From Rhodocyclaceae bacterium (lineage in GTDB: Bacteria; Pseudomonadota; Gammaproteobacteria; Burkholderiales; Rhodocyclaceae): 49,046 nucleotides of DNA. Positions 1-49,046 of the stretch are shown piece after piece; position 1 is the first letter of the stretch; every line of letters begins with the position of its first letter. The stretch spans positions 1-49,046 of the forward strand of contig JAABQX010000009.1 of assembly GCA_011391215.1 (NCBI GenBank). The letters run 5' to 3'. A program made the translations under genes and the position numbers. The notes beneath the pieces were generated by a model. It saw only the letters and a program-made list of their open reading frames with translations, was not told the origin of the DNA and did no database searches.

Positions 1-159
1 ACCGAGAATGCCTGCCCGGTGCGCCTCTGCTATCGCAATGCCGATGCGGAAACCGAACTGACCTTGCCCGATACCTGGCGCGTGCGACTCGACGACAGCC
101 TGATCGCGCAGCTGTCTGACTGGTTGAAACAGGAAAACGTGCGGGTAATTTACGGCTAA
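1..159 (+). CDS. dnaE: DNA polymerase III alpha subunit, C-terminal fragment
   Basis: The frame is open from the first base of the window to a TAA at 157-159, giving the last 52 residues of a longer protein. The piece reads ACPVRLCYRN, then a TWRV and LDD stretch, and ends in ENVRVIYG. This resembles the extreme C-terminus of betaproteobacterial DnaE, the replicative polymerase catalytic subunit, where the end of the OB/C-terminal region has the same pattern. Only a short tail is visible, so the assignment rests on recollection of the family and not on catalytic motifs. Its stop codon overlaps, in convergent orientation, the stop codon of the EAL protein on the other strand. Confidence 0.6.
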   Translation, partial: TENACPVRLCYRNADAETELTLPDTWRVRLDDSLIAQLSDWLKQENVRVIYG

Positions 160-1520
160 AAGCCGCCGACATGCCGTCCCGCCAGCGCCGACTTTAGGTC
201 AGTGATCCGTTTGTGATGCGCGCGCCACCAGACGATGAACTCTTCCAGCGGCATAGCCATGGCGTAGAGGAAACCCTGCGCCCGGTCGCAGCCAAGTTGG
301 GCAACGATCGCGGCCGTTTCCACCGTTTCGACGCCTTCGGCGACCACCACCATTTCGAGGCGATGGGCAAGTTGCGCCAGCGAAGCGATGATCTCCCGGT
401 CGCGTTTGGAGGTTTCCGCGTAGCGGACGAAACTCTGGTCGATCTTGACTTCCTGGACGGGCAGTCGCTGCAAATAGCTCATGCTGGCATACCCCGTGCC
501 GAAATCGTCAACGGAGAGATGAAACCCCTGTTTGCGCAGATTCTGCAGGACCTCGATGACCTGTTCGGTATCCTCGATCATCAGCGTTTCGGTGAGCTCG
601 AACAACAGACAATCCGGGGCAAGGTCCCAGATGGCCAGCGTCTGGGCGACGAGATCGGGCAACTCCGCGTCGAGAAGATCGTTGGCCGAGAGGTTGACCG
701 ATAAGATGATGGGGATGCCTTCCGCCCGCAACCGATGCTGGATTTGCATGGCCTGCTGCAACAGCCAGCGGGTAAAGGTACCGCGCAGCCCGAGGCGCTC
801 CACGGCGGCCAGCGTGTGATTCGGCGGAATGCGCTCGCCAGCGGGCAAGTGCCAGCGCAGCAGCGCTTCGCAACCGACGCAACGGCCATCGCTGAGATCG
901 ATCTGCGGTTGCAGGTGGAGGGACAGCCCTGGCGCCCCACCCAGCGCCCGTGGCAATTCGGCATGTAGCTGCAGCTGGGCATTATCGATCTGCTCCATGG
1001 CGGGATCGTAAGCGGCATAGCGGGCGCCGGCCCGGTCGGCGGTCAGGCAGGCAATGCGGGACGATTGGACGAGATGACGCGGGTCCACCCCATCATCGGG
1101 ACACAAGGCGCCACCGCAAGCCACGCGCAGCGTCAGCAAGCTACCGTCGATGCCAGGCAGCTGATCGGCGAACAAGGCGTCAATCCGCATCATTGCCAGC
1201 ATCAGCGGTACGCTGCTTGGCAGATCGGAAAGGACCAGCAGCCATTCCCAATGGCCCGCCGCATACAGCCGATCCTGCGGGCGCAGTGCGCCGGCCAGTC
1301 GCCGCGTAACTTCCGCGCGCAGGCTGCGATCAGCTTCCGGCGCAAGGCGAAAAAGGCAGGGGTCGGGAAGTACTGCAAAATTAATGATGCCGACGCAATG
1401 TTCCGGGTTGAGTTGTTGCGTCAGATGCACAATATCCGTCTGCGCGACGGCCAAACCGGGCAGGCCGGTGGCAGGGTCAATGCGGCGGTCGCTTGGCCGG
1501 GCGGCAGAATCAATATCCAT
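156..1520 (-). CDS. Degenerate GGDEF plus EAL domain c-di-GMP phosphodiesterase
   Basis: Probable cytoplasmic enzyme that hydrolyses cyclic-di-GMP. The N-terminal ~170 residues look like a decayed GGDEF domain: the signature position reads GHWEW, so no cyclase activity is expected. The C-terminal ~240 residues are an EAL domain with the motifs needed for catalysis: CEALLRW, SVNLS, ELTET, DDFGTGYAS, VKIDQSF, AEGVET and a QGF near the end. No transmembrane segment is seen. The ORF track starts at 1562, but an ATG at 1520 lies one base after the TGA of the upstream HD-GYP gene, which suggests translational coupling. Neither start has a clear Shine-Dalgarno sequence. The last ~14 residues are written by a dispersed repeat (KSALAGRH) and are probably not part of the ancestral domain. 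The pairing with an HD-GYP gene suggests an operon for c-di-GMP turnover. Confidence 0.85.
   Translation of the reverse strand: MDIDSAARPSDRRIDPATGLPGLAVAQTDIVHLTQQLNPEHCVGIINFAVLPDPCLFRLAPEADRSLRAEVTRRLAGALRPQDRLYAAGHWEWLLVLSDLPSSVPLMLAMMRIDALFADQLPGIDGSLLTLRVACGGALCPDDGVDPRHLVQSSRIACLTADRAGARYAAYDPAMEQIDNAQLQLHAELPRALGGAPGLSLHLQPQIDLSDGRCVGCEALLRWHLPAGERIPPNHTLAAVERLGLRGTFTRWLLQQAMQIQHRLRAEGIPIILSVNLSANDLLDAELPDLVAQTLAIWDLAPDCLLFELTETLMIEDTEQVIEVLQNLRKQGFHLSVDDFGTGYASMSYLQRLPVQEVKIDQSFVRYAETSKRDREIIASLAQLAHRLEMVVVAEGVETVETAAIVAQLGCDRAQGFLYAMAMPLEEFIVWWRAHHKRITDLKSALAGRHVGGF
173..195 (+). repeat. Dispersed repeat, copy 1
   Basis: This is a near-perfect copy of the window-wide repeat (left half GCCGTCCCGCC, right half GCGCCGACTTT). 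It lies inside the last codons of the EAL gene on the minus strand, where it encodes KSALAGR shortly before the stop. It is followed by A instead of a fourth T. Confidence 0.85.
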
Positions 1521-1521
1521 G

Positions 1522-2832
1522 TCAGCCCAGATAGAAATCGGCCGGGTTGATGCCGTAGGCATCCATCGGCACGGAGCGGAGGATGCGATAGGGCTCGCCG
1601 GTACTGCAGGCAGGGTCCATGATCAGATCGAGCGTCCGGGGGCGCCGCTCGATGGATTTATCGGGGCCGAGGACGATCATGATGCGCGGCTTGAGCCGGC
1701 GTACCTGGTTCTGCTGGATAACTACGCCGACTTCGCCGCTATTGAGCTCGACGAGCGAACCGATGGGGTAGAGGCCGATACACTGGATCAACTGGTCTAC
1801 GAGGGGCGCGCGGAATTTCATACCGCGCATATGGATCAGTTTTTCCAACGCCAGCTGGTTGGAAACGGCAGAGCGGTACGAACGTTGGCGCGTCATGGCA
1901 CAATAACTGTCGATCAGCCCGGACAATTCGGCATGCAGGCTGATTTTTTCTCCCTGGATGCGGCGCGGATAGCCGGAACCGTCAAAGCGCTCGTGATGGC
2001 TGCCGACGATATTCAGCGCTTCGAGCGAGAACTCGGGCTGACCCACCAGAATTTCCATGGAGCTGGCGACATGGGACTGGACCAGGGCCAGCTCCTCATC
2101 GGTCAGGGTTTCGCGTTTACTGAGCAACGCTTCGGGCAGATTGATCTTGCCGACATCCTGCATCAACCCGACGAGGCCCAGCAGTTCCACGGTCTTGGCC
2201 GGCATGCCGAGAAAGCGCGCGAGCACCATGAGATGCACGGAAACATCGACGGCATGGTCGTAGGAATATTCGTCGCTGGTGCGCAGGCGAGTCAGCCAGA
2301 TCATGGCGTCCGGATTGCGCTCCACCGCCTCGGCCATTTCGGACACCAGACCGGCGACCTCCCGGATGTCGCCTGCAACCGCTGCGCCGATCGACTCGCG
2401 GATCGATTCGAGCTTTTTCTTAACATCGTCGACGAGTGGCGCCGAATACAAAAGTTCGGCTTCGAGCTTGCTCTGGTTGTCGATGCCGAAGACTTGCGGC
2501 ACCGGCTTTCCGGCGCGGCGCTGGGGCTTCTCGCGCAGGAGGCGGCAAACAACATGAAACTCTTCCGGCACCGTTTCGATGGTGTAAGCCGGTGCCGATG
2601 AACCGCTGCGGCGGGGCGCAGTCTTCTCGCGTGGCTCGGCGGCGAAATGCGTGCCCAAGGAGCGACTGCGATCGATGGTCACGGTAGCGCAGTACTTTTG
2701 CAAATCGGCAACCTGCTTGTCGCTATCGACCAGGAAGCCCTGGAGCAAAAAAGGCATTCCCAGCCAGGGGCGATCCAGTTCGAGGACGAACATGCCCTTT
2801 TCAATCTGCTTGGTGGAGATGATTTCTTTCAT
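1522..2832 (-). CDS. HD-GYP domain protein with DUF3391 N-terminus, altered HD motif
   Basis: The protein has 436 residues. The N-terminus (about 1-60) looks like DUF3391, the region that commonly precedes HD-GYP domains in betaproteobacteria. The HD-GYP domain follows from about residue 180: a metal-binding His in YDHAV (H193), then LMQDVGKINLP where the family has HDIGK, then SHV (H254), HHERFDGSGYP (279-289) and LIDSY (D308). The HD pair therefore reads QD at residues 225-226, so one metal ligand is replaced. Other ligands appear intact. Known active HD-GYP proteins hydrolyse c-di-GMP to GMP or pGpG. Here activity may be lost or changed. The gene lies just upstream of the EAL gene on the same strand with essentially no gap, so both are probably co-expressed. 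Confidence 0.85.
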   Translation of the reverse strand: MKEIISTKQIEKGMFVLELDRPWLGMPFLLQGFLVDSDKQVADLQKYCATVTIDRSRSLGTHFAAEPREKTAPRRSGSSAPAYTIETVPEEFHVVCRLLREKPQRRAGKPVPQVFGIDNQSKLEAELLYSAPLVDDVKKKLESIRESIGAAVAGDIREVAGLVSEMAEAVERNPDAMIWLTRLRTSDEYSYDHAVDVSVHLMVLARFLGMPAKTVELLGLVGLMQDVGKINLPEALLSKRETLTDEELALVQSHVASSMEILVGQPEFSLEALNIVGSHHERFDGSGYPRRIQGEKISLHAELSGLIDSYCAMTRQRSYRSAVSNQLALEKLIHMRGMKFRAPLVDQLIQCIGLYPIGSLVELNSGEVGVVIQQNQVRRLKPRIMIVLGPDKSIERRPRTLDLIMDPACSTGEPYRILRSVPMDAYGINPADFYLG

Positions 2833-2848
2833 GGCCCGTATAAATTAT

Positions 2849-2874
2849 GCCGTCCCGTCAGCGCCGACTTTTTT
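2849..2874 (+). repeat. Dispersed repeat, copy 2
   Basis: This copy reads GCCGTCCCGTC, then AGCGCCGAC, then a run of T. It fills most of the 40-base gap between the acylphosphatase stop and the HD-GYP start. Its T-run forms part of the TAA stop codon of the acylphosphatase gene on the minus strand. Confidence 0.85.
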
Positions 2875-3145
2875 ACACGGACAGGCGCAGCTCAAAGCGA
2901 CTGAACTCGCCACTGCCAAGTTCGACGGCGACGTGCTCGACTTGTGCGCCAGGCGGGCCGCGCCGCGCCCAGTTCATCATGGCGGCAACCTGTTCCGGCG
3001 TGCCGGCGACCATCGCCTCGACACTGCCGTCGCTGCGGTTGCGCACCCAACCATTGATACCCAGCGCATCCGCTTGCCGCGCCATGCTGGCGCGATAGGC
3101 GACGCCTTGCACACTGCCGGTAATGATCAGGTGGCGGACTTCCAT
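2873..3145 (-). CDS. acyP: Acylphosphatase
   Basis: The product is 90 residues, the usual size for this small cytosolic enzyme, which hydrolyses carboxyl-phosphate bonds such as acetyl-phosphate. The N-terminal signature reads GSVQGVAYRASM, with the catalytic Arg in the YR pair. GWVRNRSDGSVE follows with the catalytic Asn, and WARRGPPGAQV sits near the C-terminus. The gene sits 6 bases downstream of the metG stop on the same strand, suggesting co-transcription. The TAA stop is made partly from the T-run of dispersed repeat copy 2. Confidence 0.92.
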   Translation of the reverse strand: MEVRHLIITGSVQGVAYRASMARQADALGINGWVRNRSDGSVEAMVAGTPEQVAAMMNWARRGPPGAQVEHVAVELGSGEFSRFELRLSV

Positions 3146-3151
3146 GATTGA

Positions 3152-5263
3152 TTATTTGACCTGCATGCCCGGCGTGGCGCCGCTATCCGGTGACAGCAGG
3201 TAGAGGCCGGAGATCTGGCCTTCGGGATCGGAGGCGGCGAGTACCATGCCTTCACTCATGCCGAATTTCATTTTGCGCGGTGCGAGGTTGGCGACAACCA
3301 CGGTGAGGCGTCCGATCAGCTTGGCCGGGTCGTAAGCCGACTTGATGCCGGCGAACACCTGACGCATGCCGAGCGGGCCCAGATCCAGCGCGAGCTTGAG
3401 CAACTTCTCTGCGCCCTCGACATGCTCGGCATTGGCGATGCGGGCGATGCGCAAGTCGATCTTCGCAAAATCGTCGATGCTGATGTGGTCGGTTTGCGGC
3501 ATCTTGTCCTCTGTCTGCTGTTGGTGTTGGGCGTGGCGCTGCGGCGATGGGGCCTCGGGAACCGGCGCCGCATTTGTTCCCAATGTTTCGCGGTTGGCAG
3601 CGAGCAGCGCGTCGATCTGCTTGGCCTCGATACGGGTCATCAGGTGCTCGTAGGGGTTGATCAGATGTTCCGGGGGCAACAGGTGCGCGGCATCGGCCCA
3701 GTGCAGCGGCGCGATGTTGAGGAATTCCTCGGCACGCTGGGCCAGCTTGGGCAGCACCGGCTTGAGATAGAGCGTGAGCAGGCGGAAGGCGTTGATCAGC
3801 AACGTGCAGACATGATGCAGACGTTCCGCATTTTCCTCTGATTTGGCGAGTTGCCAAGGCTGGTGCTTGTCGACATATTGATTGACCTGGTCGGCCAGCG
3901 CCATGACGCGGCGCAGGGCGCGGGCAAAATCGCGCGCTTCATAGTAACCAGCGATTTCTTCGGCGGCTTCCATCACGCCCGGCAGATCAGTGGCGAAAGC
4001 ATCGGCAATATGCGCGTGCAGCAGTTTCCCGCCAAAGCGTTTCGCGATGAAACCGGCCGCCCGACTGGCGATGTTGATGTACTTGCCGACCAGGTCGCTA
4101 TTCACGCGGCTGAGGAAATCGTCGAGGTTGAGATCGAGATCTTCCATGGTGCCGTTGAGCTTGGCGGCGAAATAGTAGCGCAGCCACTCGGGATTAAGTC
4201 CCTGCTCCAGATAGGACTCGGCGGTGATGAAGGTGCCGCGCGATTTCGACATCTTGGCGCCATCGACGGTCAAAAACCCGTGGGCGAAGACGTTGGTCGG
4301 CGTGCGGTAACCGGCGTGCTGCAGTTCGGCCGGCCAGAACAGCGCGTGGAAGTAAAGGATGTCCTTGCCGATGAAGTGGTAGAGCTCGGCGGTCGAGTCC
4401 GGCTTCCAGTAATCGTCAAAATTCAGACCCTGCTTTGCACAGAGGTTCTTAAACGAGCCCATGTAGCCGATCGGTGCGTCGAGCCAGACGTAGAAGTACT
4501 TGCCTGGGGCATCGGGAATCTCGAAACCGAAATAAGGTGAATCGCGCGAGATGTCCCAGTCGGTAAGCTTGTTTTCACCTTCCGCACCGAGCCATTCCTG
4601 TAGCTTGTTGGATGCCTCGGCTTGCAGGCTGCCCTGCCGCGTCCATTCACGCAGGAAACTCTGGCAGCTCGGGTCAGAGAGCTTGAAGAAATAGTGGTCG
4701 GACGATTTCAGCTCGGGTTTCGCGCCGGAAACCGCCGAAAGCGGGTTTTTCAGCTCGGTCGGCGCATAGGCCGCGCCACAAGCTTCGCAACTGTCGCCAT
4801 ACTGATCCTTCGCTCCGCACTTCGGGCACTCGCCCTTGATGTAGCGATCCGGCAGGAACATCTGCTTGACCGGGTCGTAGAACTGCTCGATGGCGCGCAC
4901 CTCGATAAGGCCGGCCGCTTTGAGCTTCTTGTAGATGTCCTCGGCGTAGAAGCGCGTCTCGGCAGTATGCGTCGAGTGGTAGTTGTCGAACTGCACGTGA
5001 AAGCCGGCGAAGTCTCTGCTGTGCTCGCCATGTACGCGCGCAATCAGTTGTTCGGGGGAAATGCCCTCTTTCTCGGCACGCAGCATGATCGGCGTGCCGT
5101 GCGTGTCGTCGGCGCAGACATACCAGCAGGCGTGGCCGCGCATCTTCTGGAAACGCACCCAGATGTCGGTTTGGATGTATTCGACAAGGTGGCCGAGGTG
5201 GATGGCGCCATTGGCATACGGCAGGGCTGAAGTGACGAGAATCTGGCGGGCGGACATGTTCAT
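3152..5263 (-). CDS. metG: Methionyl-tRNA synthetase
   Basis: The 703-residue class I aminoacyl-tRNA synthetase charges tRNA-Met. The HIGH-type motif appears as IHLGHL near residue 22, and KMSKS is present in [11 protein letters not shown] around residue 337. A zinc knuckle (CPKCG and CEACG) lies around residues 145-160. After an Ala/Pro/Gln-rich linker, the last ~110 residues form the C-terminal tRNA-binding (EMAP/Trbp111-like) dimerisation domain, with IDLRIARI and EKLLKL. Length matches the long bacterial form. The start [19 protein letters not shown] fits the family. It heads a minus-strand group followed by acyP, the HD-GYP gene and the EAL gene. Confidence 0.97.
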
Positions 5264-5289
5264 AACCGGATGATTTGATGCTGACGATT

Positions 5290-5580
5290 CTATCTTGTCG
5301 CCAGCTCCAGCGTGGTCAGATAGGCGAGCGCCTGCTCACGGTTTTCGCCGCACATTTCGGCTGAAGGCTGCAGGCCGCTGCAACAGGCCGGGCGCTGGGG
5401 CAAGCCAAAGATCGTGCAGCGCAGTTCAACCGTCAGATGGCGGCAAGCTTCGCCCGCCGGCTTGGCCAGCGTCGAAATCGACGGTGCGATGCAACAGGCA
5501 CCGCAACCAGGCCGGCATTCCACCCGGCAGTCCGCACGACACGCCGTCCCGCCAGCGCCGACTTTTGTGGTTTCAACCAT
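5290..5580 (-). CDS. YkgJ-like Cys-rich zinc/iron-chelating protein
   Basis: A small cysteine-rich protein. The core [15 protein letters not shown], then [19 protein letters not shown] and a C-terminal EMCG match the YkgJ (UPF0153/CxxCxxCC) family of putative zinc- or iron-chelating proteins of unknown role. The start is uncertain. The ATG at 5580 gives a 96-residue product whose residues 6-13 (KVGAGGTA) are encoded by dispersed repeat copy 3. An in-frame GTG at 5523 would start right at the conserved core (77 residues) and leave the repeat upstream. No convincing ribosome site is seen for either. It is transcribed divergently from apbC and lies 26 bases upstream of metG on the same strand. 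Confidence 0.75.
5543..5566 (+). repeat. Dispersed repeat, copy 3
   Basis: Full-match copy (GCCGTCCCGCC joined to GCGCCGACTTTT). It lies at the 5' end of the YkgJ-like ORF and would encode KVGAGGTA if translation starts at the upstream ATG. Confidence 0.9.
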
Positions 5581-5664
5581 AGGTCACATTGTGCATTGAA
5601 TGAGTGCCTTGAATGATGCCTGAGCGACCCCATCTGCCAGATCAGTATTGGCTAATGTTTATCC

Positions 5665-5673
5665 TGATAAAAT
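5665..5673 (+). promoter_or_regulatory. Possible extended -10 element for apbC
   Basis: TGATAAAAT is a TGn extended -10 with TAAAAT, 46 bases before the apbC ATG. An upstream TTGGCT lies only 14 bases away, too close for a standard -35, so the extended -10 may carry the promoter. The same nine bases occur before glyA. Motif match only. Confidence 0.35.
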
Positions 5674-5719
5674 TAGTCAAACAATTTTCCACCCCTTCCC
5701 GATTCCAAGAGGTTCCCCC

Positions 5720-6811
5720 ATGTCTCTGACCGAACAGTCTATCCAGGCCGCCCTGCAAGCCGTCGTCGATTCCAATACCGGCAAGGATCTCGTCACCAGC
5801 CGTAGCGCAAAGAACATCAAGATCAACGGCGCGGAGGTCTCCGTCGATGTCGAACTGGGCTACCCGGCGAAGAGCCAGATCGAGCCGATGCGCCAGCGCG
5901 TCGTCGAGGCGATCAAGGGCGTCGCCGGCGTCGGCAATGTTGCCGTTAACGTGTATCAGAAGATCGTTTCGCACGCGGTACAGAAGGGCGTCAAGCTGGT
6001 GCCCGGCGTGAAGAACATCATTGCTGTCGCCTCCGGCAAGGGCGGCGTCGGCAAATCCACCACCGCTGTCAACCTGGCGCTGGCGCTGTCTGCCGAGGGT
6101 GCGAGTGTCGGCATCCTCGATGCCGACATCTATGGCCCCTCGCAGCCGCAGATGCTCGGCATTGCCACCGGCCAGCCCGAATCCGCCGATGGCAAGAAGC
6201 TCGAACCGATGCAAGCGCATGGCATCCAGGCCATGTCGATCGGTTTCCTAATCGACCCCGAAACCCCGATGGTCTGGCGCGGCCCGATGGTCACCCAGGC
6301 GCTTACACAACTGCTTGGCGACACCAATTGGCGCGACATTGACTATCTGGTCGTCGACCTGCCCCCCGGCACCGGCGACATCCAGCTGACGCTGGCGCAG
6401 CAGGTGCCGGTGACCGGCGCAGTGATCGTTACCACGCCACAGGACATCGCCCTGCTCGACGCGCGCAAAGGCCTCAAGATGTTCGAGAAGGTCGGCATCC
6501 CGATCCTCGGCATCGTCGAGAACATGAGCATCCATATCTGTTCGAAGTGCGGCCATGAGGAGCATATCTTCGGTTCCGGTGGCGGCGACAAGATGAGTCA
6601 GGATTACGAGGTCGAAATGCTTGGCGCACTGCCGCTCGACCGGAGCATCCGCGAGCAGGTCGATTCCGGCCATCCGACAGTGGTATCCGATCCCACCGGA
6701 CGCGTGACGGAAATCTACAAGGGCATCGCCCGCCGCATCGCCGTCAAGATTGCCGAGCAGGCCAAGGACCACAGTGCCAAGTTCCCGAGCATCGTCATCC
6801 AGAACACCTGA
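5720..6811 (+). CDS. apbC: Iron-sulfur cluster carrier protein ApbC/Mrp
   Basis: P-loop NTPase that carries and transfers Fe-S clusters to apo-proteins in the cytosol. The first ~90 residues are the MIP18-like (DUF59) domain. The deviant Walker A GKGGVGKST is at residues 106-114 and DADIYGPSQP follows. A C-terminal CSKCGHEE provides the CxxC pair that bridges a cluster between subunits. The start was taken at 5720 and not the track's 5648, because MSLTEQ is the family-like N-terminus and AAGAGG lies 7-8 bases upstream. The product is 363 residues, the usual length. A rho-independent terminator follows, so it is probably a single-gene unit. Confidence 0.95.
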   Translation: MSLTEQSIQAALQAVVDSNTGKDLVTSRSAKNIKINGAEVSVDVELGYPAKSQIEPMRQRVVEAIKGVAGVGNVAVNVYQKIVSHAVQKGVKLVPGVKNIIAVASGKGGVGKSTTAVNLALALSAEGASVGILDADIYGPSQPQMLGIATGQPESADGKKLEPMQAHGIQAMSIGFLIDPETPMVWRGPMVTQALTQLLGDTNWRDIDYLVVDLPPGTGDIQLTLAQQVPVTGAVIVTTPQDIALLDARKGLKMFEKVGIPILGIVENMSIHICSKCGHEEHIFGSGGGDKMSQDYEVEMLGALPLDRSIREQVDSGHPTVVSDPTGRVTEIYKGIARRIAVKIAEQAKDHSAKFPSIVIQNT

Positions 6812-6835
6812 TTTCGCATTTATGGTGTAATTCAT

Positions 6836-6866
6836 GCGCCCCGCTTTGACGGGGCGCTGTCTTTTT
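6836..6866 (+). terminator. Rho-independent terminator after apbC
   Basis: A perfect 8-bp stem, GCGCCCCG with CGGGGCGC, encloses the loop CTTTGA and is followed by TGTCTTTTT. It lies 25 bases after the apbC stop and just before the dcd ribosome site. Confidence 0.85.
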
Positions 6867-6879
6867 CTGGAGGCGCTGC

Positions 6880-7449
6880 ATGAGCATCAAGTCGGACAAA
6901 TGGATCCGCCGCATGGCGGCAGAGCACGGCATGATTGAGCCGTTTTCGCCCGATCTGGTGCGCGAAGTGAATGGCGAAAAGATCGTCTCCTACGGCACGT
7001 CGAGCTACGGCTACGATATCCGCTGCGCCGACGAATTCCGCGTGTTCACCAACATCAACTCGACGATTGTCGATCCGAAAAACTTCGACCCGAATTCCTT
7101 CGTCGAGGTCTCGGGCAAGGGCTACTGCGTCATCCCGCCCAACTCCTTCGCGCTGGCGCGCACCCTCGAATACTTCCGCATCCCGCGCAGCGTGCTGACC
7201 GTCTGCCTCGGCAAGAGCACCTACGCGCGCTGCGGCATCATCGTCAACGTCACGCCCTTCGAACCCGAGTGGGAAGGTTATGTGACGCTGGAGTTTTCCA
7301 ACACCACGCCGCTGCCCGCCAAGATCTACGCCGGCGAGGGCTGCGCCCAGGTCATCTTTTTCGAAGCCGATGAGGTCTGCGAGACTTCCTACAAGGATCG
7401 CGGCGGCAAATACCAGGGCCAGGTCGGCGTCACACTTCCCAAGATATGA
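6880..7449 (+). CDS. dcd: dCTP deaminase
   Basis: Deaminates dCTP to dUTP, feeding dTMP synthesis through thymidylate synthase. The protein is 189 residues, close to the usual 188-193. Family motifs include SYGYDIRC near residue 44, [20 protein letters not shown] in the middle (with the catalytic Glu in EPEWEG), and the C-terminal [17 protein letters not shown] lies 6-10 bases before the ATG. Its TGA overlaps the ATG of the decarboxylase gene (ATGA). thyA lies elsewhere in the window, on the other strand. Confidence 0.96.
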
Positions 7450-9683
7450 ACATGCGCTTCCACTTTCCCATCATCATCATCGACGAGGATTTCCGCTCGG
7501 AAAACGCCTCGGGCCTGGGCATTCGCGCACTCGCCGAAGCCATCCAGAAGGAAGGCATCGATGTACTCGGCGTGACCAGCTACGGCGACCTGAGTTCCTT
7601 CGCCCAGCAGCAGAGCCGCGCCTCGGCTTTTATCTTGTCCGTCGATGACGAAGAGCTGACCAACGAAGAAGAGGAAACCATCGCCGAACTGCGCGCCTTC
7701 GTCGAAGAGATCCGTTACAAGAACGCCGAAATTCCAATCTTCCTGCACGGCGAAACGCGCACCAGCCGCCATATCCCGAACGACATCCTGCGCGAGTTGC
7801 ACGGCTTCATCCATATGTTCGAGGACACGCCGGAGTTCATCGCCCGCCACGTCGTGCGCGAGGCAAAAAGCTACCTCGACTCGCTGCCGCCGCCCTTCTT
7901 CCGCGCGCTGACGCATTACGCCGCCGACGGCTCCTACTCCTGGCACTGTCCCGGCCACTCGGGTGGCGTCGCCTTCCTCAAGTCGCCGGTCGGCCAGATG
8001 TTTCACCAGTTCTTCGGCGAAAACATGCTGCGTGCCGACGTCTGCAACGCCGTCGAAGAGCTCGGCCAGCTACTCGACCATACGGGCCCCGTCGCCGCCT
8101 CCGAGCGCAATGCCGCGCGCATCTTCAACGCGGACCACCTGTTCTTCGTCACCAACGGCACGTCGACCTCCAACAAGATCGTCTGGCATTCCACTGTCGC
8201 GCCCAACGATATCGTCGTGGTCGACCGCAACTGCCACAAGTCGATCCTCCACGCGATCATGATGACCGGCGCGATCCCTGTTTTCCTCATGCCGACGCGC
8301 AACAACTACGGCATCATCGGCCCGATCCCGCGCGAGGAATTTCTCTGGGAAAACATCCAGAAGAAGATCGACGCCAACCCCTTCATCGCCGACAAGACCG
8401 CTAAGCCGCGCGTACTGACCATCACCCAGAGCACCTACGACGGCGTGCTCTACAACGTCGAAGACATCAAGGAGATGCTCGACGGCCGGATCGATACGCT
8501 GCACTTCGACGAAGCCTGGCTGCCGCACGCCGCCTTCCATGATTTTTACGGCGACTACCACGCCATCGGCGCCGACCGGCCGCGCTGCAAGGAATCGATG
8601 ATCTTTTCCACGCAGTCGACGCACAAGTTGCTGGCGGGTCTTTCGCAAGCGTCGCAAATCCTGGTGCAGGATGCCACCAACAACATGCTCGATCGCGACG
8701 TCTTCAACGAAGCGTATTTGATGCACACCTCGACTTCGCCGCAGTATTCGATCATCGCCTCCTGTGACGTGGCAGCGGCGATGATGGAGGAGCCGGGCGG
8801 TCCCGCGCTGGTGGAGGAATCCATCGCTGAAGCGCTCGATTTTCGCCGTGCGATGCGCAAGGTGGACGAAGAGTGGGGGGTGGACTGGTGGTTCAAGGTC
8901 TGGGGTCCTGATGACCTTTCGGAAGAAGGCATCGAGGAACGCGAAGCCTGGATGCTCAAGGCCGGTTCGCGCTGGCATGGCTTCGGCAATCTCGCCGAGG
9001 GCTTCAACCTGCTCGACCCGATCAAGGCCACCGTAATTACCCCGGGCCTCGACGTCGATGGCGATTTCTCCGATGCATTCGGCATCCCCGCCGCCATCGT
9101 CACCAAGTACCTCGCCGAGCATGGCGTGATCGTCGAGAAATGCGGTCTCTACAGCTTTTTCATCATGTTCACCATCGGCATCACTAAGGGCCGTTGGAAC
9201 ACGCTGGTGACCGCGCTGCAACAGTTCAAGGACGACTACGCCAAGAATCACCCGCTGTGGAAAGTGCTGCCCGAGTTCGTCGCCAAGCACCCGCGTTACG
9301 AGCGGGTCGGTTTGCGCGAGCTGTGCGCCCAGATCCACGAGGTCTACAAGGCCAATGACGTGGCGCGCCTGACCACCGAAATGTATCTGTCGAACATGGT
9401 GCCGGCGATGCGTCCGGCCGACGCCTTCGCCAAGATGGCCCATCGCGAAATCGATCGCGTGTCCATCGATGCGCTCGAAGGGCGCGTCACGGCGGTGCTG
9501 CTGACGCCTTATCCGCCGGGCATTCCACTCTTGATTCCGGGCGAGCGCTTCAACGCCACCATCGTCCGTTACCTGCAATTCGCCCGTGAATTCAATGCCA
9601 AGTTCCCCGGCTTCGAGACCGATATCCACGGCCTCGTGAAATCGGAAGGCAACGGCTATTACGTGGACTGCGTGCGTTCGTAG
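7446..9683 (+). CDS. PLP-dependent Orn/Lys/Arg decarboxylase (biodegradative type)
   Basis: A 745-residue fold-type I PLP enzyme that decarboxylates a basic amino acid to a polyamine or its precursor, and consumes a proton. The N-terminus (to about 130) resembles the response-regulator-like wing domain of the AdiA/CadA/SpeF family. The PLP-binding lysine lies in [14 protein letters not shown], around residue 393. Upstream are HCPGHSGG and [12 protein letters not shown], which bind the cofactor and its ring. The sequence alone does not fix the substrate. Arginine or lysine is most likely, given the similarity to inducible forms. ATGs at 7446 and 7452 are both possible starts. The gene is coupled to dcd by a 4-base overlap and its 3' end overlaps folA on the opposite strand by 25 bases. 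Confidence 0.88.
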
Positions 9684-10150
9684 GTGACAAAGGCGTAGCG
9701 CAGACCCTCGGCGCTGATGCCTCTCTGACGCCCGACTTCGCGCCATTGCGCGCGGTCGAAAGCAGGGAAGTACGCATCGCCGTCGATGTCTGCATCGATC
9801 TCGGTCAGTTCCAGCCGTTCGGCTTTCTGAAATGCATGCGCATAGAGTTCCGCGCCGCCGATAATGAATGCCGTCCTGCCAACACCGACTTTTATGGCCT
9901 GATCCAGCGCATGCACTACCGTAGCGCCTGCTGCCGCATAGTCTGCGTTGCGCGTTACCACAACATTCAGTCTGTCGGGTAATGGACGAAAACGCTCCGG
10001 CAGCGATTCCCAGGTCTTGCGTCCCATGATGACCACGTTGCCGGTCGTCAATTGCCTGAAATGCTTCATGTCTTCCGGCAGGTGCCAGGGTAGCGCGTTG
10101 TTGCTGCCGATCACGCCATTGCGCGCCACGGCGGCAATCAATGTAATCAT
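9659..10150 (-). CDS. folA: Dihydrofolate reductase
   Basis: Reduces dihydrofolate to tetrahydrofolate with NADPH. At 163 residues it has the usual size. Visible motifs are the N-terminal LIAAVARNGVIGSNNALPWHLPED (quoted in part: NNALPWHLPED, with the active-site acid), MGRKTWESLP for NADPH binding, and IIGGAELY. Residues 87-94 (KVGVGRTA) are encoded by dispersed repeat copy 4 and fill the loop before FIIGG, where E. coli DHFR has a different sequence of about the same length. The start ATG overlaps the glgA stop by 4 bases, so folA is the last gene of the glycogen cluster transcript. Its end overlaps the decarboxylase convergently. Confidence 0.95.
   Translation of the reverse strand: MITLIAAVARNGVIGSNNALPWHLPEDMKHFRQLTTGNVVIMGRKTWESLPERFRPLPDRLNVVVTRNADYAAAGATVVHALDQAIKVGVGRTAFIIGGAELYAHAFQKAERLELTEIDADIDGDAYFPAFDRAQWREVGRQRGISAEGLRYAFVTYERTQST
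9870..9893 (+). repeat. Dispersed repeat, copy 4 (inside folA)
   Basis: A diverged copy, GCCGTCCTGCC then AACACCGACTTTT, with three base differences from the majority form. It lies wholly inside folA and encodes KVGVGRTA on the minus strand. Confidence 0.75.
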
Positions 10151-11607
10151 GTGGCGGCCGGTCGCAGGCTGCGGTAAAGATCCAGGTAGCGGCTGGCCGG
10201 GCCATTCCAGCTGTAGTCGCCGGCCATGGCGTTCTGCTGCAACTGATGCCAGCTGGCTTTGTCATGCCAGAGCAGCGCGGCCCAGCGGGCGGTGCCCACG
10301 ACCGCATCGAGGGTGGCGTCGTTGAACACGAAGCCGTTGGCGCTGCCATCCGCCAGGCCGGCCGCCGAGTAATTCACCACCGTATCGGCCAATCCGCCGG
10401 TGGCGCGCACCAGCGGCGGCGTGCCATAGGCAAGGCTGTACATCTGGTTCAGACCGCAGGGCTCGAAGCGCGAGGGCATCAGGAAGATGTCGGCGCCGGC
10501 TTCGATACGGTGCGCCAGCGCCTCGTTGAAGCCGATGGTTACTGCGACATTACCCGGGTGCCGTTCGGCAAGTTCGCGGAAGGCCGTTTCCAGACCTTTT
10601 TCGCCATTCCCGAGCACGACCAGTTGCGCCGGGAACTCGGCCAGCAGATCGCCCGCCGCCGCCACGAGATCCAGGCCTTTCTGGTAAGTCAGGCGGCTCA
10701 CGACGCCGAACAACGGGCAGTCGATACGTTCGGTCAGGCCGACCTGGCGTTGCAACTCCGCCTTGTTGGCTGCCTTGACATACAGATGCTCGCGATCATA
10801 CGGGGCGGCCAGATGGGGATCATGCGCCGGATTCCACGTCGCGTAATCGATGCCGTTCAGGATGCCGGTGAGCTGGCTGGCTCGATCGGTCAATAGCCCT
10901 TGCAAACCCATGCCCTCGGCCGGGCTCTGGATTTCATGTGCATACGTCGGACTCACCGTGGTCAGCGCATCGGCATGGCGCAAGCCGGCTTTGAGGAAGG
11001 ACATGTAGCCGTAATACTCGACGCCATCCATGTGCCAATCGCTGGAGGTCAGCGCGAGCTCACCCATCACGTCAGAAGAAAACACGCCCTGGAACGCCAG
11101 GTTGTGGATCGTCAGCACCGTTGCGGCGCCGTCGCTTTCGTAGAAGCGCAGGTAGTAGGGTGCGAGACCGGTCTGCCAGTCATGGCAATGCAGCACATCT
11201 GGCCGCCAGCCCGGAACCGGCGTGCCAGCGCCGGACAAGCGGGCGGCCACACGCGCCAGTAGCGCGAAACGCAAATGGTTGTCGGGCCAGTCATGCCCGT
11301 CGGCGCCAAGATAAGGGTTGCCAGGGCGATCGAAAAGCGCGGGGCAGTCGAGCAGAAAGAACTTCAGGCCGTCGGCACTTTCAGCTTCGTACAAATCGGC
11401 GCCCGGCAGGTGGCCACCCATCCAGGGTAAATGCACGAGGTGGTGCGCCTGGGGAAATGCATCGCGCAAGGCCGGATAGCGCGGCGCCAGCACGCGCATA
11501 TCGCAGCCTGCTTGTTGCAGCGCCAGCGGCAACGCACCGGCAACGTCACCGAGGCCGCCGGTTTTGACCCACGGTGTAATTTCCGAAGTGGCAAACAAGA
11601 CTTTCAC
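10147..11607 (-). CDS. glgA: Glycogen synthase (ADP-glucose type)
   Basis: GT5 glycosyltransferase that extends alpha-1,4-glucan from ADP-glucose made by GlgC. The product is 486 residues, the normal length. The N-terminal KTGGLGDVAGALP is the ADP-glucose-binding signature. HCHDWQTGLAP, LTIHNLAFQG and the C-terminal EPCGLNQMYSLAYGT followed by TGGLADTV are typical. It lies 10 bases downstream of pgi on the same strand and overlaps folA by 4 bases. Confidence 0.96.
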   Translation of the reverse strand: MKVLFATSEITPWVKTGGLGDVAGALPLALQQAGCDMRVLAPRYPALRDAFPQAHHLVHLPWMGGHLPGADLYEAESADGLKFFLLDCPALFDRPGNPYLGADGHDWPDNHLRFALLARVAARLSGAGTPVPGWRPDVLHCHDWQTGLAPYYLRFYESDGAATVLTIHNLAFQGVFSSDVMGELALTSSDWHMDGVEYYGYMSFLKAGLRHADALTTVSPTYAHEIQSPAEGMGLQGLLTDRASQLTGILNGIDYATWNPAHDPHLAAPYDREHLYVKAANKAELQRQVGLTERIDCPLFGVVSRLTYQKGLDLVAAAGDLLAEFPAQLVVLGNGEKGLETAFRELAERHPGNVAVTIGFNEALAHRIEAGADIFLMPSRFEPCGLNQMYSLAYGTPPLVRATGGLADTVVNYSAAGLADGSANGFVFNDATLDAVVGTARWAALLWHDKASWHQLQQNAMAGDYSWNGPASRYLDLYRSLRPAAT

Positions 11608-11617
11608 GTGGCGGCTT

Positions 11618-13276
11618 TCATGATTTGATGGCGGCGATCAGGCCGGCGGTTGAGCTATCGACGTTGGCTACAGGTACCTTGCCTTCGATCATCGGCAGCA
11701 ACGAATTGGCGATCTGCTTGCCGTATTCGACACCCCACTGATCGAAAGCGTCGAGGTGCCAGAGCACGCCGAGGGTAAATACCTTGTGTTCATAGAGTGC
11801 AATAAGCGCGCCGAGGGTGTGTGGGTCGAGTCTGGGCAGCAACAGCGTCGTCGACGGCTGGTTGCCGGGGAAGATTTTGTAAGGGGCGAGAAAAGTCGGC
11901 GCCAAGGCAACGCCTTCCTGTGTTTGGGCGGCCGCCGTCAACTCGGCGAGCGCTTCGGCTTCGGTCTTGCCCTTCATCAACGCGGAGCTCTGTGCGAAAC
12001 AGTTGGCCAGCAACTTTTCGTGATGGCCGGGCAGCGGGAAATCGGGTTCGCGGCAGGCGATGAATTCGCAGGAGAGCGCCCTGCCTCCCTGGTGCAGCAG
12101 TTGGTAGAACGCATGCTGGCCATTCGTGCCCGGCTCGCCCCAGATGATGGGCAAGGTGGGGCAGCCGACCAGTTTGCCGTCGCGGTCGATCTGCTTGCCG
12201 AGGCTTTCCATTTCGAGCTGTTGCAGGTAACGCGGCAACAGGCCCAGCGACTGGCTGTAAGGCAATACTGCACGGGTTTGCAGGCCGATGAAGTCGGCAT
12301 TCCAGAGCTCGATCAACGCGAGGATCGCCGGCAGGTTTTCCAGCGGCGGCGCAGTAAAAAAGTGCTCATCCATCGCCCGGGCGCCCGCCAGGAGTTCCTC
12401 GAATCCCTTGAATCCGATTGCCAGCGCCACCGGCAGTCCGATCGCCGACCACAGCGAAAAGCGACCGCCAACCCAATCCCAGAAAGCAAAGGCGTTATCA
12501 GGGTCGATACCGAAAGCTGCCACGCGGTCGAGTGCGGTGGACACGGCAACGAAGTGGCGTGCCACGGCCACGTCCCCCAACGCTGCGGTCAGCCAGGCGC
12601 GCGCCGAGGTGGCATTCTGCATCGTTTCCTGCGTGGTGAAGGTCTTGCTGGCGATAATGAACAAAGTGGTGCGCGGCGTCAGGTTTGCCAGCGTGGTGGC
12701 GAGATCGGCACCATCGAGGTTGGCCACGTAATGCACGCGCAAATGCGGCACGCGGTGTGCAGAGAGCGCCTGGGTCGCCATACGCGGGCCCAGATCGGAG
12801 CCGCCGATGCCGATGTTGACGATGTCGGTAATCGGCTCGCCGGTGGCGCCGCGCCATTTGCCCGAGTGGATGGCGTCGCAGAAGCCACGCATCTTGTCGA
12901 GTACCGCGCGCACATCGGGCATGACGTCGTGGCCGGCGACCATGAGCGGACCACCGGCATGGCCAATGTTACGCAGGGCAACGTGCAGCACGGCACGGTT
13001 TTCGGTATGGTTGATCGGCTCGCCGGCGCGCATGCGCGCAATCCAGCCGGGCACATCGGCGGTTTCCCACAAGCCGACCAGAAGCGGCAGGGTATCCGGG
13101 GTAATGCGCTGTTTGGAAAGGTCGAGCAGCCAATCGTCACCGTGGTTCCAGTGCACCGAAAGGCGTTGAAAGCGTGTCGGGTCGGCAGCGAAAAGATCGC
13201 GCAGATGCTGGTCGCGCAGGCCGTGGGCATGGCGCTCGGCGTGCTTCCAGGCGGGTGAATGAAGAATGGGTGTCAT
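11618..13276 (-). CDS. pgi: Glucose-6-phosphate isomerase
   Basis: Interconverts glucose-6-phosphate and fructose-6-phosphate, linking glycogen metabolism to glycolysis. The 552 residues match the family. Signatures visible are GIGGSDLGPRM, IASKTFTTQETMQNA, the PGI signature region around WGEPGTNGQHAFYQLLHQG (seen as EPGTNGQHAFYQ), and the C-terminal GVEYGKQIANSLLP with the catalytic Lys. The ATG overlaps the glgP stop by 4 bases, which indicates translational coupling in the glycogen cluster. Confidence 0.96.
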   Translation of the reverse strand: MTPILHSPAWKHAERHAHGLRDQHLRDLFAADPTRFQRLSVHWNHGDDWLLDLSKQRITPDTLPLLVGLWETADVPGWIARMRAGEPINHTENRAVLHVALRNIGHAGGPLMVAGHDVMPDVRAVLDKMRGFCDAIHSGKWRGATGEPITDIVNIGIGGSDLGPRMATQALSAHRVPHLRVHYVANLDGADLATTLANLTPRTTLFIIASKTFTTQETMQNATSARAWLTAALGDVAVARHFVAVSTALDRVAAFGIDPDNAFAFWDWVGGRFSLWSAIGLPVALAIGFKGFEELLAGARAMDEHFFTAPPLENLPAILALIELWNADFIGLQTRAVLPYSQSLGLLPRYLQQLEMESLGKQIDRDGKLVGCPTLPIIWGEPGTNGQHAFYQLLHQGGRALSCEFIACREPDFPLPGHHEKLLANCFAQSSALMKGKTEAEALAELTAAAQTQEGVALAPTFLAPYKIFPGNQPSTTLLLPRLDPHTLGALIALYEHKVFTLGVLWHLDAFDQWGVEYGKQIANSLLPMIEGKVPVANVDSSTAGLIAAIKS

Positions 13277-15834
13277 AGCCAGATCATCATGCCCATCTCG
13301 AAGGGATGGGTCAGCAATTCGTGGTGGGGGTAAGCGCGGATACGGTAATCGATCTTGCCGCAGACATCCGGCGTCAGCATGATGGTGAAGATGCTCTCGC
13401 CGCCCTCCCCCGGCCCCTTGTATTCGAGGGGCATGCGGCGCGGCGGTTTCGATTTCGCATTGGCGCCGGGTCTCGCCATGAGCATTTCAACAGTAATGTC
13501 TTCCGGCTGCAGACCATCGAGGCGCACGGCGACCTCGAAACACAGGCTTTCGCCATAGGCAATCCGCCTGACCGGATTGTCGACGCGCCGCAAGCTGACC
13601 TGCGGCCATGCGTGCTGCACTTTTTGTTTCCAGTCGGCCAACTTGCGTGCCGCAGCAAACTTTTTGGCGCTCTTGAGCCGCCATTGCTGGTCGGCCGGTG
13701 CATAGAACTTGGTGACATACTCACCGACCATGCGCGCCGAGGTGAAATGCGGCGTGATGGTCGCCATCGAACGTTTGGCCATGCTGACCCAACCCGGCGA
13801 AAACCCCATCGGCCCGCGTGCGTAATAGAGCGGGATCACCTTGTCCTGCAAAGTCTCGTAGAGCGAACGGCCCTCCTCCTGGTCACGGCGTTCTTCGTCA
13901 TGGATGCTCGACGCCGGCTTGATCGCCCAACCGTTCGCACCGTCTTCACCTTCATGAAAACCTTCACCCCACCAGCCATCGAGCACCGAGAGATTGGGGA
14001 CGCCATTGATGGCGGCTTTCATGCCCGAGGTACCGGAGGCCTCGAGCGGGTAGATGGGATTGTTGAGCCAGACGTCGACACCGGAAACCAGGCGACGCGC
14101 CAGACGCAGGTCATAACCTTCGACGAGCAGGAAGTGGCCCTCGAATTCCGGCATCTGCGCAACCTCATGGATGCGGCGGATGAAGGCCTGGCCGGGCTGG
14201 TCGGCCGGATGGGCCTTGCCGGCAAAGATGAACAATACCGGATGCTCGGGATTGCAGATGAGGCGCTGCAGGTGGTCGAGATCGCGGAACAGCAGCGTCG
14301 CACGCTTGTAGGTGGCAAAACGGCGGGCGAAGCCGATGGTCAGGACGTTGGGGTTTTCGGCATCGGCCAGTTGCAACAGTCGATCGATATGCGACTGAGA
14401 GCTCTGATTACGGGTGTACTGCTGCGTGATGCGATGGCGCACCAACTGGAGCATCTGTGCCTTGATCGACTGGCGCACGCTCCAGAACGCATGGTCGCGA
14501 ATGGCGTGGATCTCCGACCAACATTGCGGGTCCGTCAGCCGCTGGCGCCAGGCCGGGCCGAGGACACGATCAAAGGTTTCATGCCAGAGATCGGAAAGGA
14601 AAGTCGGCACATGGACACCGTTGGTGACATAGCTGATCGGGTTTTCGGTCGGCTCGATTTGCGGCCACAGGCTGGCGCAGATCTCCGCAGAAACGGTGCC
14701 GTGGATGCGCGACACGCCATTGTGAAAACGCGAGCCGCGAATGGCCAGCGCCGTCATGTTGAAATCCGGCTGTTCGTTGATGCGGCCAAGTGCGATCAGA
14801 TTATTGATGTCGCAGCCCATGTCGTGACAGCATTCCTCGAAGTAACGGCGGATCGAATCTTCGGCAAAATGGTCATGGCCGGCAGGTACCGGCGTATGGG
14901 TGGTGAACACGGTATTGCTGGCCACCGCTTCGAGCGCACTGGAAAAATCCAGCCCGTCCTTGATCAGGTCGCGGGTGCGCTCGAGAATGAGGAAAGCGGC
15001 ATGGCCCTCATTGATATGCCAGACCGTCGGTTTGAGCCCGATTTCGGCCAGTGCACGCACGCCGCCCATGCCGAGCACAATCTCCTGTTCCAGACGCATG
15101 CTGCGATCGCCGCCGTAGAGCTGGTGAGCAATATTGCGGTCATGCGCAGTATTCTTCTCGAGGTCGGTGTCGAGCAGGTAAAGCGTGATATGGCCGACTC
15201 GCGTTGACCAGACCTTAATATGCACATCGCGGCCGGGCATGCGCACGCTGACTTCGAGATCGCTGCCATCCTTGCGCTTGACCGGCACGACGGGCAGGTC
15301 GTCAAAGTCGGCATCGTTGTACTGCGCATGCTGGCGTCCTTCGCCGTCGATGCTTTGCAGGAAATAACCCTGGCGATAGAGGAGCCCGATGCCGACGAAA
15401 GGCAGGTTCAGGTCACTGGCGGTCTTGCAATGATCGCCCGCCAGGATGCCGAGACCGCCCGAGTAGATCGGCAGGCTCTCATGGAAGCCGAACTCGGCAC
15501 AAAAATAGGCGACCAGGCTGCCTTCCGGCAAGTGCGGGCCATGCTCGCGCCCCGGATTGTCATGGTAAGTGTCGTAAGCCGAGAGTACCCGCGCCAGGGT
15601 ACCGAGAAACACCGGATCTTCCGCCGCCTCGTCGAGCCGATGCTGGTCGATACGCTTCAGGAAGGCCTTCGGGCTATGTCCGACGGTCCCCCAGAGTTTT
15701 TGCCCGAGACGGGCGAACAGGTTACGTGTCGGCCGGTCCCAGCTGTACCAAAGATTATTGGCGAGTTCATTGAGTCGCTCCAGGCGCGCGGGCAGTTGCG
15801 GATTGACTTCGAGTTGGAATTGGGTGCCGGCCAT
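13273..15834 (-). CDS. glgP: Alpha-glucan (glycogen) phosphorylase
   Basis: Releases glucose-1-phosphate from alpha-1,4-glucan using PLP. The 853-residue protein starts with a DUF3417-like N-terminal region (LNELANNLWYSWD), which marks the branch of glucan phosphorylases found in Thermotoga and many proteobacteria, not the E. coli MalP/GlgP branch. The PLP lysine region reads EASGTSGMKAAINGVPN. FAGKAHPADQPG and NEGHAAF are also family motifs. The last ~100 residues appear to form a small beta-rich extension (LEYKGPG, DVCGKIDYRIRAYP). The gene lies 41 bases downstream of the GH57 gene on the same strand. Confidence 0.94.
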   Translation of the reverse strand: MAGTQFQLEVNPQLPARLERLNELANNLWYSWDRPTRNLFARLGQKLWGTVGHSPKAFLKRIDQHRLDEAAEDPVFLGTLARVLSAYDTYHDNPGREHGPHLPEGSLVAYFCAEFGFHESLPIYSGGLGILAGDHCKTASDLNLPFVGIGLLYRQGYFLQSIDGEGRQHAQYNDADFDDLPVVPVKRKDGSDLEVSVRMPGRDVHIKVWSTRVGHITLYLLDTDLEKNTAHDRNIAHQLYGGDRSMRLEQEIVLGMGGVRALAEIGLKPTVWHINEGHAAFLILERTRDLIKDGLDFSSALEAVASNTVFTTHTPVPAGHDHFAEDSIRRYFEECCHDMGCDINNLIALGRINEQPDFNMTALAIRGSRFHNGVSRIHGTVSAEICASLWPQIEPTENPISYVTNGVHVPTFLSDLWHETFDRVLGPAWRQRLTDPQCWSEIHAIRDHAFWSVRQSIKAQMLQLVRHRITQQYTRNQSSQSHIDRLLQLADAENPNVLTIGFARRFATYKRATLLFRDLDHLQRLICNPEHPVLFIFAGKAHPADQPGQAFIRRIHEVAQMPEFEGHFLLVEGYDLRLARRLVSGVDVWLNNPIYPLEASGTSGMKAAINGVPNLSVLDGWWGEGFHEGEDGANGWAIKPASSIHDEERRDQEEGRSLYETLQDKVIPLYYARGPMGFSPGWVSMAKRSMATITPHFTSARMVGEYVTKFYAPADQQWRLKSAKKFAAARKLADWKQKVQHAWPQVSLRRVDNPVRRIAYGESLCFEVAVRLDGLQPEDITVEMLMARPGANAKSKPPRRMPLEYKGPGEGGESIFTIMLTPDVCGKIDYRIRAYPHHELLTHPFEMGMMIWL

Positions 15835-15875
15835 GATGATCCCGTCTTGAGTTTGTTAGTCGAATATTACGCAGG

Positions 15876-17612
15876 TTAGGCAGTGGGTGCAGTTGCGCGG
15901 CGCATGGCGCCTCCCGCGTCGACCGGAACGGCATCGTCCCGGCCTGCGGAGATCGGCACCTCGAGCTGGGCCGGCGGCGCCAGTTGCAGACAGCGATACA
16001 GATTGGCCAGATTGCGGCGGAACAGCTGGTCAAAGCTGACCACGGCCTGTGCCGGGTTGTAGTCGCCAAACCACCAGAACCAGTCGGAGCTTTCACAAAC
16101 AGTGAGCTGGGCCTCCGCCTCCGCCGCCGCCTCGGCAGAAAGCCGGCCGCTGGCAATGATCTGGTCGAAGCTGTGTTTTGCTGCACACAAGAGATCCCAG
16201 GCGTGGTTCTTTGCCGGGTCGCCGATCCAGGTGGACAAATTGCCATATACCCAGCTGCCCGCTGTCAGGTGGTGTAGCTGGCCGGGCGCAGGACTGGCGG
16301 CATCTTCCAGCACATCGACATAAGTGCGCGTGCGGATTTGCGGGTGCGCCTCAAGCAGGCCATACAGATCCTCAAAGAAATAGTAGCCGTTGTACGGGTA
16401 GTACTCCCAGGCATTTTCGCCGTCGAGAATAATGCTGACCTGGGGCGTGGCATCCGCCGGTGCGGCAGCGGCTGCCGTTGCTATGGCCTCAAGCTGGGCG
16501 ACGAAGTGTGCGGCAGCGTCACGGCCGTGCCACTTCGAATACTCGAAACCGATCAAGTCGGAAAGGCGATCATCGCGAAAGAACAAGGTCATCCCCGGCG
16601 CTTCCGCGATCTGCCATGACTGGCAAGCGGCAGCGGGATGACGGGCGGCGTGATGCGCGCCGAGACTTTGCTTCAAAACATTTTCACCGCTGGCCATCCA
16701 GCGGCAGCCATGGGCGGCGGCGAGGTGAGCAAATGCGGCCGACAAGGCGCCTTCGGCCGGCCACATGCCGGCAGGCTCCTTGCCGAAACGCTGCGCATGG
16801 CTGCTTCTGGCCGTTTCAAGGTGCTTGCGCACGCGATCCCTACCGCCGGGATAAGTGGTGGCGAGCGGCAGCGGTGCTTCGGGTACAGCCTCGCGCGCGG
16901 ACTGGAAATCGAGCAGCAGGGGTGATAACGGATGGCTGTAGGGCGTCGTGGTCAGCTCGATCTGGCCACGCGACTGCAAGGTGCGATAGCGCGGTACCAG
17001 ATTGGCGAGCGTCTTGCCGATGAGCGCCAGCAGATTCTGACGGTCGGTCAGGCTGAAACCTTCCCCCTTGGCCATCAACTCGGCCAGCAGGGGCTCGTTG
17101 CGGCGCTCGGTTTCGCCTGTCCAGACCAGGTGATACCAGGTCACCAGATCGGCCAAATAGGCGCCCGACAGGTAGGTCAGGGCCGCCTCGCCCTCACGTG
17201 CCAGCGATTCGTGCAACTCATGCAGCCGCTGGTAGCGCGGGAAAGGCGCCAGCATCGTGGCGTGATGGCAGCGGAAACACGCCTGCAGCAGAAAAGCGCG
17301 CTCCTCCTTGTCCAACCGGTCCAGATCGGGTGTCGCGAGGAGACGCAACAGGGGATCACGGAAGCCGTCGGGCTGCAACTGCGCGGCCGCGAACTGCGCG
17401 ATGTAGTCGTCTATCTGGTCGAGCAACACCGGCACGAAATTGACAACGGCACGAATCTTCGGATGGCGTTCCAGATGCGCCACCATGTCGGTGTAATCCT
17501 TCAGGGCGTGCAAATAGGTCCAGGGCATAACGAACTCACCGCTCGCATGATCGCGATAGTCCGGCTGGTGCATATGCCAGAGAAATATCAGATCAAGCTG
17601 CGGCGCGTTCAT
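15876..17612 (-). CDS. Glycoside hydrolase family 57 protein (alpha-amylase or glucanotransferase type)
   Basis: A 578-residue GH57 enzyme acting on alpha-glucan. FLWHMHQPDY at residues 10-19 is the first GH57 signature. GMWPAEGALS carries the probable nucleophile Glu, and ILDGENAWEYYPYNG holds the probable acid/base Asp. No signal peptide is visible, so it should act on intracellular glycogen. GH57 includes amylases, 4-alpha-glucanotransferases and branching enzymes. The substrate cannot be decided from these motifs. Because no glgB or glgX appears in the cluster, a branching or debranching role is worth considering. It lies between glgC and glgP, all on one strand. Confidence 0.88.
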   Translation of the reverse strand: MNAPQLDLIFLWHMHQPDYRDHASGEFVMPWTYLHALKDYTDMVAHLERHPKIRAVVNFVPVLLDQIDDYIAQFAAAQLQPDGFRDPLLRLLATPDLDRLDKEERAFLLQACFRCHHATMLAPFPRYQRLHELHESLAREGEAALTYLSGAYLADLVTWYHLVWTGETERRNEPLLAELMAKGEGFSLTDRQNLLALIGKTLANLVPRYRTLQSRGQIELTTTPYSHPLSPLLLDFQSAREAVPEAPLPLATTYPGGRDRVRKHLETARSSHAQRFGKEPAGMWPAEGALSAAFAHLAAAHGCRWMASGENVLKQSLGAHHAARHPAAACQSWQIAEAPGMTLFFRDDRLSDLIGFEYSKWHGRDAAAHFVAQLEAIATAAAAAPADATPQVSIILDGENAWEYYPYNGYYFFEDLYGLLEAHPQIRTRTYVDVLEDAASPAPGQLHHLTAGSWVYGNLSTWIGDPAKNHAWDLLCAAKHSFDQIIASGRLSAEAAAEAEAQLTVCESSDWFWWFGDYNPAQAVVSFDQLFRRNLANLYRCLQLAPPAQLEVPISAGRDDAVPVDAGGAMRRATAPTA

Positions 17613-17645
17613 GGAGCGCTCGGGAAACCAGTGGGACGGTGCGCG

Positions 17646-18950
17646 TCAGCGGATTTGGTGGATCTTCTGTCCGAGCATCTCCGGAGTCACCAGCGTGACG
17701 CCCTTCTCGGTGACGTGGAAGCGTTTGCGATCCTCTTCCAGGTCATAGCCGATCACCATCTCATCCGGCACCTTGCAGTTCTTGTCGATCACGGCACGGC
17801 GGATTTTTGCATGGCGGCCGATTTCGCAATTCGGCAGGATCACCGAATCCTCTACCTCCGCCCAGCTATGGACGAAAACGCGCGAGAACAGCAGGGAACG
17901 ACGCACCGTGGCGCCGCTGATGATGTCGCCGCCCGAGACCAGCGAATCGATCGCAGCACCGCGCCGGTCTTCTTCGTCAAAGACGAACTTGGCGGGCGGC
18001 AACTGCTCCTGGTGCGTCCAGATCGGCCATTCCTCGTCGTACATGTTCAGTTCGGGCGACACCTTGGTCAACTCGATATTGGCTTCCCAGTAGGCATCGA
18101 CGGTACCGACATCGCGCCAGTAAGGAATGCCACTTTCCGTCATGCCGACGCAACTGTCCGTGAAACTGTGCGCAAAGGCCCGGTAGCGGGAGATGACGTG
18201 CGGCAGGACATTCTTGCCGAAGTCGTGATCCGAGTGCGGATCGTCGGCATCACGGATCAATTGTTCGAAGAGGAAGGCGGCATTGAAGACATACACGCCC
18301 ATGTTGGCTAGCGAGCGGTCGGGCCGGCCGGGAATGCAGGGGGGATCCTTCGGTTTTTCCATGAAGCTGGTGATGCGGTTTTCGCTATCCACCCCCATGA
18401 CGCCGAACGCGCTGGCCTCCTCGATCGGTACATCCATGCAGGCGATGGTCAGGTCGGCCTCGGCCTGAGCGTGCTGGGCCAGCATGCGGCCGTAGTCCAT
18501 CTTGTAGATGTGGTCACCGGACAGGATCAGCACATATTTCGGGCCATTGCGCCGCAACAGATCCATGTTCTGGAATACTGCGTCGGCAGTTCCCTGGTAC
18601 CAGTCCTCGCCCACCTGCTGCTGAGCGGGAAGCAGGTCGATGAACTCATCGAAACGGCCGTCAAGGAAGCTCCAGCCACGTTGCAGGTGCTGGATCAAGC
18701 TCTGCGCCTTGTATTGCGTGGCCACGCCAATCCGGCGGATGCCGGAATTCACGCAGTTCGACAACGTGAAATCCAGAATGCGGAATTTGCCACCGAAGGG
18801 AACGGCCGGCTTGGAACGCCAGTCGGTCAATTGCATCAACCGACTACCGCGGCCGCCCGCCAGGATGATGGCATAGGTCGAACGCGTCAGCTGGCTGCAA
18901 GAACGGCCAAGCGAGGCCTGTGGATCGTTCAGTGGCAGATCGTGGTGCAT
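17646..18950 (-). CDS. glgC: Glucose-1-phosphate adenylyltransferase (ADP-glucose pyrophosphorylase)
   Basis: Makes ADP-glucose, the committed step of glycogen synthesis. The product is 434 residues with [20 protein letters not shown] at the nucleotide site, [17 protein letters not shown], and a left-handed beta-helix C-terminus ([23 protein letters not shown]). The start was moved from the track's 19010 to the ATG at 18950 because GGGAG lies seven bases upstream and MHHDLPLND then begins the protein. Members of this family are usually allosterically controlled by sugar phosphates. Confidence 0.95.
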
Positions 18951-18956
18951 TTGTTG

Positions 18957-18961
18957 CTCCC
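18957..18961 (-). promoter_or_regulatory. Ribosome binding site that fixes the glgC start
   Basis: On the minus strand, GGGAG sits 6 bases before the ATG at 18950. The longer ORF start at 19010 has no comparable site. Confidence 0.6.
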
Positions 18962-19068
18962 TAGAATGCTGTTTGGCATACCCGCCGCATGTTTTTATGT
19001 GTGCCCGCACAACATCCGCGGGCTGGCTCCCTCTGGCGGGCGGGAGTATGAGTTACAGCGTTAGTAAT

Positions 19069-19476
19069 TTATGGATTCAGGATGCCCTCGCTCAACAGGC
19101 GATCAATTTCGTTTTCAGCTTCCACCCAGTCATTGAGTTGGCTCTCGCCATGAAAACCACGGCGTTCCGCAATGTAATACGCGGCAACTTCGACATAGAA
19201 ACGCCTTTGATCAGGCGCCAGCGGTGCAAGTTTGGGTTTCGCGGACGCAGCTTCCTTCTTGGGTGCGGCGGGTTTTGCAGCAGCGGCCGATACTTTGGCA
19301 GGTGCTGCCTCGGCGACCGGCTTTGCGGCGGCAGGCTTCGCTGCGGCTTTGGCAGCTGCGGGCTTTACCGGAGCTACGGGCTTAGCCGTTGCAGCAGGTT
19401 TGGCTGGCGCTGCGGCTTTTACCGCAGCAGGTTTTGATTTCACCGGTTTTTCACCGGATTTCGTGGTTGTTGCCAT
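19069..19476 (-). CDS. DUF2934 domain protein with Lys/Ala/Pro-rich N-terminal tail
   Basis: A 135-residue protein in two parts. Residues ~1-85 are a low-complexity Lys/Ala/Pro tail (many KPAA and PAKPA units), strongly basic and similar in composition to histone H1-like tails. The C-terminal ~45 residues contain FYVEVAAYYIAERRGFHG and NDWVEAENEIDRLL, which match DUF2934, a small helical domain of unknown function often encoded beside glycogen genes. A good AGGAG lies 7 bases before the ATG. The gene is first after a probable FNR-type promoter and precedes glgC by 118 bases. A role in binding DNA or glycogen granules is only a guess. Confidence 0.8.
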   Translation of the reverse strand: MATTTKSGEKPVKSKPAAVKAAAPAKPAATAKPVAPVKPAAAKAAAKPAAAKPVAEAAPAKVSAAAAKPAAPKKEAASAKPKLAPLAPDQRRFYVEVAAYYIAERRGFHGESQLNDWVEAENEIDRLLSEGILNP

Positions 19477-19530
19477 TGCAGTCTCCTCAGAATTGACGAT
19501 AGATGGTTAATTTTTTTAGCTACGGTACGA

Positions 19531-19571
19531 TTTATACACCACGCATGTTGCTGCTTATTGACATCGATCAA
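19531..19571 (-). promoter_or_regulatory. Probable FNR/Anr-type (class II) promoter of the DUF2934-glg cluster
   Basis: TTGACATCGATCAA at 19558-19571 matches the FNR/Anr consensus TTGAT-N4-ATCAA at nine of ten fixed positions. On the minus strand TATAAA (19531-19536) gives a -10 element. The start predicted from it puts the box centre near -40.5 to -41, the spacing of activator-dependent class II promoters. The -35 position (AATAAG) is poor, as expected for activation. It lies between glk and the DUF2934 gene. Confidence 0.6.
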
Positions 19572-19576
19572 TGCTT

Positions 19577-20566
19577 TTACGCTTGACAAAAAGCCATGCG
19601 GGCCAATCCGGCAGCGCCATTCAGGCCGATTTCGGGGTCCGTCGCCACGTATACGGGCATTTTACGCGCCAAATCGGCATGTTCGAGCTTGGCGTTAAAC
19701 GCATCCATGAATGCGCCCTCACGCAGCACAGGTAATAACTTTTGGGTAACACCGCCAGCCAGAAACACCCCGCCACGCGCCATCAGCGTCAGCGCCATGT
19801 CGCCGGCAAATGCGCCATACATGGCCGCGAACATGCCTACCGTCCGCCGTGCCAGGCTGGCAGGATCCGCCAGCGCACGTGCACCGATGGCGGCCGACGG
19901 ATCTTCCGCCGCCAGAGGATCCGGCAGGTCGGCGGACGTACGTTGTGCCAGGAAACGATACAGGGTGGAGAGCCCCATGCCGGAAATGGCACGCTCGGCG
20001 GTAGCCCTCCCCTGCCCGGCCCGCAGGAATGCGGCAAACGCATCCTGCACTTCATTGGCCGGCGCGAAGCCCACGTGCCCGCCTTCACTGGGCAGAATCC
20101 GGAACGTGTCGCCGCCCATGACGATTGTCGCCATGCCCAGCCCTGTGCCGGCCCCAATGGCCAGGCGCACACCGTCGGTTAGAGGATCGCCAGGCTGCAA
20201 AGTGATGCGCTGCTCGTCAGGCAAGGTGGCAATGCCGGCAGCCACGGCAGCGAAATCATTGGCGAGGGTCAGCGGCGCACCCAGCAGTGGTTCCAGCACG
20301 GCGGCCTCGGCCTGCCACGGCAGGTTGGTAAAACGCGCCTGCCGTCCATCTTCGCTTACCGGTCCGGCAACGGCCAGGCAGGCGCCATCGATGCCCGCAA
20401 GCTGATCGGCAGCTTCGCCACAGAATTGGCGCAGCAGCGCATCGACACCGGAAAAATCGGCGCTGGCGAGACGGCGGGTCAGAATAAAACGCGGCACATT
20501 GCCAGCAAATTCAGCAATTCCCAGCAGCGCCTTGGTGCCCCCCAGATCACCGGCCAGGACTTTCAT
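19577..20566 (-). CDS. glk: Glucokinase
   Basis: Phosphorylates glucose to glucose-6-phosphate with ATP. The N-terminal LAGDLGGTKALLGIAE is the phosphate-1 motif of the ASKHA fold. LANDFAAVAAG carries the catalytic Asp. GAGTGLGMATIV and SEGGHVGFAP are typical of the bacterial Glk family. The track start at 20584 is a TTG inside thyA. The ATG at 20566 (329 residues), with GAGGG just upstream and 7 bases after the thyA stop, is more likely. It provides glucose-6-phosphate to the glycogen and glycolytic genes nearby. Confidence 0.93.
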   Translation of the reverse strand: MKVLAGDLGGTKALLGIAEFAGNVPRFILTRRLASADFSGVDALLRQFCGEAADQLAGIDGACLAVAGPVSEDGRQARFTNLPWQAEAAVLEPLLGAPLTLANDFAAVAAGIATLPDEQRITLQPGDPLTDGVRLAIGAGTGLGMATIVMGGDTFRILPSEGGHVGFAPANEVQDAFAAFLRAGQGRATAERAISGMGLSTLYRFLAQRTSADLPDPLAAEDPSAAIGARALADPASLARRTVGMFAAMYGAFAGDMALTLMARGGVFLAGGVTQKLLPVLREGAFMDAFNAKLEHADLARKMPVYVATDPEIGLNGAAGLARMAFCQA

Positions 20567-20573
20567 ACCGCCC

Positions 20574-21368
20574 TCATACAGCAACGGGCGCCGCGATATG
20601 CGGATGCGGGTCGTAGCCTTCGAGCGTGAAATCCTCGATGCGGAAGGCGAACAGATCGGTCACGGCCGGATTGACGCGCATCACCGGCAGCACACGGGTT
20701 TCGCGCGACAGCTGCAGGCGCGTCTGCTCCAGATGATTGCTGTAGAGATGCGCATCACCCAGCGTATGCACGAAATCGCCGGGCCGGTAGCCGCACACCT
20801 GCGCCACCATCAAGGTAAACAGCGCGTAGGAGGCAATGTTGAAAGGCACACCGAGGAAAATATCGGCGCTGCGCTGGTAGAGTTGGCAGCTCAGGCGCCC
20901 GTCGGCAACGTAGAACTGAAAGAGCGCATGGCAGGGCGGCAGCGCCATGCGGTCCACATCGGCCGGGTTCCAGGCCGTCACGATGTGGCGGCGCGAATCG
21001 GGATTTTTCTTCAGGCCCTCAATCAGCTGGGTGATCTGGTCGATCTCTTTGCCGTCACGCCCCGGCCAGTGACGCCACTGGTGGCCATACACCGGGCCGA
21101 GATCGCCGTTTTCGTCGGCCCACTCATCCCAGATCGAGACCTTGTTGTCCTTGAGATACTTGATGTTCGTCTCACCCCGGATAAACCAGAGTAATTCATG
21201 AATGATCGAGCGCAGGTGCAATTTCTTGGTCGTCAGCACGGGAAACCCGGCCGCCAGATCGAAGCGCATCTGCCAGCCGAATACCGACCGTGTGCCGGTG
21301 CCAGTACGGTCGGCCTTGACGTGCCCGTGGTCAAGCACGTGCTGCATGAGTTCTAGGTATTGACGCAT
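20574..21368 (-). CDS. thyA: Thymidylate synthase
   Basis: Methylates dUMP to dTMP using methylene-tetrahydrofolate. From the ATG at 21368 the product is 264 residues, the same as E. coli ThyA. The active-site cysteine lies in [12 protein letters not shown], and the folate/dUMP sites [30 protein letters not shown] (seen as [16 protein letters not shown]) and [11 protein letters not shown] are all present. The longer start in the track (21410) overlaps the divergent aminopeptidase gene and adds 14 residues not seen in the family. Only ~29 bases separate the two divergent starts. Confidence 0.97.
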
Positions 21369-21397
21369 AATCGGTCGAATTATATGGAGCTTCCGAC

Positions 21398-22840
21398 ATG
21401 CCGTTGCCAAAAGTCACTGTTTCCCCTTCGCCTAAAGGCGATCACCTGCTTTATCTGGTTCCCGCAGGCAAAGCTCTCCCCGCAGATCTGCCCGGGCGCG
21501 ATTTCTGGCAACGACTGGTAAAGCGCAAGGATGTCAAACCCGACGAACTGGCCAAGTCACCCGTTGCGGCCGACCTTGCCGACGGAAGACGCGCCACGCT
21601 GGTGATGATTGACCCCGCCAAGCCGCGTTTCGAGCGTCTCACCGCCTTGCGCAAGGCAACGATGCTGCTACTGGAAGAAACACCGAAGACTCTCGACATC
21701 GTTCCGCTCGGCGTCGATGACGATGCGCTTGCGGATGCCCTCTACGTTGCGCTGGTGAATGGCGTGCCGTTGCCACAGCAGAAGAAGAAAATGCCGACGG
21801 CACTGAAGGAAATCACTCTCCCATGCCGTCCCGCCGGCGCCGACTTTTCCAAGGTTCAGGCGCTGGCCCGTGCCAATTTGCTGGCACGCGAACTGACCGC
21901 CCTGCCGCCCAACCAGCTTGATCCGCTGCATTACCGCCAGCGCCTAAGCGCTTTGGCAAAGGAAAACGGCTGGGGCATCGAGGAATACGACTTCCGCAAG
22001 TTGAAGAAAATGGGCGCGGGTGCGTTCTGCGCCGTCGCCCAAGGCAGTGATGGTGACGGCGGTGGCGCGGCCATCGTGCATCTGTCGTGGCGGCCGAAAA
22101 AGAAAGCTGCGAAAACGCTCGCCCTGGTTGGCAAGGGCATCTGCTTCGACACCGGCGGCCACAACCTCAAGCCGGCCAAATACATGGCCGGCATGCATGA
22201 GGACATGAACGGCTCCGCCGTAGCCTTGTCCATCCTCGCCGCTGCCGCAGAACTGCATCTGCCCGTCGCCATCGACTGCTGGCTGGCCATCGCCAAGAAC
22301 CACATCTCACCGACCGCCTACGCGCAGGGCGACATCGTCAAGGCGCTCGACGGCACCACCATCGAAGTCGTGCATACCGATGCCGAGGGACGCATGGTGC
22401 TGGCCGACACGCTGGCGCTGGCGGCGCAGCAAAAACCAGCATTGATGATCGACTTCGCCACGCTCACCGGCAGCATGCTGTCCGCGCTTGGCCAGCGTTA
22501 TTCGGGGGTCTTTGCCAGCGATGATGCTTTGGCAACGCAGGCGGTCGCGGCCGGCAAAGCCAGCGGCGAACGGGTCTGCGTGTTTCCGCAGGACGCCGAC
22601 TACGAACCGGCGCTCGACTCCAAGGTGGCTGACATCAAACAATGCACGCTCGAAGGCGACGCCGACCACATCCTCGCCACGCGTTTTCTCGGCCGCTTCA
22701 TCGGCAAGACGCCGTGGATTCACATGGATCTGTCGGCCTGCAGTTGCAGCGGCGGGCTGGGCGCAGTAGCGACCGACCTGACCGGTTTTGGCGTCAACTG
22801 GGGCGTGGCTTTATTGCGCTCTTGGGCCGAAACGCCTTGA
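21398..22840 (+). CDS. M17 family leucyl aminopeptidase
   Basis: A 480-residue cytosolic metallo-aminopeptidase that removes N-terminal residues from peptides. Catalytic motifs are [15 protein letters not shown] (metal-binding Lys and Asp), [12 protein letters not shown] and [16 protein letters not shown], with FATLTGSM downstream. GGAG precedes the ATG. Residues ~143-151 (CRPAGADF) are encoded by dispersed repeat copy 5, in the region between the N-terminal domain and the [17 protein letters not shown] start of the catalytic domain. The last 47 bases overlap mog on the opposite strand. Confidence 0.93.
21825..21848 (+). repeat. Dispersed repeat, copy 5 (inside the M17 aminopeptidase)
   Basis: GCCGTCCCGCC joined to GCGCCGACTTTT with one change (G at the joining base). 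This copy is read in the sense orientation of its gene, giving CRPAGADF, while most intragenic copies are read on the other strand. Confidence 0.85.
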
Positions 22841-23348
22841 GCACATCCTCGCGCGTCTCGATGTAGGGCCCGCCGATCAGGTCAATGCAGTAAGGCACGG
22901 CGGCGAAAACGCCATCGAGCGTTTCCTTGATCGCCTTCGGCTGCCCCGGCAGGTTGAGGATCAGCGTCTTTCCCCGGATCACCCCGACCTGCCGCGAAAG
23001 GATCGCGGTGGGCACGTACTTGAGGCTGACGGCGCGCATCTGCTCGCCAAAGCCCGGCATCACCTTATGTGCAACAGCAAGCGTCGCTTCCGGCGTGACA
23101 TCGCGCGGTGCGGGGCCGGTGCCACCAGTGGTCAGCACCAGATGACAACCGACGCTTTCGCACAACTCGATGAGGGTTTGCTCGATTACGGATTGCTCGT
23201 CGGGAATCAGCCGCATTTCCATGCGCCAGGGCGAGGCCAGCGTGGCGGAGAACCACTCTTCCAGCGCTGGAATGCCCTTGTCTTCATAGACGCCGGACGA
23301 GGCCCGGTCGGAAATGGAAACCAGCCCGACCAGCAGTGTGTCACTCAT
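22794..23348 (-). CDS. mog: Molybdopterin adenylyltransferase
   Basis: MogA-type enzyme that adenylylates molybdopterin before molybdate insertion. The N-terminal VGLVSISDRASSGVYEDKG, the central LVLTTGGTGPAPRDVTPEA and the C-terminal LPGQPKAIKETLD are the typical MogA motifs. The product is 184 residues from the ATG at 23348. The upstream start in the track adds only MMQ. It overlaps the yjgA stop by 8 bases, so the two are probably co-translated, and overlaps the aminopeptidase gene tail to tail. Confidence 0.93.
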   Translation of the reverse strand: MSDTLLVGLVSISDRASSGVYEDKGIPALEEWFSATLASPWRMEMRLIPDEQSVIEQTLIELCESVGCHLVLTTGGTGPAPRDVTPEATLAVAHKVMPGFGEQMRAVSLKYVPTAILSRQVGVIRGKTLILNLPGQPKAIKETLDGVFAAVPYCIDLIGGPYIETREDVLKAFRPKSAIKPRPS

Positions 23349-23865
23349 CTGCATCATCCACGACGACTTCAGTGGCCTCGGGCACGCCTTGCAACTCGCG
23401 CAGCACCCTGAACAACTCGCGAAACGCGCGCGGCGGTTTGCCGAGTTGCTGTTCTTTTAGCGCATTGCGGCGTAGCTGGCGCAACTGCTGCAGGTCGGCA
23501 TCAGGATGCGCGGCGGCAATTTCGCCGATCACGGTTTCTTCTTCAAGAAAACGTGTGCGTAGGCGCTCCAGTGCATGCATGCGCGCATTGGCGGCGGCAG
23601 AGAGTCCGTTGATTTCGTCGAGCGCAGCACGGATCGGTTCCGGATCAAGGGTGCGCATCAATTTGCCGATATATTGCAACTGGCGACGATGGGCGCCGTG
23701 CTGGGTAAAGCGCTGGGCGTCACGCACGGCGTCACGCAACGCATCGGGCAGGTCAAGCTTCTTTAACTGATCTTTTGAGAGTGCGACCAAGTCGGCGCCG
23801 AGCGTCTGCAGATCGGTCATCTCGCGCTTCAGTGCGCTTTTGCTGGGCTTATCATAAGTTTCCAC
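23341..23865 (-). CDS. yjgA: YjgA/DarP family ribosome-associated protein (DUF615)
   Basis: Helical protein of the DUF615 family, reported to act in late 50S ribosome assembly. KPSKSALKREMTDLQTLG near the start, RRQLQYIGKLMR in the middle and PDADLQQLRQLRRNA near the C-terminus match the family. The ATG at 23907 in the track leaves only 5 bases before the divergent pmbA start. A GTG at 23865 gives 174 residues beginning METYDKPSKS and has a perfect TATAAT eight bases upstream, so it is the preferred start here, with moderate certainty. Confidence 0.88.
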   Translation of the reverse strand: METYDKPSKSALKREMTDLQTLGADLVALSKDQLKKLDLPDALRDAVRDAQRFTQHGAHRRQLQYIGKLMRTLDPEPIRAALDEINGLSAAANARMHALERLRTRFLEEETVIGEIAAAHPDADLQQLRQLRRNALKEQQLGKPPRAFRELFRVLRELQGVPEATEVVVDDADE

Positions 23866-23872
23866 GGGTAAG

Positions 23873-23878
23873 ATTATA
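23873..23878 (-). promoter_or_regulatory. -10 hexamer TATAAT in front of yjgA
   Basis: On the minus strand a perfect TATAAT stands seven bases before a GTG that can start yjgA. The -35 position is poor (TCAGAG). If used, the transcript would begin at or next to the GTG. Confidence 0.35.
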
Positions 23879-23912
23879 GCTTTCGGCCCCGGCCACTCTG
23901 AGCCCATCCCCC

Positions 23913-25271
23913 ATGTCCGCGTTTTCCTATACCTCCGACCAGCTCCGCCAACTTGCTACCGATGTCTTGCGCCATGCCGCACACTGCGGCGCTACGGCCT
24001 GTGAAACCGATGTTTCCGAGGGCTACGGCCAGTCGGTGACGGTGCGCAAGGGCGAGGTGGAGACCATCGAGTTCAACCGTGACAAGGGCATCGGCGTCAG
24101 CGTCTATCTCGGCCAACGGCGCGGCCATGCCAGCACCTCGGACTTTTCTGCGGCCTCTCTGCGCGCCACCGTCGAGGCCGCACTGTCGATCGCCCGCTTC
24201 ACCGCCGAAGACCCCTGTGCCGGCCTGCCCGAGCCCGAACTGCTGGCGCGCAACACCGACGCCATCGATCTCGACCTCTACTATCCATGGCCGATTCTCG
24301 TCGAGGACGCCATCGAAATTGCCCGCCGCAGCGAACAGGCAGCGTTTGCCGTCAGCCCCTTGATCAGCAACTCCGAAGGTGCCTCGGTCTCGGCGCATGC
24401 CGCGCATTTTGTTTCGGCCAACAGCCTCGGGTTTATGGGTGGCTACCCGTCGACGCGACATTACATTTCCTGTGTGCCAATCGCCCAAGGTGGCAAGGGT
24501 GGCAAAGACATGCAGCGCGACGACTGGTATTCGGGCTGGCGCGATCCGGCCGATCTGGCCACGCCGGAAGCGATCGGCGACTACGCCGCACGACGCACGC
24601 TGTCACGTCTCGGCGCGAAAAAGCTCAAGACACGCCAGTGCAAGGTGATGTTCGAGGCGCCGCTGGCCGCCATGCTGATCGGCAGCTTCGTCCATGCCGT
24701 GAGCGGCGGCAGCCTTTACCGCAAGTCCAGCTTTCTCGTCGATTCGCTGGGCACGCGCATTTTTCCTGAATGGATGTCTATCGAGGAACAACCCTTGATC
24801 AAAAAAGGTCTGGCCTCCAGCCCCTTCGACGATGACGGCGTGGCGACACTCGACCGCAGTGTAATTACCGATGGCGTATTGCAGGGCTATTTCCTGTCGA
24901 CCTATACCGCCAGAAAGCTCGGCATGCAAACCACCGGCAATGCCGGCGGCAGCCACAACCTGCTGGTCGCGTCGAGTCCGGATGCGCCCGCCGACATTGC
25001 CGGCATGCTGCGCGCCATGGGCACGGGCCTGCTGGTCACCGAACTGCTCGGCCATGGCATCAACTACATCACCGGCGACTACTCGCGTGGTGCAGCGGGT
25101 TACTGGGTCGAGAAAGGCGAAATCGCCTATCCGGTGCATGAAATCACCATCGCCGGCAACCTGCGCGACATGTTTTCCGGCATCGAAATGATCGGCCGCG
25201 ATGTCGTGACGCGGGGCTCGCGCACGGTCGGCTCCATTGTGGTTAACCGCATGACCGTAGCGGGCAGTTGA
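23913..25271 (+). CDS. pmbA: PmbA/TldE family metalloprotease component
   Basis: TldE/PmbA partner subunit of the TldD-TldE protease, which matures modified peptides and degrades CcdA in E. coli. The 452-residue protein shows the family pattern: VRKGEVETIEFNRDKGIGVSVY near residue 50 (in part), HASTSDFS, a central SNSEGASVS, and the C-terminal GHGINYITGDYSRGAAGYWVE (in part TGDYSRGAAGYWVE). No HExxxH is seen here, as expected, because the zinc motif belongs to TldD. TldD is not in the window. No good ribosome site precedes the ATG. Confidence 0.94.
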   Translation: MSAFSYTSDQLRQLATDVLRHAAHCGATACETDVSEGYGQSVTVRKGEVETIEFNRDKGIGVSVYLGQRRGHASTSDFSAASLRATVEAALSIARFTAEDPCAGLPEPELLARNTDAIDLDLYYPWPILVEDAIEIARRSEQAAFAVSPLISNSEGASVSAHAAHFVSANSLGFMGGYPSTRHYISCVPIAQGGKGGKDMQRDDWYSGWRDPADLATPEAIGDYAARRTLSRLGAKKLKTRQCKVMFEAPLAAMLIGSFVHAVSGGSLYRKSSFLVDSLGTRIFPEWMSIEEQPLIKKGLASSPFDDDGVATLDRSVITDGVLQGYFLSTYTARKLGMQTTGNAGGSHNLLVASSPDAPADIAGMLRAMGTGLLVTELLGHGINYITGDYSRGAAGYWVEKGEIAYPVHEITIAGNLRDMFSGIEMIGRDVVTRGSRTVGSIVVNRMTVAGS

Positions 25272-25358
25272 GCAGTTCACTCCTCTATCTTTGGGTGTAG
25301 TATTTCGCGATCGTTCCGCAGTCGCGGGATGCCCACAACAACACCAAGGAGATGATGT

Positions 25359-26441
25359 ATGGAACGACGCAAGTTTCTGCAACATGCCGGCCTGACCGGC
25401 ATCCTGGCCGCAGGTGTCGCACCGGCTGTTCACGCCCAAACGGCAGCCGTCAAGTGGCGTCTCACCTCCAGTTTCCCCAAGAGCCTCGACACCATCTATG
25501 GTGGCGCCGAGGTGTTGGCCAATCGTCTGAGAGCCATGACCGGCGGCAAGTTCGATATCCAGGTGTTCGCCGGCGGTGAAATCGCCCCGGGCGGCCAGGC
25601 GCTGGACGTGACGCAAAACGGCACCGTCGAATGCTGCCATACCTGCTCCTACTACTATGTCGGCAAGGACAAGGCCTTCGGCTTCGGCACCTCGGTGCCC
25701 TTCGGCATGAATGCGCGCCAGCTCAACGCCTGGGTCTACTTTGGTGGTGGCGACAAGATTCTTCAGGAGTTCTACAACAACTACAACGTGGTTCATTTTC
25801 TCGGCGGCAACACCGGCGTGCAAATGGGTGGCTGGTTCCGCAAGGAGATCAACACCCTGGCCGACGTCAAGGGCGTCAAGATGCGCATTGCCGGCCTCGG
25901 AGGTACCGTTTTCTCGGCACTGGGCATGGTCACACAGCAGATCCCCGGCTCGGACATTTACCCGGCGCTGGAAAAAGGCACCATCGATGCCGCCGAATGG
26001 GTTGGCCCCTACGACGACGAGAAGTTGGGCTTCTACAAGGTCGCCAAGAATTATTACTTTCCGGGCTGGTGGGAGCCGGGTCCCGGCATTAACTTCTTCA
26101 TCAACAAGGATGCCTGGGCCAAGCTGCCGAAGGAATATCAGGAAGCCTTCCAGGCCGCCGCCTATGAAGCCAACGTCACCATGATGGCCGAGTACGACTA
26201 CAAGAATCCGCTTGCGCTGCGCCGCCTGGTCGGCCAGGGCGTCAAGCTCAAGAAATACTCGGCCGAGATCATCGAGGAAGCCTATAAAGCAGCCGTCCAG
26301 CTCTACAACGACGAGTCGGCTAAAAACCCGGGCTTCAAGAAGATCTACACCGACTACCTGAAGGCCCAGAAGGACATGAACCAGTGGTTCGGCGTGGCCG
26401 AACTCGGCATGGACTCCTTCCTGCAGACCCACATCAAGTAA
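25359..26441 (+). CDS. TRAP transporter substrate-binding protein, DctP family (copy 1)
   Basis: Periplasmic solute receptor of a tripartite ATP-independent transporter. The 360-residue product starts with a twin-arginine-type signal: ERRKFLQHAGLTG, a hydrophobic stretch, and AVHAQ as cleavage site. The mature part has GGNTGVQMGGWFRKEI, MRIAGLGGTVF with the Arg that usually clamps the substrate carboxylate, and AAEWVGPYDDEKLGFYKVA. It is close to the DctP branch used for keto acids and related carboxylates (TakP-like). The exact substrate is unknown. AAGGAG precedes the ATG. A cytochrome gene follows after 23 bases. A clear paralogue is at 29566-30708. Confidence 0.92.
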   Translation: MERRKFLQHAGLTGILAAGVAPAVHAQTAAVKWRLTSSFPKSLDTIYGGAEVLANRLRAMTGGKFDIQVFAGGEIAPGGQALDVTQNGTVECCHTCSYYYVGKDKAFGFGTSVPFGMNARQLNAWVYFGGGDKILQEFYNNYNVVHFLGGNTGVQMGGWFRKEINTLADVKGVKMRIAGLGGTVFSALGMVTQQIPGSDIYPALEKGTIDAAEWVGPYDDEKLGFYKVAKNYYFPGWWEPGPGINFFINKDAWAKLPKEYQEAFQAAAYEANVTMMAEYDYKNPLALRRLVGQGVKLKKYSAEIIEEAYKAAVQLYNDESAKNPGFKKIYTDYLKAQKDMNQWFGVAELGMDSFLQTHIK

Positions 26442-26464
26442 GCACCGGACGAAAGGAGCTTGCC

Positions 26465-26914
26465 ATGAAATACACATCAGCAGTAATTCTGGCCCTGGGC
26501 GCCCTGACACTCGGTTCCGGGCTGGCAGCGGCCGCCGATAAAAAAGCGGCCGTTGACCTTGGCAAACGGGAATACATGAACAGCTGTGCCGTATGCCACG
26601 GCGTCAGTGGCAAGGTGGAAGGCGCTGAAGTTGCCGGCGTCGAGTTTCTCAAAACCATGCCAACCGACCTCAGTATGCTATCCAAGAAAAATGCCGGCGT
26701 TTTTCCCTTCGACCGGCTTTATTCTGTGATCGATGGCCGCCAGCAAGTCAAAGGCCACGGCAGTCGCGAAATGCCGATCTGGGGAGACCGTTATAGCCGT
26801 GAAGGAGCAAAGGCAGGTGAGTACTACATCGACATGCCTTACGACATGGAGATGTATGTTCGCAGCCGTATTCTGGCACTCGTGGACTACATTCATCGCC
26901 TGCAGGCAAAATAG
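26465..26914 (+). CDS. Small c-type cytochrome, periplasmic
   Basis: A 149-residue protein with a signal peptide (MKYTSAVILALGALTLGSGL, cut after AAAA). One heme-binding motif, CAVCH, lies at residues 41-45, and a later EMPIWGDRY provides a probable axial Met. It is a class I-like monoheme cytochrome. GGAG lies 6-9 bases before the ATG. It starts 23 bases after the TRAP binding-protein gene and is probably co-transcribed with it, which is unusual. It ends just before a strong bidirectional terminator. Its electron-transfer partner cannot be inferred from the window. Confidence 0.88.
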   Translation: MKYTSAVILALGALTLGSGLAAAADKKAAVDLGKREYMNSCAVCHGVSGKVEGAEVAGVEFLKTMPTDLSMLSKKNAGVFPFDRLYSVIDGRQQVKGHGSREMPIWGDRYSREGAKAGEYYIDMPYDMEMYVRSRILALVDYIHRLQAK

Positions 26915-26933
26915 CACCAAGCAAATGCTGCAC

Positions 26934-26965
26934 ACAAAAAAGCCCCGCATTGCGGGGCTTTTTTG
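26934..26965. terminator. Bidirectional rho-independent terminator
   Basis: A-tract, stem AGCCCCGC, loop ATT, stem GCGGGGCT and a T-tract. It lies between the convergent cytochrome (plus) and DctM (minus) genes and can end transcripts from both sides. Confidence 0.9.
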
Positions 26966-26980
26966 TAAGTAAGGGCAGCT

Positions 26981-28720
26981 TTACTTGGCCTGGTTCGCCT
27001 CGCGGATGGACTTTGTGAGCGCATCGCCGGCATCTTCCGCCGTCCCGCCAGCGCCGACTTTTGCAGCCTCGCGGGCCGTATCCGCCGCCGAGTCTTCCTG
27101 CAGCATTTTCTGGATGTCGATCATCTCGCCCTGCTGGTCCATCTGCGCTTGCGTCATCTGCGTATCGCGGCCGACCAGCTCCGGGAAGAAGATGATCAGG
27201 CCGACCATGATGACCTGGATCACGACAAAAGGAATCGCCCCCCAGTAGATCTGGCCGGTCGTCACCGGTTCGGTGAGCTTGCCAGTATGGGTGTCCTTGT
27301 AGCGCGCGGTGGGCGCGACCGAACGCAGGTAGAACAGTGCGAAGCCGAAGGGCGGGTGCATGAACGAGGTCTGCATGTTCACCGCCAGCAGGATGCCGAA
27401 CCAGATCAGGTCGATGCCGAGCTTGTCGGCCACCGGGCCGAGCAGCGGCACGACGATGAAGCACAACTCGAAGAAATCGAGGAAGAAGGCGAGGAAGAAG
27501 ATCAACAGGTTCACCACGATGAGGAAGCCGGTCTGCCCGCCCGGCAGATCGGAGAGCAGGTGCTCGACCCAGCGGTGGCCGTCGACGCCGTAGAAGGTCA
27601 GCGAGAAGACACGCGCGCCGACGAGGATGAAAACGACGAAGGTGGTGAGCTTGGCGGTCGAATCCATCGCCTGCTTGAGCAGCGACCAGGACAGGCGCTT
27701 TCTCGCCACGGCCATAAGCAGCGCGCCGGTCGCCCCCATTGCGCCACCCTCGGTCGGCGTGGCAATGCCGATGAAAATGGTGCCGAGCACGAGGAAGATC
27801 AGCGCCAGCGGCGGGATCAACACGAAAGTCACCTTCTCGGCCATCTGCGAAAACAGGCCGAGCTTGAAAACGCGGTTAACGACGGCCAACGTAAAGGCAA
27901 CGGCCATGCCGAGACACATCGCGACGACGATCAGTTCGTCGGTCGGCTTGTCGGCGGGTTGCTGCAGTGACCAGAACACGGCCGCACCGACGGAAACGAT
28001 CGTCATCACCAGCAGCGAGGCGCCACCGGTCTTGCCGTTCGGTTCGCGGAAGACGCGCGCCTCGGGCGGCAACGCCGGGGCAGCCTTGGGGAAGAAGATG
28101 GTGATGCCCATCACGTAGGCGAGGTAGAGGCCGGTGAGCACGAAGCCGGGCACGAAGGCGCCCTTGTACATGTCGCCGACCGACTTGCCGAGCTGATCGG
28201 CAATGATGATCAACACCAAGCTTGGCGGGATGATCTGCGCCAGCGTGCCCGAGGCGGCGATGACGCCCGAGGCGAGTCGCCGGTCATAGCCGAAGCGCAG
28301 CATGATCGGCAGCGAAATGAGGCCCATCGAAATTACCGAGGCCGCGACGACGCCGGTGGTGGCCGCGAGCATCGCGCCGACCAGGATCACCGCGTAGGCA
28401 AGGCCGCCGCGCACCGGGCCGAACAGCTGGCCGATCGTCTCGAGTAGATCCTCGGCCATGCCCGAACGTTCGAGGATCAGCCCCATGAAGGTAAAGAAGG
28501 GGATGGCCAGCAGCGTGTCGTTCTGCATGATGCCGCCGAAGATGCGTTCGGGCAGCGCCTGGAAGAAGGTGGGCTGGAACAGGCCCAGCTCCATGCCGAT
28601 GAAGCCGAAGACGATACCGTTGGCGGCCAGCGCGAAGGCGACCGGGAAGCCCAGCAGCAGGAAGAAGATCAGCGAGGCAAAAATGATCGGCGCCATGTTG
28701 GCGATGAGAAACTCGGTCAC
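26981..28720 (-). CDS. TRAP transporter large permease subunit, DctM family
   Basis: Integral membrane subunit with many hydrophobic segments, which carries the ion-coupled transport step. The 579 residues are longer than the ~430 of classical DctM. This is typical of the subgroup with an enlarged central region (between the halves, here around residues 215-290) often annotated as mannitol/chloroaromatic type. Motifs include IPFFTFMGLILERSGMAEDLL (in part PFFTFMGLILERSGMA), AATTGVVAAS and PTEGGAMGA. After the last membrane segment there is a ~60-residue polar tail rich in Q, D, E and A, in which dispersed repeat copy 6 encodes KVGAGGTA. It overlaps dctQ by 4 bases. Confidence 0.92.
   Translation of the reverse strand: MTEFLIANMAPIIFASLIFFLLLGFPVAFALAANGIVFGFIGMELGLFQPTFFQALPERIFGGIMQNDTLLAIPFFTFMGLILERSGMAEDLLETIGQLFGPVRGGLAYAVILVGAMLAATTGVVAASVISMGLISLPIMLRFGYDRRLASGVIAASGTLAQIIPPSLVLIIIADQLGKSVGDMYKGAFVPGFVLTGLYLAYVMGITIFFPKAAPALPPEARVFREPNGKTGGASLLVMTIVSVGAAVFWSLQQPADKPTDELIVVAMCLGMAVAFTLAVVNRVFKLGLFSQMAEKVTFVLIPPLALIFLVLGTIFIGIATPTEGGAMGATGALLMAVARKRLSWSLLKQAMDSTAKLTTFVVFILVGARVFSLTFYGVDGHRWVEHLLSDLPGGQTGFLIVVNLLIFFLAFFLDFFELCFIVVPLLGPVADKLGIDLIWFGILLAVNMQTSFMHPPFGFALFYLRSVAPTARYKDTHTGKLTEPVTTGQIYWGAIPFVVIQVIMVGLIIFFPELVGRDTQMTQAQMDQQGEMIDIQKMLQEDSAADTAREAAKVGAGGTAEDAGDALTKSIREANQAK
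27039..27062 (+). repeat. Dispersed repeat, copy 6 (inside dctM)
   Basis: Full-match copy (GCCGTCCCGCC joined to GCGCCGACTTTT). On the minus strand it encodes KVGAGGTA in the hydrophilic C-terminal tail of the TRAP large subunit. Confidence 0.9.
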
Positions 28721-29376
28721 TTGGCGTCTCCTTGCTTGTGCTGGGGCTCGACCATTTCATGGTTCGCCTCGACATAACTGACGACCTGGGGAGCGACCTG
28801 ATGCTTCTTGATGGCTTCTGCCAGTTCCTGCTCGGCGCTCGGGCCGGCTTCCCTTTTTAGCGGGTTGGGGCCGCTACCGGCAAGGAAGGCGAGGCGCTTG
28901 ATCAGCTCGGAAAGCCCTTGCAGGATTAACAGGGCAAAACCGACCGGCATGAGAATCCGCACCGGCCAGCGGATCAGGCCGCCGGGGCTGGGCGAACCTT
29001 CGCCGGTCGTCCAGGCGTTCATGAAGACCGGCCAGGACAAGTAGGCAATCAGGAGCGCCATCGGCAGCAAAAACACAATGAAGCCGAAGACGTCGATCCA
29101 GTTCTGCGCGCGCTCGGAAAGACGTCCGGTGACGACATCGATGCGGATGTGCTCGTTGCGCTTGAGGACGTAGCCGGAACTAAAGAGAAAGACCGCCGAG
29201 AACAGATACCACTGGATCTCCAGCATGGCATTCGAACTCAGGTTGAAGGCAAAACGCGACACGGCATTGCCGGCACTGATGAGCACGACGATCAGGATCA
29301 GCCAGATCGTCAGGCGGCCGACGCGCTCATTGAGGTCATCGACCAGACGCGAGAATTGCAACAGGAAATTCATCAA
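28717..29376 (-). CDS. TRAP transporter small permease subunit, DctQ family
   Basis: A 219-residue membrane protein with four hydrophobic helices (LTIWLILIVVLISAGNAV, then a second ending SSGYVL, then FGFIVFLLPMALLIAYLSW, then ILMPVGFALLILQGLSELIK) and a C-terminal polar tail ending in a His/Gln-rich stretch. EIQWYLFSAVFLFSSGYVL (conserved WYLF) and an EHIRIDV loop are typical of DctQ. It is transcribed with dctM and divergently from the second binding protein gene. Confidence 0.9.
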   Translation of the reverse strand: MMNFLLQFSRLVDDLNERVGRLTIWLILIVVLISAGNAVSRFAFNLSSNAMLEIQWYLFSAVFLFSSGYVLKRNEHIRIDVVTGRLSERAQNWIDVFGFIVFLLPMALLIAYLSWPVFMNAWTTGEGSPSPGGLIRWPVRILMPVGFALLILQGLSELIKRLAFLAGSGPNPLKREAGPSAEQELAEAIKKHQVAPQVVSYVEANHEMVEPQHKQGDAK

Positions 29377-29442
29377 CTTCTCCTCCGCAGCAGGTTACCG
29401 ACGCGCCATAATGCCGATATCCGCAACCTGCCGACATGTTTT

Positions 29443-29455
29443 TTGCAAGGTGCAA
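29443..29455. promoter_or_regulatory. Inverted repeat TTGCA-N3-TGCAA in the dctQ/dctP divergent region
   Basis: A perfect 5-bp inverted repeat with centre AGG, within the 189-base region between the divergent dctQ and second dctP genes. The palindrome GTTGCAAC also occurs nearby at 29533-29540. These could be operator half-sites for a local regulator. No regulator gene is adjacent. Nothing else distinctive was seen in this intergenic stretch. Confidence 0.3.
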
Positions 29456-29565
29456 TGTTAACGTCTAAGCCTGTGCTTGGCCATGGCATTGTGGAAAGCC
29501 GCAAGCCGGTAGCAAAGTGGATTGGGGTTATTGTTGCAACTTTACCGAGCAGTTCAGTCACTCCC

Positions 29566-30708
29566 ATGGAAAGACGTAAATTCATTGGCGCCGCCGGTCT
29601 GGCCGGAATCCTGGCAACCGGCATGGCCCCTGCGGTGCAAGCCGGTCAGTCGATCCGCTGGCGGCTGGCATCCCGCTTCCCGAAGATCCAGGACATTCCC
29701 CACAGCGGAATAGAGGCGTTCATCCGCATGGTCAAGGAAATCTCGGGCGGCAAGTTCGAGATTTTGCTTCAGGAAGCCGAGGAGCAGACCGCATCCGCCG
29801 GCGTGCTGGATAGTGTGCAGAACGGCAATGTCGAGTGCGGGCATACCTCAGCGGTCTACAACATCAGCAAGGATGATGTTTTCGCCTTGGACGGGGCAAT
29901 CCCGTTCGGCCTGAACGCCCGACAGATGACAGCCTGGATGCAGCAGGGCAATGGCCTGACCCTGCTGCGCGAGTTCTACGGAAACTTTGGCATCATCAAC
30001 TTCCCGATGGGCAATACCGGCGCCCAGATGGGCGGTTGGTACCGGAAACCGGTGAAGTCGCTGGCCGATCTCAAGGGGCTGCGCATGCGTATCACCGGCC
30101 TCGGTAGCCGGGTGTTCGAGCGCATCGGCGGCAAGCCGAGCAATCTGCCATCAGGCGAGATCGTCAAAGCTTTCGAGCGCGGCAATATCGATGCTGCCGA
30201 GTGGGTCGGCCCTTACGACGACAGCAAGCTCGGCTTGCAAAAAGTCAGCAAGCACTATGCGTATCCCGGATGGTGGGAAGGCGGATCGCAGTTTTCCCTT
30301 TACGTCAATCAGCGCGCCTACGATGCCTTGACCGAAGAAAACCAGGCGATCCTGGAAGCCGCCACGACCGTCGCCCATCGCGACATTCAAGCGCAATACG
30401 ATGCGAAGAACCCGCTGGCCTTGAAAGAACTGCTGGCCGGCAAGGTCAAGCTGATGCCATTACCGGCAACCGTGCTGGATGCCGCCTACCAGGCAGCACA
30501 GGATCTATATGCCGAGTTGTCCGGCAAGAACCCGCAGTGGAGAAAGATTTATGGCAGCTATGCCGCGTTTCTCAGGAATCAGGGTTGGAACTGGGGCTAC
30601 GGCGAACTGGGTTTTGGCAACTACATGCACGAGCGGCAGCAAAAGGCCATCGCCACGCAGCAAAGCGAACTGAGTCGTAAAAAGTCGGCACCAGCAGGAC
30701 GGCGATGA
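29566..30708 (+). CDS. TRAP transporter substrate-binding protein, DctP family (copy 2)
   Basis: Paralogue of the binding protein at 25359. The true start is the ATG at 29566 (380 residues), not the track's 29149, because MERRKFIGAAGLAG begins a twin-arginine-type signal like that of copy 1. The mature part has GNTGAQMGGWYRKPVK, MRITGLGSRVFERIG and AAEWVGPYDDSKLGLQ, including the substrate-clamping Arg. The last residues, ELSRKKSAPAGRR, come from dispersed repeat copy 7 and extend past the usual end. It is divergent from dctQM, so one membrane pair may serve two receptors. Its stop overlaps the ATG of the next gene (ATGA). Confidence 0.9.
   Translation: MERRKFIGAAGLAGILATGMAPAVQAGQSIRWRLASRFPKIQDIPHSGIEAFIRMVKEISGGKFEILLQEAEEQTASAGVLDSVQNGNVECGHTSAVYNISKDDVFALDGAIPFGLNARQMTAWMQQGNGLTLLREFYGNFGIINFPMGNTGAQMGGWYRKPVKSLADLKGLRMRITGLGSRVFERIGGKPSNLPSGEIVKAFERGNIDAAEWVGPYDDSKLGLQKVSKHYAYPGWWEGGSQFSLYVNQRAYDALTEENQAILEAATTVAHRDIQAQYDAKNPLALKELLAGKVKLMPLPATVLDAAYQAAQDLYAELSGKNPQWRKIYGSYAAFLRNQGWNWGYGELGFGNYMHERQQKAIATQQSELSRKKSAPAGRR
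30679..30703 (-). repeat. Dispersed repeat, copy 7 (at the 3' end of dctP copy 2)
   Basis: AAAAAGTCGGC then ACCAGCAGGACGGC, with two or three differences from the majority form, in the opposite orientation to most copies. It encodes KKSAPAGR just before the stop and ends two bases before the next ATG. Confidence 0.75.
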
Positions 30709-31358
30709 GCCTCACGCCCTATCCCCTGGCCAGGCCCACCCGCCTGTGCGTCGTGCGTCATGGCGAAACCGACTGGAACGCAGGCAAGCGTGTCCAGGGT
30801 CAGATCGACATCCCCCTGTCGGCGCTCGGCCATGCCCAGGCGCGGGCGACCGGCAATGCCCTGATGGGTGAAGGCTTTGCCGCCATTTACAGCAGCGATC
30901 TCGTCCGGGCGCGCCAGACGGCGGAAGCAACCGCTCACCTCGCCCATTTGCCATTGCAGCTTTCGCCCGGCCTGCGCGAACGCCACTACGGCGTTTTCCA
31001 GGGGCTGACCTATGACGAAGCGGCAGCGCGCTACCCGGCGGACTATGCGCGCCACCATGCCCGCGATCCGCGCTTTGTGCCGAGCGGTGGCGAAAGTCTG
31101 CTCGACTTGGCGGCACGCATCAGTAATACCTGCGAGGATATCGTGCGGCGCCATACCGGGGGAGCTGTGGCGCTGTTCACCCACGGTGGGGTGCTCGACA
31201 TTCTGCACCGGCAGGCTGCCGGGAAACCGCTGACGACACCGCGCGACTTCGCCATCCCGAATTGCGCCATCAACTGGATCGAAGTGGTGAATGGTTGCTG
31301 GACGCTGCTGTCATGGGCCGAGCGCGACCATCTGGCAGGGGCGCTGGACGAACTCTGA
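30705..31358 (+). CDS. Histidine phosphatase family protein (phosphoglycerate mutase-like)
   Basis: A 217-residue member of the RHG phosphatase superfamily. CVVRHGETDWN near residue 15 holds the phosphorylated His. SSDLVRARQTAEA, LRERHYGVFQGLT (Glu acid) and LFTHGGVLDIL (second His) complete the active site. Similar proteins are annotated as GpmB or CobC-like. Real substrates in this branch vary, and since an independent-type mutase GpmI is encoded at 38778, a glycolytic role is not needed. It starts within the stop of the TRAP binding-protein gene. Confidence 0.88.
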   Translation: MSLTPYPLARPTRLCVVRHGETDWNAGKRVQGQIDIPLSALGHAQARATGNALMGEGFAAIYSSDLVRARQTAEATAHLAHLPLQLSPGLRERHYGVFQGLTYDEAAARYPADYARHHARDPRFVPSGGESLLDLAARISNTCEDIVRRHTGGAVALFTHGGVLDILHRQAAGKPLTTPRDFAIPNCAINWIEVVNGCWTLLSWAERDHLAGALDEL

Positions 31359-31394
31359 GGATGAACTCTGAGGAGAGGGTGCCGGAAACCCGCG

Positions 31395-31403
31395 TGATAA
31401 AAT
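31395..31403 (+). promoter_or_regulatory. Possible extended -10 element for glyA
   Basis: TGATAAAAT, identical to the element before apbC, lies 34 bases upstream of the glyA ATG in a short intergenic gap. No good -35 is seen. Confidence 0.35.
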
Positions 31404-31437
31404 CGCGTTTTCCCTTCCCCTGAATCGGGCTACTGCC

Positions 31438-32685
31438 ATGTTCTCAAAGAATAATACCCTCGCCAAAACCGACCCCGAAGTGTTCGCCGCTATTACCGAT
31501 GAAAACCGGCGTCAGGAAGACCATATCGAGCTGATCGCCTCGGAAAATTACGTTTCGTGGCCGGTCATGGAAGCCCAGGGATCGCAACTCACCAACAAGT
31601 ACGCCGAGGGCTACCCGGGCAAGCGCTACTACGGCGGCTGCGAATATGTCGATGTCGCCGAGCAACTCGCCATCGACCGCGCCAAAAAGCTGTTCGGCGC
31701 CGAAGCCGCCAACGTGCAGCCGAATTCCGGTTCGCAGGCCAACCAGGCCGTGTTCCTGGCCTTCCTCAAGCCCGGCGACACCATCCTCGGCATGAACCTC
31801 GCCGCCGGCGGCCACCTGACGCACGGCATGGCGCTCAACATGTCCGGCAAGTGGTTCAACGTCGTACCCTACGGCCTCGATGAAAACGAGGCCATCGACT
31901 ACAAGGAAGTGGAACGCCTCGCCCGCGAGCACAAGCCCAAGCTGATTATCGCCGGCGCCTCGGCCTACGCACTGCGCATCGATTTCGAATGCTTCGCCAA
32001 AATCGCCAAGGATGTCGGCGCGATCTTCATGGTGGACATGGCGCACTACGCCGGCCTCGTCGCGGCGGGCTTCTACCCGAATCCGGTGCCCCACGCCGAT
32101 GTCGTCACCACCACCACGCACAAGACCCTGCGTGGCCCGCGCGGCGGCCTGATCCTGATGAAGGCAGAGCACGAAAAGGCCATCAACTCGGCCATCTTCC
32201 CCGGCCTGCAGGGTGGCCCGCTGATGCACGTCATCGCCGCCAAAGCCGTCGCCTTGAAGGAGGCGATGACGCCCGAGTTCAAGCACTACCAGGAACAGGT
32301 GATCGGCAACGCCCAGGTGATGGCCAAGGTGCTCAAGCAGCGCGGCCTGCGCATCGTCTCCGGCCGCACCGAGAGCCATGTCTTTCTTGTCGATCTGCAA
32401 GCCAAGGCCATCACCGGCAAGGATGCCGAAGCGGCGCTGGGCAAGGCGCACATCACGGTGAACAAGAACGCCATCCCTAACGACCCGCAGAAGCCCTTCG
32501 TGACGAGCGGCATCCGCATCGGCACGCCGGCGATGACCACACGCGGTTTCCGCGAGATCGAGGCCGAGACGGTGGCCAACCTGATCGCCGACGTGCTCGA
32601 AGCACCGGCCGACGAGGCCGTGCTCGCCAAGGTACGGGCACAGGTGGCGACACTTTGCAAGAAGTTCCCCGTTTACGGAAACTGA
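31438..32685 (+). CDS. glyA: Serine hydroxymethyltransferase
   Basis: PLP enzyme converting serine and tetrahydrofolate to glycine and methylene-tetrahydrofolate, which supplies ThyA. The 415-residue product is of standard length. The PLP lysine is in [48 protein letters not shown] (in part) and [12 protein letters not shown] are hallmark motifs. It starts its own transcript with a probable extended -10 and is followed 14 bases later by nrdR. Confidence 0.97.
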
Positions 32686-32699
32686 GGGCGCCCAATTAA

Positions 32700-33185
32700 A
32701 TGCGCTGTCCCTACTGCACCGAGGACAATACCCAGGTTGTCGACACGCGCGAAAACGAAGAGGGTGACACCGTCCGCCGGCGGCGCCGCTGTCTCGCCTG
32801 CGACAAACGCTTCACCACCTACGAGCGCGTGGAATTGCAACTGCCGCTGGTGGTCAAGAAGAACAGCAGCCGTGTCGATTTTGATCGTGACAAGCTCAAG
32901 TCGAGCATGCTGCTGGCGCTGAGGAAGCGCCCCGTCACCACCGAGAGCGTCGAATCAGCGCTCGACCGTATCGAAGACAAACTGGTACAACTGGCTGAGC
33001 GCGAAGTCACCTCGGATCGCATCGGCGAACTGGTGATGCGCGAACTGAAAAAGCTCGACAAGGTGGCCTACATCCGTTTCGCCTCGGTCTATCGTAACTT
33101 CGCCGACGTCGATGAGTTCTCCGATGCGATTCGCGAAGTGAAGCGGCCTAAAGTGCCCGTCAAGGCGCCCCGGACCAAGGCATAG
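32700..33185 (+). CDS. nrdR: Transcriptional repressor NrdR
   Basis: ATP/dATP-sensing repressor of ribonucleotide reductase genes. The 161-residue protein begins with a zinc ribbon (CPYC at 3-6 and CLAC at 31-34), then an ATP-cone domain ([39 protein letters not shown]). The order glyA-nrdR-ribD is common in betaproteobacteria. Length and motifs are typical. Confidence 0.96.
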
Positions 33186-33187
33186 CA

Positions 33188-33212
33188 GCCGTCCCGCCAG
33201 TCCCGACTTTTT
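33188..33212 (+). repeat. Dispersed repeat, copy 8
   Basis: GCCGTCCCGCC followed by AGTCCCGACTTTTT. It fills the 29-base gap between nrdR and ribD. The joining sequence AGTCCC matches the left side of the insert in the long copy 11, so this copy looks like a different deletion form of it. Confidence 0.8.
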
Positions 33213-33214
33213 CC

Positions 33215-34303
33215 ATGGGCTTTACTACTGCCGATCATCAATTCATGAGCCACGCCCTGCAACTGGCGGCGCGCGGGCTCTACACCACCACGCCCAATCC
33301 GCGCGTCGGCTGTGTGTTGGTAAAAGACCATCAAGTGATCGGCGAGGGCTGGCATGAAAAGGCCGGTCAACCGCATGCCGAGATCAACGCACTCGGAAAA
33401 GTCGGCACTGACGGGACGGCGGGCTGTACGGCCTACGTCACCCTCGAACCGTGTAGTCACCACGGCCGCACCCCGCCTTGTGCGGATGCGCTCATTAACG
33501 CGCGCGTCCACCGTGTAGTGGCGGCCATGCAGGACCCGAATCCGCTCGTCGCGGGCCGGGGCTTGGCAATGCTGGCTGCCTCCGGTATCGCCGTCGAAAG
33601 TGGCTTGCTGGAAACGGAGGCGCGCGAACTCAACATCGGCTTCGTCTCGCGCATGACGCGCGACCGGCCTTGGCTACGGCTGAAAGTCGCCATGAGCCTC
33701 GATGGCAAGACGGCCCTCAACAATGGCGTGTCGCAATGGATCACCGGCCCGGATGCCCGCCGCGATGCCCACGCCTGGCGCGCACGCTCCTGTGCAGTGC
33801 TGACAGGATTCGGCACAGTGCGCGACGACAATCCCCGGCTGAACGTGCGTGAAGTATCGACAACGCGCCAGCCGCGTCCCGTCGTTATCGACAGCCGTCT
33901 CGAAACCCCGCTGGATGCCAGGTTGCTCTCCGGCGGCGCATTGATTTTCTGCGCACAGCACGATCCCGCAAAGATTGCTACCCTCACCGAACGTGGCGCC
34001 GAAGTTGTCGTATTGCCGGATGACGCCGGCAAGGTCGATCTTGCTGCGATGCTGATGGAACTGGGCAGGCGCGGCATCAACGAAGTCCTCGTCGAGGCAG
34101 GCACGAAACTCAATGGTTCGTTGCTGCGCGGCGGCCTCGTCGATGAACTGCTGATCTATCAGGCACCCGTACTACTGGGTGACAAGGCGCGCGACATGGC
34201 CGATCTGCCGGAACTTGTCGAATTGGTTGGCGCACGCCGTCTTGTCATCACCGACCGTCGCATGATCGGTATCGATCAACGCCTTCTGGCCAGGCTGGCC
34301 TGA
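33215..34303 (+). CDS. ribD: Bifunctional riboflavin biosynthesis deaminase/reductase
   Basis: Carries out the second and third steps of riboflavin synthesis. The N-terminal cytidine deaminase-like domain has HAE (H54, E56) and [10 protein letters not shown], with zinc ligands C80 and C89. The C-terminal reductase domain (from about 145) has [19 protein letters not shown] and a [12 protein letters not shown] segment. Length is 362, the usual size. Residues 62-69 (KVGTDGTA) come from dispersed repeat copy 9 and lie between HAE and the PCSH zinc motif, where other RibD proteins have a loop of about equal length. The start is close behind repeat copy 8. No strong ribosome site is seen. Confidence 0.94.
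33397..33420 (-). repeat. Dispersed repeat, copy 9 (inside ribD)
   Basis: AAAAGTCGGC then ACTGACGGGACGGC, with two differences from the majority form. It encodes KVGTDGTA in the RibD deaminase domain, only 209 bases from copy 8 and in the opposite orientation. Confidence 0.8.
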
Positions 34304-34332
34304 ACGAAAATCACATTTACAGGGAGACACTC

Positions 34333-34677
34333 ATGGCAGAAAACACCACGGAAACCGGGCTCGTGATCGAGGACATCGTTGAAGGCGCGGGCGACACGGC
34401 CGCCGCCGGACACACGGTCTCGGTGCATTACACCGGCTGGCTGACCAACGGTAACAAATTCGACTCGAGCAAGGATCGCAACGACCCGTTCGAATTCGCC
34501 CTCGGGGCACGCCAGGTCATTGCCGGCTGGGATGAAGGCGTGCAAGGAATGAAGGTGGGCGGTACGCGCAAGCTGACGATCCCACCCACGCTCGGCTACG
34601 GCGCGCGTGGCGCCGGTGGCGTGATTCCGCCGAATGCCACACTGGTCTTCGAGGTCGAGTTGCTCGAGATTCTCTAG
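34333..34677 (+). CDS. FKBP-type peptidyl-prolyl cis-trans isomerase
   Basis: A 114-residue single-domain FKBP that isomerises peptidyl-proline bonds. [38 protein letters not shown] and [23 protein letters not shown] (in part [12 protein letters not shown]) are the standard FKBP signatures. No signal peptide is present, so it is cytosolic. GGGAG precedes the ATG. It overlaps the stop of the convergent moeB-like gene by 4 bases. Confidence 0.94.
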
Positions 34678-35420
34678 GCGCCGCACACCAGGCAGGCCGG
34701 ATCGCGCGGCACCGCGATGCTGCGCCATTCCATCGCCAAGCCGTCGAGCAGCAGCAGGCGGCCGGACAGTGACTCGCCGCAACCAATCAGCAGCTTCAAA
34801 GCCTCTGCAGCCTGCACCGCGCCGATGATGCCGGTGATGGGAGCAAAAACGCCCATCGTGGCACAGCGCACTTCCTCGACATCCTCGGCTTCGGGGAACA
34901 GGCAGTGGTAACAAGGCGTGGCGGGTTGGCGCACATCGAAGACCGCCACCTGTCCATCGAAGCGGATCGCCGCGCCCGAAACCAGCGGCTTGCGATGCTT
35001 CACGCAGGCGCGGTTGACGGCGTGGCGGGTGGCGAAATTGTCGGAGCAGTCGAGCACCACGTCGGCGGCGGCAACTTCTTCATCCAGACGCTCGCCGACC
35101 AATCTTTCCTCTAGCGGAATGACCTGACATTCCGGGTTGAGATCAGCGAGTGTCGCCTTCCCAGAAATTACCTTGGGCTGGCCGATCGCTGCGGTACGGT
35201 GGAGAATCTGCCGTTGCAGGTTGGTGAGGTCGACCGTATCGCCATCAGCGAGCACCAGCGTACCGATACCGGCGGAAGCCAGATACAGCGCAGCCGGTGA
35301 ACCCAAGCCGCCGGCACCGAGTACCAGCACGCGCGCGGCATGAAGATTCTCCTGCCCTTCAATGCCGATCTGCGGCAGCAGGATGTGGCGGCTATAGCGC
35401 AGCAGTTCCTGATCGTTCAC
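34674..35420 (-). CDS. MoeB/ThiF family sulfur-carrier adenylyltransferase
   Basis: E1-like enzyme that adenylates the C-terminal Gly-Gly of MoaD or ThiS. The 248 residues match bacterial MoeB/ThiF. The nucleotide site is [29 protein letters not shown] and [14 protein letters not shown] follow. Zinc ligands are the CYHC pair and the C-terminal CLVC pair. [20 protein letters not shown] is typical of MoeB. Which carrier protein it serves is not decided here, but mog (molybdopterin) is also in the window. Confidence 0.9.
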
Positions 35421-35452
35421 GCGGAGAGATTACGGGTATTCATTCGCGCAAG

Positions 35453-35917
35453 CTACTTGACTTCGCGCAGCTCGGGCGGCGTGTCGTCGTGATCGCCGTG
35501 GGGGTGGTGTTCCCAGGCTTTCGAATAGATATCGTGCGACTTCTTGATGAGGCGCTCAGGCTGGCCCATATTGCGTAACTGCGTTTCCTCGGTGAAATAG
35601 ACGAGGGCGCGAATCAGCTTGCAATAGAGGGTGTTTTCAAGATGGAAGCCACGGTCTTGCAACATCCTTTCCAGGGCCTCCATACTGTGATTGGTTACTT
35701 CGTACCAGACCGAAATACCATTCGGCAACGTACCTGGTGCAACTTCGAGCCCGGGCAGTTCGTTCAGTAGTGCAAAGGCCTCGGGAACCTGCCAGTGTTT
35801 CAGCTTGCAGAAACGAATCTCGCGATGCTTGCGCGTTCCGGCCTGCGGTGCCAGTGGATGCGGCCGGTGGAGGCCGCGTTCCTGGTCACGCAGGAGGCGC
35901 GCGCGCTCCGGGTTCAT
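35453..35917 (-). CDS. Conserved-looking hypothetical protein, downstream of ctpA
   Basis: A 154-residue soluble protein I do not recognise. No signal peptide or membrane segment is seen. The N-terminal ~35 residues are basic (Arg/His-rich). The middle part (CKLKHWQVPEAFALLNELPG, then VWYEVTNHSMEALERMLQDRGF) alternates strands and helices in a way that resembles a small ferredoxin-like, metal-binding-associated fold, but without a CxxC. The C-terminus is His/Asp-rich (HHPHGDHDD), possibly metal-binding. The start overlaps the ctpA stop by 4 bases, so it is probably translated with it. Confidence 0.7.
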   Translation of the reverse strand: MNPERARLLRDQERGLHRPHPLAPQAGTRKHREIRFCKLKHWQVPEAFALLNELPGLEVAPGTLPNGISVWYEVTNHSMEALERMLQDRGFHLENTLYCKLIRALVYFTEETQLRNMGQPERLIKKSHDIYSKAWEHHPHGDHDDTPPELREVK

Positions 35918-37335
35918 TTTTTTACAGCCTGCAAGGCCTTGAGCAGGTTCAGCGCCTGCATTACTTGATAATCACTCTTGGAAGCCGGTTCGACGGGGGC
36001 CGTCTGGCCATCATCTTTACCATTTTCCGAGGATTTATCGGTCTTGTCGGCCTTATCAGTCTTGTCGGTCTTGTCCTTCTTCCCTGGCAACGCCTTCTCG
36101 CTATCCTTGTCGTTGGAAAGGTGACGATCAAGATCGGCCTCGCGCAAGCGCTCACGCGAACCGCCGTTCGCAGTTTCCTCGACGATGATGTCCGGGGTAA
36201 TACCTTTGGCCTGGATCGAACGGCCACTCGGGGTGTAGTAACGCGCCGTGGTAAGCTTGATCGCAGTCTTGGTTGACAGCGGCAACACCGTCTGCACGGA
36301 GCCCTTGCCGAAGGTCTGCGTGCCCATGATGACGGCGCGCTTGTGATCCTGCAGAGCGCCGGCAACGATTTCAGAAGCCGAGGCCGAGCCGCCGTTGACG
36401 AGCACGATCATCGGCACGGTGCGCGCCGCCGCAGGCAGCTTCTTCATGAAGTCCTCGTGATTGGAACGGAGGTAATCCTCGCTGGCGGCGGTGTATTTGC
36501 GCTTGGCGTCCTCGACGCGGCCGTCGGTAGTAGTGACAATGCTGTTGGCCGGCAGGAAAGCAGCGGCAACGCCGACGGCGCCATGCAAAAGGCCGCCCGG
36601 ATCGTTGCGCAGATCAAGCACCAGCCCCTTGAGACCCGTGCCCTTGCTCTCCGTATCCGCCTTGAACAGCTTGTCGAGATGCTTCACGACGTCAGACGCG
36701 GTTTCTTCCTGGAACTGGGTCACGCGCAGATAGGCGTAGCCCGGCTCGATGGTCTTCGACTTGACGCTTTGTACCTTGATCTTGTCACGCTCGATGGTAA
36801 TTTCGAGCGGTTTCACCTCACCCTTACGAATAATCGTCAGCTTGATCGAGGTCTTGGGCTTGCCGCGCATTTTTTTCACGGCATCGTTCAGCGTCATGCC
36901 CTTCACCGGTGTTTCGTCGAGCTTGATGATGAGGTCGCCCGCCTTCACACCGGCGCGGTAGGCGGGAGTGTCATCAATCGGCGCAATCACCTTGACGAGG
37001 CCATCTTCCATGCCGACCTCGATGCCGAGTCCGCCGAATTCGCCTTGTGTGGATACCTGCAGATCCTTGAAAGCATCGGCATCGAGATAGGCCGAGTGCG
37101 GATCGAGATTGGCCAACATGCCGCTGATGGCATGGGTGATAAGCACCTTGTCTTCGACAGGCTCGACATAGCCCTGCTTGATGGCATTGAAGACATCGGC
37201 AAAGCTGCGCAACTCCTCGACTGGCAAGGGCGCGCCGGCTTCTTTCTGGGCGATGGCGGAAAAATTGAGGCTCAACATCACCCCGGCCACGAGGCCGACG
37301 AGAATCAATCCGAATTGCTGCAACTTGCTACGCAT
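35914..37335 (-). CDS. ctpA: C-terminal processing peptidase (S41 family)
   Basis: Periplasmic serine protease of the CtpA/Prc type, which trims the C-termini of envelope proteins. The ATG at 37335 (473 residues) was chosen because GAGG lies nearby upstream and MRSKLQQFGLILVGL starts a signal/anchor sequence. The track's upstream start is ATT. A PDZ domain spans about residues 90-170 (GGLGIEVG, AGVKAGDLIIKLDE). The catalytic Ser is in VNGGSASASEIVAGALQD and the Lys in TFGKGSVQTV. The C-terminal ~50 residues form a charged tail with five 9-bp units (TDK/ADK) before a SDYQVMQALNLL end. It lies 30 bases downstream of envC. Confidence 0.93.
   Translation of the reverse strand: MRSKLQQFGLILVGLVAGVMLSLNFSAIAQKEAGAPLPVEELRSFADVFNAIKQGYVEPVEDKVLITHAISGMLANLDPHSAYLDADAFKDLQVSTQGEFGGLGIEVGMEDGLVKVIAPIDDTPAYRAGVKAGDLIIKLDETPVKGMTLNDAVKKMRGKPKTSIKLTIIRKGEVKPLEITIERDKIKVQSVKSKTIEPGYAYLRVTQFQEETASDVVKHLDKLFKADTESKGTGLKGLVLDLRNDPGGLLHGAVGVAAAFLPANSIVTTTDGRVEDAKRKYTAASEDYLRSNHEDFMKKLPAAARTVPMIVLVNGGSASASEIVAGALQDHKRAVIMGTQTFGKGSVQTVLPLSTKTAIKLTTARYYTPSGRSIQAKGITPDIIVEETANGGSRERLREADLDRHLSNDKDSEKALPGKKDKTDKTDKADKTDKSSENGKDDGQTAPVEPASKSDYQVMQALNLLKALQAVKK
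36035..36079 (-). repeat. Five tandem 9-bp units in the ctpA tail
   Basis: On the plus strand the units are TTATCGGTC, TTGTCGGCC, TTATCAGTC, TTGTCGGTC and TTGTCCTTC. They encode the (T/A)DK repeats of the C-terminal tail. They differ by a few bases, so they are not a freshly expanded satellite. Confidence 0.8.
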
Positions 37336-37365
37336 GGGAACCTCGATGGAAAACGGTATGGGCAA

Positions 37366-38625
37366 TCAATTTTGTGGTGCGCTCAGCCACTTCAAGGGGT
37401 CAAACGCCCGCCCCTGATGCCTGAGTTCAAAGTATAAACCGGATTCCGGCTGGCCCCCGCCTCCGCCGACCCCGCTACCCACCGTGGCCACCGTCCCGCC
37501 GGCGCCGACTTTTTGGCCCACATCGGCCAGCAGCGACTGGTTGTTACCATACACCGACAGGAAATCGTCGTCGTGGTCGATGATGATCAGGTTGCCATAG
37601 CCGCGCAGCCAGTCGGCAAACACCACCACGCCGGCCGCCACCGTGCGCACGTCTGCGCCTTCGGCGGCACGGATGAACAGCCCCTTCCACGTCGATTGGC
37701 CGTCGTCGCGGCGGGCGCCAAAACGGCCAGCGATCGTTCCCTGTACCGGGCGCAATAGTTTTCCGCGTTGCCTGGCGAAAGCGCCATTCTGGTTGACCGG
37801 TTCGCCGGATACCGTCGCGGCTGGTGAAGGTTCACTTTTGCGCGTTGCCGGCTTGCCGGCGGAAGGTTTGGGCTTGGGTTTGGAATTGGCGCTGCGCTTT
37901 GTGAGCACAGCAATCAGATTGCCCAGACGCTGCTCATTGTGTTTCAGGGTATCAATTTCCCGGCGTTGTGCATTGATTTGTTTTGATATCTTCTCCAGCA
38001 CCGCTTGGCGCTCCTGCTGTCGCTGGCTCAAATTCGCCCGATCGATTTCCTCGCGGCGGGCCAGTTCGGCAAGTTTGTCGCTGCGCTGCTCTACCACCAC
38101 GGCCATCTGGCGCGCCTCGGCGGCATCTCGCCGCAGGCCATCCAGCAACTCCAGCTTGGCGCGCGATAGCAGGGCCAGGTAATGGCGGTCACGCGCAGCA
38201 GCAGCAGGGTCACCGCCGGCCAGCAGTTCCACCAGGGAATCGGTCTTTTGCGGACGAAACTGGTGGCGCAGTAGTCGGGCCAACTGGGCCTGGCGGGCAG
38301 CGGTCTGGCGTTCCAGCTGCTTCAGATCGCGTTCGCGTTCGGCCAGCTCGGCCTTGGCAGCAGCACGCTCCTCGCCCAGCGCCCGCAATTTGCGGCCGAG
38401 GACGGAAATGGCTTTTTCAGTATCCCGCAGCTGGTCGGCGGTCTCGGCGCGGGAAGATTCACTTTGCTTGAGCTGCCGCTCCAGCACGGCACGCTGCTCG
38501 CGAACCGACTCAAGCTCCCCCTTCACCGCGCGCCCATCGCTGGCCGCCAGGGCGAACCCCGGCAGACACAACAGAAGCATCAACCCGAGGCTGCCGGATC
38601 GGCCAAGAAATGGAAGGTCGTTCAT
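37366..38625 (-). CDS. envC: EnvC-like murein hydrolase activator (LytM/M23 domain)
   Basis: Periplasmic divisome-associated factor that activates cell-wall amidases. A signal peptide (GLMLLLCLPGFALAAS) is followed by a long coiled coil (about residues 35-245) and a Pro/Lys/Ala-rich linker. A C-terminal LytM domain (about 295-419) follows, with GLFIRAAEGADVRTVAAGVV, IIIDHDDDFLSVYGN and LYFELRHQG. The metal ligands of true M23 peptidases are missing, as in E. coli EnvC, so it should be an activator and not an enzyme. KVGAGGTV (371-378) is encoded by dispersed repeat copy 10. It is followed by ctpA and is divergent from gpmI. Confidence 0.92.
   Translation of the reverse strand: MNDLPFLGRSGSLGLMLLLCLPGFALAASDGRAVKGELESVREQRAVLERQLKQSESSRAETADQLRDTEKAISVLGRKLRALGEERAAAKAELAERERDLKQLERQTAARQAQLARLLRHQFRPQKTDSLVELLAGGDPAAAARDRHYLALLSRAKLELLDGLRRDAAEARQMAVVVEQRSDKLAELARREEIDRANLSQRQQERQAVLEKISKQINAQRREIDTLKHNEQRLGNLIAVLTKRSANSKPKPKPSAGKPATRKSEPSPAATVSGEPVNQNGAFARQRGKLLRPVQGTIAGRFGARRDDGQSTWKGLFIRAAEGADVRTVAAGVVVFADWLRGYGNLIIIDHDDDFLSVYGNNQSLLADVGQKVGAGGTVATVGSGVGGGGGQPESGLYFELRHQGRAFDPLKWLSAPQN
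37491..37514 (+). repeat. Dispersed repeat, copy 10 (inside envC)
   Basis: CCGTCCCGCC joined to GCGCCGACTTTTT with G at the joining base. The first G of the consensus is replaced by A. On the minus strand it encodes KVGAGGTV, at a place where EnvC proteins normally read V-x-AG-x-x-I. Confidence 0.75.
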
Positions 38626-38777
38626 TAGGGGAGTATGTCGCGGGTTGTTAGACTTGTCCGGTTCTGTAGCGCATGAATTGTCCGCTTTTTTTGTGGCTTG
38701 ACTGGGCCTACCCGGGCGCGGATACTCGTCTCTGCGCCGCCAAACGTGCCACCTCCCTTCCCGCCGGAATCGCCCAC

Positions 38778-40418
38778 ATGCTTGAGAAACTCTCCTCCTT
38801 TCCCGGAATTCCGGGGCCGGTCGTCATCATCGTGATGGACGGCTACGGCCTGCCCAAAACTGACGTCGGCAGCGCCATCGCCGCCGCCCGCAAGCCGACG
38901 CTCGACCGCCTGTTCGCCAGCTATCCGAATATCCGCCTGCGTGCCCACGGCACGGCGGTCGGCATGCCCTCCGACGACGACATGGGCAACTCCGAGGTCG
39001 GGCACAACGCGATTGGCGCCGGGCAGGTCTACAGCCAGGGCGCGTCGCTGGTCGCCAACGCCATCAACGAAGGCGCCATCTGGCGTGGCGAAGCGTGGCA
39101 GCAGATCGTTGCCGGTGCCAAGACGGGGCGCGGCGTGATCCATTTCATCGGCCTGTTCTCCGACGGCAACGTGCACAGCCACATCGACCACCTGAAGGCG
39201 ATGGTGGTTCAAGCCAAGGCTGAAGGGGTCAAACGCGTATGCATCCACGCCCTGCTCGACGGCCGCGATGTGCCGGAAACCAGCGCACTCGAGTACGTGG
39301 TGCCCTTCGAGGCATTTCTTGCTGAAGTCAGCGATGCCGATTTCGATGCCCGTATCGCCTCCGGCGGTGGGCGCCAGAACATCACCATGGATCGCTACGA
39401 CGCGAACTGGTCGATGGTCGACAATGGCTGGAAGGTCCATGTGCTCGGCGAGGGACCACAGTTCGCCAATGCCACGGCGGCGGTCAACGGGCTGCGCCAG
39501 CAGAATCCCGGCACCATCGACCAGGATCTCCCTCCCTTCGTCATCGCCGAGAACGGCAAGCCGGTCGGCACCATCGAGGATGGCGATTCGGTCGTTTTCT
39601 TCAACTTCCGCGGCGACCGCGCCATCGAGATCACCCGCGCCTTCGAGGAAACCGTATTCGACAAATTCGACCGCGTGCGGGTGCCGAAAGTCACCTACGC
39701 CGGCATGCTGCAGTACGACGGCGACCTCAAGCTGCCGGCCCGCTTTCTCGTCGCGCCGCCGGCGATCAAGGACACCATGGGCGAGTGGTTCAGCAAGTCC
39801 GGAATCACCCAGTTCGCCTGCTCCGAAACGCAGAAGTTCGGCCACGTTACCTACTTCTGGAACGGCAACCGCTCCGGAAAATTCGCCGGCGAGACCTATC
39901 AGGAAGTCCCCAGCGACGTCGTGCCCTTCGAACAGCGGCCATGGATGAAGGCGGCCGAAATCGCCGATGCGATGATCTCCGCCCTCAAGAGCGGTGCATA
40001 CAAGACGCTGCGCTGCAACTTCGCCAATGGCGACATGGTCGGTCATACCGGCAATTTCCGCGCGGCGACAATGTCCATCGAAGCCGTCGACCTGCAACTG
40101 GCGCGCATCCTGCCGGTGATCGATGCGCTGGGCGGCGTGGCGCTGATCACTGCCGACCACGGCAATGCCGACGAAATGTACGAGATCGACAAGAAGACCG
40201 GTGAGCCGGCGCAGAACAAGGATGGCTCCTACAAGGCCAAGACCGCACACACGCTGAACCCGGTGCCGCTGATCCTCTACGACAAGGTCAGCGGCGGCAA
40301 ACTGGGCCTGAAGCAGACGGCGACCGCCGGACTGTCGAACATCGCCGCGACCATAGCTAATCTGGTGGGTCTCGAAAAGCACGCCGCCTGGGACGAGAGC
40401 CTGCTGGAAATTCGCTAA
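38778..40418 (+). CDS. gpmI: 2,3-bisphosphoglycerate-independent phosphoglycerate mutase
   Basis: Manganese-dependent glycolytic mutase of the alkaline phosphatase superfamily. From the ATG at 38778 it has 546 residues, starting MLEKLSSFPGI. The earlier track start adds 35 residues unlike the family. IVMDGYGLP and DDDMGNSEVGHNAIGAG carry the phosphorylated Ser and metal ligands. HSHIDHL and ADHGNADEMYE complete the metal site. In E. coli gpmM also neighbours envC, though in a different orientation. Confidence 0.95.
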   Translation: MLEKLSSFPGIPGPVVIIVMDGYGLPKTDVGSAIAAARKPTLDRLFASYPNIRLRAHGTAVGMPSDDDMGNSEVGHNAIGAGQVYSQGASLVANAINEGAIWRGEAWQQIVAGAKTGRGVIHFIGLFSDGNVHSHIDHLKAMVVQAKAEGVKRVCIHALLDGRDVPETSALEYVVPFEAFLAEVSDADFDARIASGGGRQNITMDRYDANWSMVDNGWKVHVLGEGPQFANATAAVNGLRQQNPGTIDQDLPPFVIAENGKPVGTIEDGDSVVFFNFRGDRAIEITRAFEETVFDKFDRVRVPKVTYAGMLQYDGDLKLPARFLVAPPAIKDTMGEWFSKSGITQFACSETQKFGHVTYFWNGNRSGKFAGETYQEVPSDVVPFEQRPWMKAAEIADAMISALKSGAYKTLRCNFANGDMVGHTGNFRAATMSIEAVDLQLARILPVIDALGGVALITADHGNADEMYEIDKKTGEPAQNKDGSYKAKTAHTLNPVPLILYDKVSGGKLGLKQTATAGLSNIAATIANLVGLEKHAAWDESLLEIR

Positions 40419-40530
40419 GCCGAACCGGCTGAAGGCAAACGGACACGGTGATTGGAGGAATATCGACAGGGCATTTCAATCCAAGTATGATGCCGGCCGA
40501 TGCTGGAGCAACCAGTTGTTATAAAAATCG

Positions 40531-40995
40531 ATGCGTGCCTACCTAAAAGATTACACATTCAAGAACGAAGTCCCGCCAGAGCATTTTGTCCATATGACAG
40601 ACTGGCTTCTGCAATGGCGGAAGCGGGAGCCGGATATGAGCTTCTCGCTGGTACTGATCGACTTCACGAATCCTTCTGAACTCGGCAACGCTTTGGGCGC
40701 AAAGTACGCGATGGAACTCGTGCGGCGCGTTGGTAGTGAAATCAACCAAGCCTTGCGGCATACCGACCTCCTTTCCCGTACCCGGGTCAGCAGTTTCTGG
40801 GTACTGCTTCCGAAAGGGGATCCTGACATCGTGCTGTCGAAGCTCGAGCCGATCTTGTCGGCCGCCCGGTCGGACGGGATGGATGCAACCCAATTGCATT
40901 TTCGCAAGCTCAGCATACCGGGGGATAACGCCGGCGAGGTTACTGCGGCTGAGCTTTTGACCCAGATGCAATCACCCGAACGCTTGAAAACTTGA
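40531..40995 (+). CDS. Stand-alone degenerate GGDEF-like domain protein
   Basis: A 154-residue protein that probably consists of a decayed diguanylate cyclase fold. SLVLIDFTNPSELGNALG, ELVRRVGSEINQALRHTDLLSRT and FWVLLPKGDPD follow the helix and strand order of a GGDEF domain, but the signature position reads RVSSFWVLLP instead of GGDEF, so it should not make c-di-GMP. No signal or membrane segment is seen. The start is uncertain: the ATG at 40531 has TATAAA six bases upstream and no ribosome site. Its 3' end runs into direct repeats in front of the ArsR gene. Confidence 0.6.
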   Translation: MRAYLKDYTFKNEVPPEHFVHMTDWLLQWRKREPDMSFSLVLIDFTNPSELGNALGAKYAMELVRRVGSEINQALRHTDLLSRTRVSSFWVLLPKGDPDIVLSKLEPILSAARSDGMDATQLHFRKLSIPGDNAGEVTAAELLTQMQSPERLKT

Positions 40996-41019
40996 AATAC
41001 TTGAAAACTGACAGGTTTT
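40984..41019 (+). promoter_or_regulatory. Direct and inverted repeats upstream of the ArsR gene (possible operator)
   Basis: Three tandem units, TTGAAAAC, TTGAAATAC and TTGAAAAC (40984-41008), are followed by an inverted repeat AAAAC-TGACAG-GTTTT (41004-41019) that ends four bases before the ATG of the ArsR gene. This is a good position for autoregulation. Function is inferred from position only. Confidence 0.4.
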
Positions 41020-41023
41020 ATCC

Positions 41024-41344
41024 ATGAGCAGCCTCGTACTCGCCGATCTGGTTGACCAGACCGAACAAATCGAAATTGCCGCACGCGCCCTGAAGGCGAT
41101 CTCGCACCCATTGCGCCTGAAGATTCTCTGCATCGTCGGCGATCAGGAAGTCTGCGTGCAGGACATCGTCGAAGCCGTCGGCACCTCGCAAAGTAACATC
41201 TCCCAGCACCTCGCGATCCTGCGTGACAAGGGCGTGTTGACCACGCGCAAGGACGCCAACCGCGTGTTCTACCGCGTTGCCGACCAGCGCACCCTGCAAC
41301 TCATCGTGATGATGCGCGAAGTTTTCTGCAGCATGTCCGGGTAA
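41024..41344 (+). CDS. ArsR-family regulator, YgaV/SqrR/BigR-like (probable persulfide sensor)
   Basis: A 106-residue winged-helix repressor-type protein. ISHPLRLKILCIVGD opens the DNA-binding domain, and the recognition helix reads TSQSNISQHLAILRDKGV. It has cysteines at 36, 44 and 102. C36 in KILC and C102 in EVFC are 66 residues apart, the same spacing as the sulfide/persulfide-sensing pairs of SqrR (41/107), BigR (42/108) and YgaV (29/95). The adjacent downstream rhodanese gene, as in ygaVP of E. coli, supports a sulfur role. No ArsR-type metal motif (such as ELCVCDL) is present. Probably autoregulated, given the repeats before its start. Confidence 0.85.
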   Translation: MSSLVLADLVDQTEQIEIAARALKAISHPLRLKILCIVGDQEVCVQDIVEAVGTSQSNISQHLAILRDKGVLTTRKDANRVFYRVADQRTLQLIVMMREVFCSMSG

Positions 41345-41361
41345 GCGGGGAAATTTAACCA

Positions 41362-41781
41362 ATGGAACACGGAATGGAATTCATCCAGCAGAATTTGATG
41401 TGGGCCGGGCTGGCCGCCATCAGCGGCGGCATGCTGCTCTGGCAGGTCTTCAATGGCCCTGGCGGCAGCAATATTTCGGTGGGCGACGCGACCTTGCTGA
41501 TCAACCGGCAGGATGCCATTGTCGTCGACGTGCGCGAAACCGCCGAATGGTCCTCCGGCCATATCCCGAATGCACGCCACATTGCACTGGGGCACCTGGG
41601 CAAGCATCTTTCCGAGATCGAGAAGTTCAAGGAAAAACCCATCATTGTCGTCTGCGCCTCGGGCAACCGCTCGAGCTCGGCCTGCAGCACCCTCAAAAAA
41701 GCCGGCTTCCAGCAGGTATTCAACCTTGCCGGCGGCGTTGGCGCCTGGGGTGATGCCGGCTTGCCGATGACCAAAAGATAA
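41362..41781 (+). CDS. Membrane-anchored rhodanese-like protein (YibN-like)
   Basis: A 139-residue protein with one N-terminal membrane helix (MWAGLAAISGGMLLWQV) and a rhodanese domain. The active-site loop is VVCASGNRSSSA with the sulfur-accepting Cys. VVDVRETAEWSSGHIPNARHI (in part) is the CH2-type region. It lies 17 bases after the ArsR gene and 19 before grxC. In E. coli, yibN heads the yibN-grxC-secB-gpsA operon, so the block is conserved here. It may transfer sulfane sulfur at the inner membrane. The start could also be the ATG at 41374. Confidence 0.9.
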   Translation: MEHGMEFIQQNLMWAGLAAISGGMLLWQVFNGPGGSNISVGDATLLINRQDAIVVDVRETAEWSSGHIPNARHIALGHLGKHLSEIEKFKEKPIIVVCASGNRSSSACSTLKKAGFQQVFNLAGGVGAWGDAGLPMTKR

Positions 41782-41800
41782 ATCGCAAGGAGATTCACCC

Positions 41801-42061
41801 ATGGCCAAGATCGAGATGTACTCCACGGCCGTCTGCCCCTATTGTGTGCGCGCCGAAGCCCTGCTCAAGCGCAAGGGCGTTACCGATATCGAAAAAATCC
41901 GTGTCGACCTCGACCCCAGCAAACGCCAGGAAATGGAAACGCGTGTTCCCGGCGCGCGTACCGTGCCGCAAATATTTATCGACGGCTTCCATGTCGGCGG
42001 CTGCGACGACCTGCACGAACTCGACCGCCAAGGCAAACTCGATCCCTTGCTCGCCGCTTAA
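41801..42061 (+). CDS. grxC: Glutaredoxin 3
   Basis: An 86-residue dithiol glutaredoxin that reduces disulfides with glutathione. The active site is STAVCPYCVRAEALL (CPYC). RTVPQIFIDGFHVGGCDDL binds glutathione through TVP and GGCDD. AAGGAG precedes the ATG. It sits within the conserved rhodanese-grxC-secB-gpsA order. Confidence 0.95.
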   Translation: MAKIEMYSTAVCPYCVRAEALLKRKGVTDIEKIRVDLDPSKRQEMETRVPGARTVPQIFIDGFHVGGCDDLHELDRQGKLDPLLAA

Positions 42062-42114
42062 TTTGGCTGCGGCATTAGAATGCCGCCCTTTCAACCTTCA
42101 CATTCAGGATCATC

Positions 42115-42597
42115 ATGAGCGAAGCCGCACAGGGCAACAATCCCGTTTTCAGCATCGAGAAAATCTACGTCAAGGATCTGTCGCTGGAGGTGCCGAATGC
42201 ACCACAGTGTTTCCTTGAGCGCGAGGCCGCCGAAATCAACCTGCAGATGCAGACGGGTGGCGAAGCAGTCGGCGAGGGCATTTTTAATGTCTTGCTGACG
42301 CTGACGGTCACGGCCAAGATCGGCGACAAGACCCAGTTCCTCATCGAGGCGTCGCAAGCCGGCATCTTCCAGCTTCGCAACATACCGAATGAAGAACTCG
42401 AGCCGATCATCGCCGTCGCCTGCCCCAACATCCTGTTCCCCTACGCCCGCGAAACAGTGTCCGATGCCGTGACCCGTGCCGGCTTCCCGCCGGTATTGCT
42501 GGCACCGGTCAATTTCGAGGCCATCTACCGCGAACGCCTGGTTCAACAACAAACCCAGCAAGCGGCGGCCGGCCTGCACGAAATTCCCATCCAGTAA
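42115..42597 (+). CDS. secB: Protein-export chaperone SecB
   Basis: Holds unfolded precursors and delivers them to SecA. The 160-residue product matches the family, with [20 protein letters not shown] near the start, the central [14 protein letters not shown] and [24 protein letters not shown] (in part). Its TAA overlaps the ATG of the next gene by one base (TAATG). Confidence 0.96.
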
Positions 42598-43028
42598 TGC
42601 GCCTCCCGCTGTTTGTCCTCGCCCTGCTGTTTTCGAGCGTCTCCACGGCGCTCGACTACCGTTCGGTGAGCGAGACAACCACCCTTTACGATGCGCCCTC
42701 GCAAAAAGCCAAGCCGCTCTTCGCCATTGCGGCCGGCACTCCTGTCGAGATGGTTGTCACCCTCGCCGCCTGGGTCAAGGTGCGCGACGCCAAGGGCGAT
42801 CTCGCCTGGATCGAGCAACGCCAGTTGGCGGAGCAACGCAGCGTACAGGTTCGTGCCGAGCGGGCGCAAGTGCGTGCCAGTGCGGCAGAGTCGGCTGCCT
42901 TGGTATTCGAGGCCGAGCCGGATGTACTGCTTGAGCTCGTCGAATCTGCTCCCGCCGGCTGGGCCAAAGTGCGCCACCGCGATGGCCAGCAGGGCTTCGT
43001 AAAAGCTTCCCAGGTCTGGGGCCTGTGA
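42597..43028 (+). CDS. Secreted protein with two bacterial SH3-like domains
   Basis: A 143-residue protein with a signal peptide ([18 protein letters not shown]). Two SH3b-type repeats follow: [22 protein letters not shown] with [15 protein letters not shown] (quoted in parts), then [15 protein letters not shown] with [15 protein letters not shown]. Such domains bind peptidoglycan or peptides. The enzymatic role, if any, is not visible. Translational coupling to secB is expected from the TAATG overlap. It lies between secB and gpsA, where a gene of this kind is often found in betaproteobacteria. Confidence 0.85.
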
Positions 43029-43041
43029 AGCGGAGCCGGTG

Positions 43042-44022
43042 ATGCGCCTGGCGGTATTGGGCGCCGGCGCCTGGGGAACGGCGCTTGCCATATCCTTCGC
43101 CGAGCGTCACGCCGTCACGTTGTGGTCTTGGCAGACCGAGCACGCCGCCTCCATGCAGCGTGCCAAAGAGAATACCGATTTTCTGCCTGGCTACCCCTTC
43201 CCTGACACATTGGACGTCACTGCCGATCTCGCGCTTGCAGTGACTGCGGCCGATCTTGCGATCATCGCCACGCCGATGGCCGGTTTGCGCGCGACCGCCG
43301 GGCAGCTGGCACAAAACGTCCCCAAGCTGCCTTTTCTCTGGGTTTGCAAGGGTCTGGAAACCGGCACGGGATTGCTGCCGCATCAGGCGGTCTTGGAGGT
43401 CCACCCAACCGCACTCTGCGGCGCACTCACCGGCCCCAGCTTCGCCGACGAGGTGGCGCGCGGGCTGCCGGCAGCGATCACGCTCGCCTCAGCCAACGCC
43501 GCGTTTGCCGAAGCCATGGCGCATGAATTGCACGGTCCGCGCCTGCGCCTGTATGCCAACGACGACATCGTCGGTGCCGAGGTCGGTGGCGCAGTCAAGA
43601 ACGTCATGGCCATCGCCACCGGTATCTGTGACGGTCTCGGGCTGGGCCTGAACGCCCGCGCCGCACTGATGACACGGGGACTGGTCGAGATCACCCGCTT
43701 CGGCGTCGCGCTGGGCGCACGGCCGGAAACCTTCATGGGCCTGGCCGGCATGGGCGACTTGATCCTCACCTGCACCGGCGACCTCTCGCGCAACCGGCGT
43801 GTCGGCCTGGCGCTCGCCGCCGGCAAGTCGCTCGCCGACATCCAGCGCGATCTGGGTCATGTTGCCGAAGGCGTGATGACCGCCCGCGAAGTCGCCCGCC
43901 GCGCTGAAGCGCTGTGTGTTGACATGCCGATTACGGCAACGGTGCGTGACCTGCTGGATGGTCATCTGACGGCTGCTGCCGCCGTCGACAGGCTGATGAA
44001 GCGCGACCCCAAGCACGAGTAA
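43042..44022 (+). CDS. gpsA: Glycerol-3-phosphate dehydrogenase [NAD(P)+]
   Basis: Makes sn-glycerol-3-phosphate for phospholipids. The ATG at 43042 (326 residues) follows GGAG by six bases. The track's 43039 start is a GTG one codon earlier. [11 protein letters not shown] is the NAD(P) site, [30 protein letters not shown] with the catalytic Lys, and a helical C-terminus complete the family. It is last in the rhodanese-grxC-secB run. Confidence 0.96.
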
Positions 44023-44035
44023 GCAACGCTCGATC

Positions 44036-44084
44036 GCCGTCCCGCCAGTCCCACGGGGATTTCCTTCGGTCACGCCGACTTTTT
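44036..44084 (+). repeat. Dispersed repeat, copy 11 (long form with internal insert)
   Basis: GCCGTCCCGCC, then AGTCCCACGGGGATTTCC and TTCGGTCAC, then GCCGACTTTTT. The two ends match the family but about 24 extra bases sit between them. It occupies the gap between the convergent gpsA and trmL genes, and its T-run contributes to the trmL TAA stop. Confidence 0.8.
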
Positions 44085-44547
44085 ACACGCTGCCGGAAAA
44101 TTCCTGCTGCCGCCACGCTTCATAGACGGCCACCGCCACAGTATTCGACAAATTCAGGCTGCGGTTCGACGGCATCATCGGCAGTCGCAAACGCTGTTCC
44201 GGTGGCAGGGCCGCCAGCATTTCCGCCGGCAAGCCTCGCGTTTCCGGGCCAAAAATGAAGGCGTCACCCGGCTGGTAAGCCGCCGCATCATGGCGCGTCA
44301 AACCTTTCGTGCTGAAAGCAAAGCGTCGCGCTCCACCCAATGCCGCGAGACAAGCCGTCCAATCCGCATGCACGCGCATCTCGACAAATTCGGCGTAATC
44401 CAGCCCGGCGCGGCGCAGCGAAGCATCGCTGATATCGAAGCCGAGCGGCTGCACAAGATGCAACATGCAGCCCGTATTGGCTGCCAGGCGGATCACATTA
44501 CCGGTATTGGGCGGGATTTCCGGCTGATATAGAACGATCTGGAACAT
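44083..44547 (-). CDS. trmL: tRNA (cytidine/uridine-34-2'-O)-methyltransferase TrmL
   Basis: SPOUT-class methyltransferase for the wobble base of tRNA-Leu. The ATG at 44547 (154 residues) was preferred because MFQIVLYQPEIPPNTGNVIR (as first 20 residues) is the usual start. The track start adds 15 unrelated residues. FGPETRGLP and the C-terminal RSLNLSNTVAVAVYEAWRQ form the knot and SAM site. It is divergent from the mshE gene. Confidence 0.94.
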   Translation of the reverse strand: MFQIVLYQPEIPPNTGNVIRLAANTGCMLHLVQPLGFDISDASLRRAGLDYAEFVEMRVHADWTACLAALGGARRFAFSTKGLTRHDAAAYQPGDAFIFGPETRGLPAEMLAALPPEQRLRLPMMPSNRSLNLSNTVAVAVYEAWRQQEFSGSV

Positions 44548-44600
44548 GGGAGATGTGGCATGGTAAGGTTTCCGCAGTTTAACCAACAGCACGTACCCTC

Positions 44601-46307
44601 ATGGCCCGTCCCGAGAAAATTCGACTCGGCGATCTGCTCGTACAGCAGAACGTCATCACCGATGAGCAACTGAAGCTTGCCCTCGACGAACAGAAGCGCA
44701 GCGGGCGCAAGCTGGGTCGTGTACTGGTCGAATCCGGCTACGCCACCGAGGAAGGTATTTCCAAGGCCCTGGCACGTCAGCTTGGCGCAGATTTCATCGA
44801 CCTGAAGGTATTCCAGCCCAAGCCGGAGTTCGTCAAGCTGCTGCCGGAAGCTCAGGCGCGGCGCTTCCGCGCGCTGGTGCTCGACGAAAACCGCGGCCTG
44901 TTGCGCGTCGGTATGTCCGACCCCACCGATCTCGCCGCTTTCGACGAAATCGCCCGACTCGTCAAGCGCGATATCGATCTGGCCGTCGTCACCGAAGGGC
45001 AGTTGCTGCCCTTGCTCGACCGCGTCTATCGCCGCACGGAGGAAATCTCCAACCTGGCGAAAGACCTGACGCAGGAAATGGGCGACGTACCCGTCGAGTT
45101 TGGCAGCGGCCTGAGCGTCACGCCTGGATCGGAAGACGCGCCCGTCGTCAAGTTGCTGCAGACGGTATTCGAGGAAGCGCAAAAAACCCGCGCCTCCGAC
45201 ATCCACATCGAGCCGCAAGAGAAATCGCTGCTGATTCGCTTCCGCATCGACGGCGTATTGAACGTCCAGACCGAGGCCGACAGCAAGGTCGCCTCCGCGC
45301 TGGTGCTGCGCCTCAAGCTCATGTCCGGCCTCGATATTTCGGAAAAGCGCCTGCCGCAGGACGGCCGCTTCAATATCAAGGTACGCGGCAGCAGCGTCGA
45401 TGTGCGGATCTCGTCGATGCCCACGCAACACGGCGAATCGGTGGTCATGCGCCTGCTGGCGCAGAACACTGGCCTGCTGCAAATGGACAAGCTGAACATG
45501 CCGCCGCGCGTGCTCGAACGCTTCCGTCATGCAATTTCGCGCCCCTCGGGCATCGTGCTCGTCACCGGCCCTACCGGCTCCGGCAAAACCACCACGCTAT
45601 ATGCGGCGATGAACGAACTCAACAGCCCGGAAGTCAAGATCATCACCGTCGAAGACCCGGTCGAATATCGCCTGCCCGGTCTGAACCAGGTGCAGGTGCA
45701 TGAAAAAATCGACCTGGGCTTCGCGCGCGTGCTGCGCACCGCCCTGCGCCAGGACCCGGACATCATCCTCGTCGGTGAAATGCGCGACCAGGACACCGCC
45801 GAAATCGGCATGCGTGCCGCCATGACCGGCCACCTGGTGCTGTCTACCTTGCACACCAACGATGCTCTATCCACGCCGATCCGCCTGCTCGACATGGGCG
45901 TGCCACGCTACATGGTGGCGCTGTCGATCCAGATGGTGCTGGCGCAGCGCCTGGTGCGCGTGATCTGCCAGAACTGCAGCGAGCCGCACGAACCCGAACC
46001 CCATGAACTTGAATGGCTGCGCTATGAACTCGGCGACCGCGTCGACCAGTTCAAATACGCCAGCGGGCGCGGCTGCCCGCACTGCGCCAACACCGGCTAC
46101 CAAGGCCGGCAGGCGGTGTATGAATTTCTCGAGATGAACAACGCGCTGGTCGAAGCTGCCAACCACGGCGACCCCAACGAGTTCATGCGTATCGGCCGCG
46201 AGCAGATGGGGGGCCACACCCTGCGCCGCGACGCCGTGCGCCTCGTGGTAGAAGGCCGCACCACCATCGACGAAGCCATGCGCATCGCCACCCAGCTCGA
46301 TGAGTAG
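44601..46307 (+). CDS. mshE: MSHA-type pilus extension ATPase (MshE/PilB/GspE family)
   Basis: A hexameric secretion ATPase that drives assembly of a type IVa or MSHA pilus at the inner membrane. The N-terminal MshEN region has two copies of the c-di-GMP-binding motif: RLGDLLVQQNVITDEQLKLA and KLGRVLVESGYATEEGISKA, then ALARQ. Nucleotide motifs are GPTGSGKTTTLY, the Asp box around EDPVEY, DPDIILVGEMRD and STLHTNDA. Zinc-like CxxC pairs follow (CQNC, CPHC). The 568 residues are normal. The following genes have the order G-F-pilin-pilin, as in Vibrio msh, so MshE is preferred over PilB or GspE. Confidence 0.88.
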   Translation: MARPEKIRLGDLLVQQNVITDEQLKLALDEQKRSGRKLGRVLVESGYATEEGISKALARQLGADFIDLKVFQPKPEFVKLLPEAQARRFRALVLDENRGLLRVGMSDPTDLAAFDEIARLVKRDIDLAVVTEGQLLPLLDRVYRRTEEISNLAKDLTQEMGDVPVEFGSGLSVTPGSEDAPVVKLLQTVFEEAQKTRASDIHIEPQEKSLLIRFRIDGVLNVQTEADSKVASALVLRLKLMSGLDISEKRLPQDGRFNIKVRGSSVDVRISSMPTQHGESVVMRLLAQNTGLLQMDKLNMPPRVLERFRHAISRPSGIVLVTGPTGSGKTTTLYAAMNELNSPEVKIITVEDPVEYRLPGLNQVQVHEKIDLGFARVLRTALRQDPDIILVGEMRDQDTAEIGMRAAMTGHLVLSTLHTNDALSTPIRLLDMGVPRYMVALSIQMVLAQRLVRVICQNCSEPHEPEPHELEWLRYELGDRVDQFKYASGRGCPHCANTGYQGRQAVYEFLEMNNALVEAANHGDPNEFMRIGREQMGGHTLRRDAVRLVVEGRTTIDEAMRIATQLDE

Positions 46308-46320
46308 GGTCAGTTAAAGC

Positions 46321-47556
46321 ATGCCAGCCTTCACCTACCGCGGCCGCAACGGCACTGGCGAAGTCGTCAATGGCGTACTCGAGGGGGCCACGGCGTCGGC
46401 GATCGCCGACATGCTATTCGGCAGCGGCGTCACGCCGATCGAGATCAAGCCGGCGCCGGCGAGCGCCTTGAAGAAGAAAGAGGGAACGGCGGGCAGCTTC
46501 GATCTCTTCGCGCCGAAGATCCTGCACGTCGAAATTATGCTATTCACGCGCCAGCTATACACCCTGCTCAAGGCCGGCGTGCCGATCATGCGCGCGCTGG
46601 CCGGCCTGCAGGAATCGAGCGTCAATCCGACGATGAAGACCGTGCTCGGCCAGATCCGCGAAAGTCTCGATTCCGGCCGCGAACTGTCGATGTCGCTGGC
46701 GCGCCATCCCAAGGTGTTCTCGCCGTTTTACCTGGCGATGGTGCGCGTCGGCGAAATGACCGGACGGCTCGAGGAAGTGTTCCTGCGCCTCTTCGACCAC
46801 ATGGAGTTCGAACGCTTCATGAGCGAGCAGGTCAAGTCGGCGCTGCGCTACCCCAGCTTCGTCATCCTGGCCATGGTCGTCGCCATGTTCGTCGTCAATA
46901 TCTTTGTCATTCCGGCCTTCGCCAAAGTGTTCGAGGGCTTCGGCGCCGACCTGCCCTTGATGACGCGCATCCTCATCGGCTTTTCCAACTTCATGGTCGC
47001 CTGGTGGCATGCCCTGTTCGTCGCCGTCATTGCCGCCGGTTTCGGCTTCAAATCCTGGATCGGCACGCGACGGGGCCGCTATCTGTGGGACAAGTTCAAG
47101 ATGCGTCTGCCCATTGCCGGCAAGATCGTGCAGAAAGCCACCCTCGCCCGCTTCGCGCGCAGCTTCGCGCTCGCCTCGCGCTCCGGCGTGCCGGTGATCC
47201 AGGCACTCACCACCGTGGCGCAGACCGTCGACAACGACTTCATCGCGCAAAAGGTCGACAAAATGCGCGACCAGGTCGAACGCGGTGAATCGGTGCTACG
47301 CGCCGCCATCGCCTCACAAGCGTTTACGCCCGTGGTGCTGCAGATGATCGCCGTCGGCGAGGAATCCGGTTCGCTCGACGAAATGATGGAGGAAATCTCC
47401 AAGATGTATCAGAGCGAGGTGGAGTATGAGCTCAAGACCCTCGCGCAGCAGATCGAGCCGATCCTCATCGTCATGCTTGGCGCAATGGTGCTGGTGCTCG
47501 CCCTCGGCATCTTCTTGCCGCTGTGGGACCTGGGCAAAGTGGCCATGAAAAAGTGA
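46321..47556 (+). CDS. mshG: MSHA/type IV pilus inner-membrane platform protein (MshG/PilC/GspF family)
   Basis: A 411-residue polytopic protein on which the pilus ATPase acts. It has the two GspF-like cytoplasmic helical domains (FTRQLYTLLKAGVPIMRAL and FARSFALASRSGVPVIQAL, the second being a repeat of the first) and three membrane segments (FVILAMVVAMFVVNIFVIPAF, HALFVAVIAAGFGF, and ILIVMLGAMVLVLALGIFLP near the end). GEMTGRLEEVF and GEESGSLDEMM are family signatures. It lies 13 bases after mshE. Confidence 0.92.
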   Translation: MPAFTYRGRNGTGEVVNGVLEGATASAIADMLFGSGVTPIEIKPAPASALKKKEGTAGSFDLFAPKILHVEIMLFTRQLYTLLKAGVPIMRALAGLQESSVNPTMKTVLGQIRESLDSGRELSMSLARHPKVFSPFYLAMVRVGEMTGRLEEVFLRLFDHMEFERFMSEQVKSALRYPSFVILAMVVAMFVVNIFVIPAFAKVFEGFGADLPLMTRILIGFSNFMVAWWHALFVAVIAAGFGFKSWIGTRRGRYLWDKFKMRLPIAGKIVQKATLARFARSFALASRSGVPVIQALTTVAQTVDNDFIAQKVDKMRDQVERGESVLRAAIASQAFTPVVLQMIAVGEESGSLDEMMEEISKMYQSEVEYELKTLAQQIEPILIVMLGAMVLVLALGIFLPLWDLGKVAMKK

Positions 47557-48050
47557 GCGGGCCGTCGCGGCGCATGCAGGCGCTGCTACAGTTTTCGGTG
47601 ATCGTTGCCGTTAGCGGTATCGTGTGGATGCTGCTGCTCGACAGCCTCCACGCCCTCCAGGAGCAAAGCGAACGCACGGTAATGGAGTCGACAGTACGCA
47701 ACATGAACAACGGCCTGCAGTTTGAAATCGCGGCACGCATCATGCGGGGCGAAGAGGCCTCGCTGCCGCTGCTCGTCGGCACTAACCCGACGATATTCCT
47801 CGATAAAGTACCGCAGGACTACATTGGCGCCTGCCCTAGAGTAATGCCGCCCGGCGCATGGTGTTTCGACGGCGGGACACGTGAAATCGTCTATCGGCCA
47901 CGGCACGACAGCAATCTGACCGATCCGCTCGACAGCCGACACGAACAACGCTGGCGCATTGTTTCCGCCGCCGAACTGGCCGGAACACAGGTACCCGCCG
48001 GTAGCCCGGTCGGCGCAATTACGCTGGCTTCCACCACCAGTTTCAAATAG
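47553..48050 (+). CDS. MshF-like membrane-anchored pilus operon protein
   Basis: A 165-residue protein with one N-terminal membrane helix (LLQFSVIVAVSGIVWMLLLD) and a periplasmic part. A long helix (SLHALQEQSERTVMESTVRNM in part) is followed by a mixed domain with two cysteines (ACPRV, WCFDG). No prepilin peptidase site is seen. Position between mshG and two pilins matches mshF of the MSHA locus, a gene of unclear role. The start may be the GTG at 47553, overlapping the mshG stop, or the ATG at 47574. Confidence 0.6.
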   Translation: MSGPSRRMQALLQFSVIVAVSGIVWMLLLDSLHALQEQSERTVMESTVRNMNNGLQFEIAARIMRGEEASLPLLVGTNPTIFLDKVPQDYIGACPRVMPPGAWCFDGGTREIVYRPRHDSNLTDPLDSRHEQRWRIVSAAELAGTQVPAGSPVGAITLASTTSFK

Positions 48051-48120
48051 CGATCGTGACGGGCTGGGTTACCATGCCCAGCTTGATGTGGTTAGAAACC
48101 GAAAACAAGAGGGGAACAAC

Positions 48121-48702
48121 ATGACAAAAAGCACTCGCGCCGGAATCAATCGCGCACCGCGTAACGGAGCCGGTTTTACCTTGATCGAACTGGTGATCGT
48201 CATCACCATTCTGGGCATCCTCGCGGCTGTCGCGCTCCCGCGCTTCGTCGGCTTGCAGAGAGATGCGCGCATCGCCAAACTCAACGCCGCACGCGGCGCA
48301 GTCAATGCCGCCGCCGCAGTGGTCCATGCTGCAGTGCTTACCCGTGGCGGCGTCGCTGATGCGGCAGCCTGTCCGGCCGGTGGCGGTACGGCCAACAACG
48401 TCACCACGGTTTGCTCGGAGAACGGCCTTATCACCGTGCTGAACGGTTATCCTGAAGCGGTCGCCACTGCGGCAATTGGCGGTACAGCCGGCATCATCGC
48501 TGCCGCCGGACTGACGGGCGTCTTCAACCCCACCGTGGCGCAACTGACCGCAGAAGGCTATACCGTCACCGGTACGGCCACCGTGCAAACATTCCAGATT
48601 ACGGGCGCCGCCGCCCCGGCGACCTGCTCCTTCACTTATACTGAGCCCGTCGCAGCCGGTGCCGCCCCGGTGGTCAGTGCAGTCGTAGTGACCGGATGCT
48701 AG
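48121..48702 (+). CDS. Type IV/MSHA prepilin (first pilin)
   Basis: A 193-residue prepilin with a long positively charged leader ending GAG, cut before FTLIELVIVITILGILAAVA, the conserved N-terminal helix with Glu at +5. The rest is Ala/Gly-rich with three or four Cys (AACPAGG, VCSENG, ATCSFTY, VTGC). The closing pair could form a disulfide loop. AAGAGGGGAA precedes the ATG at 48121. By order it corresponds to MshB or MshA. The major/minor status is not decidable here. Confidence 0.85.
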   Translation: MTKSTRAGINRAPRNGAGFTLIELVIVITILGILAAVALPRFVGLQRDARIAKLNAARGAVNAAAAVVHAAVLTRGGVADAAACPAGGGTANNVTTVCSENGLITVLNGYPEAVATAAIGGTAGIIAAAGLTGVFNPTVAQLTAEGYTVTGTATVQTFQITGAAAPATCSFTYTEPVAAGAAPVVSAVVVTGC

Positions 48703-48752
48703 GCTTGCTGCCTGCTCGAATCGAATTCAACAACCCTTTGGAGATATCACAA

Positions 48753-49046
48753 ATGAAGAAAACCAGCGCCGGCTTTACCCTGATCGAACTGATCGTCGTC
48801 ATCGTGATTCTTGGCATCTTGGCTGCGACAGCATTGCCGAAGTTTATCGATTTGACCGATGATGCAAATAAAGCTGCGGTTGCTGGTGTGGCTGGTGGAT
48901 TGAGTTCTGCAAGCGCAATCAACGTGGCAGGATGCGCAGTAGCCCCCACTAATGCAGCAAAATGTACGACCTTGTCTGCGGCTGCAGCAACATGTGCCAC
49001 TGTTGGCACATTGCTGACCCCGTCGCTTACGCTTGTGGCCAAGCCA
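48753..49046 (+). CDS. Type IV/MSHA prepilin (second pilin), partial at window end
   Basis: Starts at the ATG at 48753 with TGGAGA ten bases upstream, and runs in one open frame for 98 codons to the last base of the window. The short leader MKKTSAG is followed by FTLIELIVVIVILGILAATA, a classical prepilin N-terminus. Cysteines occur at AGCAVAP, AKCTTL and ATCATV. This is probably the major pilin MshA, given its short leader and its place after the first pilin. The 3' part uses more A/T-ending codons than its neighbours. The track's shadow ORF on the minus strand was ignored. Confidence 0.85.
   Translation, partial: MKKTSAGFTLIELIVVIVILGILAATALPKFIDLTDDANKAAVAGVAGGLSSASAINVAGCAVAPTNAAKCTTLSAAAATCATVGTLLTPSLTLVAKP

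Follow-up and report, generated by a model that had tools for sequence, protein, structure and literature searches.

The window analysed here, a stretch of 49,046 nucleotides, is contig 9 of a genome assembled to 2.33 Mb and 76% completeness, whose nearest named relatives, as judged by the ArsR protein described below, fall in the Rhodocyclaceae sensu lato, for example Sulfuritalea, Sterolibacterium and Sulfurisoma. Its forward strand carries an ArsR-type regulator of 106 residues (41024–41344) directly before a block of genes for a rhodanese, glutaredoxin 3, SecB, an SH3-domain protein and GpsA. The locus thus raises the question of what this regulator senses and whether the genes behind it are its targets. 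The answer that we consider reasonably probable is that the protein acts as a reactive-sulfur-responsive repressor of its own operon, arsR–yibN–grxC–secB–SH3–gpsA.

The regulator and its cysteine pair

The reading frame is real by its translation and by a match to Pfam HTH_5 (E=7.7e-14), and, as an earlier note on this DNA had stated, its cysteines C36 and C102 lie 66 residues apart. The same note had equated this spacing with that of the reactive pairs of SqrR, BigR and YgaV. The equation holds for BigR and SqrR, to which the alignment is gap-free, but not for E. coli YgaV, whose pair, C31 and C98, is 67 residues apart (PMC9774250) because the alignment has a one-residue insertion relative to the present protein. 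C36 and C102 align gap-free with the homologous α2 and α5 reactive pairs of BigR, HlyU and SqrR. Both cysteines are kept, 66 apart, in all 90 related loci, and since the search motifs used to fetch these loci contained neither of them, the conservation of the pair is not due to chance. Four more distant ArsR paralogs of relatives keep the pair as well, and it therefore marks a wider sensor group rather than this ortholog alone.

The reactive-sulfur ArsR cluster (SSN cluster 4: SqrR, BigR, HlyU and YgaV) is defined by an α2/α5 cysteine pair (PMC10509353). In the predicted model (37 orthologs, pLDDT 80), C36 is located in α2, C102 at the end of α5 and a further cysteine, C44, just before α3. The best sequence matches are the reactive-sulfur sensors BigR, YgaV, HlyU and SqrR, plus NolR, and the top fold matches are HlyU, BigR, NolR, SqrR and YgaV. 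The protein thus displays the winged helix, the α2/α5 cysteine pair and, in the rhodanese, the sulfur-related neighbour that are features of the group. Membership in the reactive-sulfur group is supported by sequence and fold, kinship being judged from the nearest solved relatives. Against the BigR equivalog NCBIfam NF040642 the protein scores 75.2 bits, below the curated cut-off of 155. A scan of virus contigs found no relatives.

The gene block and its distribution

Downstream of arsR, on the same strand, follow a YibN-type rhodanese with its catalytic C98 in the motif CASGNRS (41362–41781; Pfam Rhodanese, E=1.8e-21), glutaredoxin 3 (grxC, 41801–42061; NCBIfam TIGR02181, 115 bits, cut-off 90), SecB (42115–42597; NCBIfam NF004394, 226 bits, cut-off 181), the SH3-domain protein (42597–43028; Pfam SH3_4, E=2.8e-23) and the glycerol-3-phosphate dehydrogenase gene gpsA (43039–44022; NCBIfam NF000940, 469 bits, cut-off 202). 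From arsR to gpsA the successive gaps are 17, 19 and 53 bases, a 1-base overlap and 10 bases, and the six genes probably form one operon. The terminator-like hairpin on the forward strand 3′ of gpsA (44066–44078) is weak, seven such sites having been found against 3.4 expected.

The downstream rhodanese had been said to mirror ygaVP. An ArsR gene does precede a rhodanese in both cases, but the rhodanese is 40% identical to E. coli YibN (81 bits) as against 33% to YgaP (48 bits), and it is followed by grxC and secB; judged from its sequence it is a yibN ortholog, so that the likeness is an analogy between different gene pairs. Its N-terminus is hydrophobic by inspection. The catalytic cysteine is kept in 97 of 97 ArsR-linked copies and in 18 of 20 copies from relatives without ArsR. 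E. coli YibN (L149:4585–5016) has an aspartate at the position of the catalytic cysteine of betaproteobacterial rhodaneses, and the ArsR-linked copies may, to go by this residue, have a different activity.

The regulator had also been described as inserted into the conserved yibN–grxC–secB–gpsA block. It does adjoin the block, but it stands at the head of it, at the junction of the EnvC side and yibN, and does so family-wide. Of the family genomes sampled, 178 of 249 have the ortholog, as do 49 of 62 genera, a spread that rules out an insertion in this genome alone, and nearly all the family loci examined have it at the head of yibN–grxC–secB–SH3–gpsA. Among loci whose regulator has a cysteine at position 44 and which have enough downstream sequence, the rhodanese is immediately 3′ of arsR in 63 of 64. 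The examined relatives that miss the ortholog have rhodanese–Grx–SecB–SH3–GpsA, or most of it, without ArsR. ArsR is the best conserved member of the block, with a median identity to the window of 80% as compared with 51–66% for the rhodanese, Grx, SecB, SH3 protein and GpsA, in a sample selected by ArsR similarity; another comparison shows largely the same ranking beyond the closest relatives. Upstream of the block, the phosphoglycerate mutase gene (38703–40418) lies on the same strand as arsR, and its product shares 36–38% identity with the divergent mutase of outgroup families; of the loci in the genus, only L007 has this type (93%), and the gene may be a replacement.

In Thiobacillaceae, Hydrogenophilaceae, Gallionellaceae and others the ortholog is mostly found before membrane-fusion/RND pump genes, named by inspection. 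Across several such families an ortholog with Ser44 precedes membrane-fusion/RND efflux genes, with a related promoter element, at L035, L040, L105, L122, L129, L137 and L146. At L042:3476–5233 a diverged ortholog (~60% identity) is divergently oriented beside SoxC-like and SoxD-like genes. RND pumps and rhodaneses are reported neighbours of reactive-sulfur ArsR regulators (PMC12423496), and the outgroup contexts, RND pumps and Sox-like genes, count for sulfur sensing since both have been reported for such sensors (PMC12423496). The sqr or pdo genes that the earlier note proposed to look for in the regulon are absent from the operon. The genome itself encodes two flavocytochrome-c sulfide dehydrogenase flavoproteins as well as DsrL-like and HdrA/Qmo-like proteins (the latter two by inspection), and this set (L171, L172, L169, L176) suggests that the organism is a sulfur oxidiser.

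Promoter and candidate operator

The probable operon promoter, TCGACA-N17-TATGAT (40463–40491, forward strand), is the sole sigma-70-like site in 40380–44100, where 0.9 would be expected by chance. It is located upstream of a degenerate GGDEF-domain reading frame of 154 residues (40531–40995, forward strand; Pfam GGDEF, 27.6 bits), which lacks the GGDEF motif itself and comes between the promoter and arsR. This reading frame is restricted to some members of the genus (L006, L007, L010 and L012) and is missing from L005. Within the promoter, the nearest relatives conserve the stretch 40472–40491 (CATTTCAATCCAAGTATGAT), a possible site of the operator. The element CATTTYAATCSAAGTATGAT is common to the promoters of the window and its closest relatives; a genome that has it contains a single copy, located before this arsR, so that the regulon looks local. 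This subclade element precedes arsR in 8 of the 19 genomes of the genus.

Across the family, an AT-rich element, TATTYTATAMT, which contains a −10 box, is found in 47 of 66 deduplicated upstream regions as compared with 0.035 in shuffled sequence, mostly 36–86 bases 5′ of arsR. The S44 orthologs that precede RND operons have a close variant, ATTTTANTATAT. The reported recognition site of BigR is the −10 region of its operon (PMC5823870), and the position of the family element over the −10 box counts for repression on that account. At L008 the element is present in reverse complement, an orientation more in keeping with a dimer site than with a bare −10 box. The computed symmetry of the element is weak, and the element may therefore be partly or wholly promoter rather than operator. 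When a matrix of the family element was scanned near arsR in the window, nothing convincing was obtained, and its full form, searched for in the genus, matched only before the arsR genes of five relatives. Since the window and its closest relatives thus lack the family element, the operator in this genome is uncertain. The SqrR site ATTC-N8-GAAT was considered for the window element and dropped: L005 carries ATTC-N8-GTAT, but the spacing does not hold in L006.

The third cysteine, competing readings and known systems

Were the protein a reactive-sulfur-responsive autorepressor, its reduced dimer would sit on the promoter and limit transcription of arsR–yibN–grxC–secB–SH3–gpsA. A rise in persulfides or polysulfides would then lead to a sulfur bridge joining C36 of α2 to C102 of α5, the DNA-binding helices would shift, the dimer would leave the DNA and the operon would be induced. 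The rhodanese could subsequently move sulfane sulfur and the glutaredoxin reduce it, as glutaredoxins do in E. coli (PMC6831875), with SecB, the SH3 protein and GpsA increasing alongside as products of co-transcribed genes. The gene, its fold class, its conserved cysteines, the gene order and a promoter element conserved in the family are established here; sulfur sensing, bridge formation, DNA binding, repression and the induction of secB and gpsA are what we infer. Points against the autorepressor are that secB and gpsA may be transcribed from separate promoters, that the window's promoter is without the family element, that many of the host organisms are without known sulfur oxidation and that the sensor has C44 as an extra cysteine.

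This third cysteine, missed by the earlier note, is invariant across the Rhodocyclaceae orthologs sampled, while position 44 is a serine in most outgroup orthologs, as in BigR. On an ArsR tree built from few columns, column 44 itself included, the C44 proteins form a single clade (support 99/95) and the change takes one step. Together with three S44 proteins that precede a rhodanese (L036, L124 and L147) they make up a supported group (98/93), from which it is likely that the rhodanese operon came first and the change from S44 to C44 followed. A rhodanese-adjacent protein with Pro44, L041, is placed elsewhere in the tree on a very long branch, its placement being uncertain, and one distant paralog, L044, likewise has a cysteine at position 44. 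C44 is not the counterpart of the third cysteine of sHdrR, Cys63 (PMC12423496), which by its offset from the pair corresponds to position 49.

These observations invite an extended and rather unlikely reading, in which a three-thiol sulfur sensor evolved in Rhodocyclaceae: Ser44 would have become an invariant cysteine once, after the shift from an RND-pump to a yibN operon, altering inducer selectivity, for example by a C36–C44 bridge or a persulfide relay, and placing SecB export and the GpsA supply of phospholipid precursor under reactive-sulfur control. A single S44-to-C44 change near a change of target operon would offer a natural experiment on the evolution of inducer selectivity in this sensor group.

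Alternatively, C44 and the other cysteines may form disulfides or glutathione mixed disulfides in response to hypochlorite, peroxide or GSSG, which would make the protein a general thiol-redox sensor and the operon one of thiol homeostasis. We regard this as unlikely. An invariant third thiol beside α3 would suit such a sensor, as RexT senses peroxide via α3 cysteines (PMC10509353), and so would the glutaredoxin in the operon and the many hosts without known sulfur oxidation. The nearest characterised relatives, however, react with persulfides, HlyU in vitro gave no response to either peroxide or GSSG (PMC10509353), and the rhodanese neighbour, together with the RND and Sox contexts of the orthologs, fits sulfur better.

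It is also improbable that the regulator is a mere passenger of the block, acting in trans or on itself only, with no effect on the glutaredoxin, secB or gpsA. In E. coli and many relatives the block functions with no ArsR, and the operator of the window is only a candidate, but the arrangement of arsR and block is kept family-wide, the intergenic gaps are short and searches for the promoter elements gave sites before this arsR only. As for a classical ArsR/SmtB sensor of metal or arsenic, metal sensing is unlikely and this reading is a very distant contender: the protein matches the broad NCBIfam HTH_metalloreg subfamily (89.6 bits, cut-off 55) and C44 falls, by eye, at the first cysteine of the α3 CXC motif, but the motif is absent (C44-V45-Q46), the invariance of Q46 in place of its second cysteine argues against metal sensing, the α5 D-x-H...H site seems, by eye, to lack its histidine (D87-Q88-R89), and the operon includes no metal transporter.

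If the protein is indeed a reactive-sulfur-responsive repressor of its operon, a housekeeping operon of secretion and envelope functions would be coupled to intracellular persulfide across the Rhodocyclaceae, a family to which major genera of wastewater and of aromatic degradation belong, such as Azoarcus, Thauera, Zoogloea, Accumulibacter and Dechloromonas. The little-understood YibN rhodanese, whose ArsR-linked copies keep the usual catalytic cysteine, would likewise gain a sulfur-linked context.

The sensor group itself, with SqrR, BigR, HlyU and YgaV, is known; what sets the present case apart is the target operon, apparently undescribed for that group: in the literature searched, no ArsR described at yibN, grxC or secB was found. 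BigR of Xylella fastidiosa (PDB 3pqj/3pqk) is the best phmmer match, with the same fold and a gap-free cysteine pair. It has, however, a serine at the position of C44, and its operon encodes the Blh persulfide dioxygenase and a TauE-type transporter, whereas here the regulator heads yibN–grxC–secB–gpsA. SqrR of Rhodobacter capsulatus and HlyU of Vibrio also share the fold and the aligned pair, but their target genes differ from those found here, and HlyU has no equivalent of C44 in the alignments examined. In the YgaV–YgaP pair of E. coli, an ArsR protein with the cysteine pair, 38% identical between YgaV and the present regulator, likewise stands directly before a rhodanese; YgaP, however, is another kind of rhodanese, anchored to the membrane at its C-terminus (PMC10215317), as opposed to the YibN type here, and ygaP is not followed by grxC–secB–gpsA. 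Finally, E. coli has yibN–grxC–secB–gpsA in the same order, adjoining gpmM–envC, but without an ArsR gene.
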